64,000 bases of DNA from contig OX485803.1 of assembly GCA_950295325.1 (NCBI GenBank), forward strand, positions 63,255,554-63,319,553. The letters are read 5' to 3'. The notes under the pieces were generated by a model. That model did no database searches and was not told the origin of the DNA. It saw only the letters and a list, made by a program, of their open reading frames with translations. The stretch is from Polytrichum commune (lineage: Eukaryota; Streptophyta; Polytrichopsida; Polytrichales; Polytrichaceae). Every line of letters begins with the position of its first letter. The first letter of the stretch is position 1. A program made the position numbers and the translations under genes. Below, piece after piece: positions 1 through 64,000 of the stretch.

Positions 1-2090
1 CTTGCTGCACAGGGAGTCCTTGAAGCGCCGAACCTGGTGCACCTTAGCCCTTGCTTGGACCTCGCTCGGTCAAACCTCTAACCATACCACGCTGGCCACA
101 GCGTTGCAGGAGCTCTAAGAACCTCGATCAGCAACTTCCAAGTCACCAAAAAAATCCAATAATAGCCTCTCGAGGGCAGGGACTCTCATTTACCTGCTCC
201 GCCAGCATTGCCCAGGAAAGCCCCCTCCATATCTGCACCCAAAAGGACACGCTGCTACATCCACTAATTGACTAAGCATTATTCCCGCCGAATTATTTCT
301 GCAAGAGGGGCACAAAGACAGCCAAGAGACGAGCTCTGCTCCGCCGGCGTCTACTACGATTGAGCTGGATTTCCTCTCCGCCTTGAGTGTGTGACTCGGC
401 CAAGCGGTTGAGAAGCACTGCTCACATCCATCCGCGAGATGCACCGGAAAGGCAGGAAGAGGATCCTGAAATCTCCTGACCCAAAATTCCTAACTTTGTA
501 TGACACCAATACCCGACGCAGGTTGCTGTTGCAACCTATCCCAACCGTCGTTGGACTTGCCGTCGCTTACCTTGTGCTATCCGCGGAAGAACTAGGTACT
601 CCCACTCTCGATCTTGTGACGACCACGGCTCTGCATTGGTGGATTGAGGGCATCTATTTGAGACTGTTCGTTTTTGCTCATTGAATCATGATCCTAGGGT
701 CTAGACGCGCCTTTTTGTTATGCCACTTCCCCCTTCCCAAAAATTCCTTCCCCTGGCTATGTCCGAGCTTGCCCACCTATCTACTCCGCTGACGCCCACT
801 TCAACTGAATCCGATCCATCCCTCTTCAACCTGTGACTGCCCCCCAGTGAATGCTCCTAGCAGAGGAACGAACGCGGATTCACTTATGTGTAACCCCTTC
901 GATCCTTAACCCAACCCGAGCATACGACGCGTCCCATGCAATCCTTCCCTACCGAATTGGCTAAACCGAATCTACACTAGTTGCGTACCGTGAGGATGTA
1001 GCGGTCCGCTCATCCTTGCGGTTGCTACTGTACCCACCTGGCCTTAGTGTGCCCAATCATTCAAAGCAAAGGAGGGTTGAGTGAACAGAATGGTTGGGGC
1101 CATTCACCGAAGAACCTGTAGCCATAAGCACTCCCGTCCTCCCTCGGCGGCAACGCCTAGCCGAACGCCAACCTCTTGCTCTCCCTTGATCTTCTCCAGG
1201 CGCTCCGCCCCGATCCTTCTCCTTGCCACTCCCACTAGCAGCAGTGACTCCGAACTGAAGTCTGGATCTGTCGACTAGGATGCGAACGTGTGTGTGTCGA
1301 CTCTGCAGCTGTCACTTCTTTGGAGCATGAGATCTCTCTCCATTTCTCTGGCTTTACGATTCCGACTCAACGGAGCACCCACACCCTTTATGTCCACCTA
1401 ACTTTGTGCCCCGTCCAAGCCAACCCGGAGCTTCGTCTACAATCTTGCATTACCACCATGTGTTGCAATGCTTGTTCCCTACTCTCGCTCCTGGTCAGCT
1501 CATCCTTGAGATTTTCCCGTCATTGCTGATCCTCTCCCACTATTCCTCTACGGCTCCTCACTGAGGCGGAGCTCCCACATGCTTCCTTGCCCTATCTACC
1601 TCCTTGCCTTAGATTGCATCAATCCCCAATGAGGCAGGGCTTCGCCCCTCTTCCCTCTCTCTCCTCCTCTACTCCCCTCCTCTTGCATAATGAGCTCTCT
1701 ACCTCCTACCTCCCGAGACCCCTCCAACCTCTCCTTTTTTCCCGGGTTGCCCGGCATCTTTCGGCCCGCCCGAGAGAAAAAACGGGTTGAGACCTTTTCC
1801 CTTGGCCTCTCCCCTTTTTGGCTCCACTTTCCCACTCCTTCACTTGACTTTTTCTCCCCCTAGACTCACACTTAACCACTTATCTCTTACTCCCCTTTAA
1901 TCCTCTAAGGTTTATTGCCCTTCCTAGCTTTTATTCACCTCTTAACTTAATTCAATTAAGGCTTTTGACTCCTCACCTTTGTTATCTTTTTGGTAACTCA
2001 ATGCAAGCACAAAATTAAGGTGTTAGCAATTTTTTGTGATTAAGGAATTATGTGAGCACAATTTCGGGCTCACAGATGGGCCTCGATTTC
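1..2090. other. Unidentified CT-rich block, no supported gene
   Basis: The plus strand is pyrimidine-rich here, especially 1140-1860, and the composition changes to AT-rich at about 1.9-2.1 kb. Short open frames exist (for example 439-684, 81 codons) but none shows a family motif. The block could be the end of a long LTR or of another transposon cut by the window edge; a stretch ending in ...GGGCTCACA near 2074 would suit an LTR end, but I see no partner copy. It could also be an organellar insertion. Neither option is demonstrated. Confidence 0.25.
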
Positions 2091-4400
2091 TGCTTCGCAA
2101 TAAACACGATTGGGTTCGGTAATGTTAGGGAAATGTGAGTTCATGAGATGCCCAACATTGCGGATTATGAGCCTACATCGAGACCATAATCATCTCTTTG
2201 AATCTTGTGCACATGTGATGACGTTCTTGAGATGTGTTTGAGACTCACAAATAGAATAATACAAGTAGATCATCAACAACTAGGGGATAATTAGAAGTAA
2301 TAAGGACACAATTGAGCTGGAAATGAAGTGGCGATTACAAAGCAAAATCACATGAAGTCCTCATGATTTAAACACTATGAAGGAGAGTTGATAGTGTTAT
2401 TTCATGTTTTTTTATTATAATTTTAGCACTTGAAATTGTAGAATAATCAAATGTTAGGGTTTAGTGGGTTTGTTGTGCTTTTATGTTTATGCTACATTGA
2501 TGAATAGACGAATGTCAATAAATAAACATGCAAATAATTATTCTTATATACTCTTTATATTGGACCATTTTTGCAACTTCAATTATTCAAGTTAATCATG
2601 AAAATTGAAAACAAAATAAACTCAATAAATCAAAATGTAAAACTACTCCAATTACAATAGATGATGTTGGAGAGTAATCTAAAGTTAGGATATAAGTATC
2701 TTGTTCAACTTTATCACATTGCACTTGGTGTATGGTAATATAATTAGCTAGAACTCATCCTTTTAGTGCAACACAACACATACCACATTGTGCGACAATG
2801 TTATTTCATCGTTTTGTGCATCACTTGGGGGTTGCACTTATTGTTAAAAGTATGGATCCACGTGGGTACACAAAGGGGGTATTAATTGTACCTAGGGGTT
2901 ACAAAATATATTGAAGATCTAGATATTATTTATTCTATCCTTGTAAATATAATAGGTGTATTATTCATATGCTCTTAGTTGTATTTTTACCTTTAGGGAC
3001 ATAATCAATTATAATGAAGTGGGTAATTTACAAGACGTCCAAATAAATATTTCATCCAAAATGTGAGTTGAATGTTAATCCCACATTGTCCAAGGATAGG
3101 TTCAGTAGAATCAAGTATGCTATGTTGTATGTCAAACCCAAAGTTCAACTATCTAGAGCCGGAGATAATGATCACTCATTGAAATTAAGATATGATTTTG
3201 TGGTATCATTTGTCTCTCAAGCAGTTGTTGAAGGAGTGAAGAAAAAAAGGATAAACAAAGCAAGTCAGATAAAAAATTGACCACCAAGACTTGGTATTTG
3301 GAAAGGGTCTATAAAACTGGCAATGTGTGAATTAATTATTGACATCCAATTGACCTCTAGAACATGTTTTCCAATATGGAAATAAGGTTATGTTGGTATA
3401 TGTTGGTATATCTAGATACTTATTTGTAAAAACACTAAGGAAAATTCTAAAGCAATTTCTAGACTACAAAACATCAAAGATCAAAAGAGACCCAACTTGA
3501 CTAAGTAAAATCCTCAAATCTAGAATTAAAATAGTAAAATCTATCGGATATAGATTCAAAATACATGGAGACTAAAGGAGTTATGATACAACGAGAAATC
3601 CGATAATCAGTAAAGTTAGCTTTGAGACTAATATGAGAGAATCAAAATTAAAAGAGATCCTAACAATAATTCAAAGTAAGAAGACCAAGAAAAAACATCA
3701 ATTTTCTAAGAGAGCTCCAACAACTTCTATTTGACTTCTATTTAACCCCAATCTATATGAGATGGGCCACTTATCAACCTTACAATGATAATTTAAGGTG
3801 TCTATTGTATCATTGATTGTCAATACCAAGTCTTGCCTTTGATACACGTTGCAAATGAAGGGTGGCATATTAACAAGGGACCTCCCCAACAACTTGTTCT
3901 CATGTCTCCCCACGACAATTATAGGGAACCTATTAGAGTTTAGGATTTTCAATTCATTCATTTTCTACCTTTCGGCCTGCAAAGTAATACATGGGGTTTA
4001 TACTTTGGATGCGCCATGCATATGGACTTGGCACTCCAACGAATGAACATGTCCATGTATGACACTAAGAGTGGAGGGTTTGAAGTTTGCTTCATTAGGG
4101 CACATGAACTCAAGCAAGAGGACGTGGGGTCCATAGTCAACCGATGTCATGTACATGGACTTTACACTTTTCTTTCAAAATTCTTAGGTCTTTGCATACA
4201 CCTAGAGTGGCCCTAGGGTTTAGGGTTTGGGTTCATTTATTTGGAATGATATTCAAAGAATATATTGTGGGGTTTGTGCTTGCTGTGCTTTATCACAGCT
4301 AGACGGTAAGACCCCATGCACCTTTACCATAGCTTTGCAACGTCAACCTTGATTGAATGTGTAGGATAGGTTGGTGGTGAATTTTTTAAAAATCATTTGT
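2091..4400. other. AT-rich intergenic DNA, nothing recognised
   Basis: Stops are frequent in all frames and no domain, RNA gene or element end is visible. One 70-codon open frame (3068-3280) has no family resemblance. Confidence 0.5.
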
Positions 4401-4408
4401 CACGATTC

Positions 4409-4654
4409 CTCGGGGGGTTCACTCCCTCTTATATTTTGCATACACGTGCGTTCGGGACTTATTTATTGGGGGGTTTATTTACCTTGTAGAAAATATCATA
4501 AGGTGATGGTATTTTACATGTAAACATGTTTCACTATTTTTAAATCCCCTATTTTACATGTACATTTTTTGCAAAATTTATCTAGAATGAATATATTGGA
4601 CCCTATTTTTTATCGCACGTTGTTCTACGATTTTCGCCAGTGAACCCCCCGAGC
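4409..4654. mobile_element. MITE, 8-bp TSD family, copy 1
   Basis: The 246-bp element has perfect 14-bp terminal inverted repeats, CTCGGGGGGTTCAC at 4409-4422 and its complement at 4641-4654. It is flanked by a perfect 8-bp duplication CACGATTC (4401-4408 and 4655-4662). There is no coding capacity. An 8-bp TSD fits hAT-like or other 8-bp-TSD superfamilies, but the CTCGGGGGG terminus is not a typical hAT end, so I leave the superfamily open. A second member with the same ends lies at 24566-25274. Confidence 0.9.
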
Positions 4655-4662
4655 ACGATTCA

Positions 4663-5785
4663 AGGCCGTGCTGGGGAACAAACATGACATAGCTAGTGGC
4701 AAAGTATATGCTAACTCGGCGTCAACAGTCACCATGCACACATGCTTGGCATCCATCAATCAATGAATCCATTTGGCAACCAAAGGGGGTTCATGGTTTA
4801 AGCAATGTTAATTTACTTAGAGCAAATGAACTCAAGGATGAGCTTGTGGGGTTTTATTCTACCATTGTTGTGCACATGGATTTGATACTTCTCCAATTTG
4901 TCATGAATGAGCATAGGACTAGAAAGGCATCTATTAAATGGATTATTTGTAATGAAGGAGTTGAACAATCAAATTTGTGCATATTCTTACTAGTTTAAAA
5001 TTTTACATCTCCATTGCATAACTCATTGATAGCTCTCAACTTGCACCTTAAATTGAACATATGGTTCTTTTTGTAATGACATTGACCTTGAAGAGGCTAT
5101 GCAAAGAAAACACACACTTGCCTTCAAGCCAACATTTGGGTACTCTTATATTGAACATGTTGACCATGATATGGTCATCACATTCTTATACTATATTGAA
5201 TAATTTTTTTTTTTGGTAAATACGTAGTGGTCAATTGGTAGTGGTCAAGTCATTGTCAATAACCTTCAAATATGTCTTTAATGACGCGAACTTGGCATTC
5301 AAATTGTTTTAATAATTGGAACCGAATTAGACACATTCACCTTAATTAAATTAAATAAAAGTAACATATGAGTTTTTGTACATGGACGAAATTATGAGAC
5401 TGTTCTTCCTAGCCTTGATTCGTCCACCTTATTTGTAAGCAACCCAAATACTTTATCCCAATCTTTATATAGTTGTGGACCGTGTCCCCAATTTTGTGGA
5501 TGATACCTACTGGAGTACACCAAGCACATCAGACACTCTTGGGCATCATACCTATTGGAATGCCATTGAAGTGCATTGTACATAGTACTACTCCCATTGC
5601 ATTGTGCTAATAATAACATTGGGGGGGGGGACAACTACAATAAATATTGTATTTAGTGCCATGTAATATTTTATGTCACTCTCTATAAATAAGTTTATAA
5701 ATATTGTCATCCCAACTTACTATTAGTTCATCCAAATGCCAATTATTGAAAGAAAGTTTATCATAATTTGTATCCTCACAAATCT
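4663..5785. other. Intergenic, nothing recognised
   Basis: AT-rich sequence with no supported gene. It contains a G11 homopolymer near 5621-5631 and a T-rich run near 5204. Confidence 0.4.
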
Positions 5786-5789
5786 ATGA

Positions 5790-6235
5790 TGAAATATTGT
5801 CATGGATGGTTGAAATTTAAATGGAAAATCACTTAGTAAGTGACAATACTTGCAACATTGTACAACTATAATTTCCATAAAAATTTACAAGGAATGACAA
5901 ATAATGTTAGGTAAAAAATGAATGATGGTGACAATACAATAAGGTTTACAATTAGTATTTAGCATAACAATTAGAATTGGTGACACAATATTGGTGAATA
6001 CACCCCTATACTTCACATACACCAACTCCTATCACAATACACCATTTATAGTAATTAGTGCCACAAATGTAATATAGTCACTTCCCTATTTTGAGGTGCA
6101 TGGTAGGTTGCAGTAATGATCAACAACTTCGCCATGTGTGTCACCTCATGGCACCATAAAGGCTCACCATGCATTCAATAGGATTTGATATTAACGTCTT
6201 GGGATGAGTATGTTCAATGGTGTTATATGGTGTAT
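5790..6235 (+). repeat. Dispersed non-coding repeat (fullest copy)
   Basis: The first half (5790-5995) resembles 26461-26690: both begin AAATATTGTCATGGAT and run through GTAAGTGACA and ACAATTAGTATTTAGCA. The second half (about 6010-6235) resembles 39783-39975, sharing CCCTATTTTGAGGTGCATG and GAGTATGTTCAAT. So the window has one fuller and two partial copies of a diverged non-coding family. No terminal repeats or open frame were found; it may be a MITE or a fragment of a longer element. Confidence 0.65.
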
Positions 6236-6829
6236 GACAATGTTATATGATGGTCCACAAGTTGATTCAAACTGACAAGATGTAAGGGAAGGGGAGCAAA
6301 TTCCAAAAGTGATGATTAGGTTGACGAAGAATCTTAAAGTCACAACTTTGAAATCTTGGTGCAACTTTAGGAACTGGAATAACAGACTACTTTAGGAGTT
6401 GTCAACCCATAATCCAAATGAAGTTGGCATATGGGCTAAATATTATGACGGTTTTGAATGCTTTAACCATGATGTGTGGACAAAATTCAAACATGACCAT
6501 AGAATTACAAAGGTAAAAAATTGTGAAAATTTTCCAAATTGCAGGTGATAATTGGCTCAACAAGTATTAGAAGTTAATAAGACTAGAGATGAGATTGTAC
6601 AAGCATATACACATACACAAAGGCATATGATCAATAATTGGAGTGAGATGATCTCATGCTCTCCTTGTTTTGTCTTTTGTTGTTTTTGTTCATTTTATTA
6701 GTTCGTACAAACAATATAGGATAATCTCTTTGGACTAGCATTATAGCTTTATTCTAACCTTACTATTTTTCATGTCTCTTCCATTACATTTCTATTGACT
6801 ACAAGCAATTTAATGCTCTAACTTCTACA

Positions 6830-7829
6830 CTCTCAGTTTGTGAGTAGTAAAAGGCTTTTAAATTCATTGCCTTTGTTAATGTTTGATGCCTATCCTTTGC
6901 AAGTGGTTTGTTTAGCATGTCCGCTATCATATTCTGTGTTGGACAATATTTCAAACATATCTTTGATTTTTTGGTTTCTCTCTATGAAGTGATGTTGTAC
7001 ATCGATATGTTTGGTGCGAGAATGATGTGTGGGATTCTTTGCAATTGCAATGCATCCTTGATTGTCACACATAATGAATGTCGGTCCTTCTTGCATGTAT
7101 CCCACATCCGCCAAAAGTTGTCTAAGTCAAACCGTTTCCTTCGTGCAATGGCTAGAGCCTAGTGGCCATGTACTATGCCTTTGTTGTAGACAAATTATGC
7201 AATGATTGGTTGTTTCTTGTATTTTCACAAAGTGACTCCAATGCCAACAAGAAACACATACTTTGTGGTGGTTTTTCGCCGGTCGTTTGCATCTCCCACC
7301 CAATCCGCATTGTAAAATCCTCTCAAGACAATATTCTTGCCTTCGAGGCATAATTTGAAGTCCAAAATGCCCTTCACATATCTCATAATGCGTTTCACGG
7401 TCATTCAATGCGGATTGGCCTTCAACATAAATTGGCTCATTATACTCACCGCAAATATAATATCGGTCCTTTTACCCACCATTGTATGCATGAGCATAAT
7501 CAGTTGAGATCCTAGTGTTTGCAAGTCCAACCGGTTACATGTTCACATCCTCCGGTTTTTCTTTATTAAATTGGGGTATATTCACTAAATTCCTCTAAAT
7601 GATCGGTAATTTTCTTGCAGTCTTGAACTTCAACCGGTTATTTCTCAAATTCAACTGATTTATTTGTAACTAACTGTCTGTTCTCCCCGATCATTGTTAC
7701 CCCGTCCTTTTATGGAACACGTTCCATTTTTCTTTACACATTCCCAAAATCCTCATCCAAAAACTTTAATAATTTTGAATTCGCATCGAATGAAGTTCCA
7801 ACTGGTTTGTATTTTTCCATGTTAAAACG
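6830..7829 (-). pseudogene. Copia pol remnant, RNase H end (3' half of split copy)
   Basis: Read on the minus strand with several frame changes, this gives KRFNMEKYKPVGTSFDAN near 7800-7830, then ADWVGDANDRRKTT near 7290, then CDNQGCIAIAKNPTHHSRTK near 7000-7080. These are the end of the Ty1/copia reverse transcriptase and the RNase H domain. Stops and indels make it non-functional. It continues, after removal of the 16.4-kb insertion, the RT half at 24253-25690: reading across the empty site gives NQRSYKRFNMEKYKPVG in one frame. Confidence 0.85.
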
Positions 7830-7835
7830 CTTGTA

Positions 7836-7863
7836 ACACTATATTCGGTATTTGGAGACTTTT
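7836..7863 (+). repeat. Left terminal inverted repeat of the 16.4-kb element
   Basis: Begins ACACTATATTCG and ends GGAGACTTTT. Preceded by the target copy CTTGTA at 7830-7835. Confidence 0.85.
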
Positions 7864-8235
7864 TGTTGATTATGAGACTATATAAGGATGCACATTTCAA
7901 AATTGGACCGGTAATGACGACTAAAAATCCCATATGTATAATGGTATGCTACTATTATTATACATAAAGGCATGGAAGTGAACAAAAATGTGAGGCATAC
8001 ATGAAAATAGTTGCGTATGAAAGACAACTCGTTATGAATGGAAGGGAAGATGCGAAGAATGAATGGAAGTTGAATGAATTAATTGGGATTGAAATACAAT
8101 TATAATGGAAATACCATCAATGTCTTGAGTAACTTGCAATAGCATAGAAAGTAAGCACTTAAATATGTTCTACACCTAAGCCCATTTAGGGAGTCCGTCC
8201 CACTAGTACGCTTCTAGTCACACTAGTCCGACCCA
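7864..8235. other. Left subterminal region, no gene
   Basis: AT-rich and non-coding. Two short direct motifs (CCCACTAGTACG and CACTAGTCCGACCCACTA) lie near 8198-8236, followed by two T-runs. Confidence 0.4.
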
Positions 8236-8252
8236 CTATTTTTTTTTTGCGG

Positions 8253-9222
8253 CTAAGTCCTTTTTTTTGGCGGCCTCCATGACTCTAAAAATCTCAGGCC
8301 CACGACTGTATCCTTGTGTGTTGCCTGGACATGAATATGTGTCGTTCTTGCATGTTTCAGGACGCGCTCCCGAATTGTAAGAGGTGGTATTATAAGTAGA
8401 ATGCGAGGGTGTTTGCGAAAGGGAACGTCTTGCGCTTCTCCGGAGGGCCAGACAACGATCGGACTCGGAAGATGCGGCCTTGAGGGTGTGCCTATCCAAG
8501 GAGGACGTGGAGGAGGGCCGGGCACCAAGCGAGCGGGTAGCCACCTGCGAAACAACGTCATAGGAAGATAAGAATAGGAATGGAGTGGGGAAAATAATGA
8601 GGGCGGTTTGGGATGGGCGCTCGTAAAGAGAACGGCACGCAAACGGAAGACAAGGGAAGCAAAAGCGGGAAAGGGGTTTAGGGTTGAGGAGGGCACCTTG
8701 GCTTTGGGGACGTCCATGTGGGGAACGGTGGGAACGAGGGGGGCGTCGACGGGAGCATCCGGAGCCGATGGAACTATTGTATTGGTGAGTGGCGGGGGGG
8801 AGTCGAGGCGTGGAGGGCCCACGATGGCGGAGGACGTTGCGGGGGGAGGAACGGAGTCGGCGGGGGAGGTGTGGCAACGGGGGCCTTCCATGCGGAGACG
8901 CCGGCTCGGCCCGCGATGAGCGACGCCGTCGTCCTTAGAGGGCGAGAGGTGCCCCAAACGAACGAGCGTCCGTTTCTCCTTGGAGAGGGGGGAGGGCGAC
9001 GGGGTGTAGGCGCGGGCGACAAGTGCGGGGGGTGGGCTGTTGACGATGCCATCGTCGATGCCGACGTCGCGGGAGTAATCCACGGCCGAGGCCGCGTCGA
9101 CCGCCGAGAATTGGTAGAGGGATGGCATTTGGAAGTCCGTGACGTCGCGGGAAGGGGAGGCAGGTGGCGAGAGGGGACGGGAAGGGCCGTCGACCACAGG
9201 GGCGTCGCATATGGGGGCAGAC
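8253..9222 (-). CDS. Doubtful proline/serine-rich exon, hypothetical
   Basis: This is a GC-rich open frame of about 314 codons. Its N-terminal part is rich in Pro, Ser and Asp and has no domain I recognise. There is no ATG at its head, but a T-rich tract followed by CATAG lies just upstream (about 9222-9275), so it could be an internal or 3' exon; a donor-like AAG|GTGCCC occurs near 8697. A degenerate copy of the element palindrome lies in frame at 8957-8976. It lies downstream of the stop of the FCP1-like exon on the same strand. It may be non-coding, since GC-rich DNA gives long frames by chance, and the opposite strand is also open over part of it. Confidence 0.3.
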
Positions 9223-9228
9223 TATGGT

Positions 9229-9275
9229 CAACAACAATCACAACAACAATCACAACAACAATCACAACAACAAAA
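9229..9275 (+). repeat. CAACAACAATCA short tandem repeat
   Basis: About 3.5 copies of a 12-bp unit. On the minus strand it reads TTGTTG-rich and could serve as a pyrimidine-rich tract before a splice acceptor. Confidence 0.85.
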
Positions 9276-9345
9276 GACATCCAAAAATGAAGCAAGCATT
9301 AGTAAATGTGAACCACATGATACAAAGCAAAGACATGGAGGCATT

Positions 9346-10113
9346 TCAAATCAATTTATTGAGTTTGGCGAGCCTCATGATGCTCTTGAATACATTATCA
9401 CGGGGGCTTAAACCCACATTGCCTATGGGGTTGGACCTAACAAAAAATGGTATGCTACCGGCGTGGACAACAAGCCTTCTAAGGTAAGGCGCTAGCGTAT
9501 CGACAAAAAACGTGTCGTTCCTATCGCCGGTCCAAGTGGCGGGGAAGATGACGTTCCCCGGGGGGTTCAAGACGCTTTTGGTGGGGCTGTCGTCGACGAG
9601 GACGGTGTTCTCGAGGGTCGGCCACCACCCGTGGGGTACCCCCTGCAACCGGGGGATGCCCCGCCACAGTCTTGACCTCAGGACCTTGAGGAATTGTTGT
9701 CCTCCGCCACGACCGCCGAACTTTGGAACCGGCAGACCCTTTTCGTCGAGCAATTCATCGCAATCCTCTTGGCCGAGGATGAGGCAAGGGCTCGGAAGAT
9801 CGCGGAAGAGGAAGTCGACGATTGGCTCGGTGTTCTCCATGACCATGGAGCTCCACACAATGACGTGAGCTACATCGAGCACCTCTCGAAGGAAGTCACG
9901 CAGGCCGGGACGGGCGCGGACAGCCTTGCGGTTAATGAGAGTGTCGAGCTCTCCGTCGTAGTCCCTTTCGTCGGGGTGACGGAAGGGACGCGTGGGGACC
10001 CGGGGGATGTGTTCGGTGTGACACAACACCCCGTTCAGGTCGAACACGACGAACGGTTTGTTTCGGGTAAGATGTCCACTGGTCGAGGGTTTCCGACCTA
10101 TCTCCGGGGGATC
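9346..10113 (-). CDS. FCP1/NIF-like HAD domain exon (C-terminal exon or separate gene)
   Basis: The 768-bp exon follows the acceptor ATCACAG at 10114-10120 and encodes 255 residues and a stop. HAD motifs are clear: motif I as FVVFDLNGVLCH, motif II as HVIVWSSM, and motif IV as NTVLVDDSPTKS, followed by the NIF-type ending APYLRRL. In FCP1/SCP/TIM50 phosphatases motif I is DxDGT/DLDET. Here the second Asp, the general acid/base, is Asn, so catalysis may be weakened or absent. The nearest known families are CTD-phosphatase-like proteins acting on phospho-Ser; the substrate here is unknown. The exon has no start codon of its own before the domain, which supports its being spliced to an upstream exon. 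Confidence 0.75.
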   Translation of the reverse strand, partial: DPPEIGRKPSTSGHLTRNKPFVVFDLNGVLCHTEHIPRVPTRPFRHPDERDYDGELDTLINRKAVRARPGLRDFLREVLDVAHVIVWSSMVMENTEPIVDFLFRDLPSPCLILGQEDCDELLDEKGLPVPKFGGRGGGQQFLKVLRSRLWRGIPRLQGVPHGWWPTLENTVLVDDSPTKSVLNPPGNVIFPATWTGDRNDTFFVDTLAPYLRRLVVHAGSIPFFVRSNPIGNVGLSPRDNVFKSIMRLAKLNKLI

Positions 10114-13100
10114 CTGTGATTAACAACTCGACTAGTTTAATTCTATGATCCAATAAACAACATTGCATTGAGGAAAAGACGATTATGCGAGGAAAATAGT
10201 GCAAGGAGAATGTGGTCAAGTGCAGACTTGCGAACGAGCGTTCGTGAATGAAGGCTGGGGTGGCGCATCATTTACGAACGCTCGTTCGTGAGCGCGGATA
10301 GAAGCACATGTACGAACGCTCGTTCGTAAAGGAGGGTGAAAGTGGGCGTGAAAGTGTAATGATGCGCATGAACATACATAATACAAGATGCGATACGATA
10401 TAATAAGTTTGGGAGATGCGACGCAGAGATCATCTGCTCATATATTAATTCGGTGAATATTTACAATTGTCTCACGTGATAATTTTTCACAGTTTCCTAT
10501 GGCAAATACATGCCGTGTTCTACAAAATTTATCGGGCTAAGGGTCCACGTAGAGAAGGGTCCTCGCACGCCTCGTGATGCTGATGGACAGGAACCGCCAA
10601 GAACACAACGCGCATGGGTTAGTGGTTACGAACGCGCGTTCGTTAAATGAGTGGTATTCTCAGAGGAGAGTTACCTCGTCATCGGGGGGAGGGGCAGCGG
10701 TGCTGGACCGAGCAGTTCCCTCCTCTTCGATTAACGAACGCGCGTTCGTAATCCCCATTGGGCCAGCCGCCTCTGTCTCCATGGTGTCTGGGGCACGCTC
10801 CGACTGTGACGCCTGGGTCTGCACAATGTGATCCGCGTCGTCGTCGTCATCTCCGCCCAGGTCGAGAGTGTCCATGCGGACATCCTCCATCTCCGCGGAT
10901 GGATGCCGTTCCAGGTCAGGGCTCTCAACGTCCATTCCTTGGACAGCTACCGCATCATTGGGGCTCCCCTGCGTTTCCTCCACAATGACCATGTCAGTGT
11001 GTTGCGCAGATTCATCGCCTTGCCTATGCACTACCCTCGGGACCACTGTCAAAGAGGCGGTGGCAGTGACTGAGGCCAGTCCTACCCTTGGAGGGGGAGG
11101 GGTTAGGACTGCCGGACACGAAGATTTACGAACGCGCGTTCGTAAATCTTCGTCCTCGCGTATGGCAGCCCTTATCGCATCGTGCGAGTTGACGGGGGTG
11201 GCAGTCAATTGAAGGGGCGGAGGACTCCCAGCTGGCGTTGGGTGTGGTGCTGGTGGGTGCGAAGGTCCTCCGGGGAACAGGCCTGGAGGGGGGGTATGGG
11301 AGGGGTATCCTCCGGGGAAGGGGTAAGGCTGTTGTGCTGGCGCCGAGAAGCTCTGCATATTTCTGAGCATCTCAAATATGGCGTCCGTCTTTGTTGCGGA
11401 CTCCCGCAGCGCCTCCTGCATGCGGGCCATATTTCTTGCACTCTCCTCTGCCGCAGCCGTCATTTCCTCCTTCATTTTTTGTTCTAGCTTGGCATTCAGC
11501 TCGGCAACCGTCAACGCCTCCTCCTTCACACGCTTGTTCTTGTCGTAATCCACCCCCAGCTCCGCCATGATGTCCATGTCCCCTTCGTCCTCGTCGGACA
11601 CCTCGATGATTGCTCCCTCCGGCAACTCCACGTATGGCGTCTTCTTCATCCTCCTCCTCGTGTTCCGGAAGTGGTCCAAGGATGGACGCGAGCGTTGGTC
11701 GAGGAGGTCGAGGGTCTCCATCCTCGGAACCACGACGGGCCTGGGAGACACTAACGTCGAACAGCCGCCAGGTGTGCCGAAGGGTTCCGCACCCGACACT
11801 CTAGCGGGGAGGACATCCTGGGTTGTCCCAGCCGAGGATCCTGTATAGCCCCCCGGTGTCCCTTGGGGGTCAGACGGGTGACCCGCTGGCGCCAACATCC
11901 GTAAAGGAGTGATGTTGAACGACTGCAAGATGGCGTCCACGTCCACGTCCACGGAGGGGGCGGGCTCGTCCTCGTCTGTCTCCAAGCCCGGCATGCCTTC
12001 GTCGACGGGCATGCTGAAGTCCTCCCTGGGGACACACATGTCATCGAGGTCCATTGTGGACGCTTTCACCCTGTGGACCTGGTATTCATCCTCGTCTTGG
12101 GCGTCAACGTAGTTATTGACGACCAACCCCAGCATCTGTACCAACGTTCCAAACATGTCAGCATATACGAACGTGCGTTCGTAAACATCAACATTGAGAC
12201 AAGGCCAGATCAACGCAAAGGGAAAAAATGCCACAACTATTATAACATTTGAATCAATGACAATTACGAACGAGCGTTCGTAAATCTAAGAATGACAGCT
12301 TACCATGGCCGCGTACATGAACTTGCTGCCTCCAAAGATGTTGTAGACAGTCTCTCCACTGATTGCCAAACTCTGCAACACTGACACGTAGAACTCCAAC
12401 CTGAGCTCCAACGCGGGGAAAACCGTGTACAGTGTCTCCTGCAACAGTTCCTTGGGAGGGGGGTGAGGGATGCTGTATATCTTCTTGAAAATATTGTTTG
12501 CCTTCACAGGCGCTCTCCCATTTCTGAGAGCATTGTACGTTAAGAAGATCAAGCTAACAGCTCCCACCTGCTTGTTTCCCCTGGCCTCGTTGATGGCCAC
12601 GATCCCTTCCGTTTTTGCGGGCACGTAGGTGCTGTGGTAGATGCTGTATTCAAATTTGATGGTATTTTCGTACAGCTCAGTGACAATGGATAGCTTCTCC
12701 TGTTCCACTATCCAAAGCCATACGTGAGGCTCCCTCATTTCAGGCGATCTGTAGTCTTGAAACTTTGCCATGAAAGGGTTGTAGAAGGGAAAATCCTTTG
12801 CCCCTTACCTCGCACCTCCTGGGATCCCCCTGAAATCAATCAGGGCAAATGGGCAACCCCTGCGGTCCTCCCTCACCTCGGCCCTGCTGATGGTGCAGTC
12901 CCACTTAGAAAAAGTGGCCCTCTCCAGCCCGGTGGTTACCAAACAAAACCTGGCCACTCCCTCGAATGTGGCCCTCCGCTTCCTCTCCAAAAACTTTATA
13001 TACAACTCCACCTCCTGGGGATCTGTCTCTGCTTTCTTGGTCCGCTTGTTCCCCTTCAGCTTCAAGACGGAGGCGTGTTCCTTAACTAGCCTACGCATGG

Positions 13101-15040
13101 AAGAGCCGTTGATGTTATACCCGACCTTGAACTCCTTCCATCCAACCCAGTTGATGTCCCCGTCGGCCTCGAAGAGTTTGTACTCCGGGACTAGTGCTCC
13201 CAACTCCCTCATTGCGTTGGTCTTCAACTTGCGATGTTCGCACCACTCCTCGATGGAGTACGTTCCAGGCCTGTGCTTTGGCCTCTTCAAAAAAATCTTC
13301 GGGTAGGGGATTGTGCTCCCGACGGTGTTCCCAAGAGCATGAACTGCACATCTCTGCAATTCCGACTCCGTCAACCCCTGAAGCGGCCTAAAAAATTCCC
13401 TCAGCAGCGGAGGCGCTTCCCCAGTCTTCTCCTGATTATATTTTTCTTCAGTGTCGGGGTTGACGAGATCCCCCGCACTGTGAGCATCAAAAAATTGGGT
13501 CCACAAATCCCAGGTGTCTCTGTTGCAACAAATAAGCCGGAGCTCACCCTTCAGCTCGAGCACTGACTTCGTTGAAGTGGACTTCATGTCGATGGAAGAG
13601 AATTTGTCCACCATCGCATCGCAAAACGCCTGCATTAGAAAGGAATGTCATCGGTCAATCAAATACGAACGCACGTTCGTAAATAAAATGATCAGGAATG
13701 TTCTAAAGGAACCTGAGAATTACGAACGCTCGTTCGTAAACTTACCTTCCATTGTGGAGACTGGTTTTTCGCATTCTCCCTCTCCTTTGGTGGGCACCCG
13801 TGTGCCACCCACACGTCTCTCGCAGCCACTATGTTTGCTGCCCATGATGCCTCAAACGCTTTGATCTTATTCCCAGAATTTAAAAATGTCGAAATTTTCC
13901 GGAGTTTGTCCCAGTCGTCTGACCACACCAGGAACACCTTCCAGTAGCGCAGGTCTCCCTTCAGCTCATGCTGGAAGTTATCATCCTTGAGGATGATCTG
14001 CGATGCCTCCAGGCTGTGCTGTCCATCAATAATCCAGAACTCCCCATTCTGGATTCTTGCCCAATCTTTCTCCGTGGGACGGGAAGTGAAACCCTTTGGC
14101 ATAACGCACACAGTTTGCCTATCCCACTTCACGTTATTCATCAAGTTGTTGATTTGCCACTTCACACCTCCGCTTTCACGTGACCTCACCACCCACTTGT
14201 TGGGGGATTTCTCGCATTTGAAGCAGTCCACGTTGAAGGTGAAGTGCCGTCCCATGGGCCAGCAATCCTTCGAGTAATTGTTGAAGTCGCGAAGGATACG
14301 AGTCGCCTTTGCCGCATCAGGGTTTTCCCCCTTCTTCAAAGGGGTCGGCATGACAGGCGGCGAGTTGACCTCAGCTGTCTCCGTGACACCAGACTTCTCC
14401 ATATCGTCCCGAGTTCTTTTAGATGGCGTGGAGTGTCTGCTTGGTCCCTCTGACAATCTGCTAGCTGAAGGCACTGGCCGCGGCGCACTTCTAGAACCTC
14501 CTATTCCGGATGCAGTAGGTTTTTTGGGACTCTTCTTCTTCTTGTTGGCCTCCACGACGGCACTGTTATACTTGGACATATTTAGGGCCAGTGCAGTCAA
14601 CTTCCTGGCTGTCCAATGCTGGCTGAGGCTGTACTTCGTGAAAAGGTTCACGAGGTCGAAATGCTTGGCATCCTCTACAACATTATTCTGTGCGTATGTA
14701 TGGGAGAAAGGGTGCCTCCTGAAGTCCAGCAGGAGGTTGATGTGGTCTTTTTGTTTTTCAAATCCAAGATAACAAAATCACCCTGTGCCTCTATGGATTC
14801 TATCTCCCATGTCTTCATCTGCACCCACTGCTCCGGCTGGTCTGGCCTTGTCTCCAACTCGTATGTGAATCTCAGGGCGAACAATCCACCCTCGATTTTC
14901 TCCGGGAGCGCCGTCCACTCCCCCATGAAGTCATCTTTGGGGACGTAATTATCGTTCCCATTGTCATCTGTCACTGACTCCGGAAGCCGATCCAACTGAA
15001 CCGCGAACATTTCGATTGTGCTCCTGACTGGTCTAGCCAT
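9346..15040 (-). CDS. ParB/DGQHR-like domain joined to FCP1-like HAD domain, 4 exons
   Basis: Exons on the minus strand: 15040-13746, 13629-12304, 12135-10675, 10113-9346, all joined at GT-AG with phase 0. The predicted protein has about 1,616 residues. Exon 1 ends with a region containing GEFWIIDGQHSLEAS, which resembles the core of ParB/Srx-type and DGQHR proteins. Exon 2 has no domain I can name. Exon 3 begins acidic and is Pro/Ser-rich in its second half, with a helical, coiled-coil-like stretch (EELNAKLEQKMKEE-type). Exon 4 is an FCP1/NIF-like HAD domain. Two defects are present: a one-base loss in an A/T run at 14748-14758 and an in-frame TAA at 12805-12807. The start is the ATG at 15040; an upstream GTG is ignored. 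The join of exons 3 and 4 across a 561-bp intron is inferred from phase and splice signals; the HAD exon could be a separate gene. Confidence 0.6.
10114..10674 (-). other. Predicted intron 3 with four palindromes
   Basis: Donor GAG|GTAACT at 10674 and acceptor CACAG|GAT at 10114. Palindrome cores lie at 10231, 10275, 10313 and 10629. If a short extra exon exists here I could not establish it. Confidence 0.5.
10229..10329. repeat. Three CGAACGNNCGTTCG palindromes
   Basis: Cores at 10231-10244 (centre AG), 10275-10288 (CT) and 10313-10326 (CT). They lie in predicted intron 3, 38-44 bp apart. Confidence 0.95.
10627..10752. repeat. Two palindromes at the exon 3/intron 3 border
   Basis: Cores at 10629-10642 (intron side) and 10735-10748 (inside exon 3), both with centre CG. 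The exonic copy is translated on the minus strand as ITNARSLIEE without breaking the frame. Confidence 0.95.
11118..11153. repeat. Perfect 36-bp palindrome inside coding exon 3
   Basis: The core CGAACGCGCGTTCG (11129-11142) is extended symmetrically to ACGAAGATTT on the left and its complement on the right, 36 bp in all with no mismatch. It is read in frame on the minus strand as DEDLRTRVRKSS. Confidence 0.95.
12136..12303 (-). other. Intron 2 with two palindromes
   Basis: Donor ATG|GTAAGC at 12303 and acceptor GGTACAG|ATG at 12136, 168 bp. Cores at 12168-12181 (centre TG) and 12267-12280 (centre AG). Confidence 0.75.
12805..12807 (-). other. In-frame TAA in exon 2
   Basis: The frame is otherwise open from 13629 to 12304 and reads PGGAR-stop-GAKDFPFYNPFMAKF across this codon. 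It is either a real nonsense mutation, a base error, or part of an unrecognised mini-intron starting at GAG|GTAAGG. Confidence 0.85.
13630..13745 (-). other. Intron 1 with two palindromes
   Basis: Donor AAG|GTAAGT at 13745 and acceptor AATGCAG|GCG at 13630, 116 bp. Cores at 13666-13679 (CA) and 13723-13736 (CT). The donor is followed directly by the first palindrome. Confidence 0.85.
14748..14758 (-). other. Frame change at a homopolymer in exon 1
   Basis: Upstream the frame reads GDFVILDLKNKK; downstream a different frame reads DHINLLLDFRRHPF and continues to the exon end. One extra A in the CAAAAAG run (minus strand) would restore the frame, and the exon length (1295 nt) is exactly one base short of phase 0. 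Confidence 0.75.
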
Positions 15041-15071
15041 TTGCAATGTAACAGACACATTCAGAATTGCA

Positions 15072-15473
15072 TTTACGAACGCGCGTTCGTTACTGACATT
15101 TGCAGGTCGTCAATAAATTATTTATTATTCGCAAGACATCTGTTGGTTCTTGTTTACGAACGTTCGTTCGCAAATTTGGTTTGATTTCCAAGGTGTTATT
15201 CATTTTCAATAAATACGAACGCACGGTCGTATTTGAGTGCTGTGATGTTCATATGGCGTAATCAAAAGGTGTAGGGTTCGTTTTTATTTTCATTTTTTGG
15301 GCTCATTTTTATTAGTTTTTGGGTACACATATTTGTGTCCATGCCTTTGTGTAGATTTACGAACGCGCGTTCGCAAATCTTGGGTGTGTTTGGATCCCTG
15401 GTTACGAACGATCGTTCGTAAATCTAGGATATTGATGTGATTCAGTGTTTGTTCACGAACGGACGTTCGCAAA
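15072..15473. repeat. Six palindromes upstream of the ParB-like gene
   Basis: Cores at 15076, 15157, 15216 (one mismatch), 15360, 15405 and 15456. The first lies only 36 bp upstream of the ParB-like start codon, so some may act as operator-like sites in its promoter or 5' leader. Confidence 0.9.
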
Positions 15474-15497
15474 TACAAGATGTTCCTTATTTAATCA

Positions 15498-15750
15498 ATT
15501 ACGAACGCACGTTCGTAAAAGTAGAAGGTGAGCGCATATTTTACGAACGCACGTTTGGAAAATTAGAAGGTGAGTGGGTATTTTACGAACGCACGTTCGT
15601 AAAGGTGGAAAGTGAGTGGGTATTTTACGAACGCACGTTCGTAAAGGTAGAAGATGAGTGGGTATTTTACGAACGCACGTTCGTAAAAGTAGAAGGTGAG
15701 TGCGTATTTTACGAACGTGCGTTCGTAAAAGTAAAGGGCTTGGTGTATTA
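15498..15750. repeat. 42-bp tandem array, one palindrome per unit
   Basis: Six units of 42 bp carry cores at 15502, 15544 (one mismatch), 15586, 15628, 15670 and 15712. The spacer reads AAGGTAGAAGGTGAGTGGGT with variants. The period is exactly 42, so both strands stay open and give repetitive YERTFVKVEGEWVF-like frames that I do not regard as a protein. Confidence 0.95.
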
Positions 15751-15767
15751 GATGTATAAACGCCACA

Positions 15768-15862
15768 TTTACGAACGATCGTTCGTAAATGTGGTCGTCT
15801 GTGTATGATAATAAATGCTTTCCGTACATATACGTATACATATACATACGTATACGTATGTA
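15768..15862. repeat. Palindrome plus alternating ATACGTAT tract
   Basis: Core at 15772-15785 (centre AT) within a longer palindrome flanked by CACATTT and AAATGTG. An alternating purine-pyrimidine tract follows at 15823-15862. Confidence 0.85.
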
Positions 15863-16279
15863 TGGGTTTATGAATGTTGCTATCGACATTGCTTGGATTT
15901 TTGCCTGCAACTCTTGATCAGAATGATGAAACACAAAGTGAAATATGTAATGACAACAACATTGAGATTCAGTGATTAAGAATTCATAATGAAGGGGAAA
16001 GTCCTAATTCATACAAAACATGACAAAGCTCATAATGCATAAAACATGACACATGGAATTCAACAAAGAACAATTTCAGATTGCAAAGAAGTGTTTTGAA
16101 AAGGAAACCTGTACTCACATTGAATTGTTGCAAACCCAAAACCTGCTGCCTGCTACTCAGAAATCCAGAAACCTCACAAATGCACTGATTTCGCTTTCAA
16201 ATGCAATTTCTACCCTTGCTCCTTTCTCACACTCTCAAGCCTTCAGAATTTATTTACAAATCCTACAAATATTCTGATG

Positions 16280-16450
16280 TAAACACAACTCACAAGCTTT
16301 CTGAAACTCTCAAGCTCTCAAGCTTTTTGCAACACTCAACCTCTCAAGCTTTCTAAAACACTCAACCTCTCAAGCTTTCTAAAACTCTAAACCTTCTCAA
16401 GATTTCTACAAATATCAACCTCTCAAGCGATCCTACTCTCAAGCTTCTGA
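16280..16450. repeat. Degenerate minisatellite of CTCTCAAGCTTTCT units
   Basis: About six imperfect copies of CAACCTCTCAAGCTTTCTAAAACACT-type units. No function is apparent. Confidence 0.75.
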
Positions 16451-16636
16451 CAATGCGCGCCAAGAATAAACATAAAATGCGGCTATACAAATGGCCAGGG
16501 CTTCGCCGCACCTAAGCTCTCCCCTCCTCCTCTGCTCCAAATGACAAATGAGGAGGAGAGGAAGAGGCGCGGGGAGGTAGCCGGCACCGCTAGGGTTTCC
16601 TGGCGGCTGCCACGTGGCTGACAGCCACTGGCCAGG

Positions 16637-16762
16637 GCTGGGATGGGGGAGGGGATGGGGATGCGGATGGGGATGGGGATGGGGATGGGGGAGGGGAGGG
16701 GATGGGGAGGGAATGGGGATGGGGATGGATGGGAGGGGAATGGGGATAGGGAGGGATGAGGG
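16637..16762 (+). repeat. GGGGAT-type G-rich minisatellite
   Basis: GGGGAT and GGGAGG units repeat for about 125 bp, giving many G-runs on the plus strand able to form G-quadruplexes. Confidence 0.85.
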
Positions 16763-16921
16763 TTTACGAATTAAGAAATACGAAATGGTGGGAGCTTAGT
16801 TCGGGGACATGAATTTTACATTCCGTATCCCCTTAATACCTCTACAGTTGGATTCCTTGTAAACATATTTTAGAAAAATATGTTCAGTTAATTTGTACAA
16901 CACAATGCATGTCATTTAGTA

Positions 16922-17150
16922 GGTTTTCGATGAAGAATCCACCCCAATGTGTGTATGGTGTTTTGCAAAATAGAGTTTTCATGAACCACACATCCTTAAA
17001 GTTGTTCAATGGTTCCTCAAACAAATTTTACATACATAAAGGACGCATTTTGAATTGTGGAGAGGGGCTATCAGATTCTCCTCAAGAGGTGGGGGAAAAT
17101 TCATTTTTCAATACGATGTCATTAATTTCATGAGGTGTTAGCTTGACCCA
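16922..17150 (+). repeat. Diverged direct repeat, copy A
   Basis: Resembles 18024-18255, sharing AATCCACCC, GTTCAATGGTTCCT and ATAAAGGAC in the same order. The copies are about 1.1 kb apart and both lie inside the 16.4-kb element. Confidence 0.75.
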
Positions 17151-17206
17151 CCCTTAATATGATATTTAGTGTTAGATACTCTAAATACGAACGCATAGTA
17201 CACTAA

Positions 17207-17733
17207 GGGCCTGTTTAGACTTGGGGCCAAGGCCATTGTGAACGAAGGCCAATATGTCCCATGTGGCATGCAAATGGGCCCCCAAGGCCATTAATAAGAA
17301 AGTAACCTAACTCCATTCATTGCTTTCATGTGTAAACCTATTTAGGTGGGGTTGGGGCCATTTGGAGGTTGCAATTATGAGAGGGTTATGAGAGGTTCCA
17401 ACGTACTCATGAACTATTCTATGGATAATGATTAAAGTATAATAAATTTATAATTTCTCCCCTCCTACTCAATGCTCAAAGAATAAACTACTATAAGCGA
17501 ATAAAAGCTCTAACAATGGCCTCAACAAGAGGGAAAGAGTCCACAATGTTGGGAGCTCTCTTTTCCAAGGCTTGAGGCCATTGTCATGATGAATAAAATA
17601 ATTTATTTGTGATTGGCCCCAACTCATGGTGTAAACTTGAAGAGGAAAATCCTAGCCTTTCTACCAATGAGAGGCGTGGATTTCCTTCACCCCAACCCAT
17701 TTTTGAGCCTTGACTCCAAGTCTAAACCCGTCC
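17207..17733. mobile_element. PIF/Harbinger-like MITE, 527 bp
   Basis: Ends are GGGCCTGTTTAGACTTGG and the complement of GGACGGGTTTAGACTTGG. The flanking TAA at 17204-17206 and 17734-17736 is the 3-bp duplication expected for PIF/Harbinger (TWA). There is no transposase. It is inserted inside the 16.4-kb element and is therefore younger than it. Confidence 0.85.
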
Positions 17734-17806
17734 TAAGTATCACTAACGATCTAAACCCTAAGCCTGCAAACCACATATTAGACAACTTTCACAAACCATA
17801 TACACT

Positions 17807-17848
17807 AACCCCAAACCCCAAACCCCAAACCCTAAACCCTAAACCCTA
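17807..17848. repeat. Interstitial telomere-type repeats
   Basis: About three CCCCAAA variant units followed by three CCCTAAA units. Confidence 0.9.
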
Positions 17849-18023
17849 CATCTTTTTATCTTACCAACCCTTCTTAGGAGGTCAAGTCATTTAATTAGTT
17901 GTCGACTTGAACTAACAAACGAATACTAGTGCCATCAACTTTAAATTTCACCAATGATCAATTGCATTTAAACTTGTAGTTCATAATATGGTCCGATGTT
18001 TGGCGAGCCTCAAGTGTAGGGGG

Positions 18024-18255
18024 TGGATTCAAATGAAAAATCCACCCGCAAGCATGTGTATATGGTGTTTTAAAATATAATTTTTTCATGGACAATATGT
18101 CTTTCAAGGTGTTCAATGGTTCCTTAAAAAAAAATTATTGGATAAAGGACTCAATTTCATATTGTGGCGAGCCTGCGCTATCCTAAACCTTTACAAAAGG
18201 TGGAGGAAATTCTATTTCTCATAGGACGTCAAACACATGATATTAATAATTGTAA
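18024..18255 (+). repeat. Diverged direct repeat, copy B
   Basis: Partner of 16922-17150. Confidence 0.75.
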
Positions 18256-19185
18256 GTGTGACTTCACGTAGGCATGGTTTCAATTCTTATCATTATCGTA
18301 TGCACCGTTCCAAAGTGATTGATCATTTCCAATCATGTCATTTTAATTCATTATTTTCAAACCTAGTGTTACATTTGAATGAAGACCTTGCCTACATATA
18401 TTGGGTATGATTACTTCAAAATGTCCTCAATTTACCTAGTACAAACCATTATGGATTAAGCGACTTTTTATTGGTATTCATGCAGTTGGTGACCATATTA
18501 CGGGCATTTTTTTTATGTGAATCATATGATACCTACAATTTTAGGGGCTTCCACAACATGTTTTTAGCTACTCTTACCTTATTGTGCATGTGAATATGTA
18601 TTACCCTAAACCCTTCATCACTTTATTAGGTATAATCAATCGTCAATTAACTTGGACTTCACACCTTAGTTGCAAATCATTTAAATTCAATGTTAACCAT
18701 AAACCTATATAGACATTATAAATCTAATATTATATATATGTGTATATATAATATAATATAATACAATATACAATATGAAATTCATATATACATATAAATA
18801 TAGACATATATTCACGTGAAACCTTGGTGACAACTAAGGTGTGCGACCGATTGACATATTTACAATATGTTGCGTGCATGCAAGACATGTTCCATACATA
18901 ATGCTATTTATTTATTCCGCATGGATGGAATGGCATATTGTTAGGTCAAAGTAGGCGGCGGGAATCCGCTTTTTAAATAGCATCCAAGGGATTTTGAACC
19001 ATCAGGGGGGAGGTACTTAAAGCTCTGCCCCCCACATCAGAGCTCTTTTCTGCGGCACAACCAAGTGTGCGCTCCACAGACCTGACTGGAACGAGCACAA
19101 ACCATTTTCTTGTGCGCCCACCCTATACCTCCCAGGTACACAATAGGTTGCACATACCCGCATATACCGCCGCAAATACCGGACT
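18256..19185. other. AT-rich intergenic DNA of the element, no gene
   Basis: Includes an AT microsatellite-like stretch at 18728-18815 (ATATA and AATAT units). No coding signal was seen. Confidence 0.5.
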
Positions 19186-19905
19186 TTTACGAACGCACGT
19201 TCGTAAAGATGACTTGGTAGTGACATGTGATGCGAGTGGTTTAGACATGTAGTTTAGACGAGTGGTATAGACGAGTGGTTCAAACATGTGATGCGAGTGG
19301 TTTACGAACGTGCGTTCGTAAGTAGAGCATTAGACATACTCAGCGTAGATTTACTTACAGGTAGTCACAGGCACAAAATGTTCAATTATATACGAACGTG
19401 CGTTCGTATATATTTCCTTCCAGATACAGGCGCACGTAAGTTGTTGTGATGCGAGTGGTTTACGAACGTGCGTTCGTAAGTAGAGCATTGGACATACTCA
19501 GCGTAGATTTACTTACAGGTAGTCATAGGCATGAAAATGTTCAATTATATACGAACGTGCGTTCGTATATATTTCCTTCCATATACAGGCGCACGTAAGT
19601 TGTTGTGATGCGAGTGGTTTACGAACGTGCGTTCGTAAGTGGAGCATTGGACATACTCAGCGTAGATTTACTTACAGGTAGTCATAGGCACGAAAATGTT
19701 CAATTATATACGAACGTGCGTTCGTATATATTTTCTTGGAGATACAGGCGCATGTAAGTTTGTGTAATGCGAGTGGTTTACGAACGTGCGTTCGTAAGTA
19801 GAGCATTCGATAATACTCCACGTTGACCTACTTATAGGTAGTCGTGGGCGCTAAAATGTTCAATGATATACGAACGTGCGTTCGTATATTTTCCTCCTAA
19901 CCCTC
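19186..19905. repeat. Palindromes in a 158-159-bp tandem array
   Basis: Four units start at 19291, 19449, 19608 and 19767. Each holds two palindromes, one flanked by TTTA/TAAG and one by TATA/TATA, 88-90 bp apart: cores at 19305/19393, 19463/19552, 19622/19711 and 19781/19871, all with centre TG. A separate palindrome lies at 19190. The units are nearly identical, so the amplification is recent or homogenised. Confidence 0.95.
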
Positions 19906-19964
19906 AAAGACACCTACGCTCCCGTGACTCTGTTATGTCCAACTGAACATATGATGGTCTGGTA

Positions 19965-20566
19965 TTCACGAACGTGCGTTCATAAATATCAATTGATATT
20001 ATTTTGCAATTATACAGAAACATCCGTTCATTTATGCACATGCCTCCTACTACTACGCTATAGATGTTTCTTCTGATGGGTCAACATTTTTACAAACACG
20101 ATTAGGGCTAGAACACATGATTGATCGTTCGTATGCATACGCCCATATGTTTCGGCCAGGACTTACGAACGATCGTTCGTATACATACACCCTTGAGTTT
20201 AGGCTCTACCTTGGGTTCGGTCGTTCCTAGATACACACCCGTCAAAGACATGCCCTTCAATTACGATGCTTGTTGCATGTGGATAATGATGCAGGTGCAT
20301 TTTGGGTACTCCTGAGCAATGCACGTTGCTTATCCCTTTTACAATTCATTGTTTGTTGGGTTGATATTCTCGTCCGCGTGTTCGTGAATATATGTGCGTA
20401 TGCTCTCCTTTGTTGGTTGGCAACACTTCCCATGTTTTATTAGCAAATCGACCCAAAACCCTTCACGGTTAATATGTACCACAATTGCATGCTGTTGTCC
20501 ATTGGTGTGTGACTCCCACGTAGTATTTGCTTGTCATGGCGTTGTTTTCGAACGCACGTTCGTCTT
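19965..20566. repeat. Three more palindromes before the DUF7869-like gene
   Basis: Cores at 19969 (one mismatch), 20166 and 20549, plus half-sites at about 20123, 20213 and 20365. The last core ends 145 bp before the start codon at 20707 and may lie in the promoter or 5' leader. Confidence 0.9.
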
Positions 20567-20706
20567 CATATGTGAGGTCCCCCAACGGTGCCGCGAGAGT
20601 TGTTTGTGTTTTTTGAGCCATATATCTACACAGCTCTCGTTTTCGCTTTTGTGTGCATTGCGGTGCTTCTTGTTTTGGTCATTGATTAGTGGTTTGCTTA
20701 GGTTGG

Positions 20707-23670
20707 ATGGCGCTGCCCGTGGCATATAGTTCATTGGAATTGTCCACAATTTCTTCCTCCTCCGATGGTGAGTGTGAACTTTCTTCCCCTTCGGCGGGTT
20801 GTAATGGTCTGCCAAACGTGATGGGGGAGTTTGTGGATATATCCTCCCATGAATCTTTAGAAGTGCACGAACAATCTCTACATTCCAAGGATGACCACGA
20901 TGACATTCCGTTGTGTGCCGGTTTCAGGAGGGAGCAATGGGTTGGCCTTGATGTCGTCTTACTCAACGACATTGGTGTCCCTGTGGCAGATGGCATATGT
21001 AGAAACTCTGATCCCCGTGATTGTGTGGATGCCAACCCCCTTGGTCCGAACGATGTTGGTGTGTGCATCTTGAATTCATTGCTTCCGCTTGAGGTCCCGG
21101 TGACATGGAGATTTTCCTTGCGTCGATGGCCTTTTTGTCGGGTTCTCCATGACGGAGTGAGCTTGTTGGACCATGAGCGGCGCCATAAGCAAACACAATT
21201 AGCTTTGTTGGCCAAAATACGTCCTCACAAAGGCCTACGCAAATATGATTCGAACCGTGTGCCTCGAGGAGATAAGGAGCGTCGACAGGATCGCATATTG
21301 GGAGACGAATCTATCCGTCTTGTGTCCGCCAAAGACTGTTGCTATCGGAAATGTTGCCAGTTTTTCCCACGGGAGAAAATTAAGTCCCTACGTCAAGAGA
21401 CGTGGCTGGCCGATTTCCGTATGAGATCGGCAAAGAAACTCGAGGTCCATAGAAATGTGCACATTGACACCCATGGGCATAAGGTGGTCACACTTGAGAA
21501 TGTGGATGTGTGTTGTACCGCGTGGTATACCATCCACGCCGTGTCAAAGGCTGACTTTTATAGGTTTCAAAAGTATTCATCGTTGGGTCGCCGCTCACAA
21601 TTTCATGGAAATTCGGGCACAAAGAAACCTCGGGAGGCTACACTCCAAGCCTCCGCGACACTCTCCACCATCATAGTCCCATTGGCCGATGCAATGCCCT
21701 ACAAGACGAGGACATTGTCGTCAGGGAAGAAAGTTGTACAAATGGTGTTGCCCACAGGTACAAAATGGAAGAACATATTAACGGACATTAACGAAGTGGG
21801 TCGCATAGCGGGATGTGGTCACATTTCTTTGTCCAAGTTGAGTGTAATTAAAAACCAACAGTTTGCTGAATACATTTTGAAGAGACCTGGGGACAAGTTC
21901 GCTAGGTGTATGACGTGTGAAAAATACAAAGGTCTTCGAGACGCCCACCCCATAGGCACCGAATCCCACTCCAGACACCAAGCAAAATATATTGAACATG
22001 TCAACAACCAAGAGGCTCACCGTCAAGATTACTACAAGAACCGTGCTCTATCCATAATGAGGCCTACAGAGGTTCTAACAATCATCCATGACAAAATGGA
22101 CCACGCCAAGACCGCATGCCCTTGTTATGCACGGAAAATAAAGGCCACGGATGGACTCTTCAAGTTGCCCGTAGCTGTCACAGGTTTGTAGGAAATCACA
22201 AATATGTGTTCAAATTCTATCCAATTTTACTAGATGTGTTTGCGTTAGGTTTCAACTTCACACATCCGTTTAGGGTTGTTGTTGTTATTGTTGTCATTCA
22301 TGGATCGTTTGTTTTTTCCCAGGGATGATTGCCCACGGACATGGAGACGTTAAGTATGCCCATTATGGTCTGGATTTTTACCCTAGCGATGCTAACCACA
22401 CGGTGGGATCATTTGCAAAACTCTTGCGCAATCTTGAGAAGCCACCGGTACATTCATCACGTGCATTGTTTGATGGTTGTGGAACGACACCCCTTTACGA
22501 AGCACTGCTTGCGGGGAAGGAGGTTTGTATGTCGTCATTGCCGGAGCCACCCGGAGAACCTCTTTGTGCGAAACCTTTGCCTCCAACTCTCCACGTTCAA
22601 CTTGATAATTGTGCGAAGGACAACAAATGTCGATATGTATTTTGTTTTTGGTCCTTGCTTGTGGCGAAAGGAATCTTCAAGGAGGTGTTTGTGTCTTTCT
22701 TGATGGTGGGACACACACACGATGACATTGATGCGTCTTTCGGACGGTGGAGCATGAAGTTGCATGAAGAAGATTTTCCAACCATACCACTTCTTATGAA
22801 ATCGTATATGGATTTGGACCATATGCCGGTAATTCCGCACATGATTGAGGAAGTACCAGATTTCAAGGCCTTCATCAAGCCATACATGTTGAAGGGAGGG
22901 GACCGTTTGGTGGGACATACCAAAGCACAACAATTCCGATTCTTTATAAGGGATGATGGTCTCCCGGCCATGCAATTTAAGCTTTTGTGCACATCTCCTA
23001 ATTGGGGCCCGGATGATGGTATACTCATATGGCGTCAAAACAATGATGGGAAATGTTTGCTCCCGGATGGGGATCCAAAGCCTTGCAAACCCGACCCCAT
23101 GAGGAATGGGCCGGAAATCATCAAAGGCATATCCGGATTCATTGAATATTGGAAAGAGTTGTGTGAGGAGGACATCACTAGACGTGTTAGAGATACTCAT
23201 GAACCTTTGATTGCGTATTGGGATCGCATTCGCTCGGCCCTAATGACACTTGGTGGCGACACCCGTACAACTTTAACACAAGGATTTTGGCCACAAAACC
23301 GTTTAACGGTTGTCGAGTCCGACACCATTTTTTTAGCAATGGAGACGTTCGTGAAGAGTTCGCAATGGACGAGCATTACGTTGGCCCTGCCCGAGATCGA
23401 CCGGCACCGTCGTTTCGTGTAGGTGTTGATTGCCATGAAGGTTATTTGGTCCTCGTACGAGCAGGGGATGAGGAGCATCCCAAGCCAATTTGGTTGGTGA
23501 AAGCATTGTCTTCACCCAATTTTGTTCGAACTAGCCCCAACTTTCGTCAAATTGAGGTGGAATATTGTCGTCCAAGCACTAAAGACCAAAACGTGCTACG
23601 CACTTATTTAGGTTGGGACACCAAAAAGAATTTTAAGTGGATAGTGGACTCAGCGTACACACCGGTTTAA
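20707..23670 (+). CDS. DUF7869-like protein, candidate transposase, 2 exons
   Basis: Exon 1 is 20707-22183 and exon 2 is 22323-23670, joined ACAG|GTTTGT...TTCCCAG|GG, about 941 residues. The N-terminal 90 residues are Ser/Asp-rich. A Cys-rich segment (DCCYRKCCQFF) may bind metal. The C-terminal half has, in order, IIHDKMDHAKTACP (near residue 460), VQLDNCAKDNK (near 584) and VGHTHDDIDASFGRW (near 620). I know this order from the eukaryotic family labelled DUF7869 (from memory), and it suggests an RNase H-like acidic triad. Exon 2 changes frame once, probably at the T7 run 23328-23334; one extra T gives 942 codons including stop. Being the only transposase-like gene in the element, it is the best candidate for moving it. 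Function is not proven. Confidence 0.7.
23328..23334 (+). other. Probable frame-change site in exon 2 (T7 run)
   Basis: Before it the frame reads NRLTVVESDTIF; after it a different frame continues DVREEFAMDEHYVGPARD to the stop at 23670. Total exon length is one base short of a whole number of codons. Confidence 0.55.
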
Positions 23671-24218
23671 ATAAACACGGATATTATACTTTGTGCTTTG
23701 AAGCCGTGCAAAGGTTCCAAAACAGAAACAATGACCATCCCCCAAAAACATATAGATTTTGCCAAAGACAACTTGGCACGTATTGCAGCTGCGGTAAATG
23801 ACGCCGAGAATGGATATGAAGCGGAAGATGGAGATGTGTAAACATAACATATTAGGTGGGAGTTAATGGCGAAAAACATGGGCGCTTAGTAGACTTGGTT
23901 TTTATTAGACTTAGTGGACTTGTCACACTCCATTGTTGTATACGTTTGGGATGTGCCATCCAAATTCATAAGAGCTTTACTTATGGGATGCGCACCCCAA
24001 ACTCTATAATGACATAAACCAATTGTTTTTTTAGAATTGATTGTTATTTTCCACAAAGAGCTCACGTTTTCATTTTAATTGAAATTCTCTATTTTTAGTA
24101 ATAAGAATATGCTTTACATGTAAAATTTTAAATCGTCATGTTCTTGATGTTCCCAATATTCCGTATGCCCACAATATTGGCATCCCAAACCATGGGCATA
24201 TTTTATTTTGAGACTTTC
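23671..24218. other. Right subterminal region, no gene
   Basis: Non-coding. A short inverted repeat GAGACTTT/AAAGTCTC abuts the right terminal repeat (24210-24226). CCCAATATT and AATATTGG form another small inverted repeat near 24150-24180. Confidence 0.5.
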
Positions 24219-24246
24219 AAAAGTCTCCGATTAACGAATATAGTGT
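24219..24246 (-). repeat. Right terminal inverted repeat of the 16.4-kb element
   Basis: Ends CGAATATAGTGT on the plus strand, the complement of the left end. Followed by the target copy TTTGTA at 24247-24252. Confidence 0.85.
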
Positions 24247-24565
24247 TTTGTAGCTCCTTTGGTTCATAATGATGGTACATACTTCTTTATTTCTCTCAAA
24301 TTCTATTCCTAGGCAATAATGCAACTCTCTGAGATTGCTCATTTCAAATTATTTCTTGAGCTCCGATTTGAGTCACTTCAATTGGGTTACATTGATTGCA
24401 AATATGATCAAATCATCCATGTAGAAGATTGTTACGCACAAATACTCACCCATTTGTTTGACATACAACAAATGATCCACTTGGCACTTACAAAATCTCC
24501 CGTTGATGAAGAACCAATTGATACAGTGGTACCATGCCCTTGGTGATTGCTTGAGTCCGTACAAA

Positions 24566-25274
24566 CTCGGGGGGTGCACCTTTCATTAAAACCTAGAATC
24601 ACGTGCGTTCACTGCATACTCTAAAAACCCCCTATATACAAGTTATTTTTTTGTGAAATGAAGTAATACACATACAATTGCAACAATAAATATACAAGTG
24701 ACAATATGTATACAAAAAAAATCCATTCATATATAGTCATTAACATAAGTATACAAATATACTTTTGAACAATAATCAATCCCTGTAATATGTATAACAA
24801 AATATCCTAGCTTTCATCAGCAAAGTCGTTGAAAACTTTTTCATCTCCCGGATGTAACTCATAAACATTTGATTCACCAATATATGTCATTGTAGCCAAT
24901 GCAATTATTGTCTCTAAGTCTACCATCAATTGATCAGTAAAATCATATGTCCACTTGTTGTTAGCCCCTTTTTGATACCAACATAAACCAATCTCCACAT
25001 TTGATGGACGGTCCATCAAGTCAATTGGATCCCTATACTCCACCCAACGATTACAAAACTTCCTCCGCATCCAATATGAAAACTTATAATATGTAGTATA
25101 GTAACAATACCATACAAGTACAATTATTGTATACTTTTTAAAGGCCTTCCATATATGTACGTAATTATAAATTATAACATGTATACCATATGTATACGTA
25201 ATACGGCAAGGTCCAAATCAATACCCCTCCTGTGCACTCACGTATACTCGCACATGTTTAGTACACCCCCCGAG
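24566..25274. mobile_element. DNA element, 8-bp TSD family, copy 2 (709 bp)
   Basis: Ends are CTCGGGGGGTGCAC (24566-24579) and the complement of CTCGGGGGGTGTAC (25261-25274), 13 of 14 matching. The target duplication is CGTACAAA at 24558-24565 and 25275-25282. It is inserted in the conserved LYGLKQ codons of the copia RT. It shares terminal sequence with 4409-4654 but is longer and holds an 87-codon frame. Confidence 0.92.
24807..25070 (-). CDS. Hypothetical 87-residue frame inside the 709-bp element
   Basis: Starts MRRKFCNRWVEYRDP and ends FNDFADES. It has a balanced composition (Trp, Tyr, acidic) unlike chance AT-rich frames. I do not recognise the family. It may be a transposase remnant, a captured host exon, or chance. 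Confidence 0.3.
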   Translation of the reverse strand: MRRKFCNRWVEYRDPIDLMDRPSNVEIGLCWYQKGANNKWTYDFTDQLMVDLETIIALATMTYIGESNVYELHPGDEKVFNDFADES

Positions 25275-25690
25275 CGTACAAAGTTTTCTTGAGTTTGCAC
25301 AACAAGTGTTCTTTCCCCTCTTTTACGAACCATTCCGGTTGATCCATGTAGGTCTCCACTTCCAATATTCCATTCAAAAACATTGTCTTTATGTCCATTT
25401 GGAAGATCTCCCAATTCATGGCCGCTCATATTTTGAGAATGCATCTAATAATGATACATTTGGTAAAAGTCTCGTTGAAATCCAATCCGGCCACTTGAAA
25501 ACCTCTCTTTACTACTAACCGTGCATTTTGCCTAACAATTTGACATGATGCATCCTTCTTGGTGCGAAACATCCATTTGCACCCTTGGTGCGGAACTTCC
25601 ATTTGGATGGGGTCGGTCGGCAATGTCGCCTCATCCATATAATCCTCTAGGACATTGGACAACGCCCCTATCCCACTGTTAAATAACCTT

Positions 25691-26460
25691 TTGTCTCTCT
25701 CCTAAGAGTTGGGGCCAGGTAGACATTTTTCCTTAGCCATTGGGGTTGGAGTACCCCAATAGCTTCAAATCTCCACAACTTCGTTGTTCGACCTCGGATT
25801 TTATCAAGCAACCATTTCATTAACATCTACTCTTTGCGTAGATACCGATAGACTCCTCACTTGCCTCATTTGGGCATGTGTTGCAAGATTAATGGTTGTT
25901 CTAACCTCAGCAGTCTTGTATGCTATTTCTAAGTCACTGATGTCCCATCACAACGCCCCTTGGAGTGCTCGGCTTTGTCCCTAGGCAACGCCCCACTCAA
26001 TTTGCCATATCTCCTAGCTTACACCTCCGATTGGGGAGTTCTTGAGCATTCTAGAATCTGGACGCCATAAGCTACCCAATGCTCATGGCCTTATCCTCGT
26101 GACTCCTAATCTATGTGAGTGGGAGGTGTTCTCAATGTCCGGGGCCCTTACCCACACTAGGATCACTTGAGCCCTTCACCCACATTAGGATCACTTGGGC
26201 CCTCTCACCTATGGCACCACAAGTCATGGGTGTCACTCCAGGGTGTCACTCCAGGGTCCCCGTTGTCCCCATGGTATTACGGGTACTCCTCACGGAGATG
26301 TGTGCAACACCTACGCAGTGATGTCAAATGAAAAGAGAAGTTTGATACAAAAGGCATGAAATGTTTGTTTTTGGATGTTCCGCACCAAGGGTGTTATTAA
26401 TGATGGATGAGTTCATCCATTGGCCAAAACCCTACCTTCTCTCATCAACAACTTCTAACG
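25691..26460. other. Intergenic, minor tandem duplications only
   Basis: Short duplications at 26150-26210 (CCCACACTAGGATCACTTG, two copies) and 26228-26252 (GGTGTCACTCCA, two copies). No gene was supported. Confidence 0.5.
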
Positions 26461-26690
26461 AAATATTGTCATGGATAATTGAGATTTGGATGAAAAACCA
26501 CCTAGTAAGTGACAGTAATTGCAACGTTGTATATCTATAATCCCCCCAAAAAAATTACAAGAAATGACAAATATTGCTGGGTTAACATTTAGTGTTGGTG
26601 ACAATACACCACAGTTTACAATTAGTATTTAGCAAGACATTTAAAATTGGTGACACTACACCATGGTTTACAATTGGTGACACTAAATAT
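26461..26690 (+). repeat. Dispersed repeat, partial copy
   Basis: Matches the first half of 5790-6235. The sentence-like motif TTGGTGACACTA is repeated near its end. Confidence 0.65.
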
Positions 26691-27685
26691 CATATTTAGT
26701 GTAGGTTCTGGGTGGGTTAATGTTTATAGCATGCTCTACCTTATAATATAGTGCCCCCAAGTTGATGGAATTGAATCCAAGTTGAGGCTGAGGTTTGTCA
26801 CAACCATAATGGAATGAGTTCAAGTATTTGAATGCAGTCCAGAACATAATACATGCTACTCTGTCATGTCCTGTTTTCTGAACTTCAAATTGAGCCCGTC
26901 TGAATCCTAAGGCTCTGTTATTACCATTGAAATGAAACTTCACCAATACTTCAAAGCACAAAGAACTGGTCACAGATTCCAGTTGGATTTTAGAATTTTA
27001 TCAAATGTGTATTATTCAAAGATACCTGCTTCTTTGGTTCAGAGCTAAGACCACATACACATTCTGTCAGCAGCACAAAACAAAAACTGATGGAATGTGC
27101 AAAGGCTGACAAAACTATTGAGGAGATCCTACTGCAGGTCTCCACTTGTGCACTCTAAATATCCATCACCGCAATCCAAGCAACTGCAGGCATGAACTTG
27201 GAAGCTCCTTCAGAGGCATAGAACATTCTCCTACATCTGCCAATGTTGCAATATCCATCTGTTGGACCTGGTTACAAATTTCACATACAAGAGCAGAAAG
27301 AAGACCAATTTTCATGCTGATTTCAGGCTTGCAGTTGGTTGTACCCATACCCACTGAACTGATTTCTTGTATATCTGGAAATCTGGGATAACAATCATCA
27401 AATAAAAAACTAATCTATTTACCCATGGTCAAGTTCCCGACTATTGGATGTGCAGATAGTAGACTGGTAGACAAAAGCTGTAGATCTTTCACAACCTTTG
27501 ACGATACCCATTCAGGTGAGTACTCTTTAAGAGGTCATTGAACACTTAACTATATCAATCGAAGTATAAATTTACATGCTTTCCAGTGCTACGGTATACA
27601 ATGTTTGAGTTCGAACAAATATAAGTTGTGGTCACATCCTGTAGAGAATAATTTTTCCTAGGGTTACAAAAATAATTTTGGTGGA
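26691..27685. other. Non-coding DNA downstream of IF-2
   Basis: No supported gene. It probably includes the 3' untranslated region of the IF-2 gene at its right end. Confidence 0.4.
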
Positions 27686-30061
27686 TCAGCATTCTATGCG
27701 CGCAGTCCCATTCTGTGATGAGACGAACTTAGGCATCCGCCGAAAGTCTGTTATGCATTGCACCACATCCCCTACTTCAAAGTTGACCCATTCTTCAACA
27801 ATCATCCCACATTCAATACCTTTGCTCACAGTGTCTACATCCTGCTGCTCTCTCTTCAGTGACTGCATGAGACCTTCAAACAAAAGCTCGCCGCTTCGCA
27901 AAACCCTAATGCGGGACGACCGCTGCAGTCGTCCATCAACGACTCGGCAGCCAGCAATCTTGGTTGCACCTTTCCCGTTCCGTCCTTTGCCTTTGAGCTC
28001 AAAGACATTCAAAACCTCAGCTTGGCCAGCCACTTGACATTCCTTGATGCCCGGTGCCATCCCAATGATGAGAGAGCCCACATCTTCCAGAAGATGGTAG
28101 ATAACCCTGTGTTTCAGTACCTTGACTTTGGCAAGGCGAGCTGCTGCTTCAATCCCACACTTCATAGCACCTATGTTAAACCCTACAATTACTGCGTTGC
28201 AACTCTCAGCCAAGTCAATATCTGACTTAGACACTGGCCCAACTCCGGAAAGAATTATGTTAACCCCAACCTGATTGCTACTCAGCTGTGAGAGAGCTTG
28301 GCTGACTGCTTCGCTGGTGCCCTGAACATCTGCCTTCACAATTAATGTCAGCTCCACTTTCTCTGAGATTTGCTCCTCTGCCCCATCTTCAGCAGGTGTT
28401 ACAGCAGCTACACCGTCATTCCGCTGCTTCAACTGCAACAACCGCTTCTGCTCTGCCCTAATTCTCCGACACTGACTCAATTTTCTGGCTCTCTCCTCAC
28501 TGCCCACAACTTGAATGTAATCCCCAGCCTCTGGAAGGCCACGCAGTCCATCAATCTCAACAGGTGTTGCCGGCCCCGCGGATTCCACTGAATGCCCACT
28601 CATGTCCCGGAGAGCTCGCAATCTTCCCCACTGAGTCCCCACCACCACAATTGCACCAGGAACCAGGTTACCAGATCGCACAACAACGGTTGCCAAAGGC
28701 CCACGACCCCGATCAACTCGAGCTTCCACCACAACAGCATGTAGCTCATCAGATGCGCACGCCCTAAGCTCCATCAGCTCAGCTTGCAGGAGCAGAGCTT
28801 CTTCCAGTTTCTCCAGACCTGAGTTTGCAGTTGCGGAGACTTCCACTACCTGGATATCACCCCCAATTTCTTCAAGCTCCAATCCTTCAGCTGCCAGCTG
28901 CTGACGCACTCGGGTTGGATTTGCTTCCACACGATCACATTTCGTCAGGGCCACCACCATTGGGACACCAGCCTCCTGAGCCAGATTCATCGCTTCAAGA
29001 GTCTGTGGCATGACCCCATCATCCGCAGCCACCACCAAAACCACTATATCTGTCACAGCAGTTCCTCGAGCTCGCATGGAGCTGAATGCAGCATGCCCTG
29101 GGGTATCAAGAAATGTGAGAGTCCCCCCGGATGGCATCGAAACAACAAAAGCTCCCAGATGCTGTGTAATCCCTCCAGCTTCCCTCGCTGCCACAGATGT
29201 CTGCCTAAGTGCATCCAACAAGGTAGTCTTCCCATGATCCACATGCCCCATAACAGTAACCACCGGTGACCTGGTCACCTCTGCACCTTCGCCTCCCATT
29301 TCCTGCCCCCTATTTCTAACCACCTTCTTCACACTCATCCCAAACTCCAAAGCAGCGAGCTCTGCAGCATCCGCCCCAACAGTCTGCCCCACCGGCTCCC
29401 CAAACCCTGCCAAAAGGGTTTGGACGACATCCACCGGCTGCTTCAATTGAAATGCTAGCTCAGCAACCGGAATTCCTTCAAAAATCTCTACCACTACATC
29501 AGCCTGCGCAGCTGCCGCGGCTACAAATGCAGCCTGCCTCTCCATCGCCACCGAGACCTTTGGAACACTCGACTCCCCATCCTGCACCTGCTGATTCTTC
29601 TTTCCCTTGTACCGGTGCCCGGATGTCGAACCCGATGGCCCTACCTTTGTCTTCGCACATACAACCGCAGATGACCTAAACCCGCAGTTATGCGAACCTC
29701 CCCGTATCCTCTGGAGTAGGTTATTGCAATTCGAGTATCCTGGCGCTCTAATGCCATCATACCCTAACCCTAACCCTCCCCTGGCAATCCTAAACCTGCC
29801 CAAGGTCCCCTTTACTCCAAGGTACCTGACCAAAGGAGCACCCACAACATCGCCTAACCCAGGACAATCTCTGCCTACCGAAGGAGAGACAACAGCTTCA
29901 GCCTCCCTCAACAATCCTGAAGGTCTGCAGACCGAGTGATTTGAGCACTTCTTTGATGATGATGATGATGATGCGTCATTGATGGCGGCTTTCTTTGTGC
30001 TTGCAATGCTGGCTCGCCACAGGATTGTGAGCGGGGTTGTGCGGCGGCACCACGGCGCCAT
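27686..30061 (-). CDS. Organellar translation initiation factor IF-2 (probably mitochondrial)
   Basis: A single uninterrupted frame of 791 residues. IF-2 is the GTPase that brings initiator tRNA to the 30S subunit. G-domain motifs are complete: GHVDHGKT (272-279), GGITQHLG (297-304), DTPGH (319-323), TKCD (373-376) and an SA motif near 410. An IF2-N-like region ([17 protein letters not shown]) precedes them, and domains II to IV follow ([25 protein letters not shown]). The first 150 residues are Arg/Ser-rich and poorly acidic, as in an organellar presequence; a polyserine run is encoded by a GATGAT-type microsatellite. The length and lack of introns resemble plant mitochondrial IF-2 rather than the longer plastid form, but targeting is inferred. 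The first ATG, at 30061, is used. The same-strand neighbour upstream is mnmG. Confidence 0.95.
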
Positions 30062-30771
30062 TACCCTTAAATCAGACTACCATGATGGGAAAAAAGCGCG
30101 TCCTTAGAGATTGTTGGAGCAGGAGGAGAGGAATTGAAAGCAGGAGAGGAAGAAGATCCTCGAAACAGACGATGCTCCGGACGAAGAAACCGAAAGAGGA
30201 GATGTGAAGCGCACAGAGGGCTTTGGGGCAGTTGTGAGTCCGCGCCTTTCATCCACTGAAATCATCCATCGCCGCTTTTGTGACTGTGCTGTGATTGTTG
30301 GATGGTCACGAGGAAGGTGGATGAAGTGTCCTCCTCTTGGATGAGAGATTTGTCCTTTGGGAAATGTAAGTTAAGCTTAATCTTTCCAATACTTTGAAGC
30401 CTTTCATTGAGGGGCTCATCACACTGGCCAATTCTCACACCATCCATCAGCATCTCCAGCTGTCATAGTGTGAAAAGTGGTGGGCCAGCATCTATTAAAA
30501 TACAATCTTGATTTGTAAACCAAAAAAAAAAAAAAAAAAAAAACTATCAATCAAGGATAAGTATCCTTTGGTCTCGCATGTTTCTCCAAATGTTGAAGAT
30601 GGTAGCCCAATCCATTGCATCCACTTCAAACCCACAAAGGAAGACCCGCATAAGAGCATCAAGGGTCTTCAAGTTCGACATATTGCCCAAGTGGCTTTTG
30701 ATTGCATTTTGTTTGGAAAATCCTCTCACAAATAGCTAAACTTGATGGAATGAGTATAATTTTTTGCCAAA

Positions 30772-30930
30772 CTTCAAGGCCTTGTGGATACTGATAGGAT
30801 TCCACTCACAGACTCAACAACACTATTGATTCCAATCAAACGTCAACTCAAGCATTGCATTGAATCAATGAGAATTTCACATTGTATATTAAACTCAATT
30901 GAAGGGGATCTCTGCCCTATGCAAGACCTC
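30772..30930 (+). repeat. Diverged direct repeat, copy 1
   Basis: Similar to 31126-31280: both contain ACAACACTA, CAAGCATTG, ATTAAACTCAATT and GGGGATCTCT in order. The copies are about 355 bp apart. Confidence 0.75.
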
Positions 30931-31125
30931 AACAATAAAATCATTCTAAGTTGAGATGGCTACTTTCCCCGATATTTAATCAAATAAAGCACTCTAGATC
31001 TCCTCCCACTTTTAAAACATCAAATCAAGTGACTTGGGAATTGATCACAAAAATATCTATCACAAATGTAGGCAATGCCACTGGTGAGAGTGGATTATCT
31101 ACCACTAGCCTAAAGTAAGTGATGA

Positions 31126-31280
31126 ACTTTAGGGACTTGTGAACATTGATAGCATTCAAATCACAAACCCAACAACACTACTGCTTCCAGTCTAGCTTCA
31201 ATTCAAGCATTGTGGATTGGACATTGTACATTAAACTCAATTTGGAGGGGATCTCTACACTATGCAAAGTCTACCTCAAA
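31126..31280 (+). repeat. Diverged direct repeat, copy 2
   Basis: Partner of 30772-30930. Confidence 0.75.
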
Positions 31281-32853
31281 TCATCATAGTGACAAGTTGA
31301 TGCACCTCAGAATTAACTCAATATTTAACTTGCCAAAGCATCATTCTTCGATATTTGTTGGGGCAAATTCTTCATTCACATACCTACACAAAATAGTCAT
31401 GGAAATACATCCGCACGAGACCAAGAGCAATGGTCTTTTCGACCTTGTACTTAGCCTCCACCACCTCTCTAATCACCGTCTCTGATGTAGAACCTTCCCA
31501 GTTACAAAGGAAATTACAAGAACGAGGCTAAACTTAAGTATGTAAGTGAGTGTAGGAAGTTCTCCTATTGTTATGGGTTATGTTTTTTGGATACTTGAGA
31601 TAAAATATAGTACTTAAGTTGCCTAGTAATATGTGTCATTTCAATTTCTAGTGTGTCAATTGACGTGTGTTTTTTTCTCCACAAATCACAATACGTATGA
31701 ACTTCTAAGTTGTGTGTGTCAATTGACGTGCAATTTTTTAGAGTGCCATGGGTATGTCCAAGTCAGTGTTGTCAACAATCAAGCAATTTCTCAAGTATGA
31801 TGTACAGATTTTGCTCAATTCGGAGACAATCGTTTGTTCAATAAACATAAGTTTTCATTTGTATACTTTAGTTATTTGTGCAGTATAAACTACAATGCTC
31901 CAAAATTAGACATTTTCTTAAATCCAGAAATTCAAATAAAGATACTTCGTACAGTGCAAATTCCAATGTTAAGGATGGCCATTGAGATGGGCAAGGCAAT
32001 GTTTCGTCATTGCCAGGGGGTTTGCCCATAACATGGGAGATGAACAACAACCTTAGTGAACTGCAACTAAGGTGCCCATTTGAGGCAAGTATGTGGGCCT
32101 TATGTGGTCACTCTTCACTGCGATTGTTAGCTTAGTTCCATTTGTTTACCTCAACATTGTAGTGATCCTGCAAACCCCAAGATCAATGGCACTAGGCCGT
32201 GCCAATGCTGGTTTTCAACTTCAACAAGGTATGGACTTTGCAGATTACCACACTTACTTACGGAAGACCCCACTCTGAGATACTCCAGTACATGACACAC
32301 AGTTAGGACAGAGGATTTCTAGTGCAAATTGCACAAAATTGGGTTGTTCATATCCTTCCCTTGAGCCAAATGAAAGTCATAATTATGTTAGATCCTTGAC
32401 AGCTGATGCAGCTCTACATTTTTCAAAAAAAGAACAAAAAAACCCACACCCCCAAAAGGCAAGACCTGGCAGCCTCTGTGTTTTATGAACTATTATATCG
32501 GGCCACCCAACAGCCAACAATGGCTCAGTTGTGTAACTTACACACTCCCAAGAACTATGAATAGAAATCAAGAAGGAAGTAATGCAAGGTTTGAAACGCA
32601 ACGAACTAGAAAAAGGCTGTTACACTTGATTTTCTTTTTGCAAGTTAAAAAATTCATCCTTGCCAGTATGTACATGGAGGGGACGGCTCTACCTTTGCTT
32701 GCTAGAAAGATGTGTTTTAAATCCTACAACTTTTGTGCTCCATCATGTTGGAACAGAGCACAATCAACAACAAGTCTATTGTCCTCCATGAAAAAGAAGA
32801 GGCTCATTAAGGAATACAAAATGGGTTCTGTCCATATCACAGGATATTGATAA

Positions 32854-35800
32854 TCAAGCGGACACAACTTGTTCTACTATAGGTCTATCATCTACTTCTA
32901 CTGGCTCTACAATGCTTGAAGGCCTTGAATGTGACCTTTGATCCTGCCTTGATGTCTTGTCCTTTTGACGGCGTTGAACTTCAAGGAAAATGAGCAAAGC
33001 TGTGATGTCGGCAGGGTTCACCCCTCCCACTCGTGATGCTTGTCCTATATTACGCGGCCGTATCTGTACTATGCAGGAAAAGATGCAAATAAGCAAAATA
33101 ATTTGCAAATTGTAACAAAATAAGCTTGGGCTCAAACACTCGGCCAAGACATGCCATATGGAACTCTTGTCAAAAAACCTGCCTTCAAGGTAAGTGGGCC
33201 TGAAAATCTTTTAGCTCTGCACCTACTTCTTGTTGGATATTAAACACATGATAAGGACAAGATAATTAGCACATCCAAATTGAGGCTGTGGCCACATCCC
33301 TCATGATTTTCGGAGCTCACATGAATATCTTATTCATTATCAAAGTGTAAGACCTTCTTTCTTCTTAAATGAATGTATAGGTCCCCCCAATTATGCTCAC
33401 TACTAAGCATAGAAGTTAACAATTTCAGAGCACTAGTCCATCTCTTTTAGACATATGTCTTTCTGATGTCCATTCTTAGATCCATACCTAACCACCCACC
33501 ACTCAAATATAGGTCTCAAATATAGATTTCTTCTTCGTAAATGAACTGAAGAATAAAATAGGTCATCAGCAGGATTTCAGCACAAAAGAGGTGAAGATCA
33601 TTATTCACAGAATGGTTGAAATGCAAAGATCACAGGTCAGATCTCAGTGCATAAATAGAACTACAATCAGTCAAATAGGATGGTAGGAGATTTACCTTTG
33701 TAAGCTTCTCCCTAGCCTCCATTGAGAGTGTACTTATAGTGTGGTAATTTAAATCCTCTGGAATAACTTTGTGCTGCTTGTGCACCATCTGCTTATGAAT
33801 ATCCAATATCAGTCTGATGATTCATCGGATTAAGATCAACCCCTTGAATGAGAGGAATGTGCTTTAGCCAGATATTCTATGGTTCGATAAAAGAACAATC
33901 TTGTCAATTCACCCTCCGGCCCATGTAATTTCACTTCCAGATTTGTCAGTTATTTGGTAAGAAAATGAACCAGGTCACTGTGTTCAGGATGGACCACCAT
34001 GATCACATGCAACTGCACTTCCTGGGCCTTTAGAGATTAACCCTTAGAAGTCCAAGAGGCCCTATCCAAGCCTCAAATTGTCATACGTAGGGTTTAAGCA
34101 TACCTTATTGGAATAGCAAGATAAGGGCCTTGCAACATGAATGTTTAGACCACTGGAGAGGTAAAAACCAGAAAGCCCAAGATGTCCACATAATTACCTG
34201 ATCAAGTTGATCTTGCTGACGCATGATAAAGCCAGCATATTTTATGTCAATCTCCACACATTCCTTCTCAACATCTGTCAGTTCAGGGTTGCCATAGCCA
34301 TGGTTCTCCAAAACGCTATAGTGTACATGAGGTCGCTTCAGAATTGTTCCTAATGGCAAAGTTTCCTTGATACCCTGTCCTGACACCTCAGCAACCTCCT
34401 CAGCAATTTTCTCTCCAGCTGCATTCTCAATCATGAATATAAGGCAACACAGCTTGTGAGTCCTGAGACTACATTACAGAAAAAATTGTGCTCTCTCAGG
34501 ACCAATAATTAGAGAGTGGAAGGATCTGACATGGTGCAATTAGTCAAAGGTGCTGATACAAGTTAAAAGTACAGCTATCCTCATAGTGTTGCAGTACTTC
34601 AAAACAAGCTAAAAATGTTTTGGGTTAAGCTGGGGTACATGGGGAAGCGGTGGAGTCTTACGAGAGATTTTAGTTACTTGCAAACGTTTCTTTTCAGAAG
34701 CGATTCGTGCTTGCTTTTCTACAAATAACTGCCACATCCGATCATCCACAAGACCTAAATCTCGGCCAAGAGGCGTCAACCGGCTGTCTGCATTGTCTGC
34801 TCTCAGAAGGAGACGATGTTCTGATCGACTTGTCAGCATACGATAAGGCTCCCGTAAATCTTTTGTCACAAGGTCATCAATGAGGGTGCCTATGAAACTG
34901 CTTTCCCGCTCTAGCACCAACAATGGTTTGCCAGCAGCCCGCTCTGCAGCATTTATACCTGCTACAAGACCCTGCAGCATCATCATGTAAGTCATAACAA
35001 ATCATGTAAAGCATGATAAATTTACACCTGCATAATTATATAATTTACACCTTCATACACATATCAAAGGTAGAAGTTTAATAGTGGCAACAGACCTGGG
35101 CAGCAGCTTCTTCATAGCCAGTAGTACCATTGATCTGCCCACTAAAAAACAAACCCTCCAACTTCTTTGTCATCAAGGTTCTGTGACACTGATGAGCTGG
35201 CAAGTAGTCATACTCTACTGCATATGCTGGTCTCAGCATAGCACACTTCTCTAGTCCGGGAAGAGTCCTTAACAAAGCCAATTGTAATCTTTCTGGTAGG
35301 CCGGTTGAAAACCCCTGAACATCACCCAAAACCCGGTTAACCCAAGCAATTCACCCTACATTCATCATGCACAATAAAAGCATGGAGCTAATACTCCTTT
35401 GACATTGTCCTTGTTGCTCAAGGTGAGTAAAAGGTTCTCAATGACCCAAAAAACAACCTCTGCTCCACTTTGAAATGTGTAAATGAAAGGGGGGGGATTA
35501 GTGTCACTTGCACTCCAACTTCAGTGAAGTACAGAATTTGTGTTTCAGGGGGTTAGATGTTCTTGCTCAATCACAAATTTGAGCTGCTGTATCTCCTGTT
35601 TCATTCTTGTATGTTTACAATTGTGATGGGAAACCGCCAATGTAGTGCAAGAAACAGAGGAGCATCTATGTTTTCAAATTAAGACCCCTATGACATGACC
35701 CACAATATACAGAACCTTTGAACACACTATGATGTTGCATGACATTATTAAACAGTGATTCCTAATTGACTGTAGTATGTGCCATTGTGCAATGTCGTAT

Positions 35801-38800
35801 GAACATTTGCACCATGGTTTTCAATTTTCATAGCCCTTCTAGCATCCAAATTCAACAATGAGTTGGTTCACTGTAATCAATAATCAGAGCACAAGGTGGA
35901 GCATTGTTGCTCTAATTTTCCTTCCTTATTCATGTACCCTTCATCTCACAACTCCTGCTGATTTGAAAGTATGTCATGGGGTGTGTCTAGAACAAGTGGG
36001 TACTGACCTGGACATAAAGTTCCGGAACAGTGCGACCTTCAGGTTCCAGAAAGATCTGATGTGATTCTTTATCCTTGAACCGCACTATCTGCAGCAAAAT
36101 AGGTAACAGTTAGCCAAATCACGACTTTCAAGCTATTGACTTGCTTACAAGAATTGATGCAAAGGTCCAAGAGGGCAGTTATGTTGTCACCTTATCCTCA
36201 ATCGAAGGACAGTATCGAGGACCTTTTGCTTCCACCCAACCGCCATATGTTGGTGTCTCGTGCAGGTTGTCAGTGATCATCTTATGTGTAGTTGGAGTAG
36301 TTCGAGTCAAGTAGCAACACATTTGTTCTCTTTCTATGTGCACCAACGGATCCACACTGAACCACCTCACCTGCAGTCACCACATGGCGCAAACCAATCC
36401 ATTGAATTTTATAACTATCTCAAGAAGCTGAACTGTGCAACTGGATTACAAGCATCACTCTGCTCTATAACTTGTGCCAAGCCCTGTTCAGACCATACTG
36501 TTTACATGTGGCAACTAGGAAACGTAGGCTACTGAAAGTACTCATTTGTTATAGTGGAGCATTTCCCAATCATACCTCTTCGTCACCTGGTTGCGCCTCC
36601 AACTTTGTAAAATCGACACTCCGAATGTCAACTCGAGCTGGAGTCCCTGTTTTCAACCGGTCAGTTTCAAAACCTAACCCCTGTAGATTTTCAGTAAGAC
36701 CTTGTGAAGCTGACTCCCCTGCCCTTCCTGCAGACATCGATGAGCGGCCAACCCAGATTTTTCCATTCATGAATGTGCCAGTTGTAAGCACCACAGAGGG
36801 TGCAAGAAAATCGACTCCAAAAAACGTCCGCACACCTACCACATCATCGTTGCTGCCAACCAGTATTTCGGTCACCATTGCCTCCCGTATGTGAAGATTC
36901 TCTGTGCTGTTCAAGAGAGTATCACTTACAGATTAATATTTGAGCGATCTCACAATTCAGTGAAAATGTTCGATCACCTAGGAGATACATGGTGCACTCA
37001 ACAGGTGGATTCTACACATAGAAAAACTTCAAAAAACCTTTCTCATCAAGCCTGTGACAGCCCAGATTTCTTTTTAATATATCAAATGTACACCAATAAC
37101 AGGGGTGATAAATGCGCTACATCTTTGTAAGAGCCTAAGGCATTAAGAGAGAACTTCCTAACAAATATAAATTACACAAGACTTGTGAACTCAGGCTGCA
37201 GGTGCAAACCTCTCAACAACCTTCTTCATTTCCATGGCATACTCCCGCTTGTCTGTCTGGGCTCGTAGTGCCCACACAGCTGGACCCTTTGAACGATTCA
37301 AGACCCTCTTTTGTAGATAGCATCTGCATAAATACACAAAGAGATAAAGATAAGGAATATATTTGTGGCAGACCACCAATTTCATGCACTGTGATAAACA
37401 TATTACAAGGAACTTGGGTCACTTATACTCAAAAATGTGGGAGTCCTATTCTTGATAGTGGAACCCAATTGCGTACTATGGCTGTTAGAGCCACCATTGT
37501 AGGCAAACCCAACTCGAAAACTTTACATTGACAAACACATAAAGAAACTCCTCTTTCACACAATTATCTCACACATGTTACACCAAATGCACCCAGGCTC
37601 ACCATCAAGTTTATAGCAATAGCTGTGAGTACCAAAAAGTCATCAACAAACCTGTCTGCCATTCTCCCTATTTCACCACCGAGGGCATCCACCTCATGCA
37701 CCAATTGCGATTTAGCAGGACCGCCCACGGCTGGATTGCATGGCTGTGTAATTCCAAATACCAGGGCACCACATTCAGAATCAGACTGTACAACCTTACA
37801 CTCTATACTTAATCAAAGATCAAGTGGATAACTAATTGCAAAAGCTTCTACACTACAATTGAGTAATTTTTTGCGAAATTAAGGCAGATTCAGAGAAGTA
37901 GAGACAAGGACTGCACATGGGAAGCACTTTAAAAACAACCTGCCAAGCAATGCGATCCAGATTGAGTGTTAGCAAGAGGGTTTGGGCACCCATTCGAGCA
38001 GAAGCAAGTGCAGCTTCGCAGCCTGCATGTCCGCCTCCCACCACCACCACATCGTACCTCTCTTCGTGAACACTTCCATCTACATCGTAAAATCATCCCA
38101 AAAATACTTAGAATTTTAAGGAAAATACATCAGATGTCTAAGTCTTAATGACCAATTTCAGGTATTTGAGAATTCTGCAGGAAACCTCTTAGAATTGTCA
38201 CTAAAAAATGTCAGCAATCAGAGAAAGAATGCTCGAATTAATACGCTAGCGAACACTGTAAAACGGTGCAGAACTGTGCAGGTGCGCATTCTGCAGTGTA
38301 AATTTACAAATGTGTATTCTAAGCCAAAACAGAATATGCCCAGAAAGGACGACACCATCTGTCTTTCAATGACCAGTTTCAGGGTTTTGAAAGAGTCTGC
38401 AGTAAACCTCTTACAATTCTCACTGATGATTGTGCAAGATTAGCTGATTTCCCAACACTCAGAGAAAATAATGTTTCTCTGTAAAACGGTACAAAATTAT
38501 GCAGATGCAAATTCTGCTATGTGAATTTATACATGTGCATTATACAATAGCAAATTGCATAAGCCCAGAAATGACAACATCAGATGTCTTTCAATGACCA
38601 ATTCCAGGGTGTGGGGAAAGTCTGCAGGAAACCCTTAGAATTCTCTCGCTGATAATTGTGCAAGATTAGCTGATTTCTCAGCCCTCAGGGAAAACAATGC
38701 TCGAATTAATACACCAGCCTCTCTGTAAAATGGCGCAGAACTGTGCAAATGCAAATTTCTGCTTTGTGCATTTCCAAATGTGCATTCTACAAAACAGATT

Positions 38801-39239
38801 GCATGTGTACAGAAATCAAATTTCAATAGCTATAGAACATACCACCAAGTGCAGAAAGCGAGGAAGAAGCTCTTGCATTCACCAGACGGACACTCTTCGA
38901 TTTAACCGAAAATAATTGGTTCTTCGAGCTCCCACAAACCCCACCGCCTCGGACACTCACACCACGAAGCCTTCTACCGCACAAAACCTCGGTATTCAAA
39001 GCCCTGGATTGCAGAAGCCGTGCCTGATTGCTGCTACCCCAGAACTTCGTCCGCCCAAAATTTCTCACAAATGCACCTCCCGAAACATGAACACCAGTAT
39101 TACATTGCATAAACGAAGGCAAGGATGCGACGAAACGAGAAACGATTGTTCGCATATTCGAACGTCTTGGCGAGATTGCGAGCTGGTGCCATGTCGGTGT
39201 TCTCAAAGATGACAGCGATGGCTTTGTGAATCTCGCCAT
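32854..39239 (-). CDS. mnmG: tRNA uridine-5-carboxymethylaminomethyl modification enzyme MnmG/GidA, organellar
   Basis: Twelve exons: 39239-38843, 38079-37940, 37743-37652, 37323-37210, 36906-36576, 36370-36191, 36088-36008, 35314-35096, 34971-34662, 34418-34198, 33788-33696, 33063-32854. All junctions are GT-AG, and the phases add to 796 codons including stop. With MnmE the bacterial enzyme modifies U34 of tRNAs using FAD and a folate. Visible motifs are the FAD site [80 protein letters not shown] and [15 protein letters not shown]. The first 130 residues are Ser/Arg-rich, fitting a mitochondrial or plastid presequence. The family length is about 630, and the excess is this presequence and a short C-terminal tail. 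The ATG at 39239 is used; the GTG before it is ignored. Confidence 0.95.
38110..38815 (+). repeat. Three-copy tandem repeat in mnmG intron 1
   Basis: Units of about 225 bp start near 38132, 38358 and 38583, sharing AATGACCA, TCTGCAG, GCTCGAATTAATAC and CTCTGTAAAA. They are noticeably diverged. Confidence 0.85.
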
Positions 39240-39343
39240 CACACCTCCACCAATTTTTTCACCCTCAAGTCTTCATACCCAAAAATTCAACCGCTTGCCT
39301 AAGCCCTGAATTGCTCTTTCTCTCTCCCTCTGTCTGCAACCTT

Positions 39344-39356
39344 AAACCCTAAACCC
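39344..39356 (-). promoter_or_regulatory. Telo-box-like motif upstream of mnmG
   Basis: AAACCCTAAACCC lies 105 bp upstream of the start codon. Telo-boxes (AAACCCTAA) are known in promoters of plant translation-related genes. The position fits, but regulation is inferred. Confidence 0.5.
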
Positions 39357-39782
39357 AATTTCTAGCAAACTTCAGCAAATGCTAGCATCTACCACACTGC
39401 TTGATTCCAAACTTCAAAACTGGAATTGCACCGCTTTATATGACAAAATTATGAGCATACGGGGGTCCCATTGTCCAGCTTAAGAAAATTTGGCATAATC
39501 TTCTAATTTATGTGAACAGACTTATCCTGGTGAGTGTGGTTCAATGAATTCCTACTGAACAAAATGCGGATGTTTTTTCAGAAAAGGATTGTGGAATTGC
39601 ATTTGCGTGAAGGTAAGCAGGCGTCAAATTGGGCCACTGGTGGTACAATTTGTGATCAGTGCGACATACCGCGCACATGGACTCGAAGGAGAAGATAAGC
39701 CTTAAACCCTGCCAAACCCCTAGCTCGCTGGTGGTGGATCCCATCCCTCAGAAAGTTGTGGGCCGGTATTCCACGTGTACCC

Positions 39783-39975
39783 ATACACCGTTTATAGTAT
39801 GTATTAAGTGTCACATGTGTAATAGTGTCACTTACCCTATTTTGAGGTGCATGCTAAGTCGCACTAATGATCAACAACATCGCCATTTACTGTCACCTCA
39901 TGAGACTTGACGTTTGATAATGCTTACTATATTTTGGTATGAGTATGTTCAATAATGTTATGAGGTGTATGCTAA
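39783..39975 (+). repeat. Dispersed repeat, partial copy
   Basis: Matches the second half of 5790-6235 (CCCTATTTTGAGGTGCATG...GAGTATGTTCAAT). Confidence 0.65.
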
Positions 39976-42626
39976 GGTTGAAGGTGCTCAAACCAACACC
40001 TGTAGATGCCTCCCAATTGCCAACACTCTACTATCTTGAATCGTTGCCCATTATGTAGGAGTGACCGGGCCCAAATAGTGATTGTTTTTGGTGTCATTAG
40101 TGGCACCATCTCATAGCAGCCTCCACTACCTTCATGTAGGGTAGGTAATGGGCTCCACTCTATCTCAAGTTGGTTTAAGATGGGTTTAGGGTGGCTTGTC
40201 AATGCCTATTCTAGTCATTCTATGCAAGGCGGGGATGTTTCTAGCTATTCTATTCACAAAGCTAAGGAGGTAGGCCCGCAAAGGGGGTCGGTTCTAGGCA
40301 TAAAGAGGGTCAGCTCCCAGGATACAAGGGGGTTGGTACCATGGATGCAAGGTGATGGTTTTGCAAGCAAACAAAGTGGAATCATGGAGGTACCCATGTG
40401 GCTTTGCACACCATTACTAGTTGGATTTTGATCTAGCTTGGGTTTAATACCCAACTATGTTGTGTTGGTGCTAGGCAATGAAGGTGGGGGTCCTCATCAT
40501 ATGCAAGGTCATCATACACAGGGCTTATGGATTGGTTTAAAGAACCTAGTGGTCTTAACTTGAATATTCATCAAATATTCAATTGAGGCTAATAATATGT
40601 TTTCTTCCTTTATATTTATGTTTAGCCCAAAGGCTAAAATGGAGTTTTTTAAAAATTATCGACCACATAGCCATATGTATGTGCATTAGCTTAAAGTTTA
40701 GGTTTAAGCACCCTCTACCTTAGTATGGATCCACGTTGTCCTGGGCTTTTGCACCTATACATATGACACATCAATCTTCCCACCTTTCTGGAATGATGGG
40801 GAATGGTGGGGAATAGTGCAAAATGGTGGGGAACTGTGGAAAGCAACAAAGTGATGGCCTCGCCACCACCACTGCGTTGTCCATTGTATATTGAATAATT
40901 TGGACCATGTTGTCCCGTGCATGTGGATTATAAATTGCTTTAACGTGGTCCCATGTGGTCCAAGCGTGCCGCATTGCCGTTTCCATCCAGTGTCCTCATA
41001 ATGGTTGAGAATGGTGCACATTGTCCATTGCATATAGATGTTGCATAATGGTCTACAAATTGACTAAACTATACACAAATAACATTTGGCAGCAATATGC
41101 TCAAGAATAGCTTCCTCTTGTATATTAAAATGTAAACACATGACACTTGTCATTAGTATGCTCAATATATCCCCCCTTGCCTACTACAACACAAAACTAT
41201 CTCAAGTATCCCAACGTGCTCCACTAAAAGTCATAATGTAAATATAATTTCACTCAAAAAAATCTCTTATGGTAACAAATAGCATCATATTGCCCATTAG
41301 CAAACATGACACTTGGACACTTCTAGGCATCTAGTTTAGGCCCTCCGCAAATAGTGTATGTGACATTAAACGCCTTAAATGGTGTAGTGGAATTGTTATA
41401 CATTCTTAAATATGTGATAAATTTTCATAAGATGTATATGTTTACAAAATATCCAAAGTAGCTAATGTCATCTCCGAGGGTTTAGGGTTTAGGGTTTAGG
41501 GTAAACCCTAAACCCTAAATTACAAAGCATCAAAACAAATGGTCATAAGAAATCATCACACTTAATACATGGCATGCATAATGGGTACATGCCTACCTCC
41601 CATACCACAAGATTGGGAATTTGCACAACCCAAATCCAAATCCGTTAAACCTTAATCCACAACTAAGTCTACCAAAGTTGCAAGTGTCTGAACACCTATA
41701 GTTGCATGGGAAGGATGCAATTCTCCAACAAATTCATAACATGAGAGTGTAGTATTCCAAATCTCTTCAATATTTATAGTTGTGCACACATGTGGATGTG
41801 TAGACATGTAGTTTTGTAATTAATGGTATATCCTGAAATTTTGAGGATGGGGTTGTGTGGATTTGAACATTTGTACAAATGTAGAAATGTGCTTTTGTGC
41901 TTTTGTAATTATGTGGATGCTTAGTTATGCAATTATGTGTTGTGTATTTGTGGGTGACACTTAAGCAATTCCAAGCACCTATGCATGTGTTATGTGAGAA
42001 AGTGATGGGGTGGCCTCCCTACACGTTCAAATCCATAACCTAGAACTCCAAAATTGAGCACATTTGTTTCTAGAGAGCCCATTCATCTTCTACTTTGAGT
42101 ATTTCTCCATATGAATCTACATTTATGTATTCCTACAAGTAAATTTCAAATTTGCAATATATGATCTAAATCTAGGATTTGCATTTTTTTTGTAAGTAGT
42201 ATGTGATTATGAGGGTTATGTGGAGGTTGTATGTGCAATGGCCAATTATGGCGATGCAAAAGGCTGACAATGTTATGCCATATGTTGACTTGTACATGTT
42301 GAGATGGGCACCTTTTGTTAAGGACATGAAGAATGCAATGTAGGTCCCTCCACCATACCTTTAGATCATTAGCCCATTGAATGGAGCCGAAGTTGATGTT
42401 TTCAAGGTGGTCACGAGGGAGGGGATGCCATAGGTGATATTGAATACAATCCGTGGAATCACATAGAGGATTTCAAGAAAGGAAAGGAATGCCACCTTGA
42501 TGTGGAGTGCATGTTTGTAAAAAACAATGTATGTTAGAAAATACAACATTATTTACAACCTCAACCAACATCCTTCATCAAAAAAAGTAGGTAAGGGAAT
42601 GTTGAAAGATGCATTGGTTTAGAGAT
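39976..42626. other. AT-rich intergenic DNA
   Basis: No gene supported. Contains short GGGGAATGGT tandem motifs near 40795-40835 and the inverted telomere motif at 41478. Confidence 0.5.
41478..41519. repeat. Head-to-head interstitial telomere repeats
   Basis: About three and a half TTTAGGG units run directly into about two and a half inverted CCCTAAA units, forming a perfect inverted junction (AGGGTAAACCCT region). Confidence 0.95.
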
Positions 42627-42631
42627 GTTCT

Positions 42632-42953
42632 TATTGTGGAGGTAGGCATCTACACTGTAGAGGTAGATGGCCACGTAGCAACCTCGAGATTAGTAAAGGC
42701 TTAATTAGTAGCCACCAGTCCTAATTAGCCTAGTCCAGGGTCCGAGGAGGAGCTGGACGTCTATCCCAACTGCCGAGCATTAAGGAGGGAAGCCACCATT
42801 GTAACTAGGAAGTCAGGAGTATCTGTCAAACCATTATGACTACTAAGTATGTGCTCACAGTATATAAAGGAAGCCTCTCCCTGAGGACCTTCACTTTTAT
42901 TTTTGCACTATTATGCTGCTGCACTGTGTACCTGATTTCTCACCTTCACAACA
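42632..42953 (+). repeat. Left LTR of copia element 1
   Basis: Begins TATTGTGGAGG (TG mutated to TA compared with the right LTR) and ends CACAACA. TATATAAAGG near 42866 is a TATA-like motif. Confidence 0.95.
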
Positions 42954-42966
42954 CGTTATCAGCACT
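42954..42966 (+). promoter_or_regulatory. Primer-binding-like site of copia element 1
   Basis: CGTTATCAGCACT directly after the LTR matches the internal initiator-tRNA type site common in plant copia elements. Confidence 0.6.
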
Positions 42967-43628
42967 GTTTGCTCTTGCGCTTCTTACATCCATGCTCTTA
43001 CTTTGATTGTTTAGATCTAAACCCTTACTCTGAGATATAGTTAGACGCCGAAAGGCTGCTCCAGTTTAGACTCAGTAAGAGATACTTTGCTATCTGATGC
43101 TACTTTCGGCACTTGGAGCTTGATCACCCGGAGAAAACTCTAGGCGAAGCTTTACAACTCATCTGATCTGCTCATACCTTATTCATTTCAGGGAGCACTA
43201 CCTAACTGCTCTAATTTCATTTCATTGAGTTTCTTTGTGGATATGCATTTGTTATGCTACTGAAGTGTAGATTAAACTTTCATTTCAGGTTTATCTGCAG
43301 AAATTCATACCCCTTAGCAGAAATACCGTCCAACTATACTTTGAATGCTTTACAAAGTCTTGATCTGATTTTACCTAGGTTAGACCAGGTTTTTCTTGGA
43401 TCTGATCACATCATACTGAGGTCCCTGTGAGAGACCACTTGTTCAAAGACTTAGTATAGTGATCAGAATCTCGGATTTTACCTAGTATATCCTAGATCAG
43501 ATTAGTCTGAAAGCATATAAGACTGTACATACTACCTGAACTAGTATACACAGACGTAGATATAGCCATTTGAGACCGAATCACTCTCACCAAAGCTCTT
43601 AGGTTGTTAGCACAAACATTTAGCCAGA

Positions 43629-44330
43629 ATGGCCTCCAGATCTAAGCCTAAGAAACCTGAAAACCCTACGGTTATGGCTACCCACACATCATCATCATCT
43701 GCACCATTAGAATCCAGACTACAACCACTGCAGTTCAATGCATTACATTATGATGGTTCTAACTTTCTTGAATGGATGAATGACGCTAAGACCGTATTAG
43801 CAGCCGAGGATCTATCCAACACACTGGAAAACGATCCAGCAGGTGAAATATATGATGCATACAAGTCTCAGGCGCTACTGCTGCTAAGGAGACACCTGGA
43901 CCAAGCTCTCAGACTCCAATACATTCAAATTGACGATCCAGCCAGACTTTGGAGGGAGCTGAATGCACGATTCAACCATCAAGAGACCATGTTCTTACCA
44001 CATGCTAGGAGTGACTGGATAAATCTAAGGGTCCTAGATTTTCCAGATTTTGTCTCTTTCAATTCTGAATTGCATAGAATCACAGCCCAACTGAGATTAT
44101 GCGGACAAACAATTTCAGAGGCCGAAATGATTGAGAAAACTTTGTCCACCTTTCCTCCTGCCACATCTATATTGTCACAACAATATAGAAATATGAACTT
44201 CAGGACTCACTCACAGCAGATGTCCCATCTTTTGCTCGCAGAAAAGCGCCAACAGTTGTTGCTCACAAGCACATGCCACCCAAGCACCGAAACGGCCGCC
44301 CAAAGGATTCACCAAGAAGTTCACATCTAA
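43629..44330 (+). pseudogene. Copia element 1 gag, N-terminal frame
   Basis: 233 codons from a true ATG, with the gag (UBN2-like) pattern FLEWMNDAKTVLAAE and ALLLLRRHLDQALRLQY. The frame ends before the zinc knuckle, which continues one frame over at 44344, so a single indel separates them. Confidence 0.85.
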
Positions 44331-44343
44331 ACCTACAAGGTAC

Positions 44344-45240
44344 GTGGCAAGGGGGACGCCCCAGAAGCCTAAACCCTTCAACTCTAAACCTGTTAAGGGT
44401 AACTGCCATAAATGTGGCCGCAAGGGTCACTATGCAAAAGAATGCCAAGCTTCAGCATATGTTGTAGAATTATATAGGAAACTACAACAACTTAAGAACC
44501 AATCTCGGCAGAATTATAACCTAGATGTACAAACTGATAATAATCCAGATATTGAGAATTTCATGGCATTACGAGGCACATCAGAAAAGAAGGCTAACAT
44601 AGCCCTATTAGATAGTGCCTCCACACACACAATTCTCACGGATCCTAAATTCTTTGAATTCAAAGGTAAAGAGACATCTTGGCAGTATTGTAACCTAGTT
44701 ACAATGGCCGGAAGCCGAAAACTTAAGTTTCGGGAGGGCCGGGCAGTAATTGGCCTGCCCGGGGGATTCCCCCTCATATGTGAACGGGCAATGTTTGCCC
44801 CGGAAGCCCCTCGTAACCTTATCAGTTACAAGGACTTAAAGGCTAGCCAAATCCACGTGTCCACAGCGTTGGACAATGCTGAAGAGGTCCTGGAGCTCAG
44901 GCAAGGGCGGAGCCTCCTTGCCACCGCTTATGCGGGAGCCGAAGGCCTATACATGATGGTTATAGAGTCTATAACATCTAGCCCCATCTCTCTGACAGAT
45001 GAGGAGGAGGTTTGCATGGCAGCCTGGGCCAAGGGCTCACGGCTAGATGACCATAACCTGGCGACGGGGGTATCGCGAGATACTACAGCCAAACAAGACT
45101 TATGGCATAGGAGGTTAGGACATCCAGGGGTAACGGTATTCCGTAGGATGTTGTCCCTAACCTTAGGCCACAATTTGAGTCCATCAGATGCTCATAAAAT
45201 GCATGAGTGCATTGCTTGTATTTAGGGAAAATTCAGTAAA
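44344..45240 (+). pseudogene. Copia element 1 zinc knuckle, protease, integrase N-terminus
   Basis: CHKCGRKGHYAKEC knuckle, ALLDSASTHTILTDP protease site (DSA in place of the usual DSG/DTG), and WHRRLGHPG...CIAC, the HHCC start of integrase. An in-frame TAG at 45223-45225 interrupts it; the same frame continues GKFSKKPSKW. Confidence 0.9.
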
Positions 45241-46373
45241 AAACCTTCAAAGTGGCAACTTCCTAGTGAGTTATCACCACCCTTGTATCGGATCCACGGT
45301 GATATATGTGGACCGATTGATCCTCCTTCAGGTTCATTTAAGTATTTCTTTGTATTGATAGATGCATCCGGGAGCCATTTAGATGTATCCCTCTTACCCA
45401 CCCGCAATATGGTTTTCCCAAATTGCTGGCCATAATTATTAAGTACCGCAACCATTTTCCTGATTTTCCAATCAAATACCTTAGGATGGATAATGTACTA
45501 GAATTCAGATCCCATGCATTTGAAGACTATTGTGTAGCCTCGGGTATAGCACTAACGTATTCAGTCCCGTATGAACACTCACAAAATGGATTAGCCGAGG
45601 CCTTTATAGAGAAAATACAACTAGTAACTAGACCCCTATTACTTCAAGCTCAATTACCTTCATCCATGTGGGGGCATGCCGTATTGCATGCCACAACCCT
45701 ACTTAAACTAAGACCCACACTACTTAATGTACAAACCCAAGCCGAACTTCAATCAAGCCGAATTCCAGATGTGTCACACATAAAGGTATTCGGATATCAA
45801 GTTTGGGTGCTTGTGGCCGAACCTAAGCGGCGTACGATTGGAGCACACCGAGAGGAGGGGATCTACATCGGATTCGACTCACCTGCGATAATTCGCTACT
45901 TAGTACCAGCTACAGGTATCTTGCTTAAAGCCAAATTTACAAATTGTCGATTTATTGAAAATATCTTCCCGAAACTCTATAAATCTGAACCATGTACTAG
46001 TCTAGATTTCTCAACGCCAGAAACTCTAACCCTAAACCTGGATCCACCTACTGGTTTATCAGAAACCGAGGTCGCTAAATTACTAAACTTGAAATTGTTA
46101 GCAGAAAAGGTCCCAGATGAATTTGCATCAGGAGATAGGATAATTAGGCACCCTATACCCGGGACTGGAAACTCATTACCTCAGAAAAGGGCAGCTCCTG
46201 CCCCGATTGCCAAACCAGCTAAGAGAGCCACACCAGCTAAGACAACCACTAAACCAGCTACTAAGCCTAAATCCCCTAAGCCAAAGGCTACTAAGTTGAA
46301 AATCCACTATACGGCCGAATCGTTGGATTCAGACCCTGGAACTCTCGAAGAGGCCCAATCCAGGGCAGACTGA
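45241..46373 (+). pseudogene. Copia element 1 integrase core and linker
   Basis: HGDICGPID, FFVLIDASGSHLD, a frame change near 45420, then YLRMDNVLEFRS, VPYEHSQNGLAEAFIEKI. This is the D,D,E core in copia order. The C-terminal linker is Pro/Lys/Ala-rich. It ends in a TGA at 46371, with a further TAA in the same frame at 46401-46403. Confidence 0.9.
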
Positions 46374-46427
46374 CCTATGTGGCAACAAGCCCTAGAGACA
46401 TAATATAATTCTCTTCGGAAACACAAG

Positions 46428-47945
46428 GTGTTTGGCCCGACAGTAAATGATTTGGACAAGCATCCAATAGGCCACAAACTGATATTTACAAGAAAATTTG
46501 ATGCAAGTGGGACTGTTACAAGATACAAGGTACGTCTAGTCGCCCAAGGTTTTTCACAAAGACCCGGGATTGATTTTGACCAAACCTATTCTCCTGTAAT
46601 GGACACTATATCTTTCATATTCTTACTTGCATTGACTGTTCAATTATCATTACATATATATCTTTTGGATGTTGTCACAGCATATTTACATGGTGTCCTA
46701 GACACAAAACTGTTTATTGTACCGCCACCTGGTTTTATACGGTCCATACCCGCGGCCATACCCGGCAAGCATACGGGTTTGCAGATAATGAAGGCGCTAT
46801 ATGGACTGAAGCAGGCCGGGAGGACCTGGTACCACCACTTATGTAACTATCTAATCTCTAAAGGTTTTGTTCATAACCTGACCTTGCCGTGTATTTTTAC
46901 TTTGGTAAATACGACTGGTTTTGTCATAGTGGCAGTGTACGTAGATGATCTGAACGTAATTGGTATGCCTGATTTATGCCAATATACTCAAGATTTGCTG
47001 GTACAACATTTTGATATGAAAATTTTAGGCAAAACAACCTATTGCCTAGGGTTGCAGATTCAACACTTTAAGGATGGTAGCATATTGTTACATCATCAGA
47101 CATATATCCAGAAATTACTAATTTTTTTTAACATGGATCAATCTCATTCATTGGCTGCCCCTATGATAGGCAGAAATAAGACTAGGGAAGACCCCTATCA
47201 TCCTTGTGAGGAGGAGGAGGAGATTATTGATAAGAAGAAATACCTCACGGCTATAGGGGCCTTCACCTACCTAACTACACATACTAGGCCGGATATAGGC
47301 TTTGCTACAAGCATGCTTGCTAGGCATAGTCAAAGTCCTACCGCTAGGCATTGGAATGGAGTAAAACACTTATTAAGGTACTTACGGGGAACCGAGGACT
47401 TAGGTTTGTTTTACAGAAAATGCCAAAATCAAGAAATTACAGGTTATACCGATTCAGGCTTCAACACAGATGAGGTTGCAGGCAAGTCCCAAACGGGATA
47501 CATATTCATCCGAGACGGTGCCCCGATTTCGTGGAAGTCAGTAAAACAAACAGTTACCGCCACAACAACTAACCATGCTGAGTTACTGGCGTTCCATGAG
47601 GCTGCCAGGGAGGCAGTTTGGCTACGAACTTTGGAAGGCATCATAACTAAGCAATTCAACATCAAGACTCAAGAGAAGCCAACAATGATATATGAGGACA
47701 ATGCTTCCTGCGTGAGGCAAATGCAATCAGGTTTTATTAAAGCTGATAGGACGAAGCATATTAGCCCTCATATATTTACCTTTTCACAAGACTTAGTTGA
47801 GAGTGGCCAAATAGAGATCAAAAAGATAGAATCTGAAAATAACATAGCAGACATGCTAACCAAAGCACTCCCAGCCTATAAGCACAAAAAGCTTATTGAG
47901 GTTGCAGGTATGAAATCACTTTTTGACCTTAACCGAAATGAGTGA
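46428..47945 (+). CDS. Copia element 1 reverse transcriptase-RNase H, open frame
   Basis: 505 codons are open. RT blocks include VRLVAQGFSQRPGIDFDQTY, ALYGLKQAGRTWYH and VYVDDLNVIG. RNase H follows with TGYTDSGF, NHAELLAFHEA, YEDNASC and the ADMLTKALP end. It is separated from upstream pol by stops, so it is not expected to be expressed as a working polyprotein. Confidence 0.92.
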   Translation: MFGPTVNDLDKHPIGHKLIFTRKFDASGTVTRYKVRLVAQGFSQRPGIDFDQTYSPVMDTISFIFLLALTVQLSLHIYLLDVVTAYLHGVLDTKLFIVPPPGFIRSIPAAIPGKHTGLQIMKALYGLKQAGRTWYHHLCNYLISKGFVHNLTLPCIFTLVNTTGFVIVAVYVDDLNVIGMPDLCQYTQDLLVQHFDMKILGKTTYCLGLQIQHFKDGSILLHHQTYIQKLLIFFNMDQSHSLAAPMIGRNKTREDPYHPCEEEEEIIDKKKYLTAIGAFTYLTTHTRPDIGFATSMLARHSQSPTARHWNGVKHLLRYLRGTEDLGLFYRKCQNQEITGYTDSGFNTDEVAGKSQTGYIFIRDGAPISWKSVKQTVTATTTNHAELLAFHEAAREAVWLRTLEGIITKQFNIKTQEKPTMIYEDNASCVRQMQSGFIKADRTKHISPHIFTFSQDLVESGQIEIKKIESENNIADMLTKALPAYKHKKLIEVAGMKSLFDLNRNE

Positions 47946-48030
47946 CACTGTTTTCTTTACTGAGGTTTTATCCCACTGGGTTTTTACTTAGTAAAGTTTT
48001 TAATGAGGTCATCTCTAGGTTGAGAAGGAG

Positions 48031-48352
48031 TGTTGTAGAGGTAGGCATCTACACTGTAGAGGTAGATGGCCACGTAGCAACCTCGAGATTAGTAAAGGCT
48101 TAATTAGGAGCCACCAGTCCTAATTAGCCTGGTCCAGGGTCCGAGGAGGAGCTAGACATCTATCCCAACTGCCGAGCATTAAGGAGGGAAGCCGCCATTG
48201 TAACTAGGAAGTCAGGAGTATCTGTCAGACCATTATGACTACTAAGTATGTGCTCACAGTATATAAAGGAGGCCTCTCCCTGAGGACCTTCACTTTTATT
48301 TTTGCACTCTTATGTTGCTGCATTGTGTACCTGATTTCTCACCTTCACAACA
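48031..48352 (+). repeat. Right LTR of copia element 1
   Basis: Begins TGTTGTAGAGG and ends CACAACA, preceded by the purine tract GAGAAGGAG. Confidence 0.95.
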
Positions 48353-48357
48353 GTTCT

Positions 48358-50523
48358 TACAATATCCACCAAGTCTAAGTTACACAAGGAAATTTTATAA
48401 TTAATAACCATTGACAGATGTGGAGCCTTTCTACATGAACCTTTTATAACCTGAACAACCTGTCAACTACATGAGACGACTACAACCTTTCAAATCTCCA
48501 CAACTTGAGACACTACAACCTTCCAATGATTTGTAACTTGAATCCTTTGAAACTTTTTTTTTGACTATGGCAGAAAATAACCATGGTCATTTGTAGACTC
48601 CTTGAAGCCACATTTGAAATTGGAGTTTCCCTTCAACTATACATTGTGTCACGAAACATCGCTTACTCACTCTATTCAAATATGTTTACATCTCACCATC
48701 TTTACATTTAAATTTTTTTTGAGGATGTATTGTATACACATCTTGCTTGGTTCTCATAATTCGCTTTGATGTAAATATATATGTTGTTAGTTTGGTAGTT
48801 ATTCACAATTGTTGTTTTTTCTACTTCCCATGTAGATATCAATGTGAATATGAACTGCGCAATGACTCTGCCAATGTTGTTGTTGTCCATGATGGATTGG
48901 TTACGTAGAATGGCAAGCTAGACCTAAAAAACAAAAAACCAATAAACAAAAAATCTAATTTAAAGGGCCATAAAGGTTCTAGAGTATCCAAAAAAATGAA
49001 GGGTTTGAACCACAAGAAATGACGTCAATGTGTTTTCTTGATGATACTACCATGATGGGGGTGATGCCATCTCAGAGGGGTTGTGGGGAGGAAATATTCC
49101 CTTCACCATTGGCATCCAAACAAATTGGCAATGGGAGGCCATGTTGAAACATGGACACAAAAGTGGTATCTTCATTGAAGCCACTTTTGGAACAAATGTG
49201 AAAAGATAAAACTAATCCTCCATAACCAGAAAACATATTAGTAACCACCATGGCATTGTTCCTTCAAGTGCTTCATTGCTTTGTCTTCACAATAACTATT
49301 ACCCTCTCCATGGAAATTCTTTAACAATTTTTGTAACCGCTTGTTGATCCCAAACATGACTCCGCGTTTATAATTGTAAGCTCAAATTTTTGGTATAGCC
49401 TAGCTTGCACGCTAAATTTTGGAAATTAGTAAGGATAAGCAGGCAATAGGCAGTTAGGAATCCATCCTAAGTGAAATCAGGGGGTTATTGCTGCTCCGAG
49501 ACAATTGCAATAACTGCCTTCTCCTCTCTTTTGATAAGGAGGAGGTCGGGTGCTAGAAGAGGATGTTATTTTCATATTGCAAAGATCTTACGTAATCTCA
49601 AGCAGTTTTAGTTGTAGACCAGTAGGACCAAAACTCAGTGATTGAGTTCGGCCATAGGCAAGACCCTAAACGTATCACTAAAACTCAGATGTCGTAGTAA
49701 TAGTGGATAGAGCCGAGGGAATCGGACTCCAAAATTTTGAAGTTATGATTTGTTAATGAGAAGTTATTGGCAAAGATCTGATGAGCCAATGTCTTTCTGA
49801 GAGCATAGTGGAATGGTGAAGTGTATTATCTTGGATGTATGTGAGTAATGTCTGTAAGTGGTGATTTGAGCAAGTAGTCTAATACAATAAATGCAAAGCT
49901 GAATTCATGCAAGTAGGCTCATGTTAGGTTTATACGGGAAAGAGTTCAAGATTAAGTGAACGGGAGTTGGATAGAGAAGAATGTATGAGGGCAATTGGCC
50001 AAATGATACCTAGTCAGGGAAAGAAACTAAGGATTATGAGTGAATGACTCAAGTTAGAAGGTTGTGTTGAGTTAAAAGAGCATGTGAGGCAAGAGAAAAG
50101 TAGGTAAGTAAGAAGCACGAGAGGCAATGATCTTAAAATGAAATACTAGGCTTGAGAGAGGTAGATGCAGGCAATTAGCCGAGTGAGGAAGCATAAAAAC
50201 AATAATTTTGAGGGAATAATCAAGAAAACAATAAGCGATGATCACTCACCAAGTAAAAAAACAATAGACTGCTAAGAGCAAGAGAGAGAGAGAGTCAAAG
50301 AGATCCTGAGAGGCCATAGCTTGAGAGTGGACAAGGTAGGGCTAGGTTGCTGAGACCATGCAAGATAAAGAAAGACGTAGAAACCTAAGATGGGTAAGGT
50401 CTGGGAAGTTCAAGCATCTATTAGGCCATAGCCACGACATGTGTTTTGGCCCCACAAGATATTAGTCGTATAGGGCAATAGTCTTTCACAGAGAGAAAGG
50501 TTGATTGGCCGTGTGCATGATAT
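48358..50523. other. Intergenic DNA between the two copia elements
   Basis: No gene supported. A short GA repeat lies at 50281-50294. Confidence 0.5.
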
Positions 50524-50717
50524 TGTTGTGCGGAATGCAAAACTACAAGAAGTTGAAGATGTGTGTGTCATATTAATGATAATATGTTTACAAGAGAGAA
50601 GCCTTCTTATGAAGGATAGAGACACCGTTTGGTATATCTGAAAGGTGTGACTGTTCAAACACCTTTACAACAGAAGGGTGTGAGTCTAAGACCCTAAGCT
50701 AACTGATTGGACTTACA
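50524..50717 (-). repeat. 3' LTR of copia element 2
   Basis: About 194 bp, nearly identical to 59468-59663 apart from a short indel and scattered substitutions. Confidence 0.93.
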
Positions 50718-50832
50718 TGCCCCCTTCAACTGCATGGCTGAAACAATGTAATTCCTAACTTGAGTTTTGTAATCGCCCCCTCCCGTGAAGCTTCTGAGAA
50801 AGAAGTAATATGTGATTGGTCGGCCCTTTGCT

Positions 50833-52440
50833 TCACATCGAAAGAAGCGGCTTGGTAAGAGCTTGAATGCAGGTCTGATGTTTATCTTTTGTAAGAGACT
50901 TGGTCAGGATGTCGGCCCACATAGTGGAAGTTGAAGTATACTGTAGTTTCAAAATCTTGGACTGAACTTTCTCACGGAGAAAATGGAATCGCAGGTCAAT
51001 ATGTTTAGACCGATCATGATACTTTGGATTTGCACTTAAGGTAATACATGACCGATTGTCACAGAAAATGATTCCGGGGAAAATCAGAGAGTAACCAAGT
51101 TCTTGTAGAAGGGCTTGCAACCAAAATAGTTCTTTTGTGGCAGTGGCGGTGGCAATATATTCGGCTTCCGTTGACGAGAGAGCGACGATAGTTTGCTTGC
51201 GGCTTTGCCAGGACAGAAAACATGATGAGTCAAATTGAAAAATATAACCCGAAGTAGACCGACGGGTGTCGATATCACCTGCCCAATCAACGTCGCTCCA
51301 ACCAATTAGCTGGTGGAGAGAAGTGGGAGCTGAAGGAGGACTAGAATAGACGAGTCCTTGCTTTGAAGTTCCACGCATATATCGAAACATGCGTTTGACG
51401 CCAAGCCAATGAGCTGGAGTTGGGTCCTGCATAAATTGAGCCAGATGATTGACGGAGAAAGCTAGATCCCAACATGTGAACGTACAAGATATTGAAGACT
51501 CCCGATAGCTTGTTTATACGGGATCTTGTCCATAAGGTGTTGTTCGTAAGATTGAAGATTGTGAGGTTGGTGGCGTGAGTATCGAATACCAGCTTCAAGA
51601 GGCATCGCAACTGAATGAGAAGTGGCCATATTAAATTTAGTTAAGAGATCATGGATGTATTTTTCTTGGGACAATAATAATGTCTTATGGAAGCGATCCC
51701 GTTGAATTTGGATGCCAAGAATATAGCCAATCTTGTTGTTATCTGTCATGGAAAAACGTTGATTGAATATTGCTTTTGTAACAATTAAAAACTGAAAGTT
51801 GTCAGAGATGATAACCAAATCATCGATATAAAGACCCCAGAGTAGAATTGAATTGTGGGATCGCTTAATGTAAACGTTTGGATCTGAGGTACATTTAAGG
51901 AAGCCCTGACTTAATAAGAATGTGTCAAAGGTCTCGTACTAGACGCGAGATGCATGTTTTAGACCATAGAGGGATTTTAAGAGGCGGCACACTTGATGTG
52001 CAGTGTCAGGTTTAATATAACCCTCAGGTTGCGTTATGTAAATTTCTTCATGTAAGGTTCCATTTAAAAAGGCGGTGATCACATCCTTTTGATGGATGTG
52101 ATAGTTGTAAATAATGGCCAATGCTAAAAGAAGTCACAGTAATGTCATCCTAATAACAAGAGAAAATTTTTCAGTAAATTCAATTCCTGCTTGTTGAGAG
52201 AAACCACGAGTGACAAATATTGCCTTAAAACATGATAAAGATCCATCAGAGTTGTATTTTCGTCGAAAGATCCATTTGGTGTTGATGATAGCTCGATTTG
52301 GTAGTGGATCAACAAGATCCCAAGTGCAATTGTTAATTAGGGAATTATATTCCTTGTCCATAGCGTCTTTCCAATCTTTAAAGTGATCATTGGAAAGGGC
52401 TTCAGGTTCTGTGAGAGCACTGAGAGGTTCAGCTAGCTCA
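50833..52440 (-). pseudogene. Copia element 2 RT and RNase H, frameshifted
   Basis: Reading down the minus strand in several frames gives IINTKWIFRRKYNSDGS, DVITAFLNGTLHEEIYITQP, LKSLYGLKHASRV, IGYILGIQIQRD, WSDVDWAGDIDTRRSTSGY, SSTEAEYIATATATKE, CDNRSCITLSANPKYHDRSK and ADILTKSLTKDKH. At least four frame changes or stops separate these. Confidence 0.92.
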
Positions 52441-52457
52441 ACTAAAAAGCCAAAGTT

Positions 52458-54809
52458 TTACAGGTTAGTGTCATGAAATCGCAGAGTATATCTTTGTCCC
52501 TTACTGAAACGTGTGGATATCCTAAGGTGAGGAGGAGAACCAGATTGGGCTTGACGGAGATGAGAACGATGATATGCAGAAGTTGGATGTATAGTGAGTG
52601 GATCTTCATCATCAGGAGGGGGTGGGGTCTTGGGTGGTTCCTGGTTTGGTGGTTCCGGTGGAATATGGGTAGAGTCGTCCGTTTTGAAGCCTTCTTGCTG
52701 ATTCAATGGCAGTGAGTGGGTAGGTCCTGGTTGGGGAGAAGAAAACTCAGGAACAGGGAAATAAAATTCACCATGATCAATAGGGGGTGAATGAAGTTGT
52801 CCAGTTGAAGAAGAACCGCCATTAGATAATAACAAATCTTCTGAAAAAATAACATCATGATTTGTAAAAGCAAGTTGGGTTTCTGGATTATACAAGCGAT
52901 AGCCCTTTGTACTTGATGAATAGCCGATAAAAATACATTTCATGGCCTTGGAATCTAATTTCTTGTGGTGTTCTTTTACAATGTGAGAGTATGCCGGACA
53001 ACCAAAAATTTGCAAATTAGTAAGATCGGGTCGTAACCATGTCCAAAATTCATATGGGGTTATGTTGTTTAAAGAGGTAGTATAAGAACGATTTTGCAGG
53101 TAGCAGGGAGTGGCCACAACTTCAGCCCATAAATGTTTGCTTAGATGAGCAACTTGAAACATACTTTGTGCAGCTTCAACCAAGGTACAGTTCTTCCGTT
53201 CGGCAACCCCATTTTGAGCAGGATGGTAGGGATTGGTAAGGTGATGTTGAATTCCATGATCTTGACAAAAATTTGTAAAACTGTTGGATGTATATTCGCC
53301 ACCGTTATCCGAGCGGAGAATAAGTATTTTGTGTTTATCATGGTGATTTTCTACTAATGTCTTATAAGTTTGGAAATAAGACAAAGTAGAGGATTTCTTA
53401 TTTAAGAAATATACATGGGTAAAATGGGAGTAATCATCAATGAACGAGAGGAAATAAAAAGCACCACCTAATGAAGGCGTACTCATAGGGCCACACAAAT
53501 CTGTGTGGATTAAAGCCAATGGGGCAATGACTCTTGTAGAAAGAGATGTTGGGTAAGAACTTTGGGTTTGTTTACCAAACACACAACCCTCATATAGAGA
53601 GAGAGTGTTTTTTAATGTAGGAAGTCCATTAACCATGTTGTGTTTTTGCATAAGGTTAATAGAACGTACATTAAGGTGGCCTAATCGGTAATGCCACTTA
53701 AGTGTTTCTGAATCAGATTTAGACAAAGTTGTAGATATATAATTGGATTCTGATGGGGGAATACCAATGCCAAAAGAAAATAAATTGCCTTCTTTTGGAA
53801 TTTGAAATATCATTTGTTTAGTTGAGTCTGGTGACTTGGTTTTAATAAGACATTGAGTCTGAGTAAATGTAATAATTGTGTTGCATGTGGTCATAATTTG
53901 ACTTACAGACAATAAGTTTTTGGCAAGGCCAGGGACATATAAAACATCAAGATTCAATAGACATTCTTCAGTTGGTATTTTTAACATAATAGAACCATAG
54001 CCAAGAGCATTGTGCGAGCGATTGTCACCGAGAATTATCATTCTTGGGGTTTCGAGAAGTTGGTCATCTCGAAAGAGTTCATTTTGAGGAGACATATGTT
54101 GGCTAGCACCCGAATCTAGATACCATGACGAAGAAGGGCCATAATTATCACATATTGCCGAAAATATATAAGTTGGTGTGTCAGCAGTAAGGTTACTACT
54201 AGTTTGAGTAATAAGAGCATTATTAGCTTGGCCATGCTCATTCTTAGCTTGGCCACGTTTTTTCTTACGATACTCAGGAGATTTATGCCCTGGGATCCCA
54301 CAGTAATGACAAATAATAGTCCTTCTAGTAGATGAGTTAGTATTTTGATCAATGGGTTTTTGTCCGGACCAATTCTTTCCATTGTTCCGAAATTGTGAGT
54401 TGTAGCTTTGCTTGTTGTTCTTTGAAAATTGTCCAGATAAATTAAACTTATTTGAAGATGGCTTAATAAATTTACCCTTGACGTAGAAGGCGCAGGATTT
54501 TGATATCTCAGGCTTAGAAAGATTGATGGAATTTTGTTGTAGTATATTAGATAGTAGAGTCAAAAATGTCAGATTGGCAATACCACCTTGCGTGGTTATA
54601 AAGGCACTCCAAGAATCCGGTAAAGCAGCGAGCAACAAATTAACTTGTTGGTCTTCTGTGAAAATATATCCGGCAATTTCAGCTTCGTTAAGAAGCAACT
54701 GCCATGTTTCCAAGAAGGACATAATTTCGTCTGAAACTGACATAGTTAAGTGGCAGAGTCGCCAAAATGTAGTTAGTTTTTTGGTTAGGAACAAAACCCA
54801 GGGAAACAA
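52458..54809 (-). CDS. Copia element 2 gag C-terminus, protease, integrase (long open frame)
   Basis: 783 codons are open. Order is the gag end (SFLETWQLLLNEAEIAGY), a zinc knuckle CHYCGIPGHKSPEY with its last Cys changed to Tyr, protease WYLDSGASQHMSP, integrase HHCC (WHYRLGHLN...EGCVFGKQ), core DLCGPMSTPSLGG, LRSDNGGEYTS and HPAQNGVAERKNC, then a Pro-rich linker. The first 18 or so residues before LCHLTM come from the inserted DNA, not the element. It retains the D,D,E triad, but RT downstream is broken. Confidence 0.9.
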   Translation of the reverse strand: MFPWVLFLTKKLTTFWRLCHLTMSVSDEIMSFLETWQLLLNEAEIAGYIFTEDQQVNLLLAALPDSWSAFITTQGGIANLTFLTLLSNILQQNSINLSKPEISKSCAFYVKGKFIKPSSNKFNLSGQFSKNNKQSYNSQFRNNGKNWSGQKPIDQNTNSSTRRTIICHYCGIPGHKSPEYRKKKRGQAKNEHGQANNALITQTSSNLTADTPTYIFSAICDNYGPSSSWYLDSGASQHMSPQNELFRDDQLLETPRMIILGDNRSHNALGYGSIMLKIPTEECLLNLDVLYVPGLAKNLLSVSQIMTTCNTIITFTQTQCLIKTKSPDSTKQMIFQIPKEGNLFSFGIGIPPSESNYISTTLSKSDSETLKWHYRLGHLNVRSINLMQKHNMVNGLPTLKNTLSLYEGCVFGKQTQSSYPTSLSTRVIAPLALIHTDLCGPMSTPSLGGAFYFLSFIDDYSHFTHVYFLNKKSSTLSYFQTYKTLVENHHDKHKILILRSDNGGEYTSNSFTNFCQDHGIQHHLTNPYHPAQNGVAERKNCTLVEAAQSMFQVAHLSKHLWAEVVATPCYLQNRSYTTSLNNITPYEFWTWLRPDLTNLQIFGCPAYSHIVKEHHKKLDSKAMKCIFIGYSSSTKGYRLYNPETQLAFTNHDVIFSEDLLLSNGGSSSTGQLHSPPIDHGEFYFPVPEFSSPQPGPTHSLPLNQQEGFKTDDSTHIPPEPPNQEPPKTPPPPDDEDPLTIHPTSAYHRSHLRQAQSGSPPHLRISTRFSKGQRYTLRFHDTNL

Positions 54810-55187
54810 TCAGGGAAGACTTAAAAGGTAATTTGTACAACATCTAGGTGTCTTAGATAAATTTTATTAGGGAAAACACAAGGGTATATCACTTCACTTT
54901 GGATTATGACTGATAATTGGTTTACGGGTAAGGGATAAAAACTCTAAAAAACCACTCCATGTCAGTACATGCAATTGACAATCTCTCACCTCACTATAAT
55001 TTCCCAGGTAATTGTCTGGCAGTGAGTTCATTTTAATTGGACCAAGTGCGGTGCACAAGCATAGGCACAACCATAGTCAATGGTTTTGCAATAGTATCAC
55101 ATTTTTGTCTCTTTACCGAAGCCACGGGCACTTCGGTGTAGTCCATAGTTTTTCATTCATTAATCCCATTTAATGTAACTTGGAAAA

Positions 55188-55554
55188 AGGCACCACGGGC
55201 CTTGGCTTGGTGGTTAGGGCTTATGGCCCCCAATGAGGAGGTTGTGGGTTCTATTCCCCATGCCGGCGTGGTGCTCACCACCTTAGTCCACCCAACTATG
55301 GTGGGGGGTCCTTGGACCTTGTTGTATGGGTACCTCAAAGCCCTTTGGGGGGATACCATGTCCGGTATCTTCAAGGCACTAGTGGCTAGCTAGGAACTAG
55401 TATAGTGTGTCACTATAGTGCCCATCCTCGAAAGGGGAGAGTAGTATTGTCTCAATGTCCCCTTGTCCAGTGGGCATCGGTTCATTGACATTACGAATGG
55501 ACACTTTATTCACGCCGGCCCCTTGCTAAAAAGGGACCGGAGTTTCTATCTATC
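55188..55554 (+). mobile_element. tRNA-derived SINE, 367 bp
   Basis: Box A-like TGGCTTGGTGGTTAGG (55203-55218) and box B-like GGTTCTATTCC (55247-55257) match an RNA polymerase III promoter. The tail is pyrimidine/TATC-like (TTTCTATCTATC). A perfect 12-bp duplication TAACTTGGAAAA flanks it (55176-55187 and 55555-55566). Confidence 0.88.
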
Positions 55555-55674
55555 TAACTTGGAAAAGACAGTGCCATAATCCCTTCGGGATAGTCAGTTT
55601 CCTTTAATTAGATTCCATCTTAATTAAACAGTCCGACAATCGTCTTTTACCTGGTATCGGCCAAAGCAATCAAC

Positions 55675-56596
55675 AGGGTTGTCTATTGTGTCGTGACGGA
55701 GGGTAATCCCGACATAATGTCGTGCCGTCACGACACGTATCCGTCACGACATTATGACGGATGATGTCTTTATCCTGCCGGACTTGAATTTTACCGAATT
55801 TTTTGTGTATTTACATTACCCCATTGCGGACACGTAGGAGTTACGATGTCCACGTGTGATGACATGTCAGCAAAGTAGAGGTAAAGTGGGGAATAAAATT
55901 ACTAGCGCCCGTCCGCCCCCGTTCCCCGTACCCTAACCCCGCTCCCTTAGCCCATTAACATGTTCCCTAACCCGTTCCCTACGTTCCCTCCCGTCCGACC
56001 CCCCCGTCCTCCCTTTTCCCGTCCGACCCCCCGTCCTCCCTCCCGTTCCCCTCCCCCGTTCCCCTAATCCCGTTCCCATCCATCCCGTCCTATCCAAACC
56101 TCCTAAACCCGCTCCCATCCCCCGCTCCCCACGTTCCCACACGCTCCCCGCGTTCCCCCCCGTCCGCCCCCCCCCCCCCCCGGTTCCCACTTACCTTCCC
56201 GTCCTCCCCCCCGTCCGACCCTTCCCCCCGCCCGACCCTCACCCCCATCCGACCCCATGTTCCCCGGCGTTCCCACACGTCCGCCCGCGCTCCCCACCCG
56301 TTCCCCCCGTCCGACCTACACCCTCCTTAGTAATATTTTATTACTTTGATTTTAACAAAATGGTAAACACAATGGCAAAATGGTTTACATGCCAAGGGAA
56401 ATATGCACATCCACGTCGGCATTTTTTGCCACGTAGGACACCACCTTGGCAAGAAGGTAAGTATTTTACCCACCCTACTAGGTTGACCCTAGTTTGACCC
56501 TACGAGGAGCCTATTGTGTCGTGACGGAGGGGTCCGACCCGACACGACGCGTCATGACGGCACGACCCCGTCATGACGTCGCGATAGACAACACTG
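55675..56596. mobile_element. hAT-type non-autonomous element, 922 bp
   Basis: Ends CAGGGTTGTCTATTGTG and the complement of CAGTGTTGTCTATCGCG, with the 8-bp duplication GCAATCAA (55667-55674 and 56597-56604). Subterminal sequence repeats CGTGACGG and CGTCACGAC in both orientations. The middle (55908-56325) is C-rich (CCGTCCGACCCC and GTTCCC units) and non-coding. Confidence 0.88.
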
Positions 56597-56604
56597 GCAA
56601 TCAA

Positions 56605-58690
56605 CATCTCTTTCCTCAAGGCAATAAGTCCAAAATCACATAGGCGCGTTAACATATTCTCACATCACTCCTGAACTCATTTTATTTATTTAAAATTCCA
56701 ATTCAATATTCTTAAATCACCAGACAATTGATTCAACAACTCAGTTCATTATTACAAACAAGGTTAAGCAATTCAATTATTAGAGATGGTGAAAGTTCAA
56801 TTTAACCTTAGTTCCTTCAAGGTGTTAGTAGGCAATCAAATCTTACCAATATGGTAAGCGGCACGTCCTTTTGTCCTCACCGCATTGAGCTAACCCTTCG
56901 CAGACAATAGTCTCAACATATTGTCCTTTCAACTTCCACCATAGACTTGAACAGTTTCTCCATTTACACGAAGAAGACGTTAGTCTGACTCTTCGCTCAA
57001 TTGGATTGTACCCTGGGATCCGGGCTACAATCTCCCAACACTTTCACATATTACCATGACATTACTCCCTACCCCCAAATTAATTTGGAGAATGAAATTA
57101 CATCAATGACAATTGACTTGGTGTGTAATCCACTTTAGAGGCACTTTAAGAATCAGTAAGAGCAAAGGTGGAAAGTCTATGGCCTCTTGACTATTTCATA
57201 CACTCGAGCAAAGGGGTGATACATTAGAATACTTATGCTTTGTCATTCAACCTTAAACTTAGAATTATTCATGAATGGACTACAAGCTCTCTCTTGAGGA
57301 CTCATTCTTCTTACACTTTTAAGGTATTAGAGAATAGCAAGACATAGCCATGTCATCATAACTCAACTCATTATGACCATTGTCATCACAGAACTTAGGT
57401 ATCAAGGATTATATTCCAAATTAATGGCACAGTATTTACCCCCGAAATCAACCTAGTTATATTCATGAACAAATATGTTCCGCAGTCTCAAGGATACATT
57501 ATCTGTCAACAGTACATTCGACTATATCCTGATGCTATCTGATTACTCGAGTCCCAAAGTAAATCACTTGCAATAACAATAGGTAGTGAATTAAAGTAAG
57601 ACTATAGCCTAGCTTCAGTCTGCATCTACAGATAACCAAGACAATGGTATGTTTACATGCATTTGCTAATAACTACATTTTCGAGTGCAATCAGAATGTT
57701 AATTAACTGCAGAGATTCAAGGATTATTTATTACTACATCCGTATCCCTGGACTGTAATTCCATAATCCTATTCACTGATAATTACAAGTATTCCCAAAT
57801 TCAACGATGATGTGCGAAAGCTGTTTGCAACATTAATTTAACATGTCAACGATCATCACAAACTTCACATTCACTGAATGGTCATCCTTGCATGACGTAT
57901 TAATCCAAATTGTATTACTAAGCCCATTTTAATTCATCCTAATCGGATACAGACCATAGACTGAATCTGATTTACTTCTCGCTTACAAAACACGAAATAA
58001 TTGAGTTACTGACACCTTAACCTCTACGAATTAACTGAAATCACGGCATTATGTCAACCTACTGATCTATTCTCAAGATAAGCAAGGATAATACCAACAT
58101 AAACAGACTATTGACATCGCCTAACTCAATATCCGAAGTTCACATTAACACAATATTGAAATTAGACGATGGCCTGAAATAAAATCACTGCAGAACTCCA
58201 TACACCGTCTGCTCAGAATTCACAAAGACAGTAAATGCTTATATAATTTCTTACTCCATTGAAAACATCCGGTAATTGCAATACATATCACAAGCACGTA
58301 ATCAATGCAGTTCAACAACTTTATAATAATTCTCAAAATTAAGATAATTCAATGCTGCTCAAATATAAAAGGTAAACAGGCTATGGTCCGGCCCTAGAGG
58401 AATCACTCCCCTCGGCCTAAGCGAATCTCTCGCTGGAATCAAACAAAGATCACACAAAAACTTAAAATATTAAAATGCATGTTCTCTCCCTCTGAATCTG
58501 CCCTCTTCTCCATCTCTTTCTGCTTTCCTCTAACCTCTCTACTGGTATCCTCCAAAATCAGGCCATAGTCATTTCTAACCGCTCTTTCGTCACCTCAAGT
58601 CAATAGCCTCCTTCACACCATTTGTTTTAAGCTCTTTTGGCTCAAAAAGAGTTTCATTCCCATTTAGTTTCAAATTACACTAACTAGGCT
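56605..58690. other. AT-rich remainder of the insertion, no gene
   Basis: No long open frame or recognisable domain. A pyrimidine-rich stretch lies at 58480-58545. Confidence 0.45.
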
Positions 58691-59435
58691 CAAAAATAGC
58701 TACCACATTATCCAAATTTACTTGTGACGCTTTGTTAGACTTCTCGTAGAGTTGTTTCAAACGATCCCAAACCTGCTTAGAGGTTGTGAGAGAATGTAAA
58801 GAAATGAGTTGCTTCTCATTGCAATGGAGCAAAAACTCTGATCGGGCCTTGACATCACGTAATTTCCAGGCTGCCAAGCCTACTACGCCACTTGTAGCAG
58901 GATCTACATCACTACTATTCACAACGCCCTATATTTCAGAGTGAATTAATAATAATTCAAGTTTTATACTCCAAGTCACATAATTGTCTGCACTTAGGAT
59001 TGGAATTACGTAAGCTCGGTTTGTTGAAGTTAATCCAACATTGGCCATTGTGCTATTGCTTAAATTTATACTTCCTAGGGATTTAATTGGAAGTATTGAA
59101 GTTTAAAGTTCTTGGTGCAGATGAGAAGGCACAGTGTCATAGGAATCGTTCTTGAAGAACTGTGGATTTATCTCATCAAATTGACCAGCTCGATTAAGTA
59201 AATTGATGTAGCTTATAAAGCTTTCAGGTGCGTTGTTGACTCCGTATGAAATCATTTCGAAATTTAGATTCGAAGGGTGTCCAACGTCTTCACCTGCTAG
59301 TTCTTCTGCAAGTTGAAAGAATCCTTCTTGGATGTGATGTTGATTTTCATTTTCAACTCTTTCTTCCACTCGGACTAATGTATCCAAAGCATTTTCGCTG
59401 GAACACTTCTGTGGAGGAGTTGGAGCGAGGCACAT
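58680..59435 (-). pseudogene. Copia element 2 gag N-terminal part
   Basis: Two open stretches: 59435-59103, acidic (ENALDTLVRVEERVENENQ), and 58922-58680 with the gag (UBN2-like) pattern AAWKLRDVKARSEFLL and SLTTSKQVWDRLKQLYE. It is broken between them, then cut by the insertion. Confidence 0.8.
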
Positions 59436-59467
59436 GTTGAAGTTTTAAGTTTTCTGCTTTCATACCA

Positions 59468-59663
59468 TGTTGTGCGGAATGCAAAACTACAAGAAGTTGA
59501 AGATGTGTGTGTCATATTAATGATAATATGCTTACAAGAGAGAAACCTTCTTATGAAGGACAGAGACGCCGTTTGGTATATTTTTGAAAGGTGTGACTGT
59601 TCAAACACCTTTACAACAGAACGGTGTAAGTCTAAGACTCTAAACTAACTGATTGGACTAACA
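59468..59663 (-). repeat. 5' LTR of copia element 2
   Basis: Begins TGTTAGTCCAATC on the minus strand and ends CACAACA, followed by the primer site TGGTATGAAAGCAG (59454-59467). Confidence 0.93.
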
Positions 59664-60444
59664 GTAATAGAAGGATTCAAGGCAGGCTATAGGGTGCAAG
59701 GACAATGCATCCAAAGGAAGGAGAAATCCTCTTATTGGAATAAGACTTTACCAAATACAAGTCATTTTAAAATCACAACAGAATTGATTGATTCTCAAAG
59801 AATGATTTACAATATTACTATGTAGCCACAACAAGGATAGAGTGAAAAACTTAAAATACAAACATATGATAGTTTGACGATTATAACCGTTTAAAATATG
59901 TACAATTTATAAACGTCATATATAGGTAGATATCTAAGAAAGTGGAGATGACAACCACTTAATATATGGATTTAGGATTAGAGATAAATGACTAAATAAA
60001 GCAAAGGGTTTTTAGGGACAATGACCTCATTTCAAAGCAACGAAGTTATCTTAAAATTGAGTGCGAAAAAAACTTGAACCTATCTTGTATCTTCTCTCTT
60101 TGAGACACCTTTAGGAATATACTTATAACTTTTTGCTATTCAAAATTAGAACTTATCTCTTTCTCTTCGAGGAGGAGGCCTAGAGCGGCCTGCGAAAATG
60201 CTGGCCTCTCCTGCGTCCACGTCACCAATTCGTTTTAGGGTTAGGGTTAATCCTCCTGCATCGTCGTCGGAGCTCGTCGCTCGCAGTGCCGAGATTGCCA
60301 AGGAGCCAGGGCGTTTTGGAATCAACAAATCCTTGCGTACGTTAACCTGGCGCACTGGGATCATTCACAGAGTCGAAAAGTTGGGGTGGAATTGCTGCCT
60401 GCCTGCCAGATTTGAGAAGCACAAATTGGTAGGAGTAAGGAACG
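59664..60444. other. Intergenic, probable 5' flank of the next gene
   Basis: AT-rich, then GC-richer from 60170. GGGTTAGGGTTAATCC at 60238-60253 resembles a telo-box. An open frame from 60198 overlaps the transit-peptide exon in another frame and is not adopted. Confidence 0.4.
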
Positions 60445-60927
60445 ATGATGGTGGCTATGGCGAGGGCCGCATCTGTGGTGGCACATTCTTCTTCAACCTC
60501 CTGTTTCGCACTGCAAGAGCCACGCACCTCTCAATCCTCGCTCCTGCGTGCCTCCTTTGCACCGTTGCGCAAAAAAAGTCCTTCAATTTCTTCACTGAAA
60601 GCCTGTGCACTACTCAGCTCGGCTTCATCGTCTTCGTGGCGGGGAAGTGTGCGCCTCGGCCAGCTTCTTGCAGCCAGAACTGGTGTGTGTGTATGTGTGT
60701 GTGTGTGGGTGGTTTAACAAAAAAATGTCCAGTCAGTGTGGAATTTGAGAGCATTTGTGGGTTCGAATTGTTTCGTGTTTTGTAGTAGAAGTGGGTGTTT
60801 TGGGAGCAGGCGATCCCATCTTTTGCCATGGCTGCTGCGAAGCTGATTTGTGGGCTTTTGCTGGCGACCACGTTGCTGGGATGCTGTAACGGTGGGCCGG
60901 ATGGCTTGCTCAGGGGTTATGTCGCTG
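60445..60927 (+). CDS. First two exons of an unrecognised, probably plastid-targeted protein
   Basis: Exon 1 is 60445-60690. It starts MMVAMARAASVVAHSSSTS and is very rich in Ser, Ala and Arg with few acidic residues, as in a chloroplast transit peptide. Exon 2 is 60810-60927, joined TGT|GTATGT...GAGCAG|GCG, and carries a hydrophobic stretch AAAKLICGLLLATTLLGCC that could be a membrane or lumen-targeting segment, then CNGGPDGLLRGYVAG and a donor G|GTGAGT. The intron starts with a GT microsatellite. I could not find the next exon with matching phase; the exons at 62.8-63.6 kb may belong to this gene. No function is assigned. Confidence 0.5.
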
Positions 60928-62176
60928 GTGAGTGATACGATGATGCTTGCATATATGTTTCTCGGTTAACAATGTTTGAGAATTTGGGCTTTCTGCGTAG
61001 GGAGGACGGTAGGGGGTATGGTCTGTGATGATTGTTTGTGAGTGTTTCATGTGCGATAGATCATAGGTACATGCCTCTCTTTCATTGGACTTGGAATGCT
61101 TGTCGAGGGAGCGCTGTCTGAACTTGCTGCAATGTGGGCTTCGGACATGGGAGGTCGCCGTTCCTGGCTCTGCATCATTAGCGAAATTACAAATCTAAGA
61201 ACTGTGTGGAAATGTTGTGAAATTCGACCTATTTTGAGCGGGCAGCTTGCTCATTGGTAATGTTGCTAGTATAGGTGATCCCCGAAGCCGAGGAATCCTG
61301 AGGTTTGTACACTATAATTGAAGAGGAGATTACTACTTTAGGAAGCATACAATCAAGCTTGAATGTATGGGTTCAGATTTTAGGTTTATGGTTTATGGCT
61401 CTGGAGATGTAGGTAGGATTTGTGCGTTGGCTTTTGCCATACAAGCTGAACGTCACAGCGGCGCCTCCAAAGATTTTTGCAGTGTAGCACCTGCTCTAAA
61501 GATTCTGACATGCGGCAAATAGTAAAACTGTAAGTGTCATTGGATATCCTCAACTTCTAGTTGCAAATTGCACTTGCTGTATCCAAGCAGAACACAAATT
61601 ATAAGTAGACATTACCTTCTCTGGTCATTATCAGTAAGAGATTATAAAGTTCGCACGAGGGTCATTTCATGTCCTAGGTGTTGGTCGTGTGTAATATTCC
61701 TCAAGCAAGCATGCAGCTTAAAGGCAAAACAAGTCTTGAATTAAATTCTCAGAGTATCATGGGCTGATTTTTCAAGAGGCACGATGATTGTACCCTCGTA
61801 AAATGTGTTACCTCACTAAACCCCAAACCCTTGAGATTTCTTAGTTATTGATGAGATAGCGGGTCTGGTCTACAGTTGATTTGGATTTGCACACTAGAAT
61901 TGAAGAGGAAATTCAACTGTAGGACGCATAAACTCAAGCTTGAAGGTTTGGATTGAGGGTTTATGGTTTATGGCTCTTGAGATGTAGGTTTAGGATATAT
62001 GTGCATTGTCTATTTCCGTACAAGCTGAACATCACAGCAGCTCCTCTAAAGATTTTTGCAATGTAGCACCTGCTCTTAAAAGATTTAGATTCAGACACAC
62101 GGCAAATAGTAAAATGTAACTCTCATCGGGTGTGTGCGGTTGCAAATTGTGGTTGCTGCACTTAGCATAACGCAAA
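60928..62176 (+). other. Probable intron or intergenic DNA with a diverged direct repeat
   Basis: 61300-61540 and 61885-62130 are alike, sharing GGTTTATGGTTTATGGCTCT, ACAAGCTGAAC and GTAGCACCTGCTCT. Otherwise there is no coding signal. Confidence 0.55.
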
Positions 62177-62400
62177 TTACAAGTACTGACAAGGGTGTCC
62201 TGGAGTGAGCAGATCAGTGTCAGTAAGCTCCGTGGTGTCATCGAGCAAAATGCCATCGTGTCCTAATTTCTTCTTCATGATTTTGAGAACCTCGGCGACA
62301 AAATTTCCCTGCGGCCTCGCCCTAAATTTGCCCAAGCTGGTTCTATCGTCCTCTTGTTTGATTTTGAAAGTCTCCATCTCAGATAGGAGCTATAATGGAG
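62177..62400 (-). CDS. Doubtful exon on the minus strand
   Basis: METFKIKQEDDRTSLGKFRA continues to a Lys/Asp-rich end (MKKKLGHDGILLDD). It is preceded by a possible acceptor CCATTATAG. The amino-acid pattern looks coding, but no neighbouring exon is found on this strand and no family is recognised. Confidence 0.25.
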
Positions 62401-62779
62401 AAATTTTGAAAAACAAAAAACAAAAATCCTGCAATACAACAATCACAAATCGCGTTGCAAACATGAAATTAGGCTTACAATCCCAAAGAAGACGACATCT
62501 CTGACATCATTATATCACATCACATGTGAACGCATTCTCAAAGGAGTCAGAACAAGGAAAAAAACAATGGGCATCTAATATGAGGCTAACTGCTGTAAAA
62601 AGAACCGAAGAATTCAAGTTGAATAAATTTGCACAAGGTTTGCAAACCTAAAGTACTACTCATCATCCCCTTTCAAAGTGAATACAAAACTCATCCTCCA
62701 TTGAGAAACGCACTGAAGGGCATTAGGCTGAGTTCTGATTCATTCAAGAACTGAACAGGCTATGTCTACATAGCTACAG

Positions 62780-63558
62780 CACAAGTCATGATGCCAGTAA
62801 CGAGAAACGAGAAGCTATGTGGCAGGAGAAAATTTTGGTGGCTTCTAGAGAGCTTGAGCTGGCGGAGGCAAAACTTTCTAATTTGCCTGATTATGAACCT
62901 CCAATACAAGAAATTGTAAGCTTTTTCTGTTTCTTTGGTGCTCTTTATCTGCACCTTGAAAGATACCAACTGGACCTGGTGCACTATTCGAATTCCATAC
63001 AAGGTTGTGCGTGACAAGCATGAAGCTGTTGTTCACTCTCAGTCATCAGAGGTACTAAAGGTTTTGCACTCAATTCTAGTAAACCCATCATCTCTTCATT
63101 GTGGAAAGTCTGCATACATGAGGTCTTAGTTCTCACACATGTGACAAGGCTTCTCCAGTTGACTATACTTTTCCTTCACATTGAATTTACTTCTTGATAG
63201 GAATGTAATTGTTACGTCTTTAGGAGCAAGTATTCTCTTGTAGGTTATTGAACCAAGTCTAAGTGTACAACAATGATATATGAGTCATTTTTTGGTGATA
63301 GGTGTCTAAATCATAGAGCACAGTGACTACTTTGCAGCAGATCTCATGGCAAAGAACGTTCTGACCAAATAAACCATCTCTCAAAATTGACCTATTCATT
63401 GACATTAGTTCTGGCTGGTACAGGTTGTAGATTTTGAGGCTGAAGATATTGAATTCAGAATGAGACCACGAGGTGGCCGGAAACGTGTTATGATTCAACA
63501 TGTTGATGACATTTTTACCAAACAATCTGCCTTCAAAGTCCTGTCTGAGTTTGTCTGA
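62780..63558 (+). CDS. Three candidate 3' exons of an unrecognised protein
   Basis: Exon A runs from about 62780 to 62915 and reads AMWQEKILVASRELELAEA then LSNLPDYEPPIQEI up to the donor GTAAGC. Exon B is 63004-63051 (VVRDKHEAVVHSQSSE) or starts further upstream. Exon C is 63424-63558 (VVDFEAEDIEFRMRPRGG, then RKRVMIQHVDDIFTKQSAFK) ending in TGA. Phases of A, B and C agree (0). Exon A is helical and charged; exon C is basic. They may be the end of the gene that begins at 60445. No function is assigned. Confidence 0.45.
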
Positions 63559-64000
63559 GTTGTCAAGAAGGAAGTGTCAGTCTTGTTAAATCTGGTAGTA
63601 GTGTGTATATATTGTCCCTTTACAAGGGAAATCATTCAATAGGAATACAAACTTGTAGGGAGAACTTTACTGGGAGTTGAATCAGGGCTCTTTTGGTCAT
63701 TAAAGAATCATGAACATAAACTTCAACACACATCCTCAAAGGGTTATTTAGGGAAAAAATCGACACATCAAAGTTTTCTTGGGACAAGTATTAGCTAAAT
63801 TATGCGACTGTAGTACACCATGTGCCATCTGAGAGATTCTCTTACCCCAGGCAATTGGACATCAGCACTAGGTTGTCCTCCCAACATAAACTGTATTTTT
63901 AGCATTATTATATAAAGTGAAATGGACTTGGTCGACAATTTATCCTGCACTTGTGATGTTGTGTGCTGTTTGTAAAACATTTCAGTTCATTATGCTTACT
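63559..64000. other. 3' flank, no gene seen
   Basis: AT-rich sequence with no supported frame. Probably includes the 3' untranslated region of the preceding exons. Confidence 0.4.

What the first reader, a model, noticed from the sequence alone, without database searches (positions are those of the whole stretch)
7836..24246. A 16.4-kb DNA transposon with exact ends, apparently of an undescribed type
Seen: 28-bp terminal inverted repeats (25/28 identical), a 5-6 bp target duplication, and clean interruption of a copia pol remnant whose two halves lie on either side. The empty site reads in one frame (NQRSYKRFNMEKYKPVG). Cargo is a ParB-like/FCP1-like gene and a DUF7869-like gene, a combination I do not know from any named superfamily. 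The TSD and ends do not fit CACTA (3 bp), PIF (3 bp) or hAT (8 bp), and no Polinton genes are present.
Basis: partly seen in the sequence, partly recalled or inferred. Interest (0 to 1): 0.95.

Follow-up and report, generated by a model that had tools for sequence, protein, structure and literature searches.

The report
Plant transposon carrying arrayed palindromic self-tags
A large, many-copy plant jumping gene carries a bacterial-style DNA-binding protein together with dozens of copies of a short palindrome that changes in step with that protein, which suggests the element recognises and marks its own DNA, probably to escape being silenced.

Summary
The finding is a real DNA transposon: window 7835-24247, 16,413 bp, ends AACACTATATTCG, target duplication exactly 4 bp (18 of 20 left/right pairs), not 5-6. 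1,583 such ends lie in this 408-Mb, probably land-plant, genome (reversed control 13). One gene encodes a DUF7869 protein, the likely transposase. The divergent gene encodes ParB, methyltransferase-like and FCP1-phosphatase-like domains. Between copies its 14 specified bases vary at 6.8% of columns, the NN spacer at 29.7%, nearby DNA at 34.9%. Three clades of the ParB protein have three different palindromes, first read from protein tails, then found in DNA, while examined elements of all three keep the same ends and 4-bp duplications. Best explanation: the ParB protein recognises its own family's palindromes and acts on that chromatin or DNA, as VANC does for Arabidopsis VANDALs. Binding and outcome are inferred. 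ParB-methyltransferase accessory proteins are known from algal giant transposons; the matching DNA sites appear new. Sola membership could not be tested.

The parts
7831..7834 (.). left target-site duplication TTGT
7835..24247 (.). whole transposon, 16,413 bp
   Evidence: four copies aligned end to end
7835..7847 (+). left terminus AACACTATATTCG (outer part of the inverted repeat)
9346..10113 (-). predicted exon 4 of the ParB gene: FCP1/NIF phosphatase-like domain (PF03031)
   Evidence: dN/dS 0.16 against the C6 copy
10114..10674 (-). predicted intron 3, four palindromes (10230, 10274, 10312, 10628)
10675..12135 (-). predicted exon 3: linker without a Pfam family; two palindromes lie inside it (10734, 11128)
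12136..12303 (-). predicted intron 2, two palindromes (12167, 12266)
12304..13629 (-). predicted exon 2: methyltransferase-fold domain; nonsense codon near 12805 in this copy
   Evidence: fold from the relative P0122
13630..13745 (-). predicted intron 1, two palindromes (13665, 13722)
13746..15040 (-). predicted exon 1: N-terminal beta domain and ParB-like domain with DGQHS motif; frameshift near 14777 in this copy
   Evidence: fold from the relative P0122
15041..15800 (.). upstream region of the ParB gene with 12 palindromes, including a 42-bp-spaced array
19100..20706 (.). upstream region of the DUF7869 gene with 12 palindromes, including a 159-bp-unit array
20707..23841 (+). DUF7869 gene (putative DDD transposase), one predicted intron about 22184-22322; frame broken in this copy, open for 1,049 codons in the copy within C1:53130430-53146680
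24235..24247 (-). right terminus CGAATATAGTGTT
24248..24251 (.). right target-site duplication TTGT

Best explanation
A cut-and-paste DNA transposon, about 16-19 kb in the intact copies measured, with two divergent genes. The DUF7869 protein is the transposase: it recognises the shared AACACTATATTCG ends and makes 4-bp staggered cuts. The second gene's protein (ParB domain, methyltransferase-fold domain, FCP1-like phosphatase domain) binds the palindromes scattered through the element's promoters and introns. It thereby tells its own family from the host and from sister families, and acts on that chromatin or DNA to keep the element's genes from being silenced (VANC-like anti-silencing). Shown: ends, 4-bp duplications, gene layout, palindrome array, constraint on the palindromes, and change of palindrome with ParB clade while the ends stay constant.
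Against: No binding or expression data. The DPPY catalytic motif expected of N4/N6 methyltransferases (recalled) is replaced by DFRxxP, so methylation may be lost. The phosphatase signature reads DLNGV, not the recalled DxDxT/V. Two exact A palindromes sit in B-type stretches. Nineteen of 45 relatives show no class-specific trace, one of them (P0150) an A-or-B trace. No divergent DUF7869 partner was found for the 53 B-type genes in two lists. Some window sites are lost or decayed in the C6 copy. Two of 14 dN/dS values are 0.39 and 0.82, on few changes, and one is undefined. The element's CpG content is not depleted (0.92 against 0.51), but a young insertion would look the same.
Confidence: 0.68

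Rival explanations
1. The palindromes are internal binding sites of the DUF7869 transposase, and the ParB protein does something else.
For: DUF7869 also diverges between families: P0006, 67% identical to the window protein, matches at 99% the DUF7869 locus C3:221564 that stands beside a clade-C ParB gene. Twelve sites lie upstream of the DUF7869 gene.
Against: The 13-bp ends are identical in the A, B and C elements examined while the palindromes differ. Sites occur in all three predicted ParB-gene introns, not next to the ends. ParB-fold proteins are known readers of 16-bp palindromes (parS; recalled).
Confidence: 0.14
2. Plasmid-like partition: the ParB protein loads on palindromes and spreads to tether or segregate an excised or episomal form.
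Against: No ParA-type family among the nine window ORFs scanned; 4-bp duplications show integrated elements; 24 of 35 sites lie upstream of the two genes and 8 in introns; a methyltransferase-fold domain lies in the same protein.
Confidence: 0.06
3. The protein is a transcriptional repressor of its own element (copy-number control), not an anti-silencing factor.
For: Sites lie directly upstream of both genes; a bacterial relative in the fold list, KorB of plasmid RK2, is described there as a transcriptional repressor.
Against: Eight sites lie in introns, four of them in intron 3 far downstream. 1,583 ends genome-wide argue against tight self-repression.
Confidence: 0.1
4. The palindromes are a neutral repeat that spread by tandem duplication.
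For: Two tandem arrays of palindrome-bearing units exist (42-bp and 159-bp units).
Against: 21 of 35 sites lie outside the arrays and are still constrained, while the NN spacer in the same sites evolves like the neighbourhood. Each protein clade has its own palindrome.
Confidence: 0.02

Closest known systems
Sola1-1_Ec32, a 21.5-kb Ectocarpus transposon, and the similar ParB-methyltransferase proteins it cites from green and red algal transposons (PMC12477816, passages read; the cited papers not seen)
   Same: Large DNA transposon; ParB-like plus DNA-methyltransferase gene on the strand opposite the transposase; the authors propose such proteins may bind and epigenetically modify their own transposon.
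   Different: Here candidate DNA sites are visible and change with the protein; the methyltransferase-fold domain lacks the expected catalytic motif; an FCP1-like domain is in the same gene model; the host is probably a land plant; homology of the transposases or of the accessory proteins was not tested.
VANDAL/VANC anti-silencing system of Arabidopsis (PMC5735166, abstract and two sections read; PMC10398659, abstract read)
   Same: Element-encoded protein; short motif repeated in introns and upstream regions, often in tandem arrays; motif differs between related families.
   Different: VANC has DUF1985/DUF287 and VANC21 reads the 9-bp YAGTATTAY; VANDALs are Mutator-like by recall. Here ParB and methyltransferase folds, long palindromes and 4-bp duplications, so apparently a convergent solution.
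Bacterial ParB-parS and KorB operator systems (recalled, apart from the fold rows)
   Same: ParB N-terminal fold and a 16-bp palindrome with a central spacer.
   Different: No ParA-type hit in the ORFs scanned; many dispersed sites; eukaryotic transposon; large extra domains.

Membership tests
Sola superfamily | 4-bp target-site duplication | tested here: met
   18 of 20 pairs and 4 of 4 further elements chosen by bracketing ends
Sola superfamily | terminal inverted repeats of 11 bp or more | tested here: met
   28-bp arms, 89% complementary; range from the review
Sola superfamily | DDD transposase | tested here: inconclusive
Sola superfamily | sequence homology to known Sola1, 2 or 3 transposases | not testable with these tools
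   No Sola sequence was available; the founding paper is not held
EnSpm/CACTA | 3-bp target-site duplication | tested here: not met
   0 of 20 pairs match at 3 bp, 18 at 4 bp
EnSpm/CACTA | ends begin with CACTA | tested here: not met
   CACTA occurs, but two bases inside the end that leaves a matching duplication (AACACTA)
VANC anti-silencing proteins | DUF1985 / DUF287 domains | tested here: not met
   No such Pfam hit in the window ORFs or in the four relatives scanned
ParB-methyltransferase transposon accessory proteins | ParB-like domain | tested here: met
ParB-methyltransferase transposon accessory proteins | N4/N6 DNA methyltransferase domain | tested here: inconclusive

The most novel reading that the evidence does not exclude
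A eukaryotic transposon superfamily has built a bacterial-style ParB-palindrome addressing system: each family carries its own protein and its own long palindromic address repeated dozens of times, so one genome hosts at least three self-recognition codes on elements that share the same ends and transposition chemistry.
Probability: 0.6. Interest if true: 0.9.

Novelty: new variant of a known kind. Interest (0 to 1): 0.82.

Why it matters
Published work proposed that ParB-methyltransferase proteins of algal giant transposons may bind their own element (passages); here are candidate addresses, with constraint and protein-linked change as evidence. It would be a second, apparently unrelated origin of sequence-specific self-recognition by transposons beside VANC. 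It also gives three natural protein/palindrome pairs in one genome on which specificity, nucleotide use and epigenetic effect can be tested directly, and candidate sequence-specific tools for epigenome work.

Tried and rejected
CACTA, PIF and hAT were rejected by duplication length. Palindromes as coding sequence were rejected: 33 of 35 lie outside predicted exons. Sequence-only searches named no methyltransferase or ParB family; only the fold did. Viral contigs: the DUF7869 patterns found no relative, paired A palindromes 0, and the ParB alignment was too diverse to search. DUF7869 is named in no held paper. Searches for ParB with transposon, giant, algae, 6mA, palindromic or moss found the Ectocarpus paper but, in the listings, no report of such palindromes; that covers only the open-licence library. 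Species not identified: an intact rbcL lies on a 146,561-bp contig and ranks plant Rubisco chains first in the PDB (which chain is from which plant is recalled), and seven contigs hold about 406 of 408 Mb. A Polytrichaceae moss is a guess from recall, and one search did not settle it. The peptide patterns were written after reading the proteins and one (GRST) is loose; shuffled proteins gave 0.2-0.4 hits per class. The DNA tests came later. The transposase fold rests on weak scores. The two exon-3 sites and the two pairs without a duplication remain unexplained. The P0006 list was not put into the linkage count.
Full report
What was checked. The window lies at C1:63255554-63319553 of a 408-Mb assembly of 64 contigs. 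Its element starts at AACACTATATTCG and ends at CGAATATAGTGTT: 7835-24247, 16,413 bp, flanked by TTGT on both sides. For 20 left/right pairs that I could match by position and strand from the scored ends have a duplication of exactly 4 bp and two have none. With the element and one TTGT removed, the flanks read through on the minus strand; one of three flank ORFs matches RVT_2 weakly.

Copy number. The first look gave 570 and 765 candidates for the two end stretches, of which 40 each were scored. The 13-bp end occurs 776 + 807 times genome-wide against 3 + 10 for the reversed pattern. That is roughly 800 element equivalents if each had two ends, fragments and all families that share the end included.

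The palindromes. ACGAACG-NN-CGTTCGT, often inside TTT...AAA: 27 exact, 8 with one mismatch, none outside the element even at three mismatches. Twelve lie upstream of the ParB gene, 12 upstream of the DUF7869 gene, 8 in the three introns of the ParB gene, 2 in exon 3 and 1 further left. Three other copies have 33, 37 and 29 sites at up to one mismatch. Across four copies up to 19.6% apart, with tandem arrays left out (21 of 35 sites kept), 18 of 264 site columns vary, 11 of 37 spacer columns and 442 of 1,266 neighbouring columns. Between the window and C6 copies: 17 of 290, 12 of 42 and 401 of 1,319. Including arrays the contrast is 41 of 424 against 681 of 1,637 neighbouring and 1,412 of 7,834 exon columns; CpG columns outside sites vary at 347 of 1,297, so a low CpG mutation rate does not explain it. 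Some window sites are lost or decayed in C6.

Protein and palindrome change together. The two searches found 45 ParB-gene relatives. Several predicted proteins run on into introns and so spell out the palindrome: A (as here) in 8, B (ACGGACG-NN-CGTCCGT) in 9, C (TTGGGTCG-NN-CGACCCAA) in 9 of 45; the other 19 show no class-specific trace, one of them an A-or-B trace. The A, B and C patterns hit 0, 0 and 1 of 120 DUF7869 proteins. On the exon-1 tree (38 rows, 25 labelled) the labels form three groups with 2 changes; near-copies make some clustering inevitable, so the DNA check matters more. In this genome the clade-C query gave 75 listed matches and the clade-B query 106. The 20 clade-C loci fetched carry C palindromes (179 exact) and no A or B, even at two mismatches. 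Eleven clade-B stretches from 8 copies carry B palindromes (9 of 11 at least one exact copy, the other two at one mismatch; 23 exact sites, plus 2 exact A and no C). A and B differ by two bases; C is quite different.

Same chassis. Clade-C ParB genes stand head to head with DUF7869 genes: 10 pairs within 25 kb among 45 and 41 listed loci, nine of them 6.5-7.3 kb and one 17 kb apart, all 10 divergent, chance mean 0.23, highest 3. With the P0009-type list there is one more C pair, also divergent. For clade B no divergent partner was found in the same two lists (one non-divergent pair in each). The right end of a C-type element ended in the same 13 bp followed by TGTT. A search for TGTT plus the end then found the left end 15.9 kb away at C6:14065947 (22 hits in the genome, 0 reversed). 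Two B elements, one C element and one element located by its DUF7869 gene, chosen because ends listed bracketed them, have exact 4-bp duplications TTGT, CACT, TTAG and TATA. So the ends are constant while the palindrome is not.

Reading. The constant ends fit one transposase chemistry. The palindromes fit a second, changing recognition: a ParB-fold protein and its own sites. In Arabidopsis, VANC proteins bind a repeated motif in introns and upstream regions of their own VANDAL family, and related families have different motifs (PMC5735166, abstract and two sections read). The layout here is strikingly similar with an unrelated protein. The Ectocarpus paper proposed self-binding and self-modification for ParB-methyltransferase proteins (passages) without, in the passages I saw, naming sites. 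Whether this protein methylates is doubtful because DFRxxP stands where DPPY is expected (recalled motif).

Limits. No expression, methylation or binding data. Only best-scoring loci were examined and the whole-genome palindrome scan did not complete. Sola membership is open.

Noticed in passing
window 16001-19100: The middle of the element has no palindromes; its 16001-18000 part has CpG observed/expected of only 0.37 against 0.92 for the whole element, and an 84-bp repeat lies 1.1 kb apart there. It may be captured or nested DNA.
   Followed up: partly
L035 (C2:18354-18685): Two element ends abut with only two bases between the conserved end sequences, perhaps an insertion at or next to another element's end.
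   Followed up: no
L094:1133 and L095:1166: One exact A-type palindrome sits close to the ParB start in two B-type elements that otherwise carry B palindromes.
   Followed up: no
C4:3131748 and C3:13779897; P0006-type DUF7869 copies: A very uniform DUF7869 family (87 listed copies at 96-100% identity, mostly without stops) has two copies with the same end about 530 bp beyond the match, and looks recently active.
   Followed up: partly
C5:10810243-10842770, C6:33625596-33658018, C7:25078852-25121348: Copies of 32-42 kb between ends that share a 4-bp duplication, probably holding nested insertions.
   Followed up: no
window 8236-9298: Long overlapping open frames on the minus strand between the FCP1 exon and the left end; long frames stand there in the other three copies too. 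Not searched against any library.
   Followed up: no
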